This document shows positions 1 through 64,000 of a stretch of DNA of 64,000 nt, piece by piece (position 1 is the first letter of the stretch; each line of letters begins with the position of its first letter). This stretch comes from Gammaproteobacteria bacterium (GTDB lineage: Bacteria; Pseudomonadota; Gammaproteobacteria; Pseudomonadales; Azotimanducaceae). The notes under the pieces are model-generated. The model made no database searches. It had not been told where the DNA came from and saw only the letters and a list, made by a program, of their open reading frames with translations. The stretch covers positions 1 through 64,000 of the forward strand of contig JABIZD010000132.1 of assembly GCA_018666555.1 (NCBI GenBank), given 5' to 3'. Position numbers and translations under genes: made by a program.

Positions 1-217
1 ATAATGGCCTGAAAAAGAAATCTCCGGCATAAGTAGTGCCCGATTCGAGCACGATCTCATTGTCACTGGCATTAGCCGCTGCAGCGTTGAGCGCCGCCTG
101 AAGCTCGTCTGCGCTGGACACATTGAAGTCCACGGCGCCGGCGGGCAGAGCGCAGGCAAGCAGGATTGCAAGCAAAGGCCAGGTTATTTTCGGGCAGCTA
201 CTCAGGAATCTATGCAT
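1..217 (-). CDS. Exported beta-helix-like protein, N-terminal fragment
   Basis: The gene starts at 217 and runs off the left edge of the window, so only 72 codons are visible. A strong ribosome-binding site (GGGGGAGG) lies directly upstream of the ATG. Residues 1-27 form a Sec signal peptide: a basic start, a hydrophobic stretch (WPLLAILLACAL) and a likely cut after PAGA. The mature start reads DFNVSSADELQAALNAAAAN and is followed by NEIVLESGTTYAG. That pattern (a residue-selection motif followed by a short beta strand ending in a G-T-Y turn) is typical of the first rung of secreted right-handed beta-helix proteins. The family assignment is inference from one rung; the signal peptide is clear. 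An open frame on the plus strand over the same bases is its shadow. Confidence 0.7.
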   Translation of the reverse strand, partial: MHRFLSSCPKITWPLLAILLACALPAGAVDFNVSSADELQAALNAAAANASDNEIVLESGTTYAGDFFFRPL

Positions 218-740
218 TACCTCCCCCGAACTCAGTTCTATTGCTGATCTACCAGGAATACTTTCAACCGCAATTCAACCGCATCTCATCTGCCTTTGCT
301 TTCGTGCAACTGCTTTCGTGCGGCGCAACAGCCTGCGAAGACCCCGAATAACAGCTGGGTTGCTCTCATTGTGAGTTATTATTAACAGAATATAAAGGCG
401 TATGCGCCAGGACGCAAACAAATCAGCGGGTCAAGCAGATTTTCAGCGTTACCAGGAACTGCCTGGATAGGAGATGCCGGCCAAGACCCATTGTTATTCA
501 AAGGCAAACTGAAGCGTGAGCGCTGCAATGTGCTTGTGGTACTCTACCCAAAGCCACCGGCTATTCAGCGATCTCGGTCAGAGGCTTTAGCGAGGCTGGC
601 AATACCGAAGCTAATAGATAGACGCCAGGCTCGATTAGGTTAACGCTTTATAGCCTGGACAGCTTGAACTTTACGCCGATAAAATCGGCCCGAGATTGAT
701 ATGGATTATTGGACCCCAGATTGGGCCCTTCAGTTAAGGA
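218..740. other. Intergenic region between divergent genes
   Basis: This stretch separates the beta-helix gene from the dioxygenase gene and has no convincing coding frame. A perfect 6-bp hairpin (GCCGAT, loop AAA, ATCGGC) sits at 675-689. One plus-strand frame near 575-620 reads GYSAISVRGFSEAGNTEANR before a stop. That weakly recalls a TonB-dependent receptor plug and could be a gene relic, but the piece is too short to call. Confidence 0.4.
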
Positions 741-1634
741 ATGACATTGTTAAAACGAGAGCGCGGCTATCTGTACCCAAGGAACACAGGCGATCCGCCA
801 AATGGAGCGGATAAGGTAGCAAGCGAGAGCATTCAGCTCGAGTCGCAAGGTTTCTGTGTGGTGCCCGCCGTGCTAAGCACTGATTCTATCGAGGCACTAA
901 GCCAGGAAATAGATGAAGTCTATAAAGAAATTCCGCCTGATGGTCGGGGTGCCAGCTATAGAACGGACGGCGTTGACCAGGAGTTCCGCTACGAGATGTT
1001 TAACCGCAGCGCATTATGTCAGAAGGTGGTAGCCCATCCCCGTATTTTGCAGGTAATCGAACCGTTGCTGGGTGATGATTGCCACATCATTGCTAATACC
1101 TGCTGGCGTAATCCAGCTAGCACCGACGGCCGAGGCCACGAAAATCATGGCGGAGGCTTTTGGCACATCGATGCAGGCCCGCACATTCCCCGAAGCGTTG
1201 ACCAGCCCTGGCCTGGCGATTTGCCCTACCCGGTTTTTGCCATCGGAGTACATATTTACCTGCAGGACTGCCCTATCGCCTGCGGCCCGACAGGTGTCAT
1301 TCCAGGCAGCCATACATCAGGCCAGGTGCCACCGGCAGCGCAACGTGACGACATCGAGCTGACCTGGAACGGCAGCGGTGTAACGCCGCTTACAGCCAAA
1401 GCGGGTGATGTTGCGATGTTCGTGTCTGATGTCTGGCACCGCCGTTTGCCGAGCCTTGAGGGCGATACAGGTCGGTTCTTTTTGCAAGTTCATTACGGGC
1501 GTCGTGATATCGCCCAGCGTTTGCACACCACCGATAACAGTAATCAAATATCAGCAACCGCGCGTGCGCGTATCCAAAGCCAGCGAGAAGCACAGTTGTT
1601 CGGCCTGCACGCGCCTTTATTTTACGACGGGTAG
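741..1634 (+). CDS. Phytanoyl-CoA dioxygenase (PhyH) family protein
   Basis: A non-haem Fe(II)/2-oxoglutarate dioxygenase of about 295 residues, normal for the PhyH family. The iron-binding HxD is visible in GGGFWHIDAGPH. The distal His lies in SDVWHRRLPS, and an Arg suited to bind 2-oxoglutarate follows in GRFFLQVHYG. The substrate is not predictable. The start is uncertain: AAGGA (736-740) abuts the ATG at 741 with no spacing, whereas an in-frame TTG at 747 sits six bases downstream and may be the true start. The gene is followed after 3 bp by an Nramp-like transporter, so the two are almost certainly one operon ending at the terminator near 3073-3115. Confidence 0.85.
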   Translation: MTLLKRERGYLYPRNTGDPPNGADKVASESIQLESQGFCVVPAVLSTDSIEALSQEIDEVYKEIPPDGRGASYRTDGVDQEFRYEMFNRSALCQKVVAHPRILQVIEPLLGDDCHIIANTCWRNPASTDGRGHENHGGGFWHIDAGPHIPRSVDQPWPGDLPYPVFAIGVHIYLQDCPIACGPTGVIPGSHTSGQVPPAAQRDDIELTWNGSGVTPLTAKAGDVAMFVSDVWHRRLPSLEGDTGRFFLQVHYGRRDIAQRLHTTDNSNQISATARARIQSQREAQLFGLHAPLFYDG

Positions 1635-1637
1635 CAA

Positions 1638-2909
1638 ATGAAAACAGGCGCCAATCATCCGACTCAAGTGCAGGCAGTGCCCGTTTACAGCCGTTATTAC
1701 CAGCTGTTAGGCCCTGGCATCCTGTTCGCTGCGACCGCCATCGGCGTGTCTCACCTGGTGCAGTCTACCAGAGCAGGCGCGCTGTACGGCCTGGCTATGA
1801 TGCCGATCCTGCTGATAGCCTGCGCGGCGAAATATCCCAGTCTGCTCATTGGCTTGCTATACCCAGCCAGAACCGGCAAAACGCTGTTACAAGGTTATCG
1901 CCAGCAGGGTTGGTGGGCCCTGGGCACTTATCTGGTCATCACCCTATATTCCATGTGGTTCGTGCTGGCGGCCATCGCAATTACTACGGCCGGCCTGGTG
2001 CAAGCACTCATGCCCTTTGAGATCTCTATAGAATTAGCTACTGCTGGTGTCTTAGCCATCGCCGTTTTAATTCTTCTCAGCGGACACTATCAAGGGCTTG
2101 AACATGTCTCCAAGATTCTTATCGGGCTCCTGGCACTGCTACTACCCATTGCCACCTTAATGGTTTTACCTGAGACTGACTTTTCTCCTGCTGCCTGGAG
2201 CATCGAGACCTGGGACCTGACCACGATAGCATTCATCATTGCGTTAACGGGCTGGATGCCTATTCCTATCGATGCCTCGGTCATGACCTCTACCTGGGTG
2301 ACCAGTCGTAATGAGGCCAACCAAGAACAAACGACGACCTCCGATGCTCGGATCGATTTTAATGTCGGCTATGCCCTAACAATTCTATTTGCTCTGTGTT
2401 TTCTGATTCTAGGTGCTAGTGTCATGCGCACCAGCGGCACACCACTCCCGGCTGCGGCAGGTTCGTTTGCCGTCATGGTCATTGAAATGTTCACCCGTCA
2501 ACTGGGTCAATGGTCGTATTATCTGATTGGCACAGTCGCTCTGGTCACTATGTTCACCACGCTGCTGGCGGTCATGGACGGTCAAAGCCGTGTCATCCAG
2601 TATGCCTTTCGTACCATTCGGCCAGACCAGTTAATTAGACCCCGTATGTATTCGGCCACACTGCTTGTTTACGCGCTAGGCGGTATGGCGATCGTTGCAT
2701 TTTTTATGCGCGATTTTTCCACATTCATTAACTTCGCCACCAGCTTAGGCTTCCTGATGGCACCAGTCGCCGTAGTCTTGAATCATCGGGCGATGTTCAC
2801 AGACGGCATTTTACGGGAATACAAATACCTATACTGGGGCAGCATCACTGGCGGCACCCTGCTATGCATTGCCAGTAGCGTTTACTTCTATCTGATTATC
2901 TTTACATGA
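1638..2909 (+). CDS. Divergent Nramp-family membrane transporter
   Basis: A 423-residue polytopic inner-membrane protein with about 11 hydrophobic segments and the Nramp family opening GPGILFAATAIG. Canonical Nramp metal transporters carry DPGN in helix 1 and a metal-binding Met (MPH) in helix 6. Here helix 1 reads AIGVSHL, so the Asp and Asn ligands are absent, and helix 6 reads GWMPIPID. The helical scaffold is thus kept while the metal site is altered, which places it among Nramp-related carriers of unknown substrate. It lies 3 bp behind the PhyH dioxygenase and probably imports or exports something tied to that enzyme. Transport of Mn2+ or Fe2+ should not be assumed. Confidence 0.8.
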   Translation: MKTGANHPTQVQAVPVYSRYYQLLGPGILFAATAIGVSHLVQSTRAGALYGLAMMPILLIACAAKYPSLLIGLLYPARTGKTLLQGYRQQGWWALGTYLVITLYSMWFVLAAIAITTAGLVQALMPFEISIELATAGVLAIAVLILLSGHYQGLEHVSKILIGLLALLLPIATLMVLPETDFSPAAWSIETWDLTTIAFIIALTGWMPIPIDASVMTSTWVTSRNEANQEQTTTSDARIDFNVGYALTILFALCFLILGASVMRTSGTPLPAAAGSFAVMVIEMFTRQLGQWSYYLIGTVALVTMFTTLLAVMDGQSRVIQYAFRTIRPDQLIRPRMYSATLLVYALGGMAIVAFFMRDFSTFINFATSLGFLMAPVAVVLNHRAMFTDGILREYKYLYWGSITGGTLLCIASSVYFYLIIFT

Positions 2910-3072
2910 AGCCATGGCACGAGAATGTAATGACCTATTAATCACCTATAAAGAAGCTACAAGCAGGCCGACAACCAATTAAAGCAACAATTTAGACTCT
3001 ACGAACAAATTCAAGCCTGCCGATAGGATGCTTTGGTGATGCTCGGCTACTTTCCAAATCTTTACCTGCCTT

Positions 3073-3115
3073 ATGGTTTTGATACCGGTAGGTCCATGTA
3101 AAACCATGCTTTTTT
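3073..3115 (+). terminator. Rho-independent terminator of the PhyH-Nramp operon
   Basis: ATGGTTTT (3073-3080) pairs with AAAACCAT (3100-3107) across a 19-base loop and is followed by six T (3110-3115). It points rightwards, ends the plus-strand operon, and overlaps the stop codon of the convergent P450 gene. Confidence 0.6.
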
Positions 3116-4358
3116 ATAGCAGGGCCACTGCAAGCGCGCTAACGCCCCGGCTAGCCAATCCTGGCCTGAACCGGGGTGACTGACGCAGTTCAATGGTTTT
3201 CGTCCTCGCCAGCAATCTAGAAAAAACCGTCTCCATGTTCAGCCTGGCAAGATTGTTGCCGAGACAAAGGTGAGCGCCCCGGCCGAACGCCACATGTCTA
3301 TTAGGGCTGCGGGTGATATCAAAGCAATGCGCGGCAGCAAACTGTTGCGGATCCCGATTAGCAGCGCCATACAGTAACCCGAATTTCGTACCTTTTGGAA
3401 AGGAGATGCCCATCACCTCGCAGTCGACGCTCGCATAACGGTGGAAGAAAGGTAGAGGCGCATCATAACGAATCATTTCCTGCACCGCTGCGGGGATATA
3501 CTCCGGCCTGCTGCGTAAAAGTGTGAGCTGATCCCGATGCTTCAACAGGGCTATCATGCCGTTCCCCAGGACATCAATGGTGGACCCATGTCCTCCAGCT
3601 AAAATCAGCAAGCTGGTGGAAATCAGCTCGTCTTCACTAAGCTCACCAGCATCATTTGCCTCTATCAGATGGGTAAGCAGATCAGAACCTGGCTTGCGTC
3701 TGCGCTGGGCAATCAAATCGCGCAGATACAAAGCGAATTCTGACGTTGCCTGCTCTGCCACTTGTTTGCGGGCCTCACTTCGATCAGCATCAAAGTATTG
3801 GACAATATTTTCTGACCAGGAGCGCAGTTGCGGGCAATCCACATCAGGCACCCCGAGGACATTACCGATGACATGGCCGGGTATATGAGCCGCGAATTCC
3901 TCCACAAAATCAACATCCACCTTAGCCAGCACTGTGTCGAGGAGCCTGTCTACCGTCTGCTCAATCATGGCCTGGTGTCGAGCCACCCACGACCGGGTGA
4001 ATTTCCCCAGGACGATCATCCGTAATCGACGGTGCAATTCCCCATCGCGTTCCAACATACTGAACTGCACAAAACGCTCATGGTTTGGCATATCGTGAAA
4101 TTGAGCAATACGCTGTTGCTCAGCCACATAGGCAGCTGGCATGAATGCTTGCAGCGAACGCACCATGTTCGGATTACGGGCAACACTTTCTACATCCTGA
4201 TAGCGGGACAGCAGGTAAGCATTCATTTCCGGGTAGTAGAAAGGCTCATCTAGATCCCGCAAGCGCGCATAAACATCATAGGGGTTCTCTGCGAAACTTG
4301 CAGAGCCCGGATCGAATGCTTCGGTGATGGCTTTCTGTTCTTGGCTGGAAATAGCCAT
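3114..4358 (-). CDS. Cytochrome P450
   Basis: A soluble bacterial P450 of 414 residues. The start at 4358 is chosen because GGGAGGAG lies just upstream and the product then has the usual bacterial P450 length; the frame remains open to 4595 without a better start. The haem-binding loop FGRGAHLCLG places the ligand at Cys365, and the ExxR motif is E294-M-I-R297. The I-helix reads AGGHGST (254-260), where P450s normally show AGxE/D-T-T; the acidic residue that helps deliver protons for O2 activation is replaced by Gly. Electron donors are not encoded nearby. It lies 261 bases downstream of, and in the same direction as, a PhyH dioxygenase, suggesting joint oxidation of one hydrophobic substrate. 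Confidence 0.92.
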   Translation of the reverse strand: MAISSQEQKAITEAFDPGSASFAENPYDVYARLRDLDEPFYYPEMNAYLLSRYQDVESVARNPNMVRSLQAFMPAAYVAEQQRIAQFHDMPNHERFVQFSMLERDGELHRRLRMIVLGKFTRSWVARHQAMIEQTVDRLLDTVLAKVDVDFVEEFAAHIPGHVIGNVLGVPDVDCPQLRSWSENIVQYFDADRSEARKQVAEQATSEFALYLRDLIAQRRRKPGSDLLTHLIEANDAGELSEDELISTSLLILAGGHGSTIDVLGNGMIALLKHRDQLTLLRSRPEYIPAAVQEMIRYDAPLPFFHRYASVDCEVMGISFPKGTKFGLLYGAANRDPQQFAAAHCFDITRSPNRHVAFGRGAHLCLGNNLARLNMETVFSRLLARTKTIELRQSPRFRPGLASRGVSALAVALL

Positions 4359-4619
4359 ACTCCTCCCTGGATAATAAGCCTGAACCTTTCGCCCAGATAG
4401 GTTGTCCAGCAAAGAACGGGCGGTCAAAAGGGCAAGCCGACTCGACATGCTGCGCTCGCAATAGCAGCTTAACCTAGATTCAAAAACCATCAACCGGGCG
4501 CTATCAATGTCTAAACCAAAACAATGCCTAAACGAAAATATCGAAACAGAAACCCTCTTTTGAGCACTTAGTTCAAAAGCAATATCACCCAACACACCAT
4601 TACACGTTGAGCTAAAGCG

Positions 4620-5489
4620 TTATACGATATCGTCAGACAGCATGTTCTGCCGCCAATAATCGGCTGAATGCGCATCCGGGTTGATCACTATGCCATCTTC
4701 TAAAACATCCAGTGGGTCCCTGCCATCAACCCCCAGACCAAACGGATGATAACCCACCAGACGCTGAAGTTTACGCGGCATCTGCCGGACAACTTCAGGG
4801 GGGATTGCCAGAAGCTGGATCTCCTGGGGACGCAGGTAGCTGACCTGATGGCTGAGAAAAAACCCCATGCGCTCCTGATCCCGGGTGACATTAGCCCCAC
4901 CCCCATGCCACAACCCTCCTTCCCATAGAACCAGACTGCCTGACTTCATTTCAATCTGTATAGACTCAACACTCTGGTCTACGGCTTGAGTCCAGTTATG
5001 GCTATACGGAACCAGGTGGGTGGCGCCGTTATCCTGGGTGAAATCATCAAAAGCGATGAGTGCATTACATAGAAATGATGGATGCGGTCTTGGGATAGGC
5101 CATAAGCCATCGTCCTGGTGCAGGAACTGCTTGGTTTCACCTGGCAGCGTATTAAACAGGGTTGTGATATTAATCTGGTTGTACCTGCCAATGACGCCAT
5201 CAACGATAGCGCGAAGCCGTTCATCCAAGAAAACCACATCCGCAGCACGGGTTTTGGCGAGCAGGTTATGGGCTCGCCAGGTGCGGCCGGTCTCAGTACC
5301 GATGGCACGCATTTCAGTGATTGGCACATCATTATTAAAGGCCTTACGGATCGACGCTAATACTTCATCCGTCAAAAAGTCCTCTACCAGAGCGTAGCCT
5401 TGCTCACGAACCTTCCCTACCACTTCACCAATATCAAGTCCATTTACAACAACATCGGTCTGATCTACGGGATCATATGGATTCTGCAT
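4620..5489 (-). CDS. Phytanoyl-CoA dioxygenase (PhyH) family protein
   Basis: A second Fe(II)/2-oxoglutarate dioxygenase of 289 residues. The HxD pair is in KQFLHQDDGLWP. The distal His is in GGLWHGGGANVTR, followed by the Arg in ERMGFF. A clean ribosome-binding site (GGGGAGG) precedes the ATG at 5489. It is only distantly similar to the dioxygenase at 741-1634, so it is not a recent duplicate. The P450 gene follows it on the same strand, and the two may form an operon despite the 261-bp gap, in which I see no terminator. Confidence 0.85.
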   Translation of the reverse strand: MQNPYDPVDQTDVVVNGLDIGEVVGKVREQGYALVEDFLTDEVLASIRKAFNNDVPITEMRAIGTETGRTWRAHNLLAKTRAADVVFLDERLRAIVDGVIGRYNQINITTLFNTLPGETKQFLHQDDGLWPIPRPHPSFLCNALIAFDDFTQDNGATHLVPYSHNWTQAVDQSVESIQIEMKSGSLVLWEGGLWHGGGANVTRDQERMGFFLSHQVSYLRPQEIQLLAIPPEVVRQMPRKLQRLVGYHPFGLGVDGRDPLDVLEDGIVINPDAHSADYWRQNMLSDDIV

Positions 5490-5959
5490 TGACCTCCCCT
5501 TTCTCCAACCTGACTAAAGTACTATGATCCGCGGCACCAACAAGTGCAACCCCGCTGGGCCTGTACAGACTTATACATTCTTAAAACAGCTCCTGGAGCC
5601 CGCCTAAATGGCGGCTTCTAATTCATCGGCCAGTTTTGACTGGCGCTGGTCTTTTGACCCACAACAGAAAACATGTACTATTCTGAGTCACACACCGCCT
5701 CTACCACTCGGTCTTACTAGCTAATGGCGAATGACTAATGCTTATAACGAGAGCTTAACGCTGGTCAAAAGGAACACTGGGAATATAAATATAATCAGCC
5801 ACGCTGGCCTGAAAGGGATACTCAGAATATAAATATAATCAGCCACGCTGGCCTGAAAGGGATACTCAGAATATGAATATAATCAGTCACGCTGGCCTGA
5901 AACGGCCAAATCGCTTGTATAGCTTCAATTGATAGCCTGTTACTAATGGAAGCTACCCG
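5490..5959. other. Divergent intergenic region with tandem repeat
   Basis: This is the shared upstream region of the minus-strand PhyH-P450 genes and the plus-strand GPH transporter. No coding frame is convincing. It includes a palindrome GCTCCTGGAGC near 5589-5599 and the 44-bp tandem repeat described separately. Confidence 0.5.
5781..5912. repeat. Three tandem copies of a 44-bp repeat
   Basis: Units start at 5781, 5825 and 5869 (exact period 44). The first two are identical over most of their length; the third has a few substitutions (for example ATATGAATAT for ATATAAATAT). A degenerate partial unit is recognisable just before (5757-5780). Each unit contains an AT-rich part (AATATAAATATAATCAG) and a GC-rich part (CACGCTGGCCTGAAAGGG). 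The array ends about 47 bp upstream of the transporter start. Confidence 0.9.
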
Positions 5960-7369
5960 ATGACCAAGGCAAAATCAGGAATAGAGCCATCCGCTGAAAT
6001 TCCTCTGAGCATACGCGAAAGGCTCGCTTACAGCTTTTTCAACGGTGCCGATTATCTACTCAAGAACATCATCGGCAAGTACATGTTCTTTTTTTATACG
6101 ACTACTTTTGCCATCAATCCACTATGGCTCGCTTTTGGGCAACCTCTACTAAAAATTCTTGACGTCGTTACGGACCCACTGGTCGGTGAATGGTCGGACC
6201 GGACCCGAAGCCGCATGGGCAAACGCAGGCCCTGGATCCTGTTTGGCTCGATTGCCCTGGGTATCATCTTCCCAATGAGCTGGATGCCAACCATCATCAT
6301 GTTCTGGGACCCGGCTCCAACAGCCATATCCATATTCGTTTACTTCCTGATACTTAAATCACTTTACTACGTTAGCCACACTGTTGCGGTGGTACCTTAC
6401 TATGCCCTCGGCGCTGAACTTTCCAGAGATTATCTGGAACGCACCCGTATCGTCGGCTGGCGCCATTTTATCGGTGCGCCAATGACCATACTGGCGACCT
6501 TACCATTCGTTTTTGCGACCAATCCTGAATATTTTTCCGATGAGGCGACCGGTGTGGCCGTGGTCATGTGTGGTGTCGGTGTAATCATTATCGTCACTGG
6601 GATTATTGCCGTCCTGGGCACCCGGGAAAGAGCTAGCACTGAGGTCCAGAAACCCCTACCCATTACCCAGGCCCTGAAAATAACCCTATCGAACAAGCCC
6701 TTCATGTTCCTGGTGGCGACGGTATTCTTCTATGGTATCGGCCAGTATTTTGCCGTCAGCTTCGGCGTGTATTTAATTAACTACATTATTTATGATGGAG
6801 ACAAATCACAGTTCAGTATCCTTTTAGCCAAGGCGACCGTGGCTGGAGTAATGGTGACCCTGGGGCTTAATTTACTGGTTCGTAAGCTGGGCCAGAGCTA
6901 CGAAAAGGTCCAAATGCTCAAGCTTGGCATGCTGCTCAGCTTAACGGTTCCCTTGACCGCTTTGATCTCCTTTCAACCCAACGAGCCCATGTGGTACTTC
7001 CTGTTTCATGCCCTGGCTCTACCTATTGGCAACACCATTATCGAGGTCTTACCGCTATCAATCGTCGCTGATATTTGTGACCTGGATGAGATTAAAAGTG
7101 GTCGGCGCCGGGAAGGAGCCTTCGTCGGCGTTTACAACGCCGCGTTTAAGTCTGGCTATATGTTCGCTCCTGCCCTGGCTATGATCCTACTTCACTTTAC
7201 CGGATTCGATGGCACCCTGTTCAGCCAAACCCAGGAAACCAAGGATCTGATGGAAATCTTCCTGGTGGCTGGCTGCACCGTGACCTTCCTCGCAGCATTC
7301 CTATGCAGTCTGGGCATCAAACTGTCCAGGTCTGACATAGAAAACACCCAGGCGCAGCTACAAAGGTGA
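5960..7369 (+). CDS. GPH-family (MelB-like) cation symporter
   Basis: A 469-residue transporter with about 12 membrane helices. The family hallmark is in the first cytoplasmic loop: DVVTDPLVGEWSDRTRSRMG followed by KRRPWILFG. The aspartates in the DxxxDP segment correspond to the cation-site region of MelB-type glycoside-pentoside-hexuronide symporters. The second half keeps the mirrored loop ADICDLDEIKSGRRREG. GPH members near P450, acyl-CoA and dioxygenase genes often move terpenoids, steroids or acids rather than sugars, so the substrate is left open. GGAAG lies about seven bases upstream of the ATG. A 44-bp tandem repeat occupies its promoter region. Confidence 0.85.
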   Translation: MTKAKSGIEPSAEIPLSIRERLAYSFFNGADYLLKNIIGKYMFFFYTTTFAINPLWLAFGQPLLKILDVVTDPLVGEWSDRTRSRMGKRRPWILFGSIALGIIFPMSWMPTIIMFWDPAPTAISIFVYFLILKSLYYVSHTVAVVPYYALGAELSRDYLERTRIVGWRHFIGAPMTILATLPFVFATNPEYFSDEATGVAVVMCGVGVIIIVTGIIAVLGTRERASTEVQKPLPITQALKITLSNKPFMFLVATVFFYGIGQYFAVSFGVYLINYIIYDGDKSQFSILLAKATVAGVMVTLGLNLLVRKLGQSYEKVQMLKLGMLLSLTVPLTALISFQPNEPMWYFLFHALALPIGNTIIEVLPLSIVADICDLDEIKSGRRREGAFVGVYNAAFKSGYMFAPALAMILLHFTGFDGTLFSQTQETKDLMEIFLVAGCTVTFLAAFLCSLGIKLSRSDIENTQAQLQR

Positions 7370-7722
7370 GTTCAAACCACGCTTGTTTGCTCTAACCGGG
7401 ACTTGAATTCGGCCACCCTCTCGCCTTTAAGAGTGATCGACTCTCTCAGCTACCTCGAACCAAAGTTGCCTCCGGTTAACTCGAGCCACACATCAAAATG
7501 CCCAGACAGGCCATCAGACAACCGGCAAACCAGTAAAACTGAAAAATTCGTCACACCTATCTGTTAGGCCTGAATGGGGTCGCACAAAAGCGGCATGCAA
7601 TAATGTGCTCGCCCGGGCAACAGCACCCGTACTAACAGGCATCCCTGAATCCGCACTTTGAACTTGTCTTTGACGACCATTTGTCTGTGCTATGCTCGGA
7701 CCTGGCCATTTAATTCTATTGG
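7370..7722. other. Intergenic region without visible gene
   Basis: A gap between two plus-strand genes. No frame has a family signature and I see no strong terminator hairpin. A promoter for the downstream ketoacyl synthase probably lies here, but no clear -35/-10 pair stands out. Confidence 0.4.
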
Positions 7723-8865
7723 ATGACACTGGTGACAACAAAAATCGTAATAAGCGGATCAGGTCTGTGGAAGCCTTCCCACATCATCACAAATGAGGAA
7801 CTGGTAGAAGCTTACAATGGCTACGCTGCAAAGTTTAATAGCCAACATGCCGGTGACATAGAAGATGGCAAGGTCTCAGCGAAACCTTTCTCATCGGCTG
7901 AGTTCATCGAAAAAGCCTCCGGCATCAAAGCACGTTACGCCTATATCAAGGATGGCATCCTCGATATAGACCGCATGCGACCGAGAATCCCGGAAAGAAC
8001 AGAAGGCGAGCTATCTCACCAAGCTGAGATTGCCCTTAATGCGGCTAAGGTAGCACTGACTGAGGCGAATAAATCGCCCTCTGATATTGATGCTGTCATT
8101 GTCAGCTGCGCCTACACTGAACGTTATTACCCGGCTATTGCCATCGAAGTCCAGCATGCGCTAGGTATAAGCGGGTTCGGTTTCGATATGCTGGTGGCCT
8201 GCTCGGCAGCCACCTTCGCCCTGCAGAGAGCCTATGAAATGGTTGCCTCGGGCACCGCAAAAAGTGTCCTGGTCATCAATCCTGAACTGACCTCGCCGCA
8301 GGTAAATTATCAGGACCGCGACAGCCATTTTATTTTTGGCGACGTATCAACCGCCACGGTAGTCGAATCCTCTGAGACCTGTAATTCCAAACACAGCTAC
8401 GAAATTCTGGGAACAAAAGCGATCACACTCTACTCCAACAATATTCGCTCCAATTTCGGGTACATCACCAATTCAACCGATGCCGACCCATATGCAGCCG
8501 ATAAATTTTTCCATCAGGAGGGTCGCAGTGTTTTCAAGGAAGTATGCCCGATGGCTGCTAAACACATCGTTGACCAACTGCAAGAACTGCAAATGACGCC
8601 AAACGATCCGGCGCGCTGGTGGCTGCATCAAGCCAACCTGAATATGAACCTTTTAATCAGCAAACGAATCCTGGGACGACAGGCCACAGCTGAGGAAGCC
8701 CCCATCGTACTGGATGAATTCGCCAATACAGCCTCGGCAGGATCACTGATTGCCTTTAACCTGCATCACAAAGATCTAAACGAAGGCGACATCGGTGTGA
8801 TTTGTTCCTTTGGCGCTGGCTACTCAATAGGCAGTCTCGTGCTGCGAAAATGTGCCATTCACTGA
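7723..8865 (+). CDS. Beta-ketoacyl-ACP synthase III family protein (FabH-like)
   Basis: A thiolase-fold condensing enzyme of about 380 residues with the complete FabH-type triad: Cys160 in MLVACSAATF, His302 in WWLHQANLN, Asn335 in DEFANTASAG. It is longer than housekeeping FabH (about 320) because of an insertion around residues 40-95. This matches the longer KAS III paralogues found in pseudomonads and in specialised acyl-transfer pathways. It probably condenses or transfers an acyl-CoA. The start may be GTG at 7732 rather than ATG at 7723, because GGA touches the ATG but lies about eight bases before the GTG. The next gene, also thiolase-fold, follows after 282 bp. Confidence 0.85.
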   Translation: MTLVTTKIVISGSGLWKPSHIITNEELVEAYNGYAAKFNSQHAGDIEDGKVSAKPFSSAEFIEKASGIKARYAYIKDGILDIDRMRPRIPERTEGELSHQAEIALNAAKVALTEANKSPSDIDAVIVSCAYTERYYPAIAIEVQHALGISGFGFDMLVACSAATFALQRAYEMVASGTAKSVLVINPELTSPQVNYQDRDSHFIFGDVSTATVVESSETCNSKHSYEILGTKAITLYSNNIRSNFGYITNSTDADPYAADKFFHQEGRSVFKEVCPMAAKHIVDQLQELQMTPNDPARWWLHQANLNMNLLISKRILGRQATAEEAPIVLDEFANTASAGSLIAFNLHHKDLNEGDIGVICSFGAGYSIGSLVLRKCAIH

Positions 8866-9147
8866 ATACATCTTGTACACCATTGGCTCCGCTATATCGC
8901 CGACCTGTAACAACCCCAGGGTTGCTGTTGTTCGACCAGGCTGTGCCGAGGAGAAACCTTGTTGACAAAATACTGTACCTCTGTGAACCCCATCAGGCTC
9001 CCTTGCCGTCAAATTCTTCAGGCCGCCGCAATGTCTACCTCTGAGGTAATTCCATTGCGCCCTAAAAGCAGCGCTGCCTTATTGCCCATATAGGGCCAAT
9101 TTGGTTAACTATTTTCTTGGTTCTTAAGGTATTTTCAGGACACCTCC

Positions 9148-10407
9148 ATGACACAAAAAACCGATATTGAAGCCACTTCCAATAAATTTCTGAGGGGTAA
9201 GTATGCTATTGCTGGCATTGGTGAGACCGGCTATGTCAGAGGTTCTGGCCGAACTACAAAAGCTTTGGGAACGGAAGCGGTAAGAAAAGCCATGCAAGAT
9301 GCAGGACTCAATCCAGGTGATATCGATGGCATGTTGTCTTACAGCTTCAACGACTCGACCTTCACACCCAACATCGCCGGCGAGCTCGGTATACGACCCA
9401 ATTTTTACATGGATGTCTATGGCGGCGGTTCTAGCATTGAAGCCTTGATCGGCATTGCCATGGGCGTCATAGAAGCCGGTATGTGCAACACCGTGGCGAT
9501 ATTTCGCGCTATGAACGGTTACAGCCAGGTGCGCATTGGTGGTACTGGGGACCGAGGTGCAGTCAGACCCCTCAATGGTGACTCACTATTCAGCCGGGGC
9601 TATGGGCTGATGAGTGCAGGACAGATGTTCTGCCAGTCCTTTATGCGGCACATGTACGACTATGGAACCACCCCTGAACAGGTAGCCTCCGTTAAGGCTA
9701 TTCACTCCGAACACGCGTCAAATAATCCCAAAGCCTATTATCAAAAACGGGTCAGCGTCGATGATGTCCTAAACTCTAGAATGATAGTCAAGCCACTGCA
9801 TCTACTGGATTGCTGCGTCGAAACCGACAACGGTACGGCCCTAATCGTAACCAGTATTGACCGCGCCAGGGACTGCAAGCACCGACCAGCCGTGATTCAG
9901 TCCGTGGTTGGTCGATGCTGCAAACCCAGACCCGATATGCACTACCAGTCAGGGCCTATTTCAACCGTCGCGGGGCACTACGCCAAGGATATCCTCTGGC
10001 CTAATGCGGGTGTAGGTCCAGAAGATATCGATGTCACAGGTTCGTATGATGCTTTTACGTTTACCAGCCTGATGCAACTGGAAGACTATGGCTTCTGCAA
10101 AAAAGGCGAAGGCGGAGCCTATGTCTCAGATGGCACCATTCGTCTTGGCGGTAAACGGCCAAACAATACCAGCGGTGGCCATCTCTGTGAAGGCTACACC
10201 CATGGTATCAATATGGTGATCGAAAACGTTCGTCAGCTGAGAGGTGATGTAGATGACAGCTGCCCGGTCGGCCCGGATGGCCATCGCCTGCACAGTTTTG
10301 ATTACCAGGAGGGTGGCTGCAGACAGGTTCGCGATGTCGAGCTGACAGCTAATCTTGGCTGGGGTACACCCGGCCTTGGATCAGCCATGGTCATGGCAAA
10401 AGGTTAG
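9148..10407 (+). CDS. Thiolase-fold lipid-transfer protein lacking the catalytic Cys
   Basis: A 419-residue member of the SCP-x/nonspecific lipid-transfer thiolase group. The N-terminal part has the thiolase-like AIAGIGETGY and DAGLNPGDIDGMLSY. Where true thiolases carry the nucleophilic Cys, this protein reads MDVYGGGSSIEAL (residues 89-100), so it cannot act as a classical thiolase. The C-terminal TSGGHLCEGYTHG is typical of the group. Six bases downstream begins a DUF35 zinc/OB protein. In actinobacterial steroid side-chain degradation such a pair (Ltp2 with a DUF35 partner) forms a retro-aldol lyase. By analogy this is more likely an acyl-CoA aldolase than an acetyltransferase; the substrate is unknown. 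Confidence 0.8.
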   Translation: MTQKTDIEATSNKFLRGKYAIAGIGETGYVRGSGRTTKALGTEAVRKAMQDAGLNPGDIDGMLSYSFNDSTFTPNIAGELGIRPNFYMDVYGGGSSIEALIGIAMGVIEAGMCNTVAIFRAMNGYSQVRIGGTGDRGAVRPLNGDSLFSRGYGLMSAGQMFCQSFMRHMYDYGTTPEQVASVKAIHSEHASNNPKAYYQKRVSVDDVLNSRMIVKPLHLLDCCVETDNGTALIVTSIDRARDCKHRPAVIQSVVGRCCKPRPDMHYQSGPISTVAGHYAKDILWPNAGVGPEDIDVTGSYDAFTFTSLMQLEDYGFCKKGEGGAYVSDGTIRLGGKRPNNTSGGHLCEGYTHGINMVIENVRQLRGDVDDSCPVGPDGHRLHSFDYQEGGCRQVRDVELTANLGWGTPGLGSAMVMAKG

Positions 10408-10413
10408 GAGGAA

Positions 10414-10938
10414 ATGATGACCTTTCCAAACGAATATCTCGGTATGCCAGTCAAAATTGATGAGCTGGATCATGAAAACAGAACTTTCTTCAATTACTGC
10501 GCCCAACATGACTTGCACTTGCAGCGCTGTAACGACTGCGATCTGCTTCGCTATCCCGCGACCACTGCTTGTCCATTCTGTGCCTGCCCGAACGCGACCT
10601 GGATACCTGTTGAAGGTAAAGGTGTCATTTACTCCTATGGTGAAGTACATCACGCTATTCAGGGAGCCTTCCGCAAGCATGTTCCCTATCTGCTACTACT
10701 CGTCGAACTGGATACCCAGAAGGGCCGGCCCGGGCCCTTTGATGGTCTGCGCCTGACTGCCAATCTAGTCAGCAGCGACGGTGAACTGGCAACGCCGGAA
10801 TTGATTCAGCAAGTTGGCATCGGCAGCCGACTTCGTATCATATACAAGGACGTAACCGAGCAGGTCTCGATTCCATTATTCACCTTGGATGAACAAGCCG
10901 AGCAACCCGAAAACCCCTGGCGATATCCCATCGAATAA
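10414..10938 (+). CDS. DUF35 zinc-ribbon/OB-fold protein, thiolase partner
   Basis: A 174-residue protein with an N-terminal rubredoxin-like zinc ribbon (C39-x2-C42 and C53-x2-C56) and then an OB fold beginning GKGVIYSYGEVHHAI. This is the DUF35/ChsH2-type arrangement that binds thiolase-like proteins and helps hold acyl-CoA. TAGGAGG overlaps the stop region of the upstream gene and drives ATG 10414 (a second ATG follows immediately). The 6-bp spacing and the strong site indicate co-expression with the thiolase-fold protein and a fixed complex. Confidence 0.85.
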   Translation: MMTFPNEYLGMPVKIDELDHENRTFFNYCAQHDLHLQRCNDCDLLRYPATTACPFCACPNATWIPVEGKGVIYSYGEVHHAIQGAFRKHVPYLLLLVELDTQKGRPGPFDGLRLTANLVSSDGELATPELIQQVGIGSRLRIIYKDVTEQVSIPLFTLDEQAEQPENPWRYPIE

Positions 10939-11207
10939 GTGCATCAACCCTCGATAATCTATGATTGCCACTGGTATTGTTTGAATCTACCTGGGCGCAT
11001 TCTTTAATCGAGCAGGCAAGCTTCTTTGGGACAAATACCCTAAAGGAACCGGCAACGATCCATGTCCATCACCTTGTTTAGAGCTGATCAAAGCATTGAG
11101 GACGGAAAGACGATATGCTTTTATAGTTCGCTTATCATCAGAGTCCTGACCTTTTTCACCGGACTTTATCACTCACGTCAACAAACGATCCCTGGATTTC
11201 GAGAATA

Positions 11208-11696
11208 ATGCCCCCAGCTTCAATCCGAATCGCCCGTCACACTGATGCGCCCACATTGCATGCTATGGTTCTGGAATTAGCTGAATCAAGTGGAGAAAAA
11301 AACAAGGTGACAAGCTCCGCCGAAGACTTCCTGCAATATGGCTTCGCCGATCAACCCGCATTCGAGGGCCTGATTGCAGAGTATCAGGGAGAGGCTGTCG
11401 GGCTCAGCCTGTTTTTCTATAACTTTTCGACTTGGCGGGGCAAACTGGGTGCCTATATCCAGGACCTGTATGTAAAACCACCACACCGTGGTACCGGCCT
11501 CGGACGCCAATTGATCATTGAAACTGCTCGCTGCGCCAGGCAGCGTGGTGCCGATCACCTTCGCCTTTCAGTCGACTCTGACAATAAAAGTGCACAACAC
11601 TTTTACCAGCATCTTGGCATTACCTGGCGTGAACAGGAACAGCTGTATCAGGCCGATGGTGAGGCTTTCAGAAAGATTGCTGAGGCGGGTAACTGA
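11208..11696 (+). CDS. GNAT-family N-acetyltransferase
   Basis: A single-domain GNAT of 162 residues. Motif A, which binds acetyl-CoA, is seen in DLYVKPPHRGTGLGRQLI (RGTGLG), followed by the beta5-alpha4 segment LRLSVDSDNKSAQHFYQHLG. The YQHLG end is typical of members resembling diamine or small-amine acetyltransferases. The substrate cannot be predicted. It lies about 270 bp after the DUF35 gene and converges on the peptidase gene. Confidence 0.85.
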   Translation: MPPASIRIARHTDAPTLHAMVLELAESSGEKNKVTSSAEDFLQYGFADQPAFEGLIAEYQGEAVGLSLFFYNFSTWRGKLGAYIQDLYVKPPHRGTGLGRQLIIETARCARQRGADHLRLSVDSDNKSAQHFYQHLGITWREQEQLYQADGEAFRKIAEAGN

Positions 11697-11819
11697 ACGA
11701 AGACCCATACAGATGGAATCTCCCCCCCGGCCTGAATCCTTCGAGAGGAAAACTATCTGTCCGTGGCACAGTCATTCCTATCAGTAAATCGAGCTGACGG
11801 TCATAACATTTGTGCATGT

Positions 11820-13010
11820 TCACTCGCCTAGCGGTATCAACTGATCCCATTCCAGAGCGTTATATTTTTTTAGAATCTGCTGGAGTTGATCAATTGGGAT
11901 GGCTTCACGCCGGCCTCTTGAACTCTGCACTGTGGTGGCCTTGAAAATAGCATTGTAAATGGCTTCCTCTGTTGCCTCTGCCGTGGCTGCAAACAAGGGA
12001 GACATGGCAGCATTGACGAGTGCCAGAACTTCGACAGGCTTATCACTATTCCTTGGCCGCCTGACTGCAGGATGGGTTGAAAAGGCAATGACATAATCGC
12101 CCGACCCATTACTCGCATAAGATCCAGTTCTACCTAGGCCCATAATCGCTCGCTGGGCTAATCGATCCAGATTTCTCGAGTCCAATGGGGCATCGGTTGC
12201 AACCACGATCATAATAGAACCGTCTATACTTTCACCTCCAAATTCAGCTTTAACAATATCCTCCCTGAAAGAATAGCTCTGAAGTTCGCGACCAACCGGG
12301 GCACCATTGATACTCAGTATTCCCCCATAATTAGTTTGCACAAGCACACCCACCCTATAACTACCCAATGAATCCGGTAGCATCCTGGAACTGGTACCGA
12401 TACCACCTTTATAGCCGAACGCCTGCGTGCCCGTGCCAGCACCTACACTCCCCTCTGCCACACTGCCAGAAGAGGCACGAGCCAGGGCGTAAAACACTTC
12501 TTCACGCTGTATCGGGTCAGCCCACATGTTATTTACATGACCATCATTAGTCTCACCAACGATCGGATTTACGGTGTGCTCACCCATACCGGGTTGCAGA
12601 TAAACCCATTCCTTCAAGGCATTGGCAGCACTCCATACACAAAGAGTACAAGTCAGTAATATTGGAGTTTCTATTTCACCAAACTCCCTTACCTGGGTTT
12701 CTCCAATCATTTTTCCATAGCCGTTACCGACATGAATCCAAGCGGGTATGGGGTGGCTATAAAGGTTTCCTGGCGCTGGGATAATAGCAGTCACTCCCGT
12801 ACGGATATCCTCACCTACTATTTTAGTCATGTGACCTACTTTCACACCGGCCACATCGGTAATCGCATTCAATGGACCCGGATCAAACACGCCAACAATC
12901 AGGCCTATATCCCGGGCTCTTGGCCTTGCTTGCGTTGATTCCGCTGGGCAGCCAGGACTTTCAAGTCCCAGGCAAAATGAACACAGCAATAGCATGCACG
13001 ACCTATTCAT
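11820..13010 (-). CDS. P1 (S58, DmpA-type) aminopeptidase, exported
   Basis: A 396-residue self-processing N-terminal-nucleophile hydrolase of the DmpA/BapA family. Hallmarks in order: ITDVAGVKVGH (51-60), NPIVGETNDG (148-157), GSVGAGTGT (187-195), YKGGIGTSSR (200-209), GVLVQTNYGG, and IDGSIMIVVATDAPL, where Gly264-Ser265 is the expected autocleavage point that exposes the Ser nucleophile. The start at 13010 is preferred over 13028 because GGAG lies nine bases upstream and the product then begins with a hydrophobic signal sequence (CMLLLCSFCLGL). The following Cys21 lacks a standard lipobox, so secretion rather than lipidation is likelier. Members cleave D- or beta-amino acid amides; the substrate here is unknown. 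Confidence 0.88.
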   Translation of the reverse strand: MNRSCMLLLCSFCLGLESPGCPAESTQARPRARDIGLIVGVFDPGPLNAITDVAGVKVGHMTKIVGEDIRTGVTAIIPAPGNLYSHPIPAWIHVGNGYGKMIGETQVREFGEIETPILLTCTLCVWSAANALKEWVYLQPGMGEHTVNPIVGETNDGHVNNMWADPIQREEVFYALARASSGSVAEGSVGAGTGTQAFGYKGGIGTSSRMLPDSLGSYRVGVLVQTNYGGILSINGAPVGRELQSYSFREDIVKAEFGGESIDGSIMIVVATDAPLDSRNLDRLAQRAIMGLGRTGSYASNGSGDYVIAFSTHPAVRRPRNSDKPVEVLALVNAAMSPLFAATAEATEEAIYNAIFKATTVQSSRGRREAIPIDQLQQILKKYNALEWDQLIPLGE

Positions 13011-13298
13011 TATTGGAACTCCGAACAAAAACCAGAATTTAGAATACTGCCTAACCAGGGCAACGACAAACCCCTATTACACGACTAATTCGAATCGCAT
13101 TGCCTTGTGTAGCCGACGATGAGCGCTCATAGATTTCAAGCATTTCCCAGATTACCTTCCGGTCTATATCGCAAACAAGATTAAAGGCCCAGTTGATGAT
13201 TCCAATTCTAAGTGAACTAATCATCTTCCAACTCTTTTTTATATTGAACTAACCGGGTTCGCCTAAATAGGGTAGTCTCACCTTAGTAGGAGCATTAC

Positions 13299-14888
13299 AT
13301 GAGCGACCAAACCAGCGAAACGACAGCAAAGACAGGCGGACTTTATTCTCACTACGTCCTTGCTGTGCTTGTCCTGGTCTATATATTCAATTTTATTGAC
13401 CGCAATATCCTTTCCATTCTCGCTGAAGATATAAAAGCTGATTTAGCCATTACCGATGCTCAGATGGGTTTTCTCTACGGCACTGTATTCGCCGTATTCT
13501 ATGCAGTATTCGGTATACCCCTGGCACGTTTCGCTGATGTCTGGACGCGCAGAAATCTCATTTCGGTTGGTCTGGGCTTCTGGAGCCTAATGACCGCTGC
13601 ATCTGGTTTGGCTCGATCTTTCGGGACCCTGGCTGCATGTCGTATCGGTGTTGGTATAGGTGAAGCCAGCGCTTCACCAGCCGCTTATTCCATGCTGTCT
13701 GACTATTACCCACCCGAAAAAAGAGCCACCGTCATCGCCATCTATGCCTCCGGTGTCTATATCGGTGCGGGTATCGGTATATTTCTGGGCGGGTTCATTC
13801 TCGAATCCTGGGCAGCAACTTTCCCAACTGATCCTCCTTTTGGACTGAAGGGCTGGCAGGTTGCATTCATGGTGGTGGGACTGCCCGGCATTCTCATGGC
13901 TATCTGGGTTCGAACACTGCGAGAGCCGACCCGGGGAATCAGTGAGGGTCTAGTCAGCGAAGTCCATCCTGCGCCTTTTAGAGTCCTGAAAAATGAACTC
14001 ATGGCTGTCATACCGCCACTGAACCTGATCAATCTGCTCCACAGCAGACCCCTGCTAATACACAATCTCAAAGCGGCATGCCTGTTCGCCGCCGCTGCCT
14101 GGTTACTCATCATCTTAACTGGTAGTACCGCGCAATGGATTACCAGTGCATTTGGTGTATACGTGACTTATTCCTGGGCACAGTCCCTGAAGACGCGAGA
14201 CCCGGCAACCTTTGGCATGATGTTTAGATCAAAGTCTTTTATCTATACGATGCTGGCCTTCCCCGCCACAGCTTTCATTGGCTATGGTGCCGGTTTCTGG
14301 ATCGCGCCGCTGTTACTGCGGATACATGACGTCGGTGTGGCAGAAATTGGATTATATTTAGGTATGGGCGCAGCTGCCGGCGGATTTATTGGTATTACCC
14401 TGGGTGGAATCCTTGCCGATTACCTGAAGCAACGGTTCCCCAGCGGCCGATTAGTTGTTGGTTATATCTCGATCCTTGGCACTATTCCCTTCTTGCTGAT
14501 GCTGCTCTACACCGACGACCTTAAAACAGCCTACTGGTTGAACTTTGGTTTAACTATTATGAGTTCTTTTGCTGGCGGTGTACCGCCCAGCACCGCCGCG
14601 GACCTGGTAATGCCACGGATGCGAGCCGTTGCTGGCGCCTATTATATTCTTGTAAATACGTTTATCGGCCTGGCCTTGGGACCCTATTTTATCGGCCTTA
14701 TTTCCGATGCCTTCCATGCAAGCGGACTAAGTGAGGCAGAAGCCCTACGCAATTCCATCACCGTGTGCATGTTGACATTGATTCCAGCCCTGCTGTTTAT
14801 GTATCTGGCACAAAGACACCTTCCCAAGGATGAAGCATCAAGGCTAGAGCGCGCAGCGGCCCTGGGAGAATCCGTCAATATTTCTTAA
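13299..14888 (+). CDS. Spinster-like MFS transporter
   Basis: A 529-residue major facilitator with about 12 helices. The first helix carries YIFNFIDRNILSILAEDIK, the signature of spinster-type bacterial MFS proteins. Motif A-like IPLARFADVWTRRN follows and the helix 4-5 region reads RIGVGIGEASASPAAYSML. A long central stretch (residues about 215-310) between the halves holds extra hydrophobic segments, explaining the length above the usual 430-450. GGAG ten bases upstream of the ATG supports the start. The substrate is not predictable. The gene ends just before a minisatellite-like repeat. Confidence 0.85.
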   Translation: MSDQTSETTAKTGGLYSHYVLAVLVLVYIFNFIDRNILSILAEDIKADLAITDAQMGFLYGTVFAVFYAVFGIPLARFADVWTRRNLISVGLGFWSLMTAASGLARSFGTLAACRIGVGIGEASASPAAYSMLSDYYPPEKRATVIAIYASGVYIGAGIGIFLGGFILESWAATFPTDPPFGLKGWQVAFMVVGLPGILMAIWVRTLREPTRGISEGLVSEVHPAPFRVLKNELMAVIPPLNLINLLHSRPLLIHNLKAACLFAAAAWLLIILTGSTAQWITSAFGVYVTYSWAQSLKTRDPATFGMMFRSKSFIYTMLAFPATAFIGYGAGFWIAPLLLRIHDVGVAEIGLYLGMGAAAGGFIGITLGGILADYLKQRFPSGRLVVGYISILGTIPFLLMLLYTDDLKTAYWLNFGLTIMSSFAGGVPPSTAADLVMPRMRAVAGAYYILVNTFIGLALGPYFIGLISDAFHASGLSEAEALRNSITVCMLTLIPALLFMYLAQRHLPKDEASRLERAAALGESVNIS

Positions 14889-14920
14889 TCCGAGCTTTCT
14901 TGAACTACCTTTTCTGACTA

Positions 14921-15019
14921 AAGCTTTCTATACAAAAGCTTTCTAGGCAAAATTTTCTAGGCAAAATTTTCTATACAGAAGCTTTCTAGGTAAAACTTTC
15001 TAGGTAAAACTTTTTAACC
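14921..15019. repeat. Seven degenerate 14-15 bp tandem repeats
   Basis: Units start at 14921, 14936, 14951, 14965, 14979, 14994 and 15008, with consensus AAGCTTTCTAGGCAA. Variation is at a few positions (GC/TT, GG/TA). The array lies between the convergent MFS and FmdB genes and contains no coding frame. It is a minisatellite rather than a CRISPR, because there are no spacers. Confidence 0.88.
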
Positions 15020-15073
15020 AAAGTCAGTCAACTACGCTACCAGTTACGCCAAAATCCGGATGGGAATAAAAAC

Positions 15074-15349
15074 TTACTTTTTCTTGGGGAAAGGCTTCAG
15101 GTTTCTAAGTACCCTGTCTGGATCTGCTGACCGTGAATTATGCATGGCTCGGTCAACCATTTTTTCATACCTGGGGTCCAGCTTAGAAGTTTTAGTGGCT
15201 TCTGACGCGTGGTACACCGCACCAGAGATAATTCTCTTGGCATCGTTTTTACACTGTCCGCAGGCCAGCGTCTTGGGCGCATTGGTATTTGGGAAATACT
15301 TGTCCGTGATGCTTTGGCACGAGCCGCAAAGGTATTCGTATATCGGCAT
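15074..15349 (-). CDS. FmdB-family zinc-ribbon protein
   Basis: A 91-residue protein with the FmdB start MPIYEYLCGSCQ and two CxxC pairs (C8/C11 and C30/C33) forming a zinc ribbon. The tail is basic (NLKPFPKKK). FmdB proteins are small putative regulators or metallo-cofactor helpers often encoded beside multi-subunit oxidoreductases. Its ATG directly follows the TGA of the upstream gene (TGAATG), so it is translationally coupled and is the last gene of the ferritin-like operon (18434 to 15074). Confidence 0.85.
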   Translation of the reverse strand: MPIYEYLCGSCQSITDKYFPNTNAPKTLACGQCKNDAKRIISGAVYHASEATKTSKLDPRYEKMVDRAMHNSRSADPDRVLRNLKPFPKKK

Positions 15350-15766
15350 TCAGGCGAGACTTAACTCGGGCTGGGCACAAGCATTGAAAAATGCCTGAAT
15401 GGAAGTGTGGTAACGCAGGAACTCCAGTTTTTTCCTCGGATCACTGACCTTGATGACAGCCTCTACACTATCAAACTGCACCAGATTGGCTCCTGCCGGT
15501 GACCGGCATGCTGACAGGTAACGATCCCATTGGGCTAGACTCATCTCAACGGCAAAATCCGCTTGCTGTTGTTCTTTGGCGCTGATTTTACGGACCTCAC
15601 TACAACTAAACCCAACAAAGGCTACCAAAAAACGTTGTTTATCGACCTTCACCGCCATATTGACATCAATATTGCCTAGATGACGGAAATGGGGGTCATC
15701 ATTGACTGCTTGCTGTGCTCGCTTTAACTGTTTAGCAGATAGGTCAGCCATATCCTCTCCATTCAT
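15350..15766 (-). CDS. Unknown small protein, paralogue of the next gene upstream
   Basis: A 138-residue soluble protein of no family I can name. It aligns with the 148-residue product encoded immediately upstream. Both share a pattern FxGLxCxxVR, then ADFxxEMxLxxW, and end with a LFxRYxxxxQxFFxA segment. The size and the alternating strand-helix pattern recall SCP2-like lipid-binding folds, but that is only a guess. The ATG at 15766 overlaps the upstream stop by one base (TAATG). A better-spaced start may be 15751 (MADLSAK), since GGAGAGG lies just before it. It is part of the five-gene ferritin-like operon. Confidence 0.7.
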   Translation of the reverse strand: MNGEDMADLSAKQLKRAQQAVNDDPHFRHLGNIDVNMAVKVDKQRFLVAFVGFSCSEVRKISAKEQQQADFAVEMSLAQWDRYLSACRSPAGANLVQFDSVEAVIKVSDPRKKLEFLRYHTSIQAFFNACAQPELSLA

Positions 15767-16212
15767 TAAGCCTGACTTTCAAATGTCGTCTCTACTAGAG
15801 ACGAGGCATCAAAAAAATCCTGGAAGTTCTGATTATACCGATAGAACAGGTCCTGCCTGTACTGATCATCAATTGGTGACCGGGCTATACCATCTTCAAA
15901 TTCCAGATCAATACTATTCAGGGTCAGATTAGAACTGGCCTTACCGTTGGCCTGCACATCCATTAGCATTGCCTGCCAGGTTTCCAATGGCATTTCCAGA
16001 ATGAAATCCGTAGCTTCCAGATCCTGTTCAGTACATTGCCTTACCTGGCCGCATTCTAATCCTTCAAATTCGATGAAGTACCAGTATTCGCCCACTTTGA
16101 AACCAGCGGTCGTATCACACGCACCACCGCCTCCGCTATGCAAACCCTGATCTGAGTTGTAGGCCTGGCGAACTTCCTGGAACCATTCCTCAGAGGGAAA
16201 AACTACCATCAT
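15766..16212 (-). CDS. Unknown small protein, paralogue of the downstream gene
   Basis: A 148-residue acidic protein without a recognised domain. The N-terminal half has a glycine-rich turn (HSGGGGACD), and the core GEYWYFIEFEGLECGQVR aligns with the neighbouring 138-residue protein, as do TDFILEMPLETW and LFYRYNQNFQDFFDA. Its ATG overlaps the stop of the preceding ferritin-like gene in an ATGA arrangement, with GGAGAACG upstream, so its synthesis is coupled to that subunit. Two diverged small proteins beside two diverged ferritin-like proteins suggest matched pairs in one complex. Confidence 0.7.
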   Translation of the reverse strand: MMVVFPSEEWFQEVRQAYNSDQGLHSGGGGACDTTAGFKVGEYWYFIEFEGLECGQVRQCTEQDLEATDFILEMPLETWQAMLMDVQANGKASSNLTLNSIDLEFEDGIARSPIDDQYRQDLFYRYNQNFQDFFDASSLVETTFESQA

Positions 16213-17297
16213 TCGTTCTCCAGATACCGCTTAAACACGGGGTGAAGCGTCTTTTCTCTTTCAATACCAAGCTCCTGGCAAATAGCCAGGTAATCAGTAA
16301 TAAAATCTCTAACCAGCAACAGATAACGTTCCATGCCATGGGTTCGCGCACCCTCGATTCCACCACCAAAAATGATAGCCATCGCCGTGCTGACAACACC
16401 TTCATTCAGCTCAGCAGCCATATGACCTTCACCGACTGCAAGCAGAGTCTGCATAATTAAGGTGGCATCCTTGCCATGGGAGGAAGCATATTTCAGGTGG
16501 TCGTAGCCATAAGTAAGATGACGGGCATGATCTTCCAGCATATGACTGTAAATGAAGACCTCAGCTTCATTGTGGGCAGCACTGAGTAAGCCGCTTAGCA
16601 ATCGGGTTATATAAGTTCCTCGAAGAAGGTAAAGATAAACAACCGCTTCTGTCCAGCCACCACTGCTCTCCAGAATGATGCGATTGACTCGACCACGACT
16701 CTCGATACCTAAACCTCCCCCATTAGACAGGGCTCTTTTCCTCAGGACTTCTTGTTGACGAGCACAGTCAAACGTCGCGGTGGCAAGGTACTGTTTAACC
16801 TCAAAATAGCCATACGACATTCTGTCCTGCCAGTAGGTGATGATTTCCAGTTCGGTATTTGCACATTGCGAAAGTTCAGTACACATCTGACAGACCGCTT
16901 TTTCAATATCAACCGGCAATACTTCCAGAGAATCCCAGGGCACTTCAGTGGCTGGTATCCAGCGCCGCTGAATGGCTTCCTCATAAAGATCTGCAGCGCA
17001 GTCAGCCCACAACTCGTGTTTACTGCGCAACGAATAGGGCAAAGGAGGTATCCCGGGTCTTCCTACGCTACCGCGGGGTCGACGGGTCTGGTCTGCCCAA
17101 TAATCTGGAACTTCGCCATAACTGCCTACATTGACATCACCCAATCTGAGGCCGTGAGCACCGGGGAGTACCTTAACACCCCATTCATTGGTTAGGCCTC
17201 GCCAGGAATAACTGGGCTCTGGTATGCCCTGAGTCGGATCTACCAGTTTTGCCTCTCGATCAACAGATGCGGCTTTACCGGACGGTTTATCTGCCAT
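16209..17297 (-). CDS. Ferritin-like protein that lost its diiron ligands
   Basis: A 362-residue paralogue of the following upstream gene product. The two align without gaps for 66 residues around the first metal motif and share NEWGV/AEWGV, DVNVGSY/DVQIGSY, RPRGS, YEEA, and VFRKRAL/VLRKRAL plus NGGG. The six diiron ligands of the paralogue (Glu, Glu, His, Glu, Glu, His) are here Gln144, Cys178, Gln181, Gly227, His257 and His260, so only the last is kept. The first ExxH box reads DCARQ and the second DHARH. It therefore should not bind a normal diiron centre and is probably a structural or regulatory partner. It overlaps the next gene by 4 bp and follows the intact paralogue after 69 bp. Confidence 0.85.
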   Translation of the reverse strand: MADKPSGKAASVDREAKLVDPTQGIPEPSYSWRGLTNEWGVKVLPGAHGLRLGDVNVGSYGEVPDYWADQTRRPRGSVGRPGIPPLPYSLRSKHELWADCAADLYEEAIQRRWIPATEVPWDSLEVLPVDIEKAVCQMCTELSQCANTELEIITYWQDRMSYGYFEVKQYLATATFDCARQQEVLRKRALSNGGGLGIESRGRVNRIILESSGGWTEAVVYLYLLRGTYITRLLSGLLSAAHNEAEVFIYSHMLEDHARHLTYGYDHLKYASSHGKDATLIMQTLLAVGEGHMAAELNEGVVSTAMAIIFGGGIEGARTHGMERYLLLVRDFITDYLAICQELGIEREKTLHPVFKRYLENE

Positions 17298-17366
17298 AGT
17301 TTCTCCCAGTCGACTTCACCCATTGGGGTCCCTCCCAGTGGGGTCCCGCAGTGACTTTAAGCCGCC

Positions 17367-18434
17367 TCAAGCAGTGGCGGCATATTGTGCTGGTATAGGT
17401 GAACGTCCATTCTCAAATCGATCTGTAAAGCCTGCGCTGATGACTCGCTTCATGTACTCCTTGAGCTGACGGCGGCGGATGACCAGTAACTTTTTATGAC
17501 CTTCATCATAATGCTGGCTTCCCCCACCCAACAAAACTGCCAGCGCCTCGCTGCTCTCTGATTGCCGACCGGCAGGATTTTGCTGCCCAGCAATGAGTTG
17601 CTCTTCAGCCTCATCCAGATAGCACTCTATTTCTTCTCTTCTTTCCGGGGCGGTATCACCAAGGCAGCGCAAATGCATTACACCAAAAGCTACATGCCGG
17701 GCTTCATCCTGAGCACACAGCCGGTACATTGTTTTTTCTGCATCATTCTGACCAAACAGCTCGCCCATGCGAAACATCGTTAATACAGCACCCTCGCCTG
17801 AAATATGAAGACGAGTCGACATTTCGGTAAAATCCCGAGCCAGGTCAATGCTGCCAACAAAACCTGAGGTCGCACCGGACATACGCATCAATCCACCGCC
17901 ATTGGCTAATGCTCGCTTGCGGAAAACATCCATGTGCCTGGCTTCATCCATTACCTGGGCGCTAAGCACATTACGTGCCTCCAGATAATCCGGCGTGGTC
18001 CGGGCAATCCATCTCGCCGGAACATCACCGGCGACAAATTCTACCTCATTAAAAAATGTACATAGCAAACACTCCGCTTCCTCAACATCGTCAGGTAACG
18101 GTTTTAGGGTGTGCCAGGGGATATCTGTTGCCGAGCTCCACTGCCTCTGCAAAGCTTCCTCATAAAGATACTCGGCATTATCAAGCCATATTTCAGAAAG
18201 GGTGTGGACCTGATAGGCACCGACTCGATAGGCTTCGGCGCGAGGTGTAGATCCTCTCGGTCGACCCGTCATGTTATCACTGATCGCGGGAAGATCTGCG
18301 TAGCTCCCTATCTGAACGTCCGCCAGTGTCAGACCTCGTTTGCCAGGCTTAGCGGTGACTCCCCACTCAGCCATATTATCCATCCAACTGGTATCAAGCT
18401 CGTGCTCACGCGGTATTTCGGTTGCTTCGCTCAT
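17367..18434 (-). CDS. Ferritin-like diiron protein (putative oxygenase)
   Basis: A 355-residue protein with a ferritin-like four-helix diiron core. Counting from the ATG at 18434, the ligands are Glu130 (NEVEF), Glu164 and His167 (MDEARH), Glu214 (ISGEGA), Glu244 and His247 (QDEARHVAFG). This full E-(ExxH)-E-(ExxH) set is that of the ribonucleotide-reductase-like/ferritin-like superfamily, whose members include N- and C-oxygenases. The reaction here is unknown. The start at 18434 is chosen over an in-frame TTG at 18440 because of GAGG six to seven bases upstream. It is the first gene of a five-gene operon with its ligand-less paralogue, two small unknown proteins and FmdB. Confidence 0.87.
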   Translation of the reverse strand: MSEATEIPREHELDTSWMDNMAEWGVTAKPGKRGLTLADVQIGSYADLPAISDNMTGRPRGSTPRAEAYRVGAYQVHTLSEIWLDNAEYLYEEALQRQWSSATDIPWHTLKPLPDDVEEAECLLCTFFNEVEFVAGDVPARWIARTTPDYLEARNVLSAQVMDEARHMDVFRKRALANGGGLMRMSGATSGFVGSIDLARDFTEMSTRLHISGEGAVLTMFRMGELFGQNDAEKTMYRLCAQDEARHVAFGVMHLRCLGDTAPERREEIECYLDEAEEQLIAGQQNPAGRQSESSEALAVLLGGGSQHYDEGHKKLLVIRRRQLKEYMKRVISAGFTDRFENGRSPIPAQYAATA

Positions 18435-18645
18435 ACTCAACCTCGTCTGGTTTTAGTCTATATACCCTATCATAAGATAATACAGCTTCACCATAGGCAG
18501 GCCAGCATCCAAAACCACCCCAGAAACCGGCAGTTGGAGTCGATTACAGTAAAGCTACACGCAGCGATCCAGGTGAGACAAGGGAACCATTAAACTGACC
18601 AGACAGATCCGGAATTTCTACGTATTAAGACCCAGTTAATGCCTG

Positions 18646-19164
18646 TCATCTGTCAAATTTCAGCATACGCTTTAAGGTTGTGTCTTTGTCGATGAAATGA
18701 TGTTTGAGCGCTGCACAGCCATGTCCAGTGGCAATAAAAACCAGCAGATACGCTAAAACCCAGTGCACTTGGCCAGCTAAAACTTCCTGGTCCGGAATAG
18801 AACTCAGCGTGGCCGGAATGGAGAACCAGTCAAAGACCGGTATCGCTGCGCCTTTGGCAGTAGAAATCAAATAACCCGAGATTATTACCACCACTAAAAC
18901 TACCCGCAAAAGCCAGCGAACTATTTTCGCCAGTTTAAACTCAACCAGACTATGGGTAGGAAGTTCGCCCGGACTGACCTGGGTCAATCGAAAAACAAAA
19001 TCTACTGCTATCAATATCGCAAGCAATATGCCGATGCTCCTATGCAAATCAGGCAATTGTCTGGAAAGCGGATCATAGTAGCTCAAATCCACCATATAGA
19101 TACCAACAGCAAACAATCCTACCACCAGGCAAGCGATCAACCAGTGCTGGATAATAGCTATCAC
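18646..19164 (-). CDS. Cytochrome b561-family membrane protein
   Basis: A four-helix dihaem cytochrome b561 of about 172-183 residues. Candidate haem His residues lie in IIQHWLIA, LHRSIG, HWVLAY and HGCAALKHHF, the usual pattern of the YodB/CybB type that links quinol to periplasmic or stress redox. The GTG at 19164 leaves out the conserved family start: the same frame continues upstream as NSRTRYG to a TGA at 19201-19203 with no ATG. Either a rare ATT codon at 19197 (GAGGA upstream) is used, or one A was inserted in the run of five at 19197-19201. Without it, an ATG at 19219 would read straight into the gene (MSTEDVK then ISYFNSRTRYG). The gene may thus be frameshifted. Confidence 0.8.
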   Translation of the reverse strand: MIAIIQHWLIACLVVGLFAVGIYMVDLSYYDPLSRQLPDLHRSIGILLAILIAVDFVFRLTQVSPGELPTHSLVEFKLAKIVRWLLRVVLVVVIISGYLISTAKGAAIPVFDWFSIPATLSSIPDQEVLAGQVHWVLAYLLVFIATGHGCAALKHHFIDKDTTLKRMLKFDR

Positions 19165-19369
19165 TCCATAGCGAGTTCTGGAATTAAAATAACTAATTTT
19201 TCACGTCCTCGGTTGACATCATTCCGGGAAATATCTCTCCAGAAAATGAGGATTTCAGATGAGTCTCTGCGTTACTGAGAGAAAGGCGAGAATTATAATA
19301 AACAGGCAACTGGCCCTACTGTTGATTAAGCTTATTTGCAGGCGACAGTTTATAGGCCTAAAAAAATAG

Positions 19370-19407
19370 AAAACAACAGGCCAGACCAAGATCCGGCCTG
19401 TTGTTTT
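19370..19407 (-). terminator. Strong bidirectional-type terminator hairpin
   Basis: A perfect 13-bp inverted repeat, AAAACAACAGGCC (19370-19382) and GGCCTGTTGTTTT (19395-19407), around a 12-base loop. It starts 43 bp past the stop of the small membrane protein gene. T-runs occur on both strands. Confidence 0.85.
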
Positions 19408-19449
19408 ACTTAGATACCATCGTACTGAAATTAATCAGTACGAGTACAG

Positions 19450-19782
19450 TTACTCACCAGCAGGCATAACACCGTCTTTAACGACAAGTATGAAGTTGGC
19501 TATAACAACACCACCGATAACTAATGCCATGTTATCGATAATACCATTTAGCTGCATACCTACCGCTGGAATGGTGTCCAGTCCATTGGCGATTGTTGGC
19601 AATGCCACCGCGGCTACCATCATGGCAACTCGAGCGCCCTGGTCTAGAGCATCTCCCATGAAACCACTTGCCAAGCCAATTACTAACAATGCCAGGCCCC
19701 AATAGGGCATTGCATCCGCTGCTAACGTAGCTCCAATTGCCGCGAATAACCCTACTATCATCAGGATTCGGTCTGAGTTCAT
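19450..19782 (-). CDS. Small orphan integral membrane protein
   Basis: A 110-residue, very hydrophobic protein that I do not recognise. Three to four membrane segments are visible: RILMIVGLFAAIGATLAA, MPYWGLALLVIGLASGFM, VAMMVAAVALPTIANGL and NMALVIGGVVIANFILVV. There are few charges and the tail is short (KDGVMPAGE). The start at 19782 is supported by GGGAAG four bases upstream; the frame is open to 19854 but the extension is not hydrophobic. It is a single-gene transcription unit with its own promoter-like site and a strong terminator, which suggests substantial expression. It is not a known holin, AtpI or sodium-pump subunit as far as I can tell. Confidence 0.7.
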   Translation of the reverse strand: MNSDRILMIVGLFAAIGATLAADAMPYWGLALLVIGLASGFMGDALDQGARVAMMVAAVALPTIANGLDTIPAVGMQLNGIIDNMALVIGGVVIANFILVVKDGVMPAGE

Positions 19783-19862
19783 AATACTTCCCTTATGTTT
19801 ATTGTTATTGTAAATGCGTACCAGATGGATAGACTCAGCCCAACCGATTACCACATTTCTTT

Positions 19863-19890
19863 ATCCTAGCACAAGGAAAAAATTTCCAAA
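19863..19890 (-). promoter_or_regulatory. Putative promoter of the small membrane protein gene
   Basis: On the minus strand TTTGGA (19890-19885) and TAGGAT (19868-19863) are separated by 16 bases, about 80 bp before the ATG. The surrounding sequence is AT-rich. This is a moderate sigma-70-like match only. Confidence 0.35.
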
Positions 19891-20154
19891 GGGTTTATTA
19901 AAGATTTATTAAAAGAATTTTCCTCTGTATTTTAAACTCATTATGGTATTAAAAGAGTTTTTATAACCATAGCATCGCCCAAACCATCAAAATAAACCCG
20001 CTTCCCATCGCATGCTTAATGGTAATAAAGCGCTTGTGGCGTATCTCTTTTCGATCCAAGACGACTGCGAGACCAGCACAACATCTGTGCGTTCTTTAGA
20101 ACGGAGCTCTGTAATCGTTGTTGTACAGAAATCAAAATTCCTAGGATAGGCAAG

Positions 20155-20177
20155 CTTATAAGAGCCATACTTATAAG
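20155..20177. promoter_or_regulatory. Pair of CTTATAAG palindromes upstream of the amidase gene
   Basis: The self-complementary octamer CTTATAAG occurs at 20155-20162 and again at 20170-20177, 15 bp apart, about 55-75 bp before the amidase ATG. The spacing is not a whole number of helical turns, so a dimer-of-dimers operator is only a possibility; either copy could also contain a -10-like TTATAA. Confidence 0.3.
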
Positions 20178-20229
20178 TTAAGATCCAACCATAAAATTCT
20201 TCAACGTTCAGCTATTAACAGGACGCCTT

Positions 20230-21132
20230 ATGCGAACATGGATGTTCTCTCTGACTAAAACATTAGTTTGTATTTCCCTGCTAACTGGATGTACCCACAA
20301 CCAAATAATCAGAAACGAGTCAGTCAACCAGAACAGCAGAGTCCGATACATTGTTATCCACTTCACCTCTGAAACATTCGCAGAGTCCCTCAAATCGCTA
20401 ACAGAAAATTCCTCCAGGCCCGTGAGCTCACATTATCTGATCCCTTCCCCGAACGATGCGACTTATTCACGAAGCAAAATTCTAGTCCATCAACTAGTCG
20501 ATGAAAGCCAGCGAGCCTGGCACGCCGGCCGGAGTTACTGGCACGGTGAAGAAAACCTTAACGACAGTTCGGTAGGTATCGAAATTGTCAATATTTCTTC
20601 TTGTAAGCCAGCCGATGCAGGTACCAGTCAATACGAAGCTGAATCAGCACCCTTCCCGGCTTGTGATTTCAAGACCTACCCGGAGGAACAAATCGCCTTA
20701 CTGGTAAAGCTACTCAAGGATATCCTGACCAGAAACCCGGATATTGCGACGATTAATATTGTCGGTCATGCTGATATTGCGCCGAGTCGAAAGGTCGATC
20801 CCGGCCCTCTATTCCCCTGGGAAAACCTACATAACCTGGGTATAGGCCCCTGGCCAGATCCGCAGATGACGGCTCAATACCTGCAACTATTCGAGCCTCA
20901 GCTACCCCGGCTTTTGCTTCTTCAGAAAGCGCTTAATACGCTGGGATATCAGATCAAGGAAACTGGCGAAAACGATTTACAATCCCGGCAGGCAGTCAGA
21001 GCCTTTCAGTTCCACTTCCGGCCGATAAATCCGTCAGGCCTTTTCGATGCAGAGTCTGCAGCGATTTTATATGCTTTGATCGACCGATATCGCAATGAGC
21101 AACTCGACTCCTTACTCATTCAACCTGAGTAA
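20230..21132 (+). CDS. N-acetylmuramoyl-L-alanine amidase, AmiD-like lipoprotein
   Basis: A 300-residue outer-membrane-type lipoprotein amidase. The signal peptide ends in the lipobox LLTGC (Cys21). The amidase_2 domain has zinc ligands His44 (IVIHFTSE), His180 (NIVGHADIAPSR) and Asp190 (KVDPGPLFPW). The motif SSHYLI and the Glu in SVGIEIVN complete the active-site frame. The C-terminal ~75 residues (LQKALNTLGYQI to FDAESAAILYALI) form a PG_binding_1 domain. It cleaves the bond between MurNAc and L-alanine and, as AmiD does, may act on anhydro-muropeptides for cell-wall recycling. AGGA lies six bases before the ATG. Confidence 0.92.
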   Translation: MRTWMFSLTKTLVCISLLTGCTHNQIIRNESVNQNSRVRYIVIHFTSETFAESLKSLTENSSRPVSSHYLIPSPNDATYSRSKILVHQLVDESQRAWHAGRSYWHGEENLNDSSVGIEIVNISSCKPADAGTSQYEAESAPFPACDFKTYPEEQIALLVKLLKDILTRNPDIATINIVGHADIAPSRKVDPGPLFPWENLHNLGIGPWPDPQMTAQYLQLFEPQLPRLLLLQKALNTLGYQIKETGENDLQSRQAVRAFQFHFRPINPSGLFDAESAAILYALIDRYRNEQLDSLLIQPE

Positions 21133-21261
21133 CAACACCAACAGAATGTCGAGCAAAGCCCATTATCTGATTTTCTGCTACAGCTTGACCACGGCTAAAT
21201 AATCCGGCCAATGACTTCCTCAAATGGCCCGCAATCGCACACCGTCCCAGGGCAACTTAAT

Positions 21262-22266
21262 TTAACTCAGGCGGTAGGTGCGCACGGCTGTGTCATGAAA
21301 CAAGCTGTTTTTATCGCTCTCGGACCCATCTATGACCATCTTCTTGAAGGCATTCCATAACACGTGATAAGAACAACTTTGCTTATCTACTGGGAAATTA
21401 CTCTCAAACATACAGCGATCGGGACCGAAAGCATCTAACATATAACGGTAATAGTCTCCGGTTGCGGCAACCAGCTCATCAGAGGTGGCAGGACGATCTT
21501 TTTTATGAAAGCCAAAACCATTAATAGGCATCACCAAGCCGCCCAGCTTGGCAACGACATTGGTGCGCTTGGAGAGTTTCTGAATATCCTGTTTCCAGGC
21601 AGTAAAGATAGCAGAGCGTTGATCTGCATACGGCCCAATACCAAGCGGGCCACCAAAATGATCGAGTATGATAGTGGTATCTTCGAAACGATCTGCGAGC
21701 GCAATCAACTCTTTTAACTGGGGATGATAAAGCCAGGCATCGAAGGACAGGCCACGCTTGTTTAACTCGGAGAAGCCCTTAAGAAAGCGCTCATCCGAAA
21801 GCAGCCTTTCACTTGGATTGGTATGTGAATTCCGGATCGCCGGGCTCCGGTCCCAACCCACTGCATGCCTGATCCCCTTAAATCGTTCACTCAACCTCAA
21901 ATGATGATCTAGAACCACGCCCACTTCATGGCCTAGGGTAAGGTCCGCATATCCGACAATACCCGAACAAACCCTTGCTTCACCATAATGTCCGCTAGCC
22001 GACATGGCAGCGATGCCATTGACAAACTCGGTTTCTCCTAGCGGTTGCAACGCTTGAGAAGCGTCTTTTCGATACATACTCGAACATTCAACGAACACGG
22101 TACTGACCACTCGATGACCACTTTCCAGATCGGCTCTTAATTCATCCAGCAGATAACGACTTCCAGGATGATCCCAAAGGTGGTGGTGAGGATCACAAAT
22201 CGGCCGATCTGGATCTAATGGATCCTCGGATACTGCCTCTAACCATTGCTGCGATCCTATAGCCAT
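21262..22266 (-). CDS. Amidohydrolase-family (amidohydro_2) TIM-barrel hydrolase
   Basis: A 334-residue metal-dependent hydrolase of the group containing 2-pyrone-4,6-dicarboxylate lactonase and related decarboxylases. Visible active-site motifs are CDPHHHLWD near the N-terminus, IILDHFGG in the middle and CMFESNFPVDK near the C-terminus with the metal- or base-type Asp. GGAG nine bases before the ATG at 22266 supports this start; the open frame extends to 22338 without a site. The gene stands alone, so no substrate can be inferred; lactone hydrolysis or decarboxylation are the usual activities. Confidence 0.85.
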   Translation of the reverse strand: MAIGSQQWLEAVSEDPLDPDRPICDPHHHLWDHPGSRYLLDELRADLESGHRVVSTVFVECSSMYRKDASQALQPLGETEFVNGIAAMSASGHYGEARVCSGIVGYADLTLGHEVGVVLDHHLRLSERFKGIRHAVGWDRSPAIRNSHTNPSERLLSDERFLKGFSELNKRGLSFDAWLYHPQLKELIALADRFEDTTIILDHFGGPLGIGPYADQRSAIFTAWKQDIQKLSKRTNVVAKLGGLVMPINGFGFHKKDRPATSDELVAATGDYYRYMLDAFGPDRCMFESNFPVDKQSCSYHVLWNAFKKMVIDGSESDKNSLFHDTAVRTYRLS

Positions 22267-22892
22267 AACCCTAGCTCCTTTATTTACCTTGATCAAAACC
22301 CGGAAACCAATCTGGTGTTGGAGGAATCCAGAACGCATGGCGCGACGCCCAATATCATCCTCATCAAAGATACTCTAACAGTTATCAACTGGCCAAAAAA
22401 TAGGCGCTGATAAGCTCTCACTTAGAAGTAATCCAGCCATCCCATAGAGGCCCACCTGGATTGTCGTCCGCTGTTTGGTAAGCGCTTTTATTAGCTTTAT
22501 TTTCTAAGACAGAATCTTAGCGCCTGAATCTGGCAAGCACCTTGAAGACATCTAAAACAAGCCTGTAAGTAACACCAGAAAACAATGTCTCTGGCATTAG
22601 CTTCGTCTCTTAGACTACCGGCATTTTTAAAGCCCCTCTGTCGCCGGGAGAATACCTGTGGCACACTGACCTGAAAATAAACCGTTATGACATGCAGGTA
22701 TTAAAAATCTAAGATATATAAACGCACCGTACAGATAAACCATACTCAAACCCCAGTTAATCTATTATGATCCACGAGCTTCCAGTTTGCGCACCTCTGC
22801 ACTGAGCATAGACTTTTACCTGATCAGCAACGACCCAGTACGACAAGGCATTGTATCTAAAACAGAGAACCCTACTCGAGAGATTCGAACCA
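22267..22892. other. Divergent intergenic region without visible gene
   Basis: A long non-coding stretch between the amidohydrolase and PepSY genes. Short open frames have no family pattern. An AT-rich tract (AAAATCTAAGATATATAAAC, about 22704-22723) could hold the PepSY promoter, but no paired hexamers are convincing. Confidence 0.4.
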
Positions 22893-23597
22893 ATGAAACT
22901 TACAAAAAAAAACTACCTCCGGCAGATGCATCGTTGGCTCGGTCTCATTGCCGGCATTCAACTACTGCTATGGACAGTCAGTGGGCTCTATTTCACACTC
23001 ATACCCATTGAGGAAATCCGCGGCGATCATCTAAGGCTGGAACCTGAAGCGACACCTGTGACCAATCATCAATGGTTGTCGCCTAGTCAAGTGCTAAACC
23101 TGCATCCAGATCTGAACACGAAGACAAGCCAGGAAATCCGTCTGTCCCATACCGACGGCCATCCGATTTACCTGATCGGCTCTGTACGCCTGGACGCACT
23201 TACCGGGAAAAAACTCGACACCGTATCGAAACAACAAGCACTCGATATAGTCCAAGCAAGAGCTAAAGGCAGGATTACCGGTATTGACCTAGTGCAGAGC
23301 GTCGATTCAGACAGCGAATATCGTGGTCGTGAACTACCTGCCTGGCGAGTCACTATTGACCAAGAAGAGGCCCACTTCTACGTTGGTGCGGGTTCTGGCA
23401 GATTACTTGCAGTGCGCACCAACGCCTGGCGCTGGTTTGATTTCCTATGGGCCCTACATATCATGGACTATGAAAACAGGGACAATTTCAATCATTTACT
23501 GGTACAAGTACTGGCTGTTTTAAGTGCCATCACTGTTTTGTCAGGTCTGGCATTGTTTGTGGTTACCTTACGGGCCCGAGGCCAGACTGCTGGCTAA
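22893..23597 (+). CDS. PepSY domain-containing membrane protein
   Basis: A 234-residue inner-membrane protein. The opening LRQMHRWLGLIAGIQLLLWTV is the first helix of PepSY-associated TM proteins, with SGLYFTLIPIEEIRG after it. Two PepSY-like stretches follow in the periplasmic part (DALTGKKLDTVSKQQALDIV and IDQEEAHFYVGAGSGRLLAV), and a C-terminal helix (LVQVLAVLSAITVLSGLALFV) anchors the end. Members are often linked to siderophore or iron reduction and to peptidase inhibition. The start at 22893 fits the family N-terminus better than 22851. No iron genes adjoin, so the role is open. Confidence 0.8.
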   Translation: MKLTKKNYLRQMHRWLGLIAGIQLLLWTVSGLYFTLIPIEEIRGDHLRLEPEATPVTNHQWLSPSQVLNLHPDLNTKTSQEIRLSHTDGHPIYLIGSVRLDALTGKKLDTVSKQQALDIVQARAKGRITGIDLVQSVDSDSEYRGRELPAWRVTIDQEEAHFYVGAGSGRLLAVRTNAWRWFDFLWALHIMDYENRDNFNHLLVQVLAVLSAITVLSGLALFVVTLRARGQTAG

Positions 23598-24069
23598 TAA
23601 GCCCGATATCAGTTGAGAGGTCTGATCTGGACAGAAACGCCCTACTCCGCTAGCGCACCACACACTCGCATCCAAGGGGTTGTCTCTCTATTCCTTGAAC
23701 GGGGTATCAAGTTGTTCTCAAACAAAGTTGAGGTGGCCTCATACTGCTTCGAAGTTTTAGTCAGGAAGATTGAAATAGAATTGCCAGTAGAAATACCCAA
23801 GGAGCCTGTTGGGTAAATTACAACAATTTCCATGCAAGCCAGATGTGCATAATTCGCAGCAGCGATGACACCGATCCAGTTCAGGTTGACAGTCCTATTA
23901 TTTGCACCGAAGCTGTCAGCCAGGGGTCTATTTTTGAACCATTTCACCTTGCATGAAATTCAAGGCCGTTAAACCAAAGTGAAGCCTGCTGCCCGAATGT
24001 TGCAAACCAAGGAAAACATCTTGCCTAATAATAGTGTGCAAAAAAGCTCTATGAGAGCACCACGATAAA
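23598..24069. other. Intergenic region, possible degraded sequence
   Basis: No gene is supported. Frames of 67 codons (plus) and 101 codons (minus, 23642-23947) are open on opposite strands but show no family motif or ribosome-binding site. The region may include decayed coding sequence. The tcuA promoter must lie here or just upstream. Confidence 0.4.
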
Positions 24070-25470
24070 ATGGCCGCTACACAGACAGTTCAGCAAAGCG
24101 TAGATATTGTCATCGTTGGCGGCGGCCATGCTGGTCTGTGTGCGGCAATAACCGCGGCAGGAAGCAAGGCAAGGATACTACTATTAGAGGTAGCACCCCA
24201 AGCCATGCGTGGCGGTAATTCCCGCCATACCCGCAATTTAAGAGCCGCCCACAGCAGCCCCACCGCCACCATGGGCGGGATCTATAGCCAGACTGAGTAT
24301 CTGCAGGATCTTTTAAAGGTTACCTCAGGCAACACTAACCAAAGCCTCGCCAGGTTAATGATCGACGAAAGTGAGAGTTTACTGGTGTGGCTTGGCAAAC
24401 AGGGCGTCGCCTTTCAAAAGGCCATCAGCGGCTCTCTAAACCTGGAAAGCACCAATGCTTTTTTCCTCGGCGGAGGCAAGGCCCTGCTCAATGCACTTTA
24501 CGGCAAGGCGCAAGCGCTTGGTGTTCGCGTCCTATATGAAGCAAACGTGGTTTGCCTCGAAGTTGAAAACAACCGGTTCGAAGGCCTCGTATATGAACAT
24601 AAAGGTCAGCAAATCCACCTATCTGCTGAAGCGGTCATTCTCACCAGTGGCGGTTTCCAGGCCAATAAGGACTGGATGAAGTCAGCCTGGGGGGATGCTG
24701 CGGAAAATTTCTTAATACGCGGGACTCCCTACAATAAAGGCCTGCCACTAAAAGAAATGATTCGTCACCAGGCAAAACTGACAGGCGATGCGAAACAGTG
24801 TCATGCAGTTGCCATCGATGCGCGGGCACCCCGGTACGATGGAGGAATCGTAAGTCGCCTTGACTGCGTTAGTTTTGGTATTGTAGTTAATAACAGAGCA
24901 TTGCGATTCTATGACGAAGGTGAGGACTACTGGCCAAAACGCTATGCAATATGGGGCCGATTAGTAGCACAGCAACCAGGGCAGATCGCCTTTGCCATAC
25001 TCGATAGTAAAACCGAGGGGCTATATATACCTTCCTTGTACCCACCCATTTCAGCAAATGACATCAGTACCCTGGCTGGCTTGCTCGAGATTGACCCTAT
25101 TGTGCTGAATAGGACCGTCAGCCAGTTTAACAACAGCACCAACAATGGGTTATTTCAGCCTGAATCGCGGGACGGCCTGGCAACACATAACATTGAACCC
25201 CGTAAGAGTAACTGGGCCCTACCACTGGATACGCCACCCTACCTGGCATTCCCTTTGAGACCAGGTATTACTTTTACTTACCTCGGCCTTGAAGTGAATT
25301 CAAAGGCTATGGCAAAAAACCAATCTGGCCACCCTTTTGAAAACGTCTTCGCAGCAGGGGAAATTATGGCCGGCAACATTCTCGGCGAGGGCTACTGTGC
25401 AGGTACCGGCATGACCATTGGCGGAGTGTTCGGCCGAATAGCGGGTAGGCAGGCAGCAGCATGCCTTTAG
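24070..25470 (+). CDS. tcuA: FAD-dependent tricarballylate dehydrogenase TcuA-like
   Basis: A 466-residue flavoprotein of the succinate dehydrogenase/fumarate reductase fold. The N-terminal dinucleotide motif is VDIVIVGGGHAGLCAA. GGNSRHTRN and the C-terminal GEIMAGNILGEGYCAGTGMT are typical of TcuA (and of the flavoprotein half of CobZ). In Salmonella TcuA oxidises tricarballylate to cis-aconitate and TcuB re-oxidises the flavin. The tcuB-like gene follows after 42 bp, which fixes the assignment to this pair; a tricarballylate transporter (tcuC) and regulator (tcuR) are absent here, so the physiological substrate may differ. Confidence 0.85.
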   Translation: MAATQTVQQSVDIVIVGGGHAGLCAAITAAGSKARILLLEVAPQAMRGGNSRHTRNLRAAHSSPTATMGGIYSQTEYLQDLLKVTSGNTNQSLARLMIDESESLLVWLGKQGVAFQKAISGSLNLESTNAFFLGGGKALLNALYGKAQALGVRVLYEANVVCLEVENNRFEGLVYEHKGQQIHLSAEAVILTSGGFQANKDWMKSAWGDAAENFLIRGTPYNKGLPLKEMIRHQAKLTGDAKQCHAVAIDARAPRYDGGIVSRLDCVSFGIVVNNRALRFYDEGEDYWPKRYAIWGRLVAQQPGQIAFAILDSKTEGLYIPSLYPPISANDISTLAGLLEIDPIVLNRTVSQFNNSTNNGLFQPESRDGLATHNIEPRKSNWALPLDTPPYLAFPLRPGITFTYLGLEVNSKAMAKNQSGHPFENVFAAGEIMAGNILGEGYCAGTGMTIGGVFGRIAGRQAAACL

Positions 25471-25512
25471 CAAAGCTCGCATCAAAGCCAAGCGATCTGG
25501 AGCAACACTGCC

Positions 25513-26658
25513 ATGCCCGTAACTGAAAACCTGCTTGCCATAAATGTGTCCTCTGTTAATCCACTGGAGGAAGCTAACAGAACGCTAACCGTATGCAACG
25601 CCTGCAGATACTGTGAGGGCTATTGCCCGGTCTTTAAGGCAATTACCTACCGCCGCAGTTTCGATCAACCTGATCTGGATTATCTGGCAAACCTTTGCCA
25701 CCAATGTGGCGTCTGCTATCAGGCCTGCCAATATGCGCCACCGCATGAATTTGGTATCGATGTACCCAAAGCACTGAACCTGCTACGCACAGACAACTAT
25801 GCCCGTTTCGCCTGGCCACAACAGGCTGGCAAGCTATTCCAGCACAACCCTATCTGGTTCAGCCTGATAACCGGCCTATGCCTGGCCCTGCTCATGTACC
25901 TCAGCAGCCTACCAACAAGCCTGGGCAAACCGGTTGAATCAGGCAATTTCTATGCCGTCATCAATCACTCAGTCATGGTCATATTTGCCGGCCTGACGTT
26001 TACCTACAGTATTGTCGCCATTACCCTGGCGACCCGCCGTTACTGGAAAACGATCAATGAGAAGTCCACTGTCCAGACTAACTGGACGTCAATAGGCAAA
26101 GCGATTCGCGCCAGTCTGGCGTTAACTCATCTATCCAACCAAAACAGCGTTGGCTGCCCGAGTGAAAATGACCAGCCATCAGCATGGAAGCGCTATTGCC
26201 ACCAACTAACCCTGTGGGGTTTCCTGCTCTGCTTTATGTCAACCTGCATAGCCACTGCTTATCACTATTTTCTCGGTATTCAGGCGCCCTACCCTTATTT
26301 CAGTCCTCCCGTCATAACAGGCACCTTGGGTGGATTAATGCTATTGGCGGGCACCAGCGGTTTCATCTTCCTAAAATTTGGCCAACCCCGCGCCAAACAG
26401 ATGGATCAATGGCAGCTGGATCTAACGCTGACCGCGAGCTTATGGCTGATCGCGCTAACCGGCCTGGTCTTGATGGTGCTCAGGGAGACCAACGCCATGC
26501 CTGCACTCCTGGTGATTCATCTTGGCTTCGTCTTTGGCTTTTTTATAACCATGCCCTACAGCAAAATGGTTCATGGCCTGTTCAGGTTTTTTTCTCTGGT
26601 GCTGTATTACATCGAGTCAGCAAGCTCCCCTGCTAATCCCATCAAACGCCAAACATGA
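25513..26658 (+). CDS. tcuB: Tricarballylate utilisation Fe-S/haem membrane protein TcuB-like
   Basis: A 381-residue membrane protein that accepts electrons from TcuA. The N-terminal part binds two Fe-S clusters: CNACRYCEGYCPVF and CHQCGVCYQACQYAPPHEF. The remainder has about six membrane helices with His residues suited to haem b or quinone interaction (for example INHSVMVIFAG, TAYHYFLGI and VIHLGFVFGF). This layout is that of TcuB/CitB and of the C-terminal half of CobZ. It passes electrons from the flavin to the quinone pool. It ends about 40 bp before the convergent copper ATPase gene. Confidence 0.85.
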   Translation: MPVTENLLAINVSSVNPLEEANRTLTVCNACRYCEGYCPVFKAITYRRSFDQPDLDYLANLCHQCGVCYQACQYAPPHEFGIDVPKALNLLRTDNYARFAWPQQAGKLFQHNPIWFSLITGLCLALLMYLSSLPTSLGKPVESGNFYAVINHSVMVIFAGLTFTYSIVAITLATRRYWKTINEKSTVQTNWTSIGKAIRASLALTHLSNQNSVGCPSENDQPSAWKRYCHQLTLWGFLLCFMSTCIATAYHYFLGIQAPYPYFSPPVITGTLGGLMLLAGTSGFIFLKFGQPRAKQMDQWQLDLTLTASLWLIALTGLVLMVLRETNAMPALLVIHLGFVFGFFITMPYSKMVHGLFRFFSLVLYYIESASSPANPIKRQT

Positions 26659-26662
26659 GTGC

Positions 26663-26678
26663 CATCAGCGTACTGATG
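26663..26678. terminator. Small hairpin between convergent tcuB and copA
   Basis: CATCAG (26663-26668), loop CGTA, CTGATG (26673-26678). It sits between two convergent stops but has no T-run, so terminator function is weakly supported. Confidence 0.25.
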
Positions 26679-26698
26679 ATGGTTGAGCTAATATTGCT

Positions 26699-29134
26699 CT
26701 ATGATGTGCGGCTCAGACGGAGCGCGTTTAGAACCACCGAGACTGAAGAAATGGCCATGGCAAATCCGGCCAACGCTGGATGAATCAACAGCCCAAATAA
26801 CGGGAACAACACTCCAGCTGCTACCGGAATCAACAAAATATTGTAACCAAAGGCAAGGCTGAGATTTTGCCACATATTACGTACTACCTGCAGGGAAAGC
26901 TGATGCAATTGAATCACGCTGCCCAGATTATTCTTCAATAAAGTCACATCAGCAGCTTGTATGGAAACATCTGTTCCCTGCCCCATAGCAAAACTGACAT
27001 CAGCTACGGACAATGCCGCCGCATCATTTATGCCGTCGCCAACCATAGCAACTTTGTTGCCTTTTTCCTGCAAGGCCTGGACAAATGCAAATTTCCCCTG
27101 CGGGGTCATGTCATGGTGAAACTCATCCAGCTCAAGTTCCAGAGCGATGCGCCGTGCCGCAGCCTCATGATCACCGGTAAGCATAATGACTTGTAAGCCG
27201 CTGGCTTGCAGATCAACAACCGCCTCTCGGGTTGATTCGCGGAGTTCATCTTCAAGGTGTACAACACCTAATATATTTTCATCCTGCCCCCAGTAAACCA
27301 TCGGTCCTGTTGCACTGGTTAACAACTCACCCGTGGTCTGCATACCCAACTCCTGCAAAAACTGCAGGCTCCCCATGGCAACCCGGGTTGAACCACACGA
27401 GCCAGTCATACCCTTGCCAATCTCCGTGTTCACCTGACTGACCGTCACTACTGCGGATCCTACTGAAATGCAGTATCTGCTGATTGCTTTTGCCAGAGGA
27501 TGCTGGGAATGGACGGACAGGCCATGACAAACTGCTAAATCACCCTGACCAAAACCTGGCTCATATTGGATATTTTCGACCTCTGGGGAGCCCCGGGTCA
27601 ATGTTCCGGTCTTGTCAACCACAACGACATCGATTTTACCTGCAAGTTGCAACGCTGAACTGTTCTGGAGCAGTATTCCTAGACCGGCGGCACGCCCTAC
27701 ACCTACCATAATCGACATTGGTATAGCCAGGCCAAGCGCACAAGGGCAGGCAATGATTAAAACACTGATGCCATTGATAAACGCGTAAGGCAAGAGCGTA
27801 GAATCTGCTAATTGCCACCAGACTGCTACCGTGAGGCATGCCAGGGCAACTACTACCGGCACGAACCAGGCGGCTATTTCATCTACCAATGCAGCGATCG
27901 GGGGCTTACTATTCTGAGCTTGCCTTACCAGTTCGATCATTTTAGCCAAGGTAGTCTGCTCACCGGTGCGTTCAACACAGACATCGATCGAACCTGCCTC
28001 TAGCAAGGTACCACCCGTCACCCCGTCACCAGAGCCCACCGGCTCCAAGGCGAATTCTCCTGTCAGCATAGCGAGATTAACTTCCCCCCTGCCTGAAGAA
28101 ACCAGCCCATCAAGAGGAACCGATTCTCCGGTCGTTACCCGTACCGTGTCACCCAGGACTACACTATCAATAGGGACTGTTTCAACTGTGCCTGCAGGCA
28201 GTACACGCTGTGCTGATTCCGGTTTGAGTCGCAGTAACTGGTTTACTGCTAGCGACGCTTTGCCGCGGGCGCTCTGCTCGAAGGCCTTGCCCAAATTAAC
28301 AAAACCATTAATAAAAAGTGCGGACTCAAAGTAGTGAAATCTCGCTGCCTCAGGGAACCACTCTGCTGCCACTATGAGGGCGGTGGAATACAGCCAGGCG
28401 CTACCAGTGCCTAAGGAAATCAATGTGTCCATGGTACTCGCGCCATGCTTTATTGCATTCAGGGCGCCCCGATAGAAATGCCCGCCACTCACCCATATGA
28501 TAAGTAGGACTAGCGCTGAAATTATTAGCCAGGATGGTTTTTCGGCGAGGGGAGGAAATATAGGTATGAGCATATCCAGCATAAAAATCATACCAGCAGT
28601 GAGGGCCAGAGCTGATTTTCTGACTGCCACAGAAAAATCTGACTTTACCCTCTGGTCCTGCTCATCCAGGTCATCGCTTTGCAGACGTCCTGGATAGCCT
28701 GCATCCTCGAGCGAAACCAACAAACCGTCCAGGGCTCCGTTGCTTTTTACATAGGCAGTCCCTCCAGCGTAATTAACCGTTGCCTGAAGCACCCCCGGAG
28801 AGGCCATTAAAGCGCTTTCTACCGACCGCACGCAGCTCGCACAACTCATGCCACTGACAGATAGGTTATACCCCGGGACATCTCCGAGAGATAAAACCTC
28901 TGGTTCGGGTTGTTCCTGTGCCTGGACTTCCTCAGTCAACTGGTAGCCCAGATCAAGAATCTGTTCCTGTATCTGATCAAGTAATACTGTGCCTCTGATG
29001 CAAAGGCTGTTCTGAGTGAAGTCTGCCTTGCTCGAGGATACCCCGGCGAGCTGATCTATACGGCTTTCCACTTTTCGCTCGCAGTTGGAGCAACTCATGC
29101 CAAATACAGCAATGTTTATTTCAGTTGAACTCAT
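26699..29134 (-). CDS. copA: Copper-exporting P1B-type ATPase CopA
   Basis: An 811-residue P-type ATPase with two N-terminal heavy-metal-associated domains (FGMSCSNC and SGMSCASC), eight membrane helices, the membrane metal site IACPCALGLAIP (CPC), the phosphorylated Asp in VDKTGTLTRG, and the hinge MVGDGINDAAAL. The conserved C-terminal-side helix ends in the IB-1 style region typical of Cu(I) export. The start is ATG 29134 (GAGGG upstream) rather than the in-frame TTG one codon earlier. It exports Cu(I) from cytosol to periplasm. No CueR-like regulator gene adjoins; regulation cannot be read from the sequence. Confidence 0.93.
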   Translation of the reverse strand: MSSTEINIAVFGMSCSNCERKVESRIDQLAGVSSSKADFTQNSLCIRGTVLLDQIQEQILDLGYQLTEEVQAQEQPEPEVLSLGDVPGYNLSVSGMSCASCVRSVESALMASPGVLQATVNYAGGTAYVKSNGALDGLLVSLEDAGYPGRLQSDDLDEQDQRVKSDFSVAVRKSALALTAGMIFMLDMLIPIFPPLAEKPSWLIISALVLLIIWVSGGHFYRGALNAIKHGASTMDTLISLGTGSAWLYSTALIVAAEWFPEAARFHYFESALFINGFVNLGKAFEQSARGKASLAVNQLLRLKPESAQRVLPAGTVETVPIDSVVLGDTVRVTTGESVPLDGLVSSGRGEVNLAMLTGEFALEPVGSGDGVTGGTLLEAGSIDVCVERTGEQTTLAKMIELVRQAQNSKPPIAALVDEIAAWFVPVVVALACLTVAVWWQLADSTLLPYAFINGISVLIIACPCALGLAIPMSIMVGVGRAAGLGILLQNSSALQLAGKIDVVVVDKTGTLTRGSPEVENIQYEPGFGQGDLAVCHGLSVHSQHPLAKAISRYCISVGSAVVTVSQVNTEIGKGMTGSCGSTRVAMGSLQFLQELGMQTTGELLTSATGPMVYWGQDENILGVVHLEDELRESTREAVVDLQASGLQVIMLTGDHEAAARRIALELELDEFHHDMTPQGKFAFVQALQEKGNKVAMVGDGINDAAALSVADVSFAMGQGTDVSIQAADVTLLKNNLGSVIQLHQLSLQVVRNMWQNLSLAFGYNILLIPVAAGVLFPLFGLLIHPALAGFAMAISSVSVVLNALRLSRTS

Positions 29135-29194
29135 CAAACCCTCATCGTCTAAAGTGTGTACTGTCTCTTTTCAGGCACCTGGTCAGTCAACAGA

Positions 29195-30202
29195 CTAAGT
29201 TTGCAATGCAGCCAGTCGATCCTCAATTAACTTTAGCTCTGTTGCCAGTATTTCAGAATCACCGGAACTATCCTGTTTCTTTTCATCCAGGCGCCGCAGA
29301 ATTAATTTCCGGGCGGCCATCAACTCTTTAGCTTCTATGGCCTTATCGAACACGATTTCCTCTGCCTGAACCCGGTTTTCGGAACGCTTGACTGGCAGCA
29401 TACCCGGAATCAGTCGCATGTTTTCGTTCTGTTGAATGTGCCTGGCAATACTGGGAGAAACTATTTCGATACCCGACAAGTGCAGCACGTCTAACAGATT
29501 CTGGTTTAGTAGCGACTTTGCTGTGAGTATCAACTGAACATCATTCAGCAATCCACTGACCTTATAGGTGACTGCAAAGTCTCCCAGCTGAGTGATATGC
29601 ACAAACGGGTCGGTTAACCCTGCCTGCTCTGCCGCCTGCAACATTAAAGGTCTGACTTGATTATGAGACACGTCGTATCCTAGAGATAATGTCGTAAAAA
29701 CCATACTGCCAGTGCTCTGCGATACAACCACAGGATGACTCAGAAAGGTAGCATTTGGAATCGCTACCAATTCCCTGTTTTCAGATTGGATCTCAGTATC
29801 AAAAAGCCCTTTTTGTGAAACTTTGCCGATATAATCTGCTACCGCGATAAAGTCACCCACCTTGAAAGGTTTAGTCACTCTTAACATCAAAGCAGCCATA
29901 AAATTGGTCACAAAGACCGTAGAAGAAAATGCCACCACACCTGATATAACGATCCCAATCAAAGCCAGGACCTGATTGCGAGTTCCCTCAGCAAGGGGGC
30001 TCGATATAATAACTGAGACCAGGAGTACCACGGCCAGCAAAAACTGGATTAACTGATAAGCAAATTTAGAATTGTCAGAACTGTTTCTTCTTCGCCTGAT
30101 AAAAAAATGATTCCAGGAAACCAGCACCAGAACCGAGGCAACCAGAGTAACCAGCATAGGGACGAGAGGCTGCAATAAGGTCATATCTAGAAGTTCAGGC
30201 AT
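29195..30202 (-). CDS. MscS-family mechanosensitive channel
   Basis: A 335-residue small-conductance mechanosensitive channel homologue. Three N-terminal helices are seen (from PLVPMLVTLVASVLVLVSW). The pore-lining third helix is SGVVAFSSTVFVTNFMAALM, then the beta domain entry RVTKPFKVGDFIAVADYIGKV. The C-terminal ~60 residues are charged and probably coiled (ELMAARKLILRRLDEKK). It releases solutes upon hypo-osmotic shock. It lies 60 bp upstream of copA on the same strand and may be co-transcribed with it. Confidence 0.87.
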   Translation of the reverse strand: MPELLDMTLLQPLVPMLVTLVASVLVLVSWNHFFIRRRRNSSDNSKFAYQLIQFLLAVVLLVSVIISSPLAEGTRNQVLALIGIVISGVVAFSSTVFVTNFMAALMLRVTKPFKVGDFIAVADYIGKVSQKGLFDTEIQSENRELVAIPNATFLSHPVVVSQSTGSMVFTTLSLGYDVSHNQVRPLMLQAAEQAGLTDPFVHITQLGDFAVTYKVSGLLNDVQLILTAKSLLNQNLLDVLHLSGIEIVSPSIARHIQQNENMRLIPGMLPVKRSENRVQAEEIVFDKAIEAKELMAARKLILRRLDEKKQDSSGDSEILATELKLIEDRLAALQT

Positions 30203-30246
30203 AAATTCATCGAAACAATGAGATTGCCATTACTTTAACCGGATAT

Positions 30247-31842
30247 TTAGCTATTTAGAATCTCATGGCTTATCTTCTCAGCCATCATAATCACTACAGC
30301 GTTTAAATTACCGTTGGTAATCTCTGGCATGATCGACGCATCAACCACGCGCAACCCTCGGACACCTCTAACCTGACCTGCCTCATCAACCACTGCCATA
30401 TCATCCTCACCCATGCGACAAGTGCCACTTGGATGATAGGCGCTTTCTGCAAATTGCCTGACAAATGCCTCCAGGTCACTCGGTCCCGGTCGAATTTCTT
30501 TATCAACAAAAGGGGAAAATGCCGGTTGCGCCATAATCTCCCTGGCCTTACTAATCCCCCTGAACATAACCGATCTATCCAACTCAGTTGCATGGTAATT
30601 GAATTGAATCCTGGGCGGGTCTCCTGGATTGTTCGAGCGCAGCGATACCGCTCCTCTACTAGTGGGTTTCATTGGTCCTACATGGACCTGAACACCATGC
30701 CCCTGGAATTGATTTTTGCCATCGTAATCCATAGCGATAGGCAAAAAATGAAACTGTAGATCAGGGTAACCGTGATCTAACCCACTGCGCAGAAATGCTC
30801 CGGTATGAAAATGATTACTGGCAGCTGCCCCTGACTGATTCAGGTACCACTGCAGTCCCACCCAGGGCTTCCTGTACCATTTGCTCATGGGGTAGAGGGA
30901 GACTGGCTTTTTTAAACTGTACTGCACATAAACCTCAAGATGGTCCTGAAGGTTTTGTCCGACACCCGGCAATTCAAACTGACAATCAATGGCCTTGCTA
31001 CGCAATTCATCTGCCGCACCGATACCCGATAGCATGAGTAATTGCGGGCTATTAATAGCGCCGCCACAAAGTAACACTTCTTTTCTTGCCCTGGCCTGAC
31101 CCTCCTCACCTTGATGAGTAAAGTTGACTCCGACTGCCCGGTCCTGCTCAAAAATAATATCCTCGACCCTTGTCCGAGTCATGATGGTAACGCCAGTCTC
31201 AAACTGACTCTGCCGACTGAGTTTTGTGCCATTTAGATAGGCAACCGCAGCGCTTTGCCGTTTGCCCCCATATATGGTGCGATCAAACAGCCCAAAGCCT
31301 TCCTGCTGAACACCATTAAAATCATCGGTTCGATCTTGACCCATCTCAACCCCGGCGGTTAACCAGGCCTGATATAACGGGTTTGAAACGTCTCCTCGAG
31401 TGATTTTCAGCGGACCCGAATCACCTCTATAATCCAAGTCCTGGCCAGCGACAGTTTCCGATTTCTTGAAAAAAGGCAGGCAATCCAGATAAGACCACCC
31501 CGCCAAACCGGCATTCTCTGCCCAGCGCTGATAATCAAACTGATTACCACGAACGAAAATCATGCCGTTAATTGCCGATGAACCGCCCAGGACTTTGCCT
31601 CTCGGGCAATACATGCGCCTTTGGTTCAGATGGGGCTCGGGTTCTGAATGGTAAAACCAGTTATATCGATCGGTGGCGAGCACCTCGGAAAGCGCCGCCG
31701 GCATGTGAAGACGAAAATCCCAGTTCCAAGCCTTCGAGCCGGCCTCAATTAGCAGAATGGAGTTCCGCTCGGCTAACCGCCGTGCCATGACACAACCCGC
31801 CGAGCCTGCCCCAACCACAATGTAATCTACTTCAATACCCAT
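30247..31842 (-). CDS. GMC-family FAD oxidoreductase (choline dehydrogenase-like)
   Basis: A 531-residue glucose-methanol-choline oxidoreductase. The FAD motif is YIVVGAGSAGCVMARRL. The two GMC signatures are visible: GKVLGGSSAINGMIFVRG and GAINSPQLLMLSGIG. The active-site His lies in ESAYHPSGTCRMG, and the second catalytic position in NGNLNAVVIMMAEK reads Asn, as in alcohol or choline dehydrogenases. The start is ATG 31842, since the frame before it begins at a TTG. The substrate is some alcohol; no betaine genes adjoin. It lies 16 bp after hinT, so the two are likely one operon. Confidence 0.9.
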   Translation of the reverse strand: MGIEVDYIVVGAGSAGCVMARRLAERNSILLIEAGSKAWNWDFRLHMPAALSEVLATDRYNWFYHSEPEPHLNQRRMYCPRGKVLGGSSAINGMIFVRGNQFDYQRWAENAGLAGWSYLDCLPFFKKSETVAGQDLDYRGDSGPLKITRGDVSNPLYQAWLTAGVEMGQDRTDDFNGVQQEGFGLFDRTIYGGKRQSAAVAYLNGTKLSRQSQFETGVTIMTRTRVEDIIFEQDRAVGVNFTHQGEEGQARARKEVLLCGGAINSPQLLMLSGIGAADELRSKAIDCQFELPGVGQNLQDHLEVYVQYSLKKPVSLYPMSKWYRKPWVGLQWYLNQSGAAASNHFHTGAFLRSGLDHGYPDLQFHFLPIAMDYDGKNQFQGHGVQVHVGPMKPTSRGAVSLRSNNPGDPPRIQFNYHATELDRSVMFRGISKAREIMAQPAFSPFVDKEIRPGPSDLEAFVRQFAESAYHPSGTCRMGEDDMAVVDEAGQVRGVRGLRVVDASIMPEITNGNLNAVVIMMAEKISHEILNS

Positions 31843-31858
31843 AACCCTGGCCAATTAA

Positions 31859-32221
31859 CTAATTAAACGGCTTTGCGATGCTCGATTCTGCCAACGTAGT
31901 CTGTGCAAGAATATGCAGATGAAGATGAAAAACAGTCTGTCCAGCAGCTTCGCCATTGTTTATGACCAACCGAAAGGCGTCATCAAGACCCAGTTTTCGG
32001 GTGACCTCTCCTACCACCAAAAGCAGGTGACCCAAAAGCATGGCTTGTTCCTTGGTCGCATCCACGAGCCGGGGGATGGGCTCTTTTGGTATTACCAGCA
32101 GATGCGTAGGAGCCTGAGGCTGGATATCTTCAATTACAATGGCTAGATCATCCTCATATATTTTTTCGGTCGGAATCTCATTATCAATAATCCGTGAAAA
32201 GATCGATTTTTGTTCAGACAA
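31859..32221 (-). CDS. hinT: HIT-family purine nucleotide hydrolase HinT-like
   Basis: A 120-residue histidine triad protein. The triad HLHLHIL (HxHxHxx) and the IFSRIIDNEIPTEKIYEDD start are those of HinT/PKCI, which hydrolyses AMP-phosphoramidates. The start codon is TTG at 32221, preceded by AGGGGGA about six bases upstream; no ATG or GTG in frame could give the conserved N-terminus. It is followed by a GMC oxidoreductase gene. Confidence 0.9.
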   Translation of the reverse strand: MSEQKSIFSRIIDNEIPTEKIYEDDLAIVIEDIQPQAPTHLLVIPKEPIPRLVDATKEQAMLLGHLLLVVGEVTRKLGLDDAFRLVINNGEAAGQTVFHLHLHILAQTTLAESSIAKPFN

Positions 32222-32353
32222 GATATCCCCCTGTGCATTAGTAAATCCTGAAAGCTTATAATTTTACCTTAAAGTCCCCCAGGGATAAAAACAGAATCGC
32301 TGGTAAACAAGGTTTGATTGAATTGGTCATCGCGGTTTCCTGCCATGGCCAGC

Positions 32354-32395
32354 AGCGAACAGCGAACAGCGAACAGCGAACAGCGAACAGCGAAC
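32354..32395. repeat. Six perfect copies of a 7-bp repeat (AGCGAAC)
   Basis: The heptamer AGCGAAC is repeated exactly six times, with a partial AGC before it. It lies in the 254-bp gap between hinT and the TauD-like gene and ends about 80 bp before the latter's ATG, within its probable promoter zone. Such short perfect arrays are prone to slipped-strand length change. Confidence 0.95.
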
Positions 32396-32475
32396 AGGTT
32401 AATTAAGCTTTCCTAAATCACAGCAGCCAATTTATACTGCCAAATAAACAAACTTGCCAAACCAGTTGACGCAAC

Positions 32476-33339
32476 ATGGCCAATCTAACAATAAAACCAA
32501 TTTCCGGCAGTCTCGGAGCTGAAATCTCGGGGGTTGATGTCAATCATCTCAGCGATACGGAATTCGATTTACTAGAGCAGGCATTCCATGAATATCTGGT
32601 GCTCGCTATCAGAGCACAGAAAATGGACCCTGCTTGCCTCCATGCACTGACCCAGCGCCTGGGCGGTGTCGGTGAGACGCCCTACCTGACAGGATTGACT
32701 GACTGGCCTGATGTCGTCCCGATTATCAAAGAAGCTAACGAACAATCAGCGCATAGTTTCGGAGCAGGCTGGCATACTGATTTCACTTTCCAAAGCTGTC
32801 CTCCAAGCAGAACCCTGTTATACGCCGTCGATATCCCTCCCCTAGGAGGCGACACGCTCTACTGCAACTTGTACAAAGCCTATGACATGCTGTCACCTGC
32901 CATGCAAAATCTGTTGCTGGATTTGAACTGTGTACACAGTGCGATTCGCTCGTACGGTCCGCAGGCCACACTGCGCGATCATCTCGAAAACATGGAAATC
33001 CACAACGATCACCGTCGACCCATAGAACAGGTCCATCCAGTCGTGCGGCAGCATCCAGTAACCGGTCGCAATGCTCTATGGATTAATCCGACCTATAGCA
33101 TCCGCTTTGAAGCGATGACAGAGGATGAAAGCCAGCCTTTACTGGATTATCTCAACCAAATAGCCATTGACCCTTCGCTGACTGCTCGGCTTTCATGGCA
33201 ACCAGGAACGCTGACCATCTGGGATAATCGTTGCACTCAGCACTGCGCCACCTCTGACTACAAGGGACATCGCAGAGAAATGCTACGAACGACAGTCGCC
33301 GGCGAAATACCAGTATCACCTAATGCGGCTTTAGTTTAA
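32476..33339 (+). CDS. TauD/TfdA-family dioxygenase
   Basis: A 287-residue Fe(II)/2-oxoglutarate dioxygenase. The opening IKPISGSLGAEISGVDV is the TauD/TfdA start. Iron ligands are His and Asp in GWHTDFTF and the distal His in WDNRCTQHCATSD. The Arg binding 2-oxoglutarate is in KGHRREMLRTTV. Members hydroxylate taurine, alkyl sulfates, 2,4-D-like acids or other small acids. No transporter adjoins to narrow this down. A 7-bp repeat array precedes the gene. Confidence 0.88.
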   Translation: MANLTIKPISGSLGAEISGVDVNHLSDTEFDLLEQAFHEYLVLAIRAQKMDPACLHALTQRLGGVGETPYLTGLTDWPDVVPIIKEANEQSAHSFGAGWHTDFTFQSCPPSRTLLYAVDIPPLGGDTLYCNLYKAYDMLSPAMQNLLLDLNCVHSAIRSYGPQATLRDHLENMEIHNDHRRPIEQVHPVVRQHPVTGRNALWINPTYSIRFEAMTEDESQPLLDYLNQIAIDPSLTARLSWQPGTLTIWDNRCTQHCATSDYKGHRREMLRTTVAGEIPVSPNAALV

Positions 33340-33385
33340 TAAACCTAATAACCACTCTGCAGGCTACAAACCAGGGGCTGAAACC

Positions 33386-34111
33386 ATGATTCACGCCATC
33401 TCAATAGGTTACAAATGGCTCGTCATTTACCCGACCCTGGTAATTTCTACTTTAGTTCTGGGACCGATGCTAATCCTATTATCTTTCATCGGCCTGGCTG
33501 ATCAGGGCTCCAGCATTCTGGCGACACGATGGGCGCGCATTAATCTCCGCTGCTGTTTAATCAATGCCAACATTACTGGTCTTGATCATATTCAGGCAGG
33601 TCAGTCCTACATCATCGCCGCTAACCACCAGAGCCTAATTGATATTTTTCTCGTTTACGGATTTTCCCCTGTTGAATTCAAATGGGTGATGAAAACAGAA
33701 CTGGGCGCGGTGCCTATTCTTGGGACTGCATGCAAGGCAATGGGGCACATCCTCATAGATCGATCAAATCCGCAATCAGCCATTAGCAGCATCAACGAGG
33801 CAGCAAAGAAAATCAGTAACGGTATGTGCATCGTGTTTTTCCCGGAAGGTACTCGATCAGACAATGAAAGCGTCATGCCCTTTAAAAAAGGAGCCTTCAG
33901 GCTGGCGATCGAGTTGGGCATCCCCATTCTCCCGATAAGCCTTCACAATACCGGCAACCTGGTGCCAAACGGAACACTTAACTGGAAACCGGGCCAGGTC
34001 AGCATGCAGATTCATGAACCTATTGCCACTCATTTGCTGACCCCTGATAACGTAAACGATCTTAAGGACCGAACCAGACAACAAATCATCAATGCATTGA
34101 CTCAACCATGA
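33386..34111 (+). CDS. 1-acyl-sn-glycerol-3-phosphate acyltransferase (PlsC family)
   Basis: A 241-residue membrane-bound acyltransferase. An N-terminal helix (WLVIYPTLVISTLVLGPMLI) precedes the catalytic HX4D in AANHQSLIDIF. The glycerol-phosphate motif is FFPEGTRS, and LGIPILPISL completes the family blocks. It makes phosphatidic acid from lysophosphatidic acid, or acylates a similar acceptor. It lies 46 bp after the TauD-like gene on the same strand. Confidence 0.9.
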   Translation: MIHAISIGYKWLVIYPTLVISTLVLGPMLILLSFIGLADQGSSILATRWARINLRCCLINANITGLDHIQAGQSYIIAANHQSLIDIFLVYGFSPVEFKWVMKTELGAVPILGTACKAMGHILIDRSNPQSAISSINEAAKKISNGMCIVFFPEGTRSDNESVMPFKKGAFRLAIELGIPILPISLHNTGNLVPNGTLNWKPGQVSMQIHEPIATHLLTPDNVNDLKDRTRQQIINALTQP

Positions 34112-34153
34112 TTTAATTATTACTCTGTATTGCTCAGCTAACCGGAGTTCGAA

Positions 34154-34939
34154 ATGAGAGAGAATCATGTCCTTAACGCCTGGCGTGAAAACAAGCAGAC
34201 AATTGGTGGCTGGCTGTCAATTGACTCTATCCATAGCGCTGAAACCATGGCTCATATTGGCTTCGATTGGTTATGCCTGGATATGCAACACGGGCTACTG
34301 GATTTCAATGACATCAAGCGGATCCTACCGGCTATTTCAACAACCTCGACCCTGCCTTTTGTCAGAGTTCCCTGGAATGAGCCCTATGAAATAATGAAAG
34401 TTCTTGATGCGGGCGCCTACGGTGTCATTGTCCCGCTGGTCAATAATCGGCAAGAAGCAGAACGCGCCGTGGCTGCCTGTCGCTATCCACCAGAGGGCAT
34501 GCGCTCTCTCGGTCCCATCCGTGCTGCCCTCTATGGCGGCCCTGGATACATCCAGGAGGCCAATGACCATATGGCTTGTATCGTCATGATTGAAACTGCT
34601 GAAGCACTGGAAAATCTAGACGATATACTGTCAACGCCAGGAGTTAATGCGGCCTATATCGGACCGTCGGATCTAGCCTATGCTCTGAATATGGCCCCAA
34701 CGGGAGACAACAGCCATCCCGAACACCTCGTTGCAGTAAAGAAAATACTGGCAGCCTGTCAAAAAAATGGCGTGGCAGCAGGCATCCATACCCTTTCGCT
34801 GGAATACTCCCTGCGCTATCTGGACCTGGGTTTTAATTTTGTCAGCCTGGGTGCCGATATTGCTTTTTTGAGCAGACTGGCTAGAAAGGAATTAAAAGAA
34901 GCCAGGACAGCCAGCGACACTCCACAAATCAAAACATGA
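34154..34939 (+). CDS. HpcH/HpaI-family class II aldolase
   Basis: A 261-residue TIM-barrel aldolase like 4-hydroxy-2-oxoheptanedioate or 2-dehydro-3-deoxyglucarate aldolase. The base region is LCLDMQHGLLDF, and the metal ligands are Glu in CIVMIETAEALEN and Asp in AAYIGPSDLAYAL. The PPxGxRS-like loop is seen as YPPEGMRSLGP. It cleaves 2-keto-4-hydroxy acids to pyruvate and an aldehyde. It follows the PlsC-like gene by 42 bp with CCGGAG nine bases before the ATG. Confidence 0.88.
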   Translation: MRENHVLNAWRENKQTIGGWLSIDSIHSAETMAHIGFDWLCLDMQHGLLDFNDIKRILPAISTTSTLPFVRVPWNEPYEIMKVLDAGAYGVIVPLVNNRQEAERAVAACRYPPEGMRSLGPIRAALYGGPGYIQEANDHMACIVMIETAEALENLDDILSTPGVNAAYIGPSDLAYALNMAPTGDNSHPEHLVAVKKILAACQKNGVAAGIHTLSLEYSLRYLDLGFNFVSLGADIAFLSRLARKELKEARTASDTPQIKT

Positions 34940-35072
34940 GTAAACTATAAAAGCGTCATAATGTAAGCGCGCCCTGGGTAAGGATTTCCATTTAAAAAGC
35001 GTAATCTTTTTAAGGGTTTTCCGCTGCTTATTAGGGCCAACCACCCATATGTAATAGTGGAGCCTGAACACA

Positions 35073-35474
35073 ATGGATTCAATAAGGAGTGACGCCAACC
35101 GCTGTTTTGTGTGCGGTCCCGGCAATGCCAGTGGCCTACAACTGAGGTTTCAGCTACAAGACAATGAATGCGTAAGCACCTTTACCCCGGGCGAATTACA
35201 CTGCGGCTATGATGGCATCACCCATGGCGGGATTATATTCAGCGTCCTGGATGACGTCATGGCCAACTGGCTGTATTTGAAGGGCATGAAAGCAGTTACG
35301 GCAAAATGCGATATCCGTTTTAAAACTTCGCTGCCTACAGGCGAGACGGTATCGGTGAGAAGCTGGTGTACCAGACAAAGAGGCGCCCTGGCAATGCTAT
35401 CAGCAGAAATGCGGACACGCTCCACAAATACACTGATCTCCGAATGCGATGCCAGCTTTATGATTCAAAATTAA
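35073..35474 (+). CDS. PaaI-type hotdog thioesterase
   Basis: A 133-residue single-hotdog protein. The core ITHGGIIFSVLDDVMANWL carries the HGG loop and the Asp expected at the active site of PaaI/YigI-type acyl-CoA thioesterases. An N-terminal NRCFVCGPGNASGL segment has a CxxC pair seen in a subgroup of these enzymes. GGAG lies about 11 bases before the ATG. The next gene begins 4 bp after its stop, suggesting co-translation. Confidence 0.85.
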   Translation: MDSIRSDANRCFVCGPGNASGLQLRFQLQDNECVSTFTPGELHCGYDGITHGGIIFSVLDDVMANWLYLKGMKAVTAKCDIRFKTSLPTGETVSVRSWCTRQRGALAMLSAEMRTRSTNTLISECDASFMIQN

Positions 35475-35478
35475 ACGC

Positions 35479-35925
35479 ATGATGGGACCTACTCCGCAAC
35501 AAAAGGTAAATGCCGCCAATGCGCGCCTTTCCAGAAGATTCGCAGCTTTGCTTTACGATGGCTTCCTCATTCTGGCCATATGGATGATCAGCAGCCTCCT
35601 GCTGGTCGCGCTGGTAACCGATGGCGCGGTTCTGCAAGGCCTGGCATTCCAATTATTTTTGTATCTGGAGCTCGGTGCGTTTTACGTTTATTTCTGGTGC
35701 AAGCGTGGCCAAACCCTGGGCATGCAGGCCTGGAGGATTCACCTGATCACTGAGCAGGGAGACGCGGTATCCGTAAAAACCGCCTGCAGGCGATATGTTT
35801 TTGCTACCCTATCGGTCTGCTCCCTTGGCATTGGGTTCCTGTGGAGTCTGGTTAACTCAAACGGTTTGACGTTGCATGACCTGACAACTGATACGCGTGT
35901 AGTACACCTTCCCAAAAATATTTAA
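35479..35925 (+). CDS. RDD-family membrane protein
   Basis: A 148-residue protein with the RDD domain: the Arg in LSRRFAALLYDGFLI, the Asp of the same segment, and the following GQTLGMQAWRIHLIT. Three membrane helices are visible. The end (LTLHDLTTDTRVVHL) is the typical RDD terminus. RDD proteins are poorly understood and some affect ion transport or envelope assembly. In gammaproteobacteria they are often encoded beside lptF/lptG, as here (convergent, 12 bp apart). Confidence 0.88.
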   Translation: MMGPTPQQKVNAANARLSRRFAALLYDGFLILAIWMISSLLLVALVTDGAVLQGLAFQLFLYLELGAFYVYFWCKRGQTLGMQAWRIHLITEQGDAVSVKTACRRYVFATLSVCSLGIGFLWSLVNSNGLTLHDLTTDTRVVHLPKNI

Positions 35926-35937
35926 AGCATCACTGTC

Positions 35938-37017
35938 CTAGTGAGCCCGATGCAATTGCACGCTGGCGATACCGGCGCAGACTAATACCGGTAACATGAC
36001 CGCCAGGAAAGGATGGAAGCCGTAGACCAAGCTAGCCGGAGCCAGCAGATCCTGGACAAATTTAAGTCCAATCCCGAATAACAACCCGGTAAATACACGC
36101 AAGCTCATCGATGACTCCCGAAGCGGCCCGAATACGAACGAGATGGCGATCAGTAACAAGCTGACAATCACCAAGGGCTGCAGGACTTTGGCCCAGAATC
36201 CCAATTCATACGCACTAGCATCGAGACTCTGCTTGTCAAGAAAGGTAATTTTTTCACGAAGTGCGGCAATCGACATCCGCTCTGGTTGAACCAGTATTTC
36301 GTTACTGAGTCGAGTCGGCGTCAGTGATGTTGTCCATATCTGGGACTCAAACACCTGAGCCCGACCCTGTAAATTTGAAAACGAAGTTTCGGTCACATCC
36401 TCAAGCAGCCAGTAATCATCCTCCCCAGGAGCTTCATGAAATATCGCCCTGGCAGCGGACTTGGCTTTAATCAACTGCCGATGCTGGTCAAAATAAAACC
36501 ATTTCAAGCCTGTAATTGATGTTCCCTGCAGCTGCTCAATGTGCATAAAGGCCTGTTCCTGCCGCATCCAGATACCATTTTGCGGGGTAATATCTCGACC
36601 ATCAGCTAACGCACTCTCTCTACCCAGCCGCGCTAATCGCTCGGCTTCAGGCAGCAGGTACTCGCCAATGGCTAGCCCGAATACGGCTACCAGAACAGCG
36701 ACCTGAATCACACTTGTGACGATTCTCCAGATTGATATCCCAGCTGCACGCATCACCACTAACTGACTGCTTCCTGCCAGGCCTCCCAAACCAGCGAGAC
36801 CACCAATCAGTACAGCGAAAGGAAGCGTTTCATAAAACAAACGGGGAATACTCAACACAACAAACCGAAACACGGCTAATACGGTGTAGCCGTTCTTCAG
36901 GTGATCAATCTGTTCAATGGTTGTAAACAAGGCCAGCAGCGACACCAGCCCCAATGCCGTCAGCATTATGGCCACCAATACTGTCTCAGCTATATAGCGA
37001 TCTAACCGGGTAATCAT
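35938..37017 (-). CDS. lptG: LPS export ABC transporter permease LptG
   Basis: A 359-residue inner-membrane permease of the LptB2FG complex that extracts lipopolysaccharide. It has two sets of helices around a periplasmic jellyroll domain (about residues 130-260). The start LDRYIAETVLVAIMLTALGLVSL, the GGLAGLGGLAGSSQLVVMRAAGIS coupling helix, and FGPLRESSMSLRVFTGLLFG near the C-terminus are typical of LptG. Its ATG overlaps the lptF stop by 4 bp, so the two are translationally coupled. Confidence 0.95.
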   Translation of the reverse strand: MITRLDRYIAETVLVAIMLTALGLVSLLALFTTIEQIDHLKNGYTVLAVFRFVVLSIPRLFYETLPFAVLIGGLAGLGGLAGSSQLVVMRAAGISIWRIVTSVIQVAVLVAVFGLAIGEYLLPEAERLARLGRESALADGRDITPQNGIWMRQEQAFMHIEQLQGTSITGLKWFYFDQHRQLIKAKSAARAIFHEAPGEDDYWLLEDVTETSFSNLQGRAQVFESQIWTTSLTPTRLSNEILVQPERMSIAALREKITFLDKQSLDASAYELGFWAKVLQPLVIVSLLLIAISFVFGPLRESSMSLRVFTGLLFGIGLKFVQDLLAPASLVYGFHPFLAVMLPVLVCAGIASVQLHRAH

Positions 37018-38138
37018 GGCCTACCTCGACCCAGTAAGGACTGTTCAACGAACAACAGGATTTCCTGCCAGAAAAACAAAGTCAAGGCGATCACAAGAAA
37101 CAGCAAGTGCACCATAAACAAGCCGGGCAGCGGCTCCAACCAGCCATCTGAGATAGCCGATCGACTGGATGAAAGCGATAATAGATACAAAAAGCAAAGT
37201 ACCATACCGGGTACAAACCGGGCAAAACGCCCTTCTCTGGGGTCGACCCTGCTTAAAGGCACCGCTATCAGAACCAGAATCGGGATCATTATTATCAAGG
37301 CAATACGCCACTGTAATTCAGCACTTTCCTGTCTACTGACTGAATCGGTCCACGAGGATTGCAATAATATCTGACTCGGCCTTGATCGCGGCAACACTGC
37401 CCGGTCGAGGGCTTTTTCCTTCTCAAGCAACTGGCCGAATTCTTCATAATCAATGACCTGGAATTCCGGGCTATCAAAGGCAAAGCCATATCGACGCCCA
37501 TCTTTCAATACTAGAAACCGATTACCGTTTGCATCAATACTGGTTTCACCACTGGCCGCCATCATAGTAACCGTCTTTAATTCATTACCTGATTCTGTGC
37601 GTTGCATTTCTGAAATAAATATCTCAGACAGTTCCTGGTTATCTAGAATATCCTCGACATAAGTTACTCTACGCCCAGAATTCAGCATCTGAAATCGGCC
37701 TGCAGATAACATGTCAAACTCGGTCAATGTTTTCTGGCCAGTACGCAGCACATCCATGCCCTGCTCGCCCAGCGGTTTCAGCCACAGTGAAAGCAGCCCG
37801 GTCAGGAACATCACCAAAAGACCCTGCAGCAGGGTGTAGCCAAGAATACGCTGGTCCCCGAAACCACTGCTTTTAAGAACGATCATTTCATTGTCAGCGT
37901 ACAAACGACCGTACGCCAACATAATCGCCAGGAAAAAACTAATCGGTAGAATTAATTCTATAATTCCTGGCAGGCGATACATCAAGAGTAACCAGACAAT
38001 TTCTCTGCTGATACGTCCTGAAGCAGCATCTGATAAATAACCGCTGAAGCGTGACCCCACAGCAATGACCAGAACTACAAAAGTGATCACCGTCATGGAA
38101 GAGAATACTTCTTTACAAAAATAACGAAATAAGATCAT
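37014..38138 (-). CDS. lptF: LPS export ABC transporter permease LptF
   Basis: A 374-residue partner of LptG. The start ILFRYFCKEVFSSMTVITFVVLVI, the cytoplasmic MLAYGRLYADNEMIVLKSSGFGD loop that contacts LptB, and the C-terminal VPLSRVDPREGRFARFVPG are characteristic of LptF. The periplasmic domain lies in the middle. It is divergent from pepA with an 81-bp gap, the usual gammaproteobacterial order. Confidence 0.95.
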   Translation of the reverse strand: MILFRYFCKEVFSSMTVITFVVLVIAVGSRFSGYLSDAASGRISREIVWLLLMYRLPGIIELILPISFFLAIMLAYGRLYADNEMIVLKSSGFGDQRILGYTLLQGLLVMFLTGLLSLWLKPLGEQGMDVLRTGQKTLTEFDMLSAGRFQMLNSGRRVTYVEDILDNQELSEIFISEMQRTESGNELKTVTMMAASGETSIDANGNRFLVLKDGRRYGFAFDSPEFQVIDYEEFGQLLEKEKALDRAVLPRSRPSQILLQSSWTDSVSRQESAELQWRIALIIMIPILVLIAVPLSRVDPREGRFARFVPGMVLCFLYLLSLSSSRSAISDGWLEPLPGLFMVHLLFLVIALTLFFWQEILLFVEQSLLGRGRP

Positions 38139-38146
38139 TGCCTAAG

Positions 38147-38178
38147 TTCAACAGTTACTTTATCCAAACGAGTATAAT
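38147..38178 (+). promoter_or_regulatory. Putative pepA promoter
   Basis: A perfect -10 hexamer TATAAT lies at 38173-38178, about 40 bp before the pepA ATG. No good -35 is found at the ideal distance; TTCAAC at 38147 is 20 bases away. Confidence 0.45.
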
Positions 38179-38219
38179 CGTTGTATCATGTCCATGTCTT
38201 ATTTCATTCGAGGATATTC

Positions 38220-39725
38220 ATGCATTACGCCACTTCAAGCGCACAAGTTGCTAACAGCAGAGTTCATGCTCTCATCATAGGCATATTTGAGGACGGATCT
38301 CTGTCAGCAGCAGCAGAAGCTGTGGACTCTGCTACCGAAGGCCGAATCCAGGCCATCATAAAAAGACAGGATTTTAAGGGGAAGAAAGCCCAAACGATGC
38401 TGTTACAGGACCTGGATGGAATTAAAGCACCCAGGGTCCTAATGGTGGGACTGGGCAAAGCAGGTGTAATCAAGCCCGAGGACTATCTGGCTATAGCCAA
38501 AGCAGCCATTATGCAGCTGAAACGACTGAATATCCGGAAGGCACTGTACTGCTTGACTACAACACAGGTAGAGGGCCGAGGCCCTGACTGGGTAGCGACT
38601 AAAACCGTTGAACAATTTGAGGACGCTACCTACCAGTATCTGGTCATGAAAGGCGCCAAACCAAAACCAGACGACCGCCTCAAACTTGAGCAGGTCGACT
38701 TACTTACAACTAAATCAGAATTGAATTCATGTAAAAAAGGCATGCTCGAAGGTGTCGCCCTCAGTAAAGGAAAGAAAGCTGCTAAAGATCTTGGCAACGC
38801 GCCTTCAAACGTCTGCACGCCATCCTTCCTTGCCGATGCAGCCAAGCAGCTGGCAAAAGACTATGCCTCCATGACGACCCAGGTTCTCAGTGAAAAACAA
38901 ATGGAAAAGCTGGGCATGGGCGCCTTCCTTTCAGTCAGCAAAGGCAGTGTAGAACCCGGCAAGATGGTCATTATGAATTACCGAGGTGGCAAAGCCAGGC
39001 AAAAACCTCACGTCATAATTGGTAAAGGCATTACCTTCGATACAGGTGGAATCAGCCTGAAAGGCGGAGCAGGCATGTGGGAAATGATTTACGATATGTG
39101 CGGTGCTGCCAGCGTATTTGGTACCATGCAAGCCATTGCCGAACTAAACCCAAAAATGAATGTAGTCGGCATCATGGCAGCGGCTGAAAATATGCCATCC
39201 GGAGACGCCTCAAAACCAGGTGATATCGTCAAAACAATGTCCGGGCAAACCGTTGAAATACTCAACACCGATGCCGAAGGCCGACTGGTCCTTTGCGATG
39301 CGCTCACCTATGCCGACAAATTCAACCCCGCGTCGGTAGTCGATATTGCGACCCTGACTGGCGCTTGTGTGGTCGCTCTTGGAAGCCATGCCACCGCCAT
39401 ATTTTCAAACAATGACGAACTGGCGCAGGAGATCATAGAGGCGGGTGACTATACTCATGACCGCGCCTGGCGTCTGCCAATCTGGGAGGATTACCAAAGC
39501 CAGATCAACAGTGCCTTCGCAGACATGCAGAATATTGGTGGTCGCGAAGCGGGAAGCATTACCGCAGCCTGCTTCCTGGCTCGATTTGCAAAAAAATATC
39601 GCTGGGCTCATTTGGACATAGCCGGGAGTGGATTTAAATGGGCCGGAATGAATAAAGGCTCGACCGGCAGGCCAGTCAGCCTATTGTTGCAATACCTTCT
39701 TAGCCAAGAGGGCAAAGAATCTTGA
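38220..39725 (+). CDS. pepA: Leucyl aminopeptidase PepA
   Basis: A 501-residue M17 aminopeptidase, hexameric and dependent on two metals. Active-site motifs are VIIGKGITFDTGGISLKGG (Lys and Asp) and the signature NTDAEGRL. The N-terminal domain is the macro-like PepA fold that also binds DNA in E. coli. The start at 38220 is chosen because GAGG lies about seven bases upstream and HYATSSAQ fits the family start; the frame is open to 38181. It is followed by holC with overlap, as in many gammaproteobacteria. Confidence 0.95.
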   Translation: MHYATSSAQVANSRVHALIIGIFEDGSLSAAAEAVDSATEGRIQAIIKRQDFKGKKAQTMLLQDLDGIKAPRVLMVGLGKAGVIKPEDYLAIAKAAIMQLKRLNIRKALYCLTTTQVEGRGPDWVATKTVEQFEDATYQYLVMKGAKPKPDDRLKLEQVDLLTTKSELNSCKKGMLEGVALSKGKKAAKDLGNAPSNVCTPSFLADAAKQLAKDYASMTTQVLSEKQMEKLGMGAFLSVSKGSVEPGKMVIMNYRGGKARQKPHVIIGKGITFDTGGISLKGGAGMWEMIYDMCGAASVFGTMQAIAELNPKMNVVGIMAAAENMPSGDASKPGDIVKTMSGQTVEILNTDAEGRLVLCDALTYADKFNPASVVDIATLTGACVVALGSHATAIFSNNDELAQEIIEAGDYTHDRAWRLPIWEDYQSQINSAFADMQNIGGREAGSITAACFLARFAKKYRWAHLDIAGSGFKWAGMNKGSTGRPVSLLLQYLLSQEGKES

Positions 39726-40144
39726 CCCGGGTTGATTTCTATCAAATTGAATCGGATGAGGAGCCGATGCTATTTGCCTGTCGGCTGATTGATAAAGTCT
39801 ATAGAAAAGGCCACCAGATATATATCCACGTCCAGAACGAACAGGATTGCACTGCTCTGGACGATCTGCTCTGGACCTTTCGTCCGGAGAGGTTCATCCC
39901 GCACTGTCGATCTACAAGTGAGACAGATGCACCGATTAAAATTGGCTGCCTGACCGAACCCGAAGACCATCAGGACGTCCTCATCAATATTGCAGGCCAG
40001 GTGCCCGACTTCTTCAGCCGATTTGAACGCGTCGCCGAGATCGTGCCCAGGTCAGAGATCAGCCGGGACCAGGCCAGGACAAACTTTCGTTTTTACAAGG
40101 AACGGGGATATCCACTGAAGTATCACCAGATGGCGGCGCAATGA
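39722..40144 (+). CDS. holC: DNA polymerase III chi subunit HolC
   Basis: A 140-residue chi subunit of the clamp-loader assembly that links it to SSB. The start TRVDFYQIE, the segment ACRLIDKVYRKGHQIYIH, and LLWTFRPERFIPHC are typical of HolC. The start codon is TTG at 39722, overlapping the pepA stop (TTGA). GAGGG upstream supports this. The order pepA-holC-unknown-valS is conserved. Confidence 0.93.
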   Translation: MTRVDFYQIESDEEPMLFACRLIDKVYRKGHQIYIHVQNEQDCTALDDLLWTFRPERFIPHCRSTSETDAPIKIGCLTEPEDHQDVLINIAGQVPDFFSRFERVAEIVPRSEISRDQARTNFRFYKERGYPLKYHQMAAQ

Positions 40145-40608
40145 ACAAAAAAAACCACCATCAAGAAAACCAGACAGCAAAAACAGACAAGGTAGCATCG
40201 ACACAGATTCCATTGCTTAAAGATGTGGTCGATTTACTGGTACAGCATGGTAGTGATGGCGCAAAAACAGGTAGTAACCCGAAGCAGGGTCCTGGCCGCT
40301 CTAACCCCGCTGCAAAAAAAGTAATTTCACGAGGCCCTGCCGATGATCCTCACTCTGATACTCACTCTGATCCTCACTATGATCCAGATACTTTAGACCT
40401 GTTCTCAGATGTTTATAACTCTGTAAAGAACAACGTCCAGGAACACGAAGAGCTTGAAAATACGATCAATCGACTCGTCGATCAATATGCCCAGACCGTG
40501 GTCAACAAACTAAATGCTGACCTTATAGAGCAACTCACGGACCTGTCGGCCTGCCTTTCCGACACAAATACATCAGAAACAGTCACAACTGACGACGATA
40601 ATGACTAA
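40141..40608 (+). CDS. Acidic protein of unknown function between holC and valS
   Basis: A 155-residue hydrophilic protein. Its ATG overlaps the holC stop (ATGA). The middle is low-complexity (DPHSDTHSDPHYDPD), encoded by a triple 12-bp DNA repeat at 40345-40380. The C-terminal part (VQEHEELENTINRLVDQYA to LSACL) is helical, and the tail TTDDDND is very acidic. Pseudomonads carry a gene of similar size and place; its role is unknown. The position suggests a link with HolC, but that is inference. Confidence 0.7.
   Translation: MNKKNHHQENQTAKTDKVASTQIPLLKDVVDLLVQHGSDGAKTGSNPKQGPGRSNPAAKKVISRGPADDPHSDTHSDPHYDPDTLDLFSDVYNSVKNNVQEHEELENTINRLVDQYAQTVVNKLNADLIEQLTDLSACLSDTNTSETVTTDDDND
40345..40380. 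repeat. Three 12-bp tandem repeats inside the acidic-protein gene
   Basis: GATCCTCACTCT at 40345, GATACTCACTCT at 40357 and GATCCTCACTAT at 40369. They encode repeated Asp-Pro/Thr-His-Ser/Tyr units and keep the reading frame. Confidence 0.85.
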
Positions 40609-40632
40609 GCGCGTGTATACTCGCACTTTTTA

Positions 40633-43407
40633 ATGAATATGACCCCCATGGACAAGTACGACCCAAAGACTGTTGAAGGCTCCTGGTACAAACGCTGGGA
40701 AGCTGCTGGCTACTTTGCTCCGCAGGGCAATGGCCGCCCATTTTCAATCGCCATACCCCCGCCTAATGTCACGGGAACGCTACACATGGGACATGCTTTC
40801 CAACATAGCCTGGTCGATTCGATCATCAGGCGGCAGCGTATGCTCGGTGACAAAACCCACTGGCAGATGGGCACCGACCATGCGGGCATTTCGACCCAGT
40901 TGATTGTCAGCGAACAACTGGCAAGAGAAAATTTGAAACCGATGGATATCGGAAGAGAAGCTTTCATTGATCGAGCCTGGCAGTGGAAGGCAGAATCCGA
41001 AGGAACTATCTCGACCCAACTGCGCCGCATGGGCGCCTCACTGAACTGGCAGACAGAACGATTCACATTAGATGAAGGCCTGTCTCGAGCTGTTTTAGAA
41101 GTTTTCATCCGCCTCTACGAGGATGGCCTTATCTATCGGGGCAAACGCCTGGTTAACTGGGATCCTGTCCTGGAAACATCAATATCTGACCTTGAAGTCG
41201 TTTCAGAGGAAGAAAACGGCCACCTCTGGCATTTCAAATATCCCCTGGAAAATAACCAGGGCCAGTTCCTGGTAGTGGCGACGACAAGACCAGAGACCAT
41301 GTTGGGAGATACTGCGGTTGCTGTACACCCGGATGATGTTCGCTACCGACATCTGATCGGCCAGAACATTTTACTGCCACTTACTGACCGGGTCATTCCT
41401 ATTATAGGGGATCACTATGTTGACCAGGACTTTGGCAGTGGCTGTGTGAAGATCACCCCTGCTCATGATTTCAATGACTACGAGGTTGGTCAACGGCATC
41501 AATTACCCGTCATCAACATAATGAACACTAACGCTTCCCTGAATGACAATACCCCGGAGCCATTTGCAGGCATGGACCGCTACGAAGCTCGTCAAGCCAT
41601 AATAAAAGCTATGCAAGAACTTGGTCTCCTGGCAGATACCGAAGATCATAAAATGATGGTACCCCGAGGGGAAAAATCCGGCGTCCCGGTTGAGCCGCTG
41701 TTAAGTGATCAATGGTTCGTGAAAATAAAACCGCTCGCCGATCCGGCCATCAAAGCAGTGGAATCAGGAGATATTGAATTTATCCCGAAACAAGCCGAGA
41801 ACATTTATTTTGCCTGGATGCGGGATATTCGCGACTGGTGTATTTCAAGGCAACAATGGTGGGGACATCGTATTCCGGCATGGTATGACCCGGATGGAAA
41901 TATTTATGTCGGTGCCAGTGAAGAAGCCGTACGGGAGGCCGCAGGATTGGCCCCCGACCTTCAGTTATCCCAGGACGAAGACGTCCTCGATACCTGGTTC
42001 TCTTCTGCCTTGTGGACTTTTTCAACACTCGGCTGGCCCGACCAGACCGAGGCTCTAGACACGTTCCATTCCACTGACATAATGGTGACGGGTCATGACA
42101 TTATTTCATTCTGGGTTTCAAGAATGATTATGATGTCGCTCAGATTTATGCATGAAGTCCCCTTCAAGAAAGTCTATATCCATGGGCTAGTAGTTGATTC
42201 CGAAGGACAGAAGATGTCCAAATCAAAGGGAAACGGACTCGACCCAATGGATATCATAGATGGCATCTCCGCTGAACAACTGGTTTTAAAGCGCTCCAGT
42301 AACCTGCTCCAGCAAAGAGTCCGAGAAAAGATAGAGAAGTCTACCCGTAAAGAGTTTCCGGATGGTATCTCAGCTTATGGTACAGATGCATTGCGTTTCA
42401 CATTTTATGCGATAGCAACTCGCACCCGTTCAATGCGCTTCGACCTGAAAAGAGTAGAAGGCTATCGAAATTTCTGCAACAAACTGTGGAATGCCGCGAA
42501 TTTTGTCTTCATGAATACCAGCGATCATGACTTAAGTGGACCAAGCTCAGATTCGATTGCCGATACCTGGATCCAAATCACATTCGATAAAGCAGCCCAT
42601 ACGGTTAACCAGGCCATGGAAACTTATCGATTTGACCTGGCAGCAAAAGCCATCTATGAATTCATTTGGGATGAATTCTGTGACTGGTACCTGGAACTCT
42701 GCAAAGCAACCCTGCTATCCGACAAATCGTCTGATGAACAGAAAACCGCTGCTCGGGTTCAACTTCTTGCTACGCTGGAAAAAATCTTGAGATTGACCCA
42801 TCCGTTCATGCCTTTCATCACGGAAGAAATCTGGCAGAAAATTCCTGCGGGCATGCGACAGCACGAGACCATCATGCTGGCCCCCTACCCTCAAGCAGGG
42901 CAACAGGACGAGACTGCCAATAATAAAGTCACCGACGATATAAACTGGCTTAAACAGGTTATCGGTGCAGTTCGAAACACTCGCGGCGAGATGGACATTT
43001 CCCCAGCCCGGCCTATTCCACTCATATTTTATAATGGGACCACGGAGGATAAGAGGCGCTTGAACGCCTACACAGAACTCCTCAGTGCTATTGCCAGACC
43101 AGAATCGGTTACCTGGCTCAATACAGGAGAAGCCCTCCCAGTCGCGAATGTCCAACTGATCGGCGAGATGCAATTATTAGTTCCATTAGCAGGTCTGATA
43201 GACAAACATGCAGAACTGCAAAGACTGGCTAAGGAACTGGACCGCCTGGCAAACGATATAAAGAGAAGCTCCGGTAAACTGACCAATCCAAATTTCATCA
43301 ACAAAGCTCCCGAAGACGTTGTCTTTAAAGAAAAATTAAAACTCGCCGATTTCGAACAAGCCCTGAAGGAACTGACCCTTCAAAAGAACAGAATCAGCGA
43401 CCTTTAA
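40633..43407 (+). CDS. valS: Valyl-tRNA synthetase ValS
   Basis: A 924-residue class I tRNA synthetase, the usual length. The HIGH-type motif is in PPPNVTGTLHMGHAF, the KMSKS motif in GQKMSKSKGNGLDP, and the editing domain in VVATTRPETMLGDTAVAVHP. The C-terminal coiled coil (LQRLAKELDRLANDIKRSSG) is present and is characteristic of ValS. The start may be the in-frame ATG at 40648 (MDKYDPKTVE), which matches the family better than ATG 40633; neither has a clear ribosome-binding site. TATACT at 40616-40621 could be a close promoter. Confidence 0.96.
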   Translation: MNMTPMDKYDPKTVEGSWYKRWEAAGYFAPQGNGRPFSIAIPPPNVTGTLHMGHAFQHSLVDSIIRRQRMLGDKTHWQMGTDHAGISTQLIVSEQLARENLKPMDIGREAFIDRAWQWKAESEGTISTQLRRMGASLNWQTERFTLDEGLSRAVLEVFIRLYEDGLIYRGKRLVNWDPVLETSISDLEVVSEEENGHLWHFKYPLENNQGQFLVVATTRPETMLGDTAVAVHPDDVRYRHLIGQNILLPLTDRVIPIIGDHYVDQDFGSGCVKITPAHDFNDYEVGQRHQLPVINIMNTNASLNDNTPEPFAGMDRYEARQAIIKAMQELGLLADTEDHKMMVPRGEKSGVPVEPLLSDQWFVKIKPLADPAIKAVESGDIEFIPKQAENIYFAWMRDIRDWCISRQQWWGHRIPAWYDPDGNIYVGASEEAVREAAGLAPDLQLSQDEDVLDTWFSSALWTFSTLGWPDQTEALDTFHSTDIMVTGHDIISFWVSRMIMMSLRFMHEVPFKKVYIHGLVVDSEGQKMSKSKGNGLDPMDIIDGISAEQLVLKRSSNLLQQRVREKIEKSTRKEFPDGISAYGTDALRFTFYAIATRTRSMRFDLKRVEGYRNFCNKLWNAANFVFMNTSDHDLSGPSSDSIADTWIQITFDKAAHTVNQAMETYRFDLAAKAIYEFIWDEFCDWYLELCKATLLSDKSSDEQKTAARVQLLATLEKILRLTHPFMPFITEEIWQKIPAGMRQHETIMLAPYPQAGQQDETANNKVTDDINWLKQVIGAVRNTRGEMDISPARPIPLIFYNGTTEDKRRLNAYTELLSAIARPESVTWLNTGEALPVANVQLIGEMQLLVPLAGLIDKHAELQRLAKELDRLANDIKRSSGKLTNPNFINKAPEDVVFKEKLKLADFEQALKELTLQKNRISDL

Positions 43408-43547
43408 ACCGCCAGGGTTGCAAAAGACGCAAAAAACGCAAAAAGAACTTTAAGAAAATTGCCTGTACAAGCCTATGCTGATATGCATTAATAGTAGTTG
43501 GCAAGCTAGTTTTAATAAAAGCTAGAGCAACAATAAGAGGTACTGGC

Positions 43548-43757
43548 ATGTCTGATAGACAAACGGGGACGGTTAAGTGGTTCAACGATTCAAAAGGTTT
43601 TGGCTTCATTGAGCGAGAATCTGGAGAGGATGTTTTTGTCCATTTTCGTTCAATAAGAGGCGAAGGGTTTCGTACTCTAAAACAAGGCGCTAAAGTCGAA
43701 TTCGTTATTTCAGAAACGGATAAAGGCTTTCAAGCAGAGGATGTAGCCGAGGTCTAA
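43548..43757 (+). CDS. Cold-shock domain protein (CspA family)
   Basis: A 69-residue single cold-shock domain. It has RNP1 (KGFGFIE) and RNP2 (VFVHF), and the [12 protein letters not shown] start. It binds single-stranded RNA/DNA. AGAGGT lies about seven bases before the ATG. A 140-bp upstream region with A-rich direct repeats (ACGCAAAAA) after valS precedes it; long leaders are common for cold-shock genes, but I cannot define a thermosensor here. A hairpin follows the gene. Confidence 0.93.
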
Positions 43758-43802
43758 ACCCCTCCAGGTGCTGATGCACCCGGCTAAATTCTCACATCTT
43801 CA

Positions 43803-43825
43803 GCAGTACCACTTAGTGGTACTGC
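43803..43825. terminator. Hairpin between the cold-shock and quinone oxidoreductase genes
   Basis: A perfect 10-bp stem, GCAGTACCAC (43803-43812) and GTGGTACTGC (43816-43825), with a three-base loop TTA. It lies between convergent genes and can serve both. There is no T-run, so it may be Rho-assisted or simply stabilise the mRNA ends. Confidence 0.5.
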
Positions 43826-43835
43826 CTTGCTGCGT

Positions 43836-44807
43836 CTAATTATTGGCCAGAACGACCTTACCTATAGTCTGATCCGTAGCAACCCAATCCTGCGCTTCTG
43901 CAGCATTCCGCATAGGATAAACCTTATCAATCACGGGCTTTATCTCTCCCGTAGCAATTTTCGGCCAGACTTTCTCCTGCAAATCTCCCATGATGGCACT
44001 TTTTTCTGACAGGCTCCTGGCGCGCAGCGTCGAGCCGATCACCCGTAACCTTTTTACCATTAACTGACCCAGGTTTATTTCCCTGCTACTTCCACCCATA
44101 AGGCCGATTAGCACCAAACGCCCATACAGGCCAAGTACTTCGAGATTATCCTGGAGATAGGCCCCACCTACCGGGTCAAGAATGACATCGGTTCCGCCGG
44201 CACCAGAAAACTTCTTTGCCGCTTGCAAAAATGACCCATTATGGCGGTTAAAGCCATCAGTCGCCCCTAGATCTGCACAGAACGCCAGCTTTTCATCATT
44301 TCCTGCAGTCACAAAAGTTGGCGACCCAAAAGCCTTGCAAAGTTGAATAGCGGCCGTTCCAACACCACTGGCACCCGCATGCAGAATAACCTTCTCACCG
44401 GGTTGAAGGCCTGCCTCGATAAATGAATTAAGCCAGGCAGTTGCATAGACTTCTGGTAGAGAGGCCGCTTGAAGCAGGGACAAGCCTGAAGGTACGGGCA
44501 ATACACTACCCTGATCAACCGCTACTTTCTGGGCATAGCCGCCCCCTGCCAACAAAGCACAGACTAGGTCTCCCTCCTTAAAATGCTCGACCCCATCTGA
44601 AACCTGTATCACAGTTCCAGCACATTCCAAGCCCATAATAGGAGAAGCCCCTGCAGGCGGCGGATATAAACCCCGACGCTGCATCAAGTCAGCGCGGTTA
44701 ACCGCCGAGGCGGCTACGTCTATGAGCACTTCCCCTTGATTCAATTCAGGGTCAGCAACGTCACTCCAATTTAAACTGGCTTCTTCACCTATTGTTATCG
44801 CCTTCAT
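43836..44807 (-). CDS. NAD(P)H quinone oxidoreductase (PIG3-type MDR)
   Basis: A 323-residue zinc-free medium-chain reductase. The N-terminal GroES-like part has VNRADLMQRRGLYPPPAGASP, typical of the TP53I3/PIG3-like group. The nucleotide-binding loop is VILHAGASGVGTAAIQLC, and DVILDPVGGAYLQDNL follows. It reduces quinones with NADPH. Zinc-binding Cys residues of alcohol dehydrogenases are absent. It forms its own unit upstream of slyX on the same strand. Confidence 0.9.
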   Translation of the reverse strand: MKAITIGEEASLNWSDVADPELNQGEVLIDVAASAVNRADLMQRRGLYPPPAGASPIMGLECAGTVIQVSDGVEHFKEGDLVCALLAGGGYAQKVAVDQGSVLPVPSGLSLLQAASLPEVYATAWLNSFIEAGLQPGEKVILHAGASGVGTAAIQLCKAFGSPTFVTAGNDEKLAFCADLGATDGFNRHNGSFLQAAKKFSGAGGTDVILDPVGGAYLQDNLEVLGLYGRLVLIGLMGGSSREINLGQLMVKRLRVIGSTLRARSLSEKSAIMGDLQEKVWPKIATGEIKPVIDKVYPMRNAAEAQDWVATDQTIGKVVLANN

Positions 44808-44908
44808 TTCATCAACCTTTTTGTTGCTAACACTGTTTCTGAAATTCCTTGGTCAATTCCAGATTTTGCTTTTCCCTGCCATATTCTAATCTTGGCTGTT
44901 CTAGATTG

Positions 44909-45106
44909 TTAATAATGTGGAGGTAATTCAGTTTCAGGGCTAACATCGCCACCATCTAACAACTGAATGTGCTCAACTAGCAGCCTGATCTGGGCCTGCA
45001 TCTTCAACAATTGCTGTTGCTGCTCACCGACCGCGTGATCAAGCTTATTAAGCAAATCCTCCTGGAAGGCAATTCGAATTTCAAGATCTTCAGTTTTACT
45101 ATCCAA
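44909..45106 (-). CDS. slyX: SlyX family protein
   Basis: A 65-residue coiled-coil protein: EIRIAFQEDLLNKLDHAVGE, then QQQQLLKMQAQIRLL, ending ETELPPHY, the diagnostic SlyX C-terminus (PPHY). The function is unknown. AGGAGGAT lies just before the ATG. It starts 16 bp after hisF and is probably in the same transcript. Confidence 0.9.
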   Translation of the reverse strand: MDSKTEDLEIRIAFQEDLLNKLDHAVGEQQQQLLKMQAQIRLLVEHIQLLDGGDVSPETELPPHY

Positions 45107-45122
45107 ATCAGGATCCTCCTAA

Positions 45123-45902
45123 TCAAAAACGTAATCGCACTTTCACACCTCGCTCATGCAAGTGAGCTTTCAAGGCGCTTACTGTGTAATCTCCATAATG
45201 GACCATGGAGGCAACCAGGGCTGCATCCGCCTTTCCTTCTGTTAGCACTTCGACTAGATGATCAGGATGTCCCGCACCACCGGAGGCCACCACTGGTACT
45301 GCCACAGCCTCGGCAATCTGGCGAGTCAGATCTATGTCGTAGCCATCCCGGGTGCCATCGGCATCGATGGAATTAACAACCAATTCCCCCGCCCCTAGCG
45401 CCGCACCCTGCTTGGCCCATTGTATGGCATCCAAGCCCATCGGCTTGCGTCCACCATTAATCACAATCTCAAAACCGCTGGGACAGGCAGTGTTGACCTC
45501 GACTCGTTTTACATCCATGGACAGAACCGTGTTCTGACTGCCAATAGCCTGAGCACATTCCGAAATCAGCCCCGGCCTGGTTACGGCCGCTGAATTGACA
45601 TTTATTTTCTCCGCTCCGGCCCACAGCAGTCGGTTAGCATCTTCGATAGTTCGAATACCACCACCAACCGAAAACGGAATAAATATCTGCTCTGCAACCG
45701 CTTGGACAACATCAAGCATAATATTCCTATTATCGCTCGACGCAGTAATATCATAAAAAACCAACTCATCAAGGCCATCATCATAATACTCTTTGGCTTT
45801 GCTTATGGGATCGCCGATATCCTTGGTATTGATGAAGCGAACACTTTTAGCCAGGTTTCCCTCGCGAACATCCAGACAGGCTACTACTCGCTTACTTAAC
45901 AT
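45123..45902 (-). CDS. hisF: Imidazole glycerol phosphate synthase cyclase subunit HisF
   Basis: A 259-residue beta/alpha barrel. [15 protein letters not shown] starts the protein at 45902 (catalytic Asp of VACLDV), and the second catalytic Asp is in [14 protein letters not shown]. Phosphate-binding loops VGGGIRT and ASGGAGH are present. With HisH it makes imidazole glycerol phosphate and AICAR from PRFAR and ammonia. The ATG overlaps the hisH stop (ATGTTAA), so synthesis is coupled. Confidence 0.96.
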
Positions 45903-46531
45903 TCCGTTCCATCCCATTGCGCAAAAGAAGCCAATAGCGCCAATCCCAGCCGACCACTTTTTTCCAAATGAAATTGAGTTGCAAACAGATTCCGCTGGCC
46001 AATCACACTGGCAAAAACAATATCACCATAAGTTGTTTGCGCGAGCACGTTGTCGGCATGACTGGGTTGGGCATAGTAAGAATGAACAAAGTAAAATTCG
46101 TCACCAGACCGGATATTGCCAAACATGGGATGCTGGCTCTTCAATTGGATCTGGTTCCAGCCAATCTGAGGCACTTTTAAACTCGGCTCTGTAAATCTAA
46201 ACTTGTGACAGCCTCCAGGAATAATTCCCAGACAGGTTTCCTGACCTTCCTCTGTCGTATCCATGACTACCTGCAGGCCAAGACAGATACCCAACAGCGG
46301 TTTGCCCAGGCTGAAATATTGCCGTAGCGCTTCATCCAGGCCTCGCTGCCGTATTATATGCATAGCTGATTCAGCAGTGCCAACACCAGGGAATATTAAC
46401 CTGTCAGCCGTTAATAACTCTTCCGGGCTTGCCGTGACACGAGCATCCATCCCCACCGCCGAGCAGGCTCGCTGAACACTACGGATGTTTCCTGCATCAT
46501 AATCAACGATGGTGACTGAAGGTGTTTTCAA
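45896..46531 (-). CDS. hisH: Imidazole glycerol phosphate synthase glutaminase subunit HisH
   Basis: A glutamine amidotransferase supplying ammonia to HisF. The nucleophile Cys is in [22 protein letters not shown] forms the oxyanion region, and the His/Glu pair lies near [11 protein letters not shown]. The frame is open to an ATG at 46558, but a perfect -10 box TATAAT (46562-46557) overlaps that ATG, so it would not be in the transcript. A TTG at 46531 gives [14 protein letters not shown], which fits the family start, and is preferred. The gene is divergent from the GntR-PurM fusion gene. Confidence 0.9.
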
Positions 46532-46556
46532 AAGGTTCGCTCTCTTAAAGGCGTGC

Positions 46557-46562
46557 ATTATA
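46557..46562 (-). promoter_or_regulatory. -10 element of the hisH-hisF promoter
   Basis: A perfect TATAAT on the minus strand. The -35 is weak (GTCGAT at 17 bases spacing). It lies about 26-31 bp before the proposed TTG start of hisH, giving a short leader of roughly 20 bases. Confidence 0.5.
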
Positions 46563-46588
46563 AAGGATGTTAGGAATCAATCGACAGT

Positions 46589-46616
46589 TTGATTCATTTT
46601 TATATATCTGTATCAT
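46589..46616 (+). promoter_or_regulatory. Putative promoter of the GntR-PurM gene
   Basis: TTGATT (46589-46594) and TATCAT (46611-46616) are separated by 16 bases, about 30 bp before the ATG. The -10 falls inside the palindrome at 46609-46628, which suggests autoregulation. Confidence 0.45.
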
Positions 46617-46628
46617 ACCTATGATACA
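46609..46628. promoter_or_regulatory. 9-2-9 perfect palindrome, probable GntR operator
   Basis: TGTATCATA (46609-46617), spacer CC, TATGATACA (46620-46628). The arms are exactly complementary. Such short inverted repeats close to the promoter are typical binding sites for GntR-type dimers. It overlaps the predicted -10 of the fusion gene and lies about 45-70 bp from the hisH -10, so it could also influence hisHF. Confidence 0.6.
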
Positions 46629-46646
46629 AATCTAACATGCCTGAAT

Positions 46647-48086
46647 ATGATCACGATTGATAATGAATCCAGTAAGCCCGCCTATCAGCAGATTGCTGAT
46701 CAGATACATTTTGCTATTAACACCGGGGCACTCAAACCTGGCCAAGCACTACCCAGCATTCGAAAGCTGGCTGAAAGTGCTGACCTGGCAAGTAATACGG
46801 TCGTAAAAGCACTAAAGACCCTTGAGGCCAAAGGGCTCATCGAAGCCAAGGACAGATCCGGATACACGGTTAGCAAGACGGCTCTGCCAGACCCTGAAGC
46901 ACACCCAGATGAATCAACTCAATCCAACCGTTATCGGGCCAGGGGAGTCAGCGCTGAAAAAACTGAAGTGCATTCGGTCGTTGACAAACTCGACCCAGGC
47001 CTATTCCCCGGGGCGTTCTGCAAAATTACTGAGGACTATCTCAGTGGTGACCCGACCAAGTGCAATGTGATTCACGCCGATGGTAGCGGTACAAAATCTA
47101 TCATTGCCTACCTTTATTACAAGGAAACCAGCGATGCAAGTATCTTCGAAGGCATTGCCCAGGACAGCATAGTCATGAACCTTGATGACCTGCTCTGTAT
47201 TGGAGCAACGGGTCGAATCCTTCTGTCTAATACCATTAACCGACATGCAAAAAATTGCCCGGGCGACGTTATCCGGGCGCTCATAGAAGGTGGTGAAAAA
47301 TTTATGCAGGAACTTCGTGACCAGGGGGTTCAGATTTATCCTGGCGGGGGTGAAACAGCCGATGTCGGCGATCTTACCGGTACAGTTTTGGTCGACTCCT
47401 GCGCCGTCAGTATTGCCAGAAAATCAGATATCATAGAGAACCATATCACTTCAGACCTGGCTATCGTCGGCCTGTCGTCGTTCGGCCAGTCCATCTACGA
47501 ACATACTGAAAACAGCGGCATCGGCAGCAATGGCCTGACCAGCGCTAGGCATGACATGCTCAGTCGTTATTATGGTGAAACCTATCCGGAGTCATTCGAC
47601 TCAAACCTTCCGGAAACCCTGACCTACTGCGGCCCCTATAAACTCGAGCACAGTTTACCCGGCTCTGAACTGACCGTAGGGCAGGCTCTACTGAGCCCTA
47701 CACGTAGCTATGCACCAATCATTCTGAAGCTGCTCAACTTCATGAAAAGTGAAATCAAAGGCATCGTACACTGCTCCGGAGGAGCCCAGACGAAATGCCT
47801 GCGGTTTGGTCAAGGCGTTCATTTCATTAAGAATAACCTGATGCCAGTGCCTGCTGTGTTTAGTGCAATTCAGAAAGCTTCCCATACCACCATGAAAGAG
47901 ATGTACAAAGTGTTTAATATGGGACATCGCATGGAGCTTTATGTACCCCAATCCAGAGTCGATGAGGTAATCGATGTCGCAAACACATTTGCTATCCATG
48001 CTCAGCAAATCGGTTATACCGAAGCCGCCAGCGAAAACCAGCTAAGTCTGGTTGACCATCAGGGCAAGACTATTCATTATCCGTAA
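46647..48086 (+). CDS. GntR (YtrA-type) regulator fused to a PurM-like AIR synthetase domain
   Basis: A 479-residue fusion. Residues 1-77 are a GntR winged helix: PAYQQIADQIHFAINTGALK, then LPSIRKLAESADLASNTVVKALKTLEAKG, with the wing SGYTV. Residues 96-479 form a full PurM: HADGSGTKS (143-151), MNLDDLLCIGAT (177-188), GGGETADVGDL (233-243), GIGSNGLTSAR (291-301), LLSPTRSYAP (348-357), HCSGGAQTK (375-383) and EMYKVFNMGHRME (418-430). All PurM nucleotide and FGAM motifs appear intact. Wording such as RGVSAEKTEVH and GLFPGAFCKI resembles the Bacteroidetes-type PurM rather than that of E. coli. It may be a purine-intermediate-sensing repressor or a bifunctional enzyme-regulator. It is divergent from hisH. 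Confidence 0.9.
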   Translation: MITIDNESSKPAYQQIADQIHFAINTGALKPGQALPSIRKLAESADLASNTVVKALKTLEAKGLIEAKDRSGYTVSKTALPDPEAHPDESTQSNRYRARGVSAEKTEVHSVVDKLDPGLFPGAFCKITEDYLSGDPTKCNVIHADGSGTKSIIAYLYYKETSDASIFEGIAQDSIVMNLDDLLCIGATGRILLSNTINRHAKNCPGDVIRALIEGGEKFMQELRDQGVQIYPGGGETADVGDLTGTVLVDSCAVSIARKSDIIENHITSDLAIVGLSSFGQSIYEHTENSGIGSNGLTSARHDMLSRYYGETYPESFDSNLPETLTYCGPYKLEHSLPGSELTVGQALLSPTRSYAPIILKLLNFMKSEIKGIVHCSGGAQTKCLRFGQGVHFIKNNLMPVPAVFSAIQKASHTTMKEMYKVFNMGHRMELYVPQSRVDEVIDVANTFAIHAQQIGYTEAASENQLSLVDHQGKTIHYP

Positions 48087-48145
48087 AGACATCCGTCCTA
48101 TCTACCAGTGTAGACGGCAATCACCCTAGCGTCAGGAGGATCTAT

Positions 48146-49363
48146 ATGTTGCAGGTTACCTTTGAAGATTGTCTCAAGATACTTGTCGAAGAAGAAGGGT
48201 CTGACCTCTATTACTCAACCGGAGCGCCTCCTAGCGCAAAATTTTTCGGTAGTATGAGAAAGCTCTCGGATGTAAGGATGGCCCCTGGGGAAATTGAAGA
48301 GCTGGCCTACGCCATAATGGATCCAACACAGCAGGAACAGTTCGGGCACTCCCCGGAAATGAACCTGGCGATATCCAGATCAGGACTGGGCCGGTTTCGA
48401 GTTAATATATTCAAACAGCGCAACCAGGTATCCATGGTAATTCGGCGACTGGGGACTGATCTGCCGAGCTACAAGGACCTGGGTTTACCAGAAACGCTTG
48501 TCCAGTTAATAACACAAAAGCGCGGCTTTATTCTTTTCGTTGGTGGAACGGGTTCAGGTAAATCAACCTCTCTGGCAGCGATGATCGACTACCGGAATGA
48601 AAATACCGAAGGTCACATCATCACCATCGAAGACCCAATCGAGTTTACCCATAATCATAAGAAGTGTATCGTCAACCAGAGAGAGGTAGGCTCAGACACC
48701 GATTCGTTTGAAGATGCCCTGGCCAATACCCTCAGGCAGGCCCCTGATGTCATCCTGATTGGTGAAATACGGCACCGGGAAACCATGGAACACGCGCTCG
48801 CATTTGCTGAAACCGGACACTTGTGCGTCTCCACCCTGCATGCGAACAGCGCTAACCAGGCTATGGATAGAATTATTAATTTCTTTCCAGAAGAACGCCA
48901 CGCCCAGCTGCTTCAAGACCTTTCCCTTAATATGAGGGCGATCATTTCTCAGCGCTTAATACCGACACTGGATGGAAAACGAGCAGCTGCAATTGAGGTT
49001 CTGATTGGCACACCCCGAGCTGCTGACCTTATCGCCAGGGGAGAAGTCAGCGAGCTCAAGGAATTGATGGAAAAATCTGAAGAACAGGGTATGCAAACCT
49101 TCGACAGGGCCCTCTACAAATTATATAAAGAAGGCAAAATCAGCATGGAAGAAGCCTTGAAGAATGCCGATTCCAGAAACAACCTCCGTTTAAAAATCAG
49201 CCTCGACGAAACGCCCGAGACAAATTCAGAAGGAGATTCCAAAAACACCGATAAGGCCGAGGAAAGCAGCCAACCGACGCCAACAGAGCCGCCTGCAGCT
49301 AAAGGCAGCTCGGGGTCTGGGCTGGATGATCTTGCTCTGGTCGATCTCGACGACAATCAATGA
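48146..49363 (+). CDS. pilU: Twitching motility ATPase PilU
   Basis: A 405-residue PilT/PilU-type retraction ATPase. Walker A is GGTGSGKSTS, the Asp box TIEDPIEF, Walker B DVILIGEIRHRETM, and the His box is in HLCVSTLHAN. FFPEERHAQLLQDLSLNMRAII and SQRLIP are PilU-like. A low-complexity tail rich in Ser, Glu and Pro (residues about 355-405) extends beyond the usual ~380. AGGAGG six bases before the ATG supports the start. It assists PilT in type IV pilus retraction; pilT is not adjacent here, unlike in Pseudomonas. Confidence 0.92.
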   Translation: MLQVTFEDCLKILVEEEGSDLYYSTGAPPSAKFFGSMRKLSDVRMAPGEIEELAYAIMDPTQQEQFGHSPEMNLAISRSGLGRFRVNIFKQRNQVSMVIRRLGTDLPSYKDLGLPETLVQLITQKRGFILFVGGTGSGKSTSLAAMIDYRNENTEGHIITIEDPIEFTHNHKKCIVNQREVGSDTDSFEDALANTLRQAPDVILIGEIRHRETMEHALAFAETGHLCVSTLHANSANQAMDRIINFFPEERHAQLLQDLSLNMRAIISQRLIPTLDGKRAAAIEVLIGTPRAADLIARGEVSELKELMEKSEEQGMQTFDRALYKLYKEGKISMEEALKNADSRNNLRLKISLDETPETNSEGDSKNTDKAEESSQPTPTEPPAAKGSSGSGLDDLALVDLDDNQ

Positions 49364-49378
49364 GCCTGCCCCGGTATA

Positions 49379-50239
49379 TCAAAGTGACTGCTGATTGAGG
49401 TGATTACTCAACGCTTTATAAAAATTTAGAACCACCGGCAGTGAATAGGTGGATTTCCTCGCCACGAACCTGACCGGTCGATTTAGTCCTTGATCGCCCA
49501 GATTAATCAACTGCTCATCGGCCACTCCCAGCGTTTTGGCAACGCCAATGGGCACCAACGCATGACCAAAACCTGCTATCGCCATTTGTGCAACCGAGAA
49601 AAAGGATTCCAGTGCTACCTCACGCCGAATATTCAAACGGGCCACATCGTCACCAAAAGACCGCCAGGCGCCTGAGTGATCCTCTATACTGATGACCGGT
49701 AACTCCTGCCCTGAGGGCCAGTTAATATCACCTAGGGCAGATGGAATAATCACCATTGCTTCATAGGTGAGTATCTCCGACTGCAAATCAGTATCATGCG
49801 AATCCAGCCCGGTACAGATCCCCAACATGAATTCACCGGATCGAATTCTGTCAAGCACAACCGAGGTTCGATGAGCGTGAAATATCAACTGCACGTCAGG
49901 CATGGTCATTTTAACGTCATAAAATGCGCTGGCACCCCATGATGACAAAATCGCATCCGAAACCCCAATCAACAGCTCGCCCCGAGAAGCAGAAATATCT
50001 TCTAAAAACAGATCCCGCAATTCCGACAATACTGGGGATATCTTATCGACAAGCTTCTGGCCATGCCGAGTCAATTCAACTCGCCTGCCTTTCTTCTGAA
50101 TCAGCTTGCGATCGTAGTATTTTTCCAGCGCGGCGATACGTTTACTGACCGCCGACTGGGATATACGCAGTTCTGTACTGGCTTCGATCATGGTACCAGC
50201 TCGAGATAACGCTAGGAGTGTTTCAAGGTTTTCAACCAC
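49379..50239 (-). CDS. LysR-family transcriptional regulator
   Basis: A 286-residue LysR regulator. The winged helix is ETLLALSRAGTMIEASTELR followed by ISQSAVSKRIAALEKYYDRKL. The effector domain follows (GELLIGVSDAILSSWGASAF). The N-terminal context (NLETLLALSRAG) resembles the group acting on amino acid or aromatic genes. It lies 129 bp downstream of the large carboxylase gene on the same strand and may regulate it; that is inference from position. Confidence 0.88.
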   Translation of the reverse strand: MVENLETLLALSRAGTMIEASTELRISQSAVSKRIAALEKYYDRKLIQKKGRRVELTRHGQKLVDKISPVLSELRDLFLEDISASRGELLIGVSDAILSSWGASAFYDVKMTMPDVQLIFHAHRTSVVLDRIRSGEFMLGICTGLDSHDTDLQSEILTYEAMVIIPSALGDINWPSGQELPVISIEDHSGAWRSFGDDVARLNIRREVALESFFSVAQMAIAGFGHALVPIGVAKTLGVADEQLINLGDQGLNRPVRFVARKSTYSLPVVLNFYKALSNHLNQQSL

Positions 50240-50368
50240 AGTCTCTGGCCTCTTTAAGTGCCTGGTGGAATGGTCATCATATTAAGACAACGCCTGACAA
50301 GAACCCAAGTGGGGTTCACTCTACTGCCAACCCTGCCTGCCTAAAACTGGGTACTTCCAAGTCTGTAA

Positions 50369-53300
50369 CTATAAACCAGCGCTTGATTCAACTTCCACTG
50401 GCTGAATTACAAACAGTAGGTCACCTTCATTTACCTGCTGGCCATTACTGACATTTATTCGATTAACCCGGTACTGGGTCATACTCGAATACAACTCTCC
50501 CTGGCCAGTTGAAAAACTATTCAAGCTACAGGAAGTAAACATCTTCATCGCCTCAAGCACACACAAGGTATCCTCTACGGTAACCTGGTCCCCAACACTG
50601 ACATACTCAGGCTCAGAAGGTGAAGGCGTTCGGAAAAAGACCCCTGTAGAGGGTGAAAGTACCTTCAACTCCTGACTGTTTTCAATTCGCAGCATATCCA
50701 GGTCTATCACTTCTGCCGAGGCACCAGAGGCGATTTCAATCTCTTCAATCAGTGAAGGCACGTCGGTTCGCGACAGAAAATCTGTCAAGAAAGTCGTGTC
50801 ATAATCACCAGACAAAAATACTTCGTCATGCAGAACACGTTTGATGAGACTGATATTAGTGCAAATCCCGTTTATGTTAATCCGATCAAGATAGGCCCGC
50901 ATCCTCGCTACAGTGTCTTCACGATCAGTACCATGAGCAATTACCTGAACAATCAAACTGTCATAAAACGGCGAAACCGTCTTACCCTCCCCAGCCATCG
51001 AAATCAGTTTAATATCATCTTGCTGGGGGAGGTCACACACCGTCATCAAACCAGGTGTGGGTATAAAGGTCACATTACCATCTGCTTCCAAGGAAGCTTT
51101 CTCGGCATTGATCCTGACCTCTAATGCGTAGCCTGACTCCTGGTACTCGACTGACTCCAGGGATTGACCTGATGCAATGGCAAACTGCTGCTTAACAATA
51201 TCAATACCGGTGACAGCTTCCGTCACTGGGTGTTCTACTTGTAATCGCGTATTCATTTCCATGAAATAAATCGCATTGCTGGGCACATCATAGATAAATT
51301 CAACTGTACCGGCACCGATGTAATCAACCGCATCTGCAATCCTAGCGGCACATTCTATGACCTCATCACGCAGTGCTTTTGATAATAGAGTCGAGCCGGA
51401 CTCTTCCATCAACTTTTGATTATTGCGTTGTACGCTACAATCTCTTATACCAATCACACGCGTATTACCCTGAGTATCACGCAGGATCTGTGCTTCTATG
51501 TGGCGAAGCGAGGTGACACACTTTTCAATGTATGTATCGCCATTCCCAAACGCATTCCTGGCTTCCATAGTTACCTGGTGATAGAGCTGGTGCAAATTTT
51601 CTGGGCGCTCCACCTTTACGATGCCTTTGCCACCTCCACCATGTACTGCTTTCAACAGAATTGGATAACCGACCTGGTCTGCAAATTCTGCTGCGATTTC
51701 AGACGATTCAACGATGCCATGGCTTCCAGGAACTACGGGAACATTAATACTCAGCGTCGTATTGATGGCATTGGACTTATTGCCCATGGTCTCCATACTA
51801 GAAACCCTGGGACCAATAAAGTTAATTCCTTTCTGTCTGACAAGGCCTGCAAAATTGGGCGATTCAGAAAGAAAACCTATCCCAGGATGCAAAGAATCAA
51901 CACCTTCATTCTCGGCAATTTTCAATATACTCAATGCATTAAGATAACTTTCATCAGAGGTGTTACCACCGATACATACCAGTGTTCCACGAGTCCCGTC
52001 AGTACCAACCAGGTCGGCAGCGACTGAATCCATATCGGGGTCGGATTGCACCAGAACCGGATGATAATTCAATTCAAGCGCTTTACTTACCAGTTTGACA
52101 GCAGTGCAGCCCCTGGCGTGAATCAATACCTTCTCAACCGGCCTGATGAGCTCATCCTCAGAGAGCTCAGGAGAACCCACTGATGGCTCTATAGCGGTCA
52201 AAACCCCAGACATAATTCGGTCTACTACCGCTTCGATTGTTTCCGTCGGAACCGGTATTGCCGGATCTACCCGTCGCAATTCCTGCTCCAGATCGGTGGC
52301 GAAAGGATGCTTGACCAGACCTTGCATAGCACCGGGTGTCATGGACAGGTAATTGCTCATCATGCAGGTATAGGGAAGATTTCTCTCAACAACAGCCTGA
52401 CCAGCGAATGGCATGCTGCAACCGGAAAAATAATAGGTCTGGGCCAGGGGATGAGTGACAAAACTAGCCTGGGCACCTCCCGTGCAATCACCATAACCAA
52501 AAAGGATAATCGGAAGGTCATTGTCCCTGACAAATCGAGTAATACGATCATTTATCACAGCCATGGTAAACAGCGCTGCCGCTCCTTCCTTGGTCTGCAT
52601 ACCGCCCGAGGAAATGAAGCAGACAACCGGCAGGCGCTGCGATGCACATTCGACCAGCAATTTGCAAAACCGAACACAATCCGAGTTGTCGATGCTGCCT
52701 GCTTGAAAAGCAACATTAGACATTACCAGGCCAACCCTGTAACTAGACTCGCTGGTATTAAAATCACCAATCCCGGTAATAAGGCCGTGAGGCCGAATAT
52801 CATTCTTAAGGGCGGATTCGATCGACGGCCTGAAAGTAGGGAAAGACACTGGATTGGCGGACATCAAATTGGCACTGGTTTCTTCAAAGCCTGAAACATA
52901 GCGTTCGAGCAAGGTTTCAAAGCGAGTCTTCTTGGAGCGCTTTTCACGGGTCAGTAACTCATTGAAAAGCAGATCCCTGTAGGCAATCGTCAACCGGTTC
53001 CAAAAATCTTTTCTGCGACCAATTCGAACCGGCTCGAGCTTGCCTTTAAAAGGCCTACCATGACGATTGGCATTGTGATAATCAGGAAGCACCTTCTCAA
53101 AAACATGACTGATGACCACAAAGAGCGTATCTGATTTATCCTTATGAACCACCCGCATCCATTCTTCTACGGCTTTAAGGAACACGCTGCCACCAAAATA
53201 CTGGCCAAGCTGCTCGACCCAGAGAGCAAACTCACTGTTGATTTCAGCTGGCCTAATATCAGCAAACAACGGCATCAAGGCGACCTGCGAGACCGCCTGT

Positions 53301-55288
53301 GCGAGCAGTTTTTCCAGCATTTCCCCAGAAAGATGGCGCGAATCATGGGCTTCCTGAGCAATGGCTACCAGTTCTCTCAAGAGCACATCATAGGTAGTTG
53401 AAAAAACGACTAAATTCCTACACTCCTGAAGGAAATGAATATTCACATCCGGATCTAACAAAACTTCAAGAATCGTCAGGTCCTGGCCTGTGCTGCCCTG
53501 ACTTTCCCCTGAGGTTCTATGCAGGTGCGACCAGAGCGAGTCTTCCAGCAAGCGTCGATTCAGGGGAATCATGGACCGAGACGAAGACTTATCTTTGACT
53601 AGCGCGCGAGTCTGCGGCGAGAGGCTGATTCCTGACAAGCGGCTTTCATCAAAAAGATCCTCTTGTTCAAGAATTAAATTAAGTTCAGAGGCCAGCTGTG
53701 CCCTGAGGAAATCTGGTTTTTTCTGGTCTATGAAGGCCGGGTCAAACAATTTCCGGCCATCAAAGCTAAACAGGGATTTGAGGTGCTGGACAAATGACTC
53801 GTCACATTCTGACATGGAGACCAGCAATGTCTTGACCTCTTTAATCTCTTCTGTAGCCAGCAGATAATTGCTGGATTCATATTCATTCAGGTGTTCTATT
53901 AGCGCCAGTAGGTTATCTTTAGCATTTCCTTTCCAGCGATTAAAAAGATGCAAACCAGCGACCATGCAAAGCTCCTGGCGAGCTTTCTCATAGTTCTTTT
54001 CAGGCTCACCAAAAATCAGCTTCCTTAGCGCGCCCTGCTCATCACCAAGACGCTCTCTCTTTTCGACAAAATTCTTCCAGACCTTATTAAGCGCATCGTC
54101 ATATAAAACTTTGTCTGGGTCCTGTAACCAGTTCAAAAAAGCTGCGCGTCTTTCCCTATGAACTCGCTGGGCCAGCTCACCTGGCGGAATTTCCACATTT
54201 GCCAATCGGCCATACTGGGTGGTTGTGGTTGCTTTAATCCTGCTGCGTAATCCGAGATAGCGCAGATATCGATAAGCAACTCCAAACACATTCGGATATT
54301 CAGTAGGTGAGGTTCTCAGTTTCAGGCTGGAACTGGCATTGACCGCTGCCAGATACTCCGACACGTTCAAATATCGATTAATATTTCTGTGGTAATGATC
54401 CAGGATTTCCGGATGTTCACCGACAAACTGCCGGGCACCCTCTTCGATAGAAGAAATCGCAGCGACTATGACGTCTCTCAAATTCTGGATGTTTTCAGTT
54501 TCACCTGGATCGTAATCGACTATGCCGTCAATATTTCCCTGACGATATAATTCAAACGACGAGACCCCGACAAACTTGGCACACTCCTGCCAGGAGAGAT
54601 TATAACGCGTCACCAAACTTGCAAGGCTGCGAGGGTGAATAGTATTAAATACACCCGTACGTAGACTCAACAACAAATTACTGGCCGCAAGCGGAATTGC
54701 TCCTCCTGAATAGCCCTGGCCAACAATGATACCAACGGTTGGAACATCAACATTACACAATTCTGCAATCAATCGAGAAATCGAATGCGCCTGATTTGCA
54801 GCATTGGCCTGCTCATAGGGATCAGCACCCGGGGTATCCATAAAAGTTACAATCGGCAAGGACCGGATAGCGAACCCTATAGCCCGGTCAGCAGCAGCCT
54901 GATGGTGCTCTGGCCCCCACACACCGCTACCAAAAGCTCGATCCTGGGCAATCAGACCAATGGTTCGTGGGCTACCATCAAATTCCAGTTCAACCTCGCA
55001 GGCGAAGTAAGGACCTAACCTTTCTTCATGGCTGATCGGCAGCTCCAAAGCCTCTATGACCTGACGCGCTCCGGGTCGAGTTGATTCTTCACTCGGCAAC
55101 ACCGTCGCTGCTATATACTCATCCACTTCCATTGTCTGAAGTTGCTGCAGCTGAATATTGACCTGTTGTTCAGATAAAAGCCCTTTTAGAGGCGCAGCAG
55201 GGCCTTTTCGCGGGAAAAGAGAAAAATCCTCCGAAAGGGTTTCCGCATTCAAATAAAGTTGATCAATAGATCCTGGCTTCTGTGCCAT
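50369..55288 (-). CDS. Single-chain acyl-CoA carboxylase (CT-alpha, CT-beta, BC, BCCP)
   Basis: A 1639-residue multidomain biotin enzyme. Residues about 60-310 are an AccA-like carboxyltransferase half (MDTPGADPYEQAN at 150, GQGYSGGAIPLA at 190). About 330-760 is a charged, mostly helical region without a domain I recognise. About 780-1040 is an AccD-like half (FISSGGMQTKEGAAAL near 895, GYGDCTGGAQASF). About 1050-1510 is biotin carboxylase (VHGGGGKGIV, EMNTRLQVEHPVTEA). The end is a biotinyl domain with VLEAMKMF (Lys1582). Together this is a complete acetyl- or acyl-CoA carboxylase. The domain order differs from eukaryotic ACC (BC-BCCP-CT) and from AccABCD subunits. The acyl substrate is unknown. 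Confidence 0.88.
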   Translation of the reverse strand: MAQKPGSIDQLYLNAETLSEDFSLFPRKGPAAPLKGLLSEQQVNIQLQQLQTMEVDEYIAATVLPSEESTRPGARQVIEALELPISHEERLGPYFACEVELEFDGSPRTIGLIAQDRAFGSGVWGPEHHQAAADRAIGFAIRSLPIVTFMDTPGADPYEQANAANQAHSISRLIAELCNVDVPTVGIIVGQGYSGGAIPLAASNLLLSLRTGVFNTIHPRSLASLVTRYNLSWQECAKFVGVSSFELYRQGNIDGIVDYDPGETENIQNLRDVIVAAISSIEEGARQFVGEHPEILDHYHRNINRYLNVSEYLAAVNASSSLKLRTSPTEYPNVFGVAYRYLRYLGLRSRIKATTTTQYGRLANVEIPPGELAQRVHRERRAAFLNWLQDPDKVLYDDALNKVWKNFVEKRERLGDEQGALRKLIFGEPEKNYEKARQELCMVAGLHLFNRWKGNAKDNLLALIEHLNEYESSNYLLATEEIKEVKTLLVSMSECDESFVQHLKSLFSFDGRKLFDPAFIDQKKPDFLRAQLASELNLILEQEDLFDESRLSGISLSPQTRALVKDKSSSRSMIPLNRRLLEDSLWSHLHRTSGESQGSTGQDLTILEVLLDPDVNIHFLQECRNLVVFSTTYDVLLRELVAIAQEAHDSRHLSGEMLEKLLAQAVSQVALMPLFADIRPAEINSEFALWVEQLGQYFGGSVFLKAVEEWMRVVHKDKSDTLFVVISHVFEKVLPDYHNANRHGRPFKGKLEPVRIGRRKDFWNRLTIAYRDLLFNELLTREKRSKKTRFETLLERYVSGFEETSANLMSANPVSFPTFRPSIESALKNDIRPHGLITGIGDFNTSESSYRVGLVMSNVAFQAGSIDNSDCVRFCKLLVECASQRLPVVCFISSGGMQTKEGAAALFTMAVINDRITRFVRDNDLPIILFGYGDCTGGAQASFVTHPLAQTYYFSGCSMPFAGQAVVERNLPYTCMMSNYLSMTPGAMQGLVKHPFATDLEQELRRVDPAIPVPTETIEAVVDRIMSGVLTAIEPSVGSPELSEDELIRPVEKVLIHARGCTAVKLVSKALELNYHPVLVQSDPDMDSVAADLVGTDGTRGTLVCIGGNTSDESYLNALSILKIAENEGVDSLHPGIGFLSESPNFAGLVRQKGINFIGPRVSSMETMGNKSNAINTTLSINVPVVPGSHGIVESSEIAAEFADQVGYPILLKAVHGGGGKGIVKVERPENLHQLYHQVTMEARNAFGNGDTYIEKCVTSLRHIEAQILRDTQGNTRVIGIRDCSVQRNNQKLMEESGSTLLSKALRDEVIECAARIADAVDYIGAGTVEFIYDVPSNAIYFMEMNTRLQVEHPVTEAVTGIDIVKQQFAIASGQSLESVEYQESGYALEVRINAEKASLEADGNVTFIPTPGLMTVCDLPQQDDIKLISMAGEGKTVSPFYDSLIVQVIAHGTDREDTVARMRAYLDRININGICTNISLIKRVLHDEVFLSGDYDTTFLTDFLSRTDVPSLIEEIEIASGASAEVIDLDMLRIENSQELKVLSPSTGVFFRTPSPSEPEYVSVGDQVTVEDTLCVLEAMKMFTSCSLNSFSTGQGELYSSMTQYRVNRINVSNGQQVNEGDLLFVIQPVEVESSAGL

Positions 55289-55562
55289 ATTCTTGTGAAA
55301 TCCCTTGGTTACAGCTTGAATAACTGATTAAACTGCGAGCTTCGACAGCAGCTTCCAGCAATTAGTTCCACTGCCAGATTTAAAATCGGTAGTTCTTTAT
55401 CGGCCCGTTTTTTACAGCCCTGCAATCGAGCAAACAAGCCTACTGTATGCCCTGATCGGATGCAATGAATGGTTAAGCTCCAGCCAATGGACAATGACCT
55501 ACAAAAGCCCGCGTGGACTCGCTTGTTTTGGCGCAATAATCGCAAAGAACCCATCTGTTCAA

Positions 55563-57110
55563 TTAGCTGCCAAGGGTATCTTTTAAAGGTATCCTGCCAA
55601 TCTTTTCCTGCCATTGCCGCGGTCCGCTGGAATGAACCGAATCTCCCTTTACATCCACGGCGACCGTAACCGGCATATCCTCGACCTCAAATTCATGAAT
55701 CGCTTCCATTCCCAATTCAGGGAAAGCGACCACTCGAGATGCCTTGATAGCCTTGGATACAAGGAAGGCAGCGCCACCTACTGCCATAAGATAGACCGCT
55801 TTATGTCGCTTGATGGCAGCAATTGCGACGGGCCCTCGTTCAGCTTTACCGATCATGCCCAGTAACCCGGTTTTCGACAGCATCAAATCCGTAAAACCGT
55901 CCATCCTGGTTGCGGTAGTGGGACCAGCGGGGCCGACTATCTCCCCTTGCACGGGGTCAACAGGACCAACGTAATAAATAAACCGTCCGTTAAGATCGAC
56001 ACCCTCTGGCAAGTCCTGACCTGACTCATACAGGTCTCTTATTTTTTTATGAGCCGCATCGCGACCGGTCAGCATTTTACCCTTTAACAACAGCGTCTCA
56101 CCTGGCTTCCAGGTCGCAATGTCCTCCCGGGTCACGGTATCGAGATTAACTCGCCTGGAGTTAGGGCCGGCAGCCCAGGTGATGTCTGGCCAATCGCTTA
56201 GTTCAGGCACAGGTAATTCAGCAACCCCACTACCATCAAGGGTGAAATGCACATGCCGAGTCGCAGCACAATTAGGGATCATTGCTACTGGCAGGTTTGC
56301 GGCGTGGGTCGGATAGTCGAGGACTTTTACATCAAGAACGGTCGTTAGACCACCCAGACCCTGCGCCCCGATACCAAGGCTGTTAACTTTTTCAAAGATC
56401 TCTAATCGCAATTCTTCGGCTCGATTTGCCGGTCCTCTGTCAATCAGATCCTGAATATCAATACTATCCATCAAGGACCGCTTTGCCAACAACATGGCTT
56501 TTTCGGCAGTCCCGCCTATACCAATACCCAGCATACCTGGCGGACACCAGCCAGCACCCATCAAAGGGACCGTATCAAGCACCCAATCAACGATACTATC
56601 GGCTGGGTTGAGCATGACCAACCGGGATTTTGCTTCAGAACCACCTCCTTTGGCTGCGACCCTGATCTCGACTATGTCACCGGGAACCAACTCGGTATGA
56701 ATGACCGCCGGGGTGTTGTCCTGCGTATTGATCCTGCGCCCGGCCGGATCGGCCAGGACTGAGGCTCGAAGTACATTATCAGGCAATTGATAGGCAGCCC
56801 TGACTCCGGCATTGATCATGTCTTCAAGCGACATGTCTGCTTCAAAACGAACATTCATGCCCACAGAAATAAAAACATTGACGATACCGGTATCCTGACA
56901 GATAGGCCTTTGACCTTCTGCACACATGCGGGAATTGATTAATATCTGAGCCATGGCATCTTTGGCAGCAACTGATTGTTCACGCTGATAAGCAAGTCCA
57001 AGGGCTCGGATAAAATCGGGGGGATGATAATAGGAGATGTACTGCAACGCGTCCTGGATACTCTGGATCAGGTCGTGCTGTTTAATGACTGTCATGGCCG
57101 CGTTTTTCAA
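55563..57110 (-). CDS. Class I (Fe-S) fumarate hydratase
   Basis: A 515-residue iron-sulfur fumarase of the FumA/FumB type. Cys residues suited to the [4Fe-4S] cluster lie in RPICQDTG (Cys71), PNCAATRHVHF and AGWCPPGMLG. The C-terminal beta domain contains VGPTTATR-like PAGPTTATRMD and HSSGPRQWQEKIG. It interconverts fumarate and malate. The start is TTG at 57110 with GGAG seven bases upstream; an ATG at 57095 has no site. It belongs to the same strand as the carboxylase and MaoC genes. Confidence 0.93.
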   Translation of the reverse strand: MKNAAMTVIKQHDLIQSIQDALQYISYYHPPDFIRALGLAYQREQSVAAKDAMAQILINSRMCAEGQRPICQDTGIVNVFISVGMNVRFEADMSLEDMINAGVRAAYQLPDNVLRASVLADPAGRRINTQDNTPAVIHTELVPGDIVEIRVAAKGGGSEAKSRLVMLNPADSIVDWVLDTVPLMGAGWCPPGMLGIGIGGTAEKAMLLAKRSLMDSIDIQDLIDRGPANRAEELRLEIFEKVNSLGIGAQGLGGLTTVLDVKVLDYPTHAANLPVAMIPNCAATRHVHFTLDGSGVAELPVPELSDWPDITWAAGPNSRRVNLDTVTREDIATWKPGETLLLKGKMLTGRDAAHKKIRDLYESGQDLPEGVDLNGRFIYYVGPVDPVQGEIVGPAGPTTATRMDGFTDLMLSKTGLLGMIGKAERGPVAIAAIKRHKAVYLMAVGGAAFLVSKAIKASRVVAFPELGMEAIHEFEVEDMPVTVAVDVKGDSVHSSGPRQWQEKIGRIPLKDTLGS

Positions 57111-57132
57111 GCTGATGCTCCTGGTCCCTGAA

Positions 57133-57615
57133 TCAAGCGTACATTAAACGAGTTAAAGCCTCAGCCACACAAACCGGCTTATCGACCCCTTCCCGCTCAA
57201 TCGTGACTACCTTTTTAAGCTGAATAGTATTGGCTGCCTTCATTTCAGCGAGCATAAATCGATGGCTTGCTCTGATCCTAGAGTTAACTGGGACAGGGCC
57301 AGGAAAGCGCACTTTTTCAAGGCCATAGTTAACGCCCATGAAAACACCTTCAAAGGCTTCAGGTTTCAGTATCGGCACGCTGTTTCCGAGGTGCACGATT
57401 AAAGATAAGGTCAGGAAGCCATGCGCTATAGTTGTTTTATAAGGAGACAACTGCGCTGATTTCTCAGCATCAATATGAATAAACTGATGATCTAAAGTGG
57501 CATCTGCAAAAAGATTAATGCGATCCTGGTCTACTTCAAACCAATCGCCGACTCCCTCCTGTTGACCTTCTATGGTTTTAAATATTGCAAGGGCTTGCTG
57601 AGCAGCGTCGGACAT
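57133..57615 (-). CDS. MaoC-family hydratase/dehydratase
   Basis: A 160-residue hotdog hydratase. The family motif DHQFIHIDAEKSAQLSPYKT and AHGFLTLSLI give the Asp/His pair used for (R)-specific hydration of enoyl-CoA. FPGPVPVNSRIRASHRF is also typical. AGGAGG nine bases before the ATG at 57615 sets the start; the frame is open further upstream without a site. It lies divergent from a thiolase gene, which suggests shared use in short-chain or PHA-type acyl-CoA metabolism. Confidence 0.9.
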   Translation of the reverse strand: MSDAAQQALAIFKTIEGQQEGVGDWFEVDQDRINLFADATLDHQFIHIDAEKSAQLSPYKTTIAHGFLTLSLIVHLGNSVPILKPEAFEGVFMGVNYGLEKVRFPGPVPVNSRIRASHRFMLAEMKAANTIQLKKVVTIEREGVDKPVCVAEALTRLMYA

Positions 57616-57800
57616 TATGGTGCCTCCTGAAAAAAAGATTAAAATTAACGCTTCCAGTTTACCACAAACTACCCGATTACAAGGTGGATCAGTAGCTTGC
57701 AAAAGCCGCATGGTTTATCCTACAGCGCAGCTAACCACTGGCGGATTAATTACATCCGGGCCAGCAGATATCACCACTAACCGGGAATGAGGAAATCAGG

Positions 57801-58979
57801 ATGACAAAAGAGGTCTATATCGCGGCAGGTGCCCGCACGCCGATGGGTGGCTTACAGGGCGACCTAGGCTCGCTTACCGCAGTCCAGCTTGGCTCAGTTG
57901 CCATCAAAAAAGCCGTGGAGCGGGCCGGCCTCAGCGGTGAGGATGTCGATGAAATCATTATGGGTTGTGTCCTCCCCAGCGGTCTCAGACAGGGACCTGC
58001 TCGCCAGGCAGGCATCGATGCAGGCATCCCGGTCAGTGTCGGCGCGACCACCATCAACAAACTCTGCGGATCTGGCATGAAAGCGACTATGCTTGCCCAT
58101 GACCTGATCAAGGCTGGAACGAATAAAATTATGGTCGCCGGAGGCATGGAAAGCATGAGCAACGCCCCCTATCTCTTACCTAAAGTGCGCAATGGCATGC
58201 GTATGGGCCATGGCGAAATGCAGGATGTAATGTTTACTGACGGCCTGGAAGATGCCAAGACAGGCAAGTTAATGGGCGCGTTCGCACAGGAAGTTGCCGA
58301 CCAACATCAACTCACCCGGCAAGGAATGGACGACTTCGCTATTTCTTCCCTGCAAAAAGCAGTCACTGCCATTGAATCCGGCGCACTTGATGCAGAGATA
58401 GCAGAAGTCCATATTAAGGATCGCAGTGGCGAGCGCACCATTCGCATCGATGAGCAGCCAGGTAAAGCCAATCTGGATAAAATCCCCAGTTTGCGACCCG
58501 CATTTAAAGCAGATGGTACCGTCACAGCGGCAAATTCAAGTTCGATATCAGATGGCGCCTCGGCCCTGATACTGGTCGATGAGACCACCTTGCAGGATCG
58601 TGACCTCAAACCTCTGGCTAAAATAATTGCTCATAGTACTCACTCACGGCATCCGTCTGAATTCACCCTGGCGCCCATAGATGCCATCAAGAAAGTCCTG
58701 GAGAAAGCAAACTGGGCAAAAGACGAGGTCGACCTGTTTGAAATCAATGAAGCTTTCGCCATGGTTACCATGCTGGCTCAGCAGGAACTAAGCATTGATC
58801 CGGCAAAGGTAAATATCCATGGTGGCGCCTGTGCCCAAGGACACCCTATCGGCTCGACCGGGGCGCGAATTATCGTCTCTTTAATGTACGCACTTAAGCG
58901 CTTGAACAAAACCCGCGGAGTCGCAGCCCTATGCATTGGCGGTGGAGAAGCAACTGCAATTGCCATTGAAATGGTTTAG
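57801..58979 (+). CDS. Acetyl-CoA C-acyltransferase (thiolase)
   Basis: A 392-residue thiolase of the PhaA/AtoB type. The nucleophile Cys is in INKLCGSGMKATM, the His region in FEINEAFAMV and GGACAQGHPIGSTGAR, and the second Cys in ALCIGGGEA. All catalytic residues are present, unlike in the protein at 9148-10407. It condenses two acetyl-CoA or cleaves acetoacetyl-CoA. It lies divergent from the MaoC gene and 117 bp before fabY. Confidence 0.95.
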   Translation: MTKEVYIAAGARTPMGGLQGDLGSLTAVQLGSVAIKKAVERAGLSGEDVDEIIMGCVLPSGLRQGPARQAGIDAGIPVSVGATTINKLCGSGMKATMLAHDLIKAGTNKIMVAGGMESMSNAPYLLPKVRNGMRMGHGEMQDVMFTDGLEDAKTGKLMGAFAQEVADQHQLTRQGMDDFAISSLQKAVTAIESGALDAEIAEVHIKDRSGERTIRIDEQPGKANLDKIPSLRPAFKADGTVTAANSSSISDGASALILVDETTLQDRDLKPLAKIIAHSTHSRHPSEFTLAPIDAIKKVLEKANWAKDEVDLFEINEAFAMVTMLAQQELSIDPAKVNIHGGACAQGHPIGSTGARIIVSLMYALKRLNKTRGVAALCIGGGEATAIAIEMV

Positions 58980-58994
58980 ATCCCTTCCATAATC

Positions 58995-59015
58995 AATAAA
59001 CCGGCGGTGTTTATT
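58995..59015 (+). terminator. Weak hairpin after the thiolase gene
   Basis: AATAAAC (58995-59001) and GTTTATT (59009-59015) form a 7-bp AT-rich stem with loop CGGCGGT. No clear T-run follows, so function is uncertain. Confidence 0.3.
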
Positions 59016-59096
59016 CAATTCTGGAAGGTTAATGTAGATTTAAGGTAGGGGAACCGTCTACAATTTATTGGATTTACAGCAATTAGGAATCACATC

Positions 59097-60929
59097 GTGA
59101 CACGTCTGCCGGTTATCGTTGGATTCGGAGGAATTAACCCCGCCGGACGAAGCTCGGGCCACCATGCTTATCGACGCACGGTCTTCGATAAATTGCCGGC
59201 AAGCAAATCCCAGGAAACCCTGAAAGCGCTGGCTGTATTAATGAACTGCCCGGTTGATGAGACCCACATTCTCAACCATACGCTGATTCGTAAACTCGAA
59301 ACCAACCTTTTCGATCCTGCTGATATCCGTCTCAACAAGTCTGCTCAAATGGACCCAGTTGAAAACGAAGCAATTGAATTCACCATGAAACGCAGCCATT
59401 TGCCTGCACGCATCCCACCAGACTGGGAAGTTTCAGATACTGGCGAGGGTGGCCAGGTTATTATCAGGTCGCAACAACCCTTAGATGTACTGTTCCCGGA
59501 CAGACGCCAATCAAAAGTAAACTCTGCTGGTCAGTTGCCGTCCGGATTTGATCCAGAGTCTTTGTACCAGAGTAGAAATCACCCTCGCGGGTTGCAGTTG
59601 ACCGTCTATGGAGCCTCGGATGCCATCCAGTCTCTTGGTATCCCCTGGCAAGCCGTAAAAGATAAGGTTCCCGCTGACCAGTTTTCAGTCTACGCCAGCA
59701 GCGCTATGGGGCAGTTGGATAACAATGGCTCTGGCGCCATGCTTCAATCGACCATGATGGGCAAACGGGTCAGTTCAAAAAACTGTGCATTGGGGTTGGC
59801 TCAAATGACAGCCGATTTTGTGAATGCCTATGTCATCGGCAGTGTTGGCTCCACCGGCGCCAATGTGGGCGCCTGCGCAACCTTTCTATATAACCTCAGG
59901 CAAGGCATCCAGGACATTCGATCAGGAAAGTACCGGGTAGTCATCGTTGGTTCCAGCGAAGCGCCTTTAACCCCAGAAGTAATCGAAGGTTATCGCACTA
60001 TGGGGGCTCTCGCCGAAGACGACGCCCTGGCCAGGTTGGGTCCGCTTAACCATCAACTTGCCTGTCGTCCGTTTGGAGACAACTGTGGTTTCACTTTGGC
60101 TGAAGCATCCCAATTCCTGGTTTTGTTTGACGATGAACTGGCCATGGAGCTGGGCGCTCACATTTACGGTTCAGTGGCCGATGTTTTTATTAATGCAGAT
60201 GGCTTCAAAAAATCTATTCCTGGACCTGGTATCGGTAACTACATCACGGTCGGCAAGGCAATGGCGACCATTAAGGCGATACTTGGCGAGGAAAATCTCA
60301 AGCACAACACCTATATGCAGGCCCATGGCACTGGAACCCCACAGAACAGGGTGACTGAGTCTCATATATTTAATGAACTAGCCAAGGCCTACGGCATGAA
60401 AGACTGGCCAGTTACGGCCATTAAGGCTTATCTCGGTCATTCTCTATCCTGCGCTTCTGCTGATCAGATCATATCTTCCCTGGGGGTTTGGCAAGATGGC
60501 ATCATTCCAGGAATACAGACGACACCCGCTCTGGCCGAAGACGTCCATCACAGCCACCTGGATTTTCTACTCAAGCATACTGAAATCAATCCCTCGACTA
60601 TGGCAGCAACGCTAATCAACTCTAAAGGTTTTGGCGGCAATAATGCGACCGCCGCGATTCTCTCACCGACGGTCACTGAATCCATGTTACTTAAAAGATA
60701 CGGTAAAAAAAGATTCATGGAATATCAACAAACCCACCAGGGCGTTGATGCCGCTACGCGAGCCTATGAAGAACAGACCATAGCAGGTAATACTGAACTC
60801 ATTTACCAGTTCGGGCAGGGTGTTGTAGAAGGTTCTGAGCTTGCCATCGAGGCAGATCATATATCCATACCAGGTCAGCAGAAAAAAATAGATCTAACGG
60901 CAACCAACCCCTACGCAGATATGACTTAG
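59097..60929 (+). CDS. fabY: FabY-type beta-ketoacyl-ACP synthase
   Basis: A 610-residue ketoacyl synthase, much longer than FabF/FabB (about 410) and close to Pseudomonas FabY (634). The Cys is in [11 protein letters not shown], the two His in [13 protein letters not shown] and [13 protein letters not shown]. The extended N-terminal ~200 residues ([17 protein letters not shown]) and the C-terminal tail are the FabY-specific additions. In Pseudomonas FabY condenses acetyl-CoA with malonyl-ACP to start fatty acid synthesis, replacing FabH. The start codon is GTG at 59097. Its stop overlaps convergently with prfC by 4 bp. Confidence 0.9.
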
Positions 60930-62503
60930 GCAATTTCCCGGGTCGCACGAAAATCAATCTCGGGCCAGCGCTCCTCAGTTAAACTCAGGTTGACTCGAGT
61001 GGGTGCCAGGTAAGTAAGATGACCACCGCCATCGATGGCCAAATTGGTTAATGCCTTGCGTTCAAATTCTGCAAGCTGCTTGATATCCGAACTTGATACC
61101 CATCGAGCCGTAGTGACGCTCACTGGTTCATACCCACATTCAACCTTGTACTCTTCCTTTAGACGAAACGCGACCACATCAAACTGCAGAATCCCAACAG
61201 CCCCCAGGATCAGGTCATTTGATTCCTTAGGCATAAAGACCTGGGTGGCGCCTTCTTCTGATAACTGCGTCAGGCCCTGCCTGAGCTGCTTACTCTTGAG
61301 AGGATCTTTCAATTTTACTCGCCTGAACAATTCAGGCGCGAAATGGGGGATACCAATAAAAGAGGTTTTCTTCCCAGAGGTAAAGGTATCACCAATCTGT
61401 ATGGTGCCGTGATTATGCAGCCCTATGATGTCGCCGGAATAAGCCTGTCCTGCTGTCGACCTCCCCCCGGCAAGAAAGGTAACCGCGTCCGTGACTTTTA
61501 TATCTTTACCAATGCGGACATGATGCATTTTCATGCCCTGCTGGTAACTTCCCGAGCAAATCCTCATAAAGGCCATTCGGTCCCGATGTTTAGGGTCCAT
61601 ATTGGCTTGTATCTTGAAAACAAAACCGCTGAATTGCCTATCTTTCGGATCAATCGGCTCTTCCGTGGTCATTCGCTGAATAGGGGAGGGAGAAACCTCA
61701 ACGAATCCATCGAGCATTTCCATTACACCGAAATTACGCAATGCCGAACCAAAATAGACCGGCGTTAACTCACCATTTAGATAGCGTTTCTGATCAAATT
61801 CATGCGAAGCCCCACGCACCAGTTCAATCTCTTCGAGCAAATCTTCTAACTGGTCGCCTAAAAACGACGCGGCTTCTTTGCTGCGAATCCCACTTATCAA
61901 GTCAGCTTCCAATGCAGGGCCATCAACACCTCGTTGATAGGGATAAATAATATCCAGGTACAGATGGTAAACTCCCCTGAACTGGCTGCCTGCGCCAATA
62001 GGCCAGGTGATCGGCGCACAATCGATTTTCAGAATCGATTCAACCTCGTCCAGGAGGTCGATAGGATCACGTATCTCTCGGTCCAGTTTATTGATAAAGG
62101 TCAGGATCGGGGTATCTCGTAATCGACACACTTCCATCAACTTTACAGTTCGATCCTCGACGCCCTTGGCACCGTCAATGACCATCAATACAGAATCAAC
62201 GGCGGTCAGGGTCCTATAAGTATCTTCGGAAAAATCTTCATGCCCCGGCGTGTCCAGGAGGTTGACGACACAATCGGCGTAGGGAAACTGCATCACTGAA
62301 GTAGTAACAGAAATACCTCTTTGTTTCTCCAGTTCCATCCAATCCGACGTCGCGTAACGGTCAGACTTCTTCGACTTTACCGTGCCCGCCTGTTGAATCG
62401 CCTTGCCCAACAGCAGCAATTTTTCGGTGATGGTAGTCTTACCCGCATCTGGGTGGGAAATGATCGCAAACGTCCTGCGCCTATCAACTTCACTGGCAAT
62501 CAT
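60926..62503 (-). CDS. prfC: Peptide chain release factor 3 (PrfC)
   Basis: A 525-residue translational GTPase. G1 is [14 protein letters not shown]2-G3 [14 protein letters not shown], and G4 [12 protein letters not shown]. The segment [18 protein letters not shown] is the RF3-type G2. It removes RF1/RF2 from the ribosome after termination. The order holD-rimI-prfC matches that of E. coli, where one gene (yjjG) intervenes. Confidence 0.96.
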
Positions 62504-62560
62504 ATCTGAGGTCTCTGTCTAGAGACGGTATTATACCGACCTAGACACTATTATGTTGCA

Positions 62561-63013
62561 CTAGATCAGTTCTTTCGCCATCACCAGGGCATCTTCTCTT
62601 TTTGTTACTCCTGGGTAGTAGCCTTTGCGACGCCCGATTTCGTTAAAACCGAGACTATCATAGAGGCTGCGAGCGGCCATATTCGATGGTCGGACTTCAA
62701 GAAAAAGGCTTTTAGCGCGTCTACGTTTTGCCTGACTAAGCATATGCACGGTCAGTTTTCGACCCAAACCTTGCCCCTGCAGTTGAGCATTCACACACAC
62801 ATTCAACAAGTGGGCTTCACCCGCGCCAATAGACAACAAACCGTGACCGGCAATCAGGTCTCCAGTAATCAATACCCAGGATTCTCCCTTTTGATTCAGG
62901 CAATCCCGGAAAATGCCCTCACTCCAAGGATGAGAATAGGCCGACTTTTCATTGCAGAGTACCGCGGACAAATCAGTTAACGCCATTGTCCGGAACGCAA
63001 CCTTAGTTACCAC
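62561..63013 (-). CDS. rimI: Ribosomal protein S18-alanine N-acetyltransferase RimI
   Basis: A 150-residue GNAT. NVCVNAQLQGQGLGRKLTVHML carries the acetyl-CoA loop (QGQGLG), and SLFLEVRPSNMAARSLYDSLGF is the RimI-type end, with GRRKGYY and EDALVMAKEL. It acetylates the N-terminal Ala of S18. The GTG at 63013 overlaps the holD stop by 11 bp. An in-frame ATG 27 bases further (MALTDLSAV) is a less likely alternative. Confidence 0.92.
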   Translation of the reverse strand: MVTKVAFRTMALTDLSAVLCNEKSAYSHPWSEGIFRDCLNQKGESWVLITGDLIAGHGLLSIGAGEAHLLNVCVNAQLQGQGLGRKLTVHMLSQAKRRRAKSLFLEVRPSNMAARSLYDSLGFNEIGRRKGYYPGVTKREDALVMAKELI

Positions 63014-63560
63014 GAGGCCTGACCCTGGAAGCCATTAAATCTTCCCAGAACTTTCTTTTTACTGCTGCACTGGTTTGGAACTCAACCAGGTTATCAATAA
63101 ACAGGTGATCGCCGTTGCGGCTATCAAGCAGACCCAGAACGTTATTGGTATGCTCTGAGATTTTTGCGTGAACATCCATTATCACAATGATCTGCCTGGG
63201 CATGCCCGAGATAAGCTGGCTGAGTGCTGCGATAAATTCCTCCGGCGCTTTATTTCTCTGTATAGCCAGCACAGAAACTACCGGCCTGGAGGGTGCCCGG
63301 TTATAGGCCCTAGCAAGTTCATAGCACATACCCAGCAATGCGTCTGGCAGCACCTCTAATTCATTCTGATCGACCCCAACCAGCATCGCCAGTGACTGAA
63401 AATTCAGCACATGAAATGTCTGACCCGGTGCAGCCGTGCTGGCCGTTTCAGTCGCTGAAGGCGTTGCTTTGGGAGCATCGCTGGAAGCGACTGGTGCAAG
63501 CGGATTTCCCCGCTCGGTCCAGCGATCAATTCCCATGGCCTCTAGATACTGGCTTAACAA
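63003..63560 (-). CDS. HolD-like (DNA polymerase III psi subunit) protein
   Basis: A 185-residue protein. The N-terminal YLEAMGIDRWTERGNPL and the C-terminal VKRKFWEDLMASR resemble the psi pattern (LGIxxW at the start, RxxLWxxL at the end). The middle has an Ala/Pro/Thr-rich linker (residues 25-50) and a Rossmann-like core (VLPDALLGMCYELARAY, IIVIMDVHAKISE). The overlap with rimI gives the same order as E. coli holD-rimI. The assignment rests on position and short motifs, so it is moderate. Psi binds HolC, encoded at 39722 in this window. Confidence 0.6.
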   Translation of the reverse strand: MLSQYLEAMGIDRWTERGNPLAPVASSDAPKATPSATETASTAAPGQTFHVLNFQSLAMLVGVDQNELEVLPDALLGMCYELARAYNRAPSRPVVSVLAIQRNKAPEEFIAALSQLISGMPRQIIVIMDVHAKISEHTNNVLGLLDSRNGDHLFIDNLVEFQTSAAVKRKFWEDLMASRVRPRGN

Positions 63561-63608
63561 ACCTGTGGCCCCAGGCCCCGCTTGGATAATCCCAGCCAGG
63601 GCATATGG

Positions 63609-64000
63609 CTATTCTTTTTCATCACTGTTTCCTTGTCCATAATCCTGCCAGGGCTGATCACGTTGCCTGATAACCTCTTTAAACCCCTTGTCTTCGAAGG
63701 ATTCAACCCAGCGATAAGCTTCTTCCGTATGCCGCGCCATTCCATCGAAGAAAGTACCCAGCATCTGCGTAGTCCTCAGACCCATGTTTTCAAAGGCCTG
63801 ATTGATTAGTAACTTATTCAAAGCCAACTGGTTTGCAGGGATATTAACAAACTGCCTTGCTGCCAGATCAACCTGATCTGAAAGTTCTGCTTCAGGAAAA
63901 ACTTCTGAAACTAGACCAATTCTATGGGCCGTCGATGCGCTAATGGCTTTACCCGTCAACAAGAACTGCTTGGCGTGTTCCAAGCCTAATCGATACACCC
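63609..64000 (-). CDS. Enoyl-CoA hydratase/isomerase, C-terminal part (cut by window end)
   Basis: At least 129 residues of a crotonase-family protein whose start lies beyond 64000. LEHAKQFLLTGKAISASTAHRIGLVSEV is the typical second half (G-x-I-x-A-x-x-A-x-x-x-GLV), and ARQFVNIPANQLALNKLLIN is the helix before the C-terminal domain. The catalytic Glu of hydratases would lie in the missing part, so activity cannot be judged. The end RQRDQPWQDYGQGNSDEKE is charged. It precedes the holD-like gene by 48 bp. Confidence 0.85.
   Translation of the reverse strand, partial: VYRLGLEHAKQFLLTGKAISASTAHRIGLVSEVFPEAELSDQVDLAARQFVNIPANQLALNKLLINQAFENMGLRTTQMLGTFFDGMARHTEEAYRWVESFEDKGFKEVIRQRDQPWQDYGQGNSDEKE

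Follow-up and report, generated by a model that had tools for sequence, protein, structure and literature searches.

A probable enzyme-regulator of purine synthesis: a GntR DNA-binding domain fused to a Bacteroidota-type AIR synthetase

A gene that joins a DNA-binding domain to an enzyme of purine synthesis raises the question of whether its product works as an enzyme, as a regulator or as both. Such a gene lies in contig JABIZD010000132.1 (assembly GCA_018666555.1, forward strand), of which a stretch of 64,000 nt, called the window here, was analyzed. The enzyme in question is PurM (AIR synthetase), which closes the first purine ring. An earlier note, made from the sequence of the window, had described a GntR domain and a full PurM joined in one frame, and this join was confirmed: the frame runs uninterrupted from an ATG over 479 codons with no internal stop, the N-terminal part belongs to the GntR family (PF00392, 56.4 bits; cut-off 27), and the Pfam domains AIRS (residues 137-253) and AIRS_C (residues 342-465) each score above their cut-offs. 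Pfam, phmmer and AlphaFold all place the DNA-binding domain and the enzyme in one chain (Table 1).

Table 1 Features of the fusion locus and of related loci. Coordinates are those of the window unless a locus is named.
Feature	Position	Strand	Basis
GntR-PurM fusion gene, 479 aa	46647..48086	+	Open reading frame and translation; same architecture in 36 genomes examined
GntR winged-helix DNA-binding domain, residues 1-77	46647..46877	+	PF00392 match to residues 13-75; conserved recognition helix
Variable linker, residues 78-92	46878..46922	+	Length differs among fusions; low pLDDT
AIR synthetase (PurM) domain, Bacteroidota type, residues 93-479	46923..48083	+	Homology to 3mdo; superposition on 3mdo_B
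Operator palindrome TGTATCAT-ACCT-ATGATACA, predicted own binding site	46609..46628	.	Conserved upstream of fusion genes
Promoter-like pair TTGATT-16-TATCAT, second hexamer inside the operator	46589..46616	+	9/12 matches
Divergent hisH and hisF, neighbours that the model does not need	45123..46558	-	TIGR01855 202.2 bits, TIGR00735 332.8 bits, both above cut-off
Small YtrA-like GntR genes with a fusion-type operator in front	L124 1072-1443; L139 1115-1486		

The same fusion was found in 36 distinct genomes examined (29 Pseudomonadota, 5 Myxococcota, 1 Planctomycetota and 1 Acidobacteriota, as judged from record titles and tree taxonomy), with 56-84% identity to the window protein. An architecture shared by this many genomes is not explained by a sequencing frameshift or an assembly chimera, the artefacts that the earlier note had named as possible refutations, and both were rejected. 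The set consists of G000, G001, G012, G015, G016, G022 and 30 genomes reached via individual loci. It derives from relatives of the window's genome and from a GTDB scan that returned 202 stretches, from which the best 80 of 164 relatives were taken; exact peptide words were required, so some relatives were missed. Three loci were dropped as coming from the same genomes as others (L006, L007 and L010, equivalent to L038, L039 and L048; L007 is also on the other strand), as were L050, a truncated second fusion copy in the genome of L038, and L090 and L021, a C-terminal fragment. Five more fusion matches (G299, G303, G323, G342, G425) lie outside the set. The GntR-PurM fusion is rare: 390 genomes of the window's order contained seven fusions and one stand-alone gene of the same enzyme type, 398 genomes of the phylum held no fusion beyond the window's own, and 282 genomes of the phylum of G059, by title a Polyangiaceae MAG, held none beyond that of G059. 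Two records deserve comment. Contigs C21 and C94 of G012 carry near-identical fusion copies with the same operator, one of them cut by the contig end, and are probably strain variants in one bin. L061 is titled as a Klebsiella pneumoniae MAG; on the tree its fusion joins marine-type gammaproteobacterial ones, and the label is probably wrong.

The PurM part is of the Bacteroidota type, for which PurM-II is used below as shorthand. In a phmmer search of solved structures, residues 93-474 matched the Parabacteroides AIR synthetase 3mdo_A (E 6.5e-129) and residues 92-474 the Cytophaga AIR synthetase 3kiz_A (E 3.3e-121), two Bacteroidota proteins annotated as "putative" in the PDB, whereas canonical PurM structures were far weaker matches (best E 4.9e-17). 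Homology to these solved stand-alone enzymes extends over their full length, with 48-50% identity across the whole domain, and marks the same enzyme type; the stand-alone proteins differ from the fusion in having neither a DNA-binding domain nor, at the stand-alone genes examined, an operator. With the canonical PurM model TIGR00878 the fusion reached 99.3 bits, below the cut-off of 236.35; in control genomes the same model scored above its cut-off in 13 of 14 cases, the exception being likely Bacteroides ihuae. An AlphaFold model built from a 57-row alignment (34 fusions and 23 stand-alone PurM-II) gave a pLDDT of 88.2 and a pTM of 0.77 and superseded a model from a 29-row alignment (pLDDT 65.6); alignments A1 and A2 cover 29 and 34 of the 36 fusions, respectively. 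The modelled PurM part superimposes on 3mdo_B over 362 residues (rmsd 1.1, Z 53.8), fold matches to solved structures begin at about residue 91 and continue onward, and linker residues 80-91 have pLDDT values below 50.

The earlier statement that all motifs of the PurM part are intact stood for the shared catalytic motifs. The columns DGxGTK, GGETA, SNG, PTRxY, HxxGG and EM...N.G are common to 12 sequences, two canonical PurM and ten of type II, the fusion included. Moreover, the titles of PDB entries name the mutants N186A and H239A of the Pyrococcus abyssi AIR synthetase, residues that correspond to N295 and H375 of the fusion when counted along the P. horikoshii alignment and assuming equal numbering, and both are invariant in all 57 rows. 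Judged from its sequence, the fusion looks like a working AIR synthetase.

A second purM, for which the earlier note had proposed a search, was not found in the window's genome (97.63% complete). The fusion was the sole match to TIGR00878, and the two other proteins with a PF00586 domain are ThiL (269.1 bits; cut-off 184.15) and an oxidoreductase-SelD-type fusion; neither profile search showed a canonical purM elsewhere in this genome. A canonical purM above the TIGR00878 cut-off was likewise absent from 33 of the 36 fusion genomes, including 27 of the 30 further ones. Among 37 relatives, 19 have such a gene, namely all seven family members without PurM-II and 12 genomes of the order, and it was seen in none of five fusion carriers and none of ten same-genus genomes with a stand-alone PurM-II. 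It was also absent from G010, which has a C-terminal PurM-II fragment, and G006 (62% complete) and G026 (75% complete) showed neither type. Matches to purL, whose product FGAM is the substrate of PurM, were obtained in all 36 fusion genomes (34 above cut-off), and matches to purC in 34 (26 above cut-off), so the purine pathway is present and PurM is needed there. Most carriers are MAGs, 30 of them listed with no completeness figure, and the absences therefore fall short of proof; with this reservation, the fusion is probably the cell's PurM. The three genomes with both a fusion and a canonical purM (G062, G063 and G066) may reflect binning errors, recent transfers, or fusions that are free to turn into pure regulators.

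These data bear on the idea that the PurM part is catalytically dead and merely senses a ligand for the GntR domain, in the manner of the aminotransferase part of MocR. In its favour, the C-terminal domains of GntR proteins are mostly sensory, MocR is described as an enzyme fold serving as sensor (PMC5320631, in part), and three of the 36 genomes have a canonical purM as well. However, nothing else found in the other 33 genomes would make AIR, although purL is matched in every one, and the catalytic motifs are retained; a pure sensor is thus highly improbable. The earlier note had left the choice between such a sensor and an active enzyme that moonlights as a regulator, and it is the second reading that the sequences support well, through the missing purM and through a conserved operator at the fusion's own gene.

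That operator, a palindrome to which the earlier note had drawn attention, is present in the window exactly as described there. Its pattern, TGTATYA-N6-TRATACA, recurs upstream of the 36 fusion genes, exactly in 28, with one mismatch in five, two in two and four in one; at most one mismatch was thus seen in 33 of 36, and one of the one-mismatch cases is an N in the record. The sites end 0-59 bases before the fusion start codons, which were partly chosen by us. None of 838 random 200-base segments from 23 of these loci contained the pattern with zero or one mismatch, while two contained it with two and ten with three. In TGTATCATACCTATGATACA the dinucleotides GT and AC stand 14 bases apart, and a position of GT and AC far from the centre is the trait of YtrA operators given in the consulted part of PMC4494728, which also describes YtrA regulons as mostly a single operon.

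On the protein side, the recognition helix A-x-NTV-x-KA of the GntR domain is kept among the fusions. Three sites with at least two mismatches were inspected. Those of L044 (CTGTACTAT-GATG-ATAGTACAG) and L064 (CTGTACCC-TCCACA-GGGTACAG) are perfect inverted repeats in which both arms changed alike, and the third, that of L065, is not. Only L044, among the 36 fusions, has Asp in place of Asn50 in the recognition helix, L064 retaining Asn50. Contacts of Asn with A and of Asp with C are among the commonest predicted for GntR proteins (PMC4494728, in part), and the pairing of Asp50 with an altered operator in L044 is a hint of recognition that, as a single case, is only suggestive.

At stand-alone PurM-II genes the operator was absent in 23 of 23 loci from the window's genus, Verrucomicrobiota and Bacteroidota, the best match within 300 bases having at least three mismatches. 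A tblastn search of the same 23 loci with three fusion GntR domains returned only two chance-level matches (E 0.16 and 0.11), so that no separate GntR gene was seen adjoining the stand-alone genes within the flanks covered, which for ten loci of the window's genus were at most 1.5 kb. GntR domain and operator thus appear to go together, and the fusion protein probably binds its own promoter at the predicted operator. If the GntR domain were instead a passenger or a stabilising extension of a protein that is an enzyme only, one would point to stand-alone PurM-II, which works without it, and to Verrucomicrobiota genes that lack it and nest among the fusions on the tree. Conservation of the recognition helix and the operator across phyla speaks against such an idle domain, as does the lack of the site at every stand-alone gene examined, and we give this explanation very little credence.

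How many genes the predicted regulator would serve was assessed with the exact pattern in 49 genomes, 36 with and 13 without the fusion. The fusion genomes contained 32 exact forward-strand sites, 29 of which lie at fusion genes (two of these on the two G012 contigs) and three elsewhere (G022, G053, G055). The 13 other genomes contained one, in G007, within overlapping frames, and the reversed pattern had no exact match in any of the 49; when two mismatches were allowed, the reversed control also matched, in two genomes. As far as the exact pattern was searched, the operator appears nearly private to the fusion gene. Two of the extra exact sites precede small YtrA-like GntR genes, by 14 and 57 bases, and each of these genes is followed by an ABC ATPase frame; the third site, in L141, has the same sequence as L139. 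These sites may tell the source of the fusion's DNA-binding domain, and cross-talk between the fusion and the YtrA-like genes is possible in the genomes of L124 and L139.

The neighbourhood of the fusion was surveyed in 34 of the 36 loci (L008 and L009 have short flanks; in L068 the longest-frame selection took an antisense frame over the fusion). Neighbours vary by lineage, with hisHF and a PilT/PilU-type ATPase in one group and an RsmJ-like methyltransferase, a GST-like gene, TsaD or KAS III in others, and no purine-pathway enzyme proper was present among 13 scanned neighbour proteins. Since the operator stays constant while the neighbours change, its target would be the fusion gene. Histidine synthesis releases AICAR, a purine intermediate, and the divergent hisH-hisF pair could be imagined as the main target, coupling histidine to purine synthesis: hisF-like and hisH-like genes each adjoin the fusion in 15 of 34 loci, the window's included. 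Yet most of the remaining loci, among them the myxobacterial, planctomycete and acidobacterial ones, keep the operator next to other neighbours, and YtrA sites are almost never located between divergent operons according to the part of PMC4494728 consulted, which leaves this explanation very improbable. If the site did regulate hisH and hisF in addition, histidine synthesis and PurM would be linked in the window's lineage. Elsewhere in the window (50369-55288, minus strand), one frame encodes a 1639-aa chain that unites domains of carboxyltransferase type, biotin carboxylase and biotin carrier, and a frame of this family adjoins the fusion in 14 of 34 loci.

The position of the operator suggests the direction of control. 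Its TATCAT hexamer (46611-46616) can be read as the second element of a promoter-like pair; such pairs are weak evidence alone, four being found in the scanned region against 2.5 expected from shuffles. Across the 36 fusions, a hexamer with at least four of six matches to TTGACA stands 16-18 bases before the left TATCAT in 12, compared with 10.9% of control positions, and the spacing before the left half-site peaks at 17 with eight cases, an arrangement that is enriched and not universal. The right half-site was rejected as a -10 element, the corresponding -35-like hexamers occurring in 4/36 and 6/36 with no enrichment over 10.9%. In five myxobacterial fusions the operator ends 0-3 bases before the start codon. 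A site lying over a -10-like hexamer or abutting a start codon would hinder initiation, which makes repression likelier, and on the basis of site position the fusion is probably a repressor of its own gene. In Sulfolobus, YtrASa occupies a site over the transcription start and from there represses its own operon (PMC6746942, in part).

It is possible, though we think it unlikely, that the active enzyme on its own operator is an activator, or that it limits its own level simply by concentration, with no ligand effect. A site 36-59 bases before the start codon, where so placed, suits activation too, and YtrA proteins may lack ligand pockets (PMC6746942, in part). Against activation stand the overlap with the -10-like hexamer in the window and the five myxobacterial sites next to the start codon, which fit repression, and against a signal-free device stands the full enzyme with its substrate sites attached, through which a ligand effect would be possible. 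The evidence thus favours, with good though incomplete confidence, a protein with two functions, in which an active AIR synthetase, with no other PurM found in its genome, carries a YtrA-like GntR domain that acts on the palindrome in the promoter of the same gene and governs hardly any gene besides.

To our knowledge, few enzymes carry a fused DNA-binding domain with which they control their own genes; those that we can name are PutA, whose repression is relieved by proline, and RbkR, which targets riboflavin genes. With enzyme-regulators of this kind the fusion shares the presence of a DNA-binding domain and an enzyme in one chain, and the conserved operator at its own gene suggests that it may also bind its own promoter. 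PutA is an enzyme with an N-terminal DNA-binding domain, as is the fusion, and an autogenous transcriptional repressor (PMC5293562, in part); it differs in its ribbon-helix-helix domain, its role in proline catabolism and its put regulon, the fusion having instead a GntR domain, an enzyme of purine biosynthesis and a single target within the scope searched. RbkR, described in the consulted part of PMC8305020 as a helix-turn-helix domain fused to a biosynthetic enzyme and as a bifunctional gene regulator and enzyme, resembles the fusion in this combination, but it is an archaeal riboflavin kinase of another fold and pathway. MocR proteins likewise combine a GntR domain with an enzyme fold and are often auto-repressing; their aminotransferase-like part is a sensory domain and their operators are often direct repeats (PMC5320631, in part), in contrast to the PurM fold and inverted repeat seen here, and MocR-type NCBIfam models match the N-terminal part of the fusion only, below cut-off. 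YtrA proteins offer a related winged helix and operators in which GT and AC likewise stand far from the centre, and the two YtrA-like genes mentioned above share the operator pattern (PMC4494728, in part, for YtrA). Their C-terminal domain is short and their usual targets are ABC transporters, whereas the fusion carries a whole enzyme, a PurM domain of about 387 residues, C-terminally; it is not filed as a YtrA for this reason, and only its DNA-binding domain resembles one. On the best reading, the fusion would work in the manner of PutA or RbkR, with an enzyme of purine synthesis in the place of theirs.

In the mechanism that we propose, the fusion protein would bind, as a dimer, the palindrome over its own promoter and repress its own gene, and occupancy of the PurM active site by FGAM, ATP, AIR or ADP would shift DNA binding, such that expression tracks demand. 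In the simplest loop, idle enzyme would sit on the operator and repress, and substrate-bound enzyme would release it. Sensing of a purine intermediate or of ATP, as the earlier note supposed, is plausible. This loop, which would resemble that of PutA, is the likeliest; a product acting as co-repressor, or no signal at all, would fit as well. A broader proposal, on which we would place an even bet, is that the cell's AIR synthetase is its own transcription factor, that the binding of FGAM, ATP or AIR in its active site decides operator occupancy so that its level follows flux with no other regulator, and that gene and operator form a self-contained cassette which displaced canonical purM in several phyla. 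Because gene and operator move together, such a cassette could replace purM independently of the regulators of a new host, which fits the patchy spread.

No description of a GntR-PurM fusion was found in the open-access literature searched by title and abstract. Self-regulation by an enzyme with a fused DNA-binding domain is known in kind from PutA and RbkR; the form seen here, with a GntR domain on a purine enzyme, seems to be a new one. If the proposal is true, it adds a purine-synthesis enzyme that unites catalysis and control in one chain, and since one operator and one target were found as far as searched, the coupling of flux to transcription would be easy to measure. The control carried on board would also hint at why a gene might move between phyla and displace a core enzyme. 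Furthermore, fusions could readily be annotated as GntR regulators only, which would produce a false purM gap in metabolic reconstructions.

The history of the fusion was approached through a tree of 65 PurM-II domains, from which L016 and L020 had been omitted. With midpoint rooting only, Bacteroidota fall on one side, followed by the stand-alone genes of the window's genus (100/99) and then by the fusions, among which the Verrucomicrobiota stand-alone genes are nested, so that the fusion label needs three changes. A single clade of all fusions runs against this best tree; constraining them to one clade costs 30.2 log units, a poorer fit that the test does not clearly reject (p-AU 0.062). In a comparison with 25 other GntR domains, those of the fusions cluster apart (92/88, from only 81 columns). 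We prefer one fusion event with interphylum transfers and with loss of domain and operator in Verrucomicrobiota, as the pattern suggests, over separate gains of the fusion, the less preferred alternative. The earlier view of a Bacteroidetes-like PurM part transferred before fusion was half right: the type is indeed that of 3mdo and 3kiz, but the nearest stand-alone relatives belong to the same genus and to Verrucomicrobiota, Bacteroidota are outer, and the fusion itself occurs in several phyla. Among the stand-alone PurM-II genes of the window's genus (L011-L019), several have no ATG in their short N-terminal stretch, and these genes seem to start at TTG.
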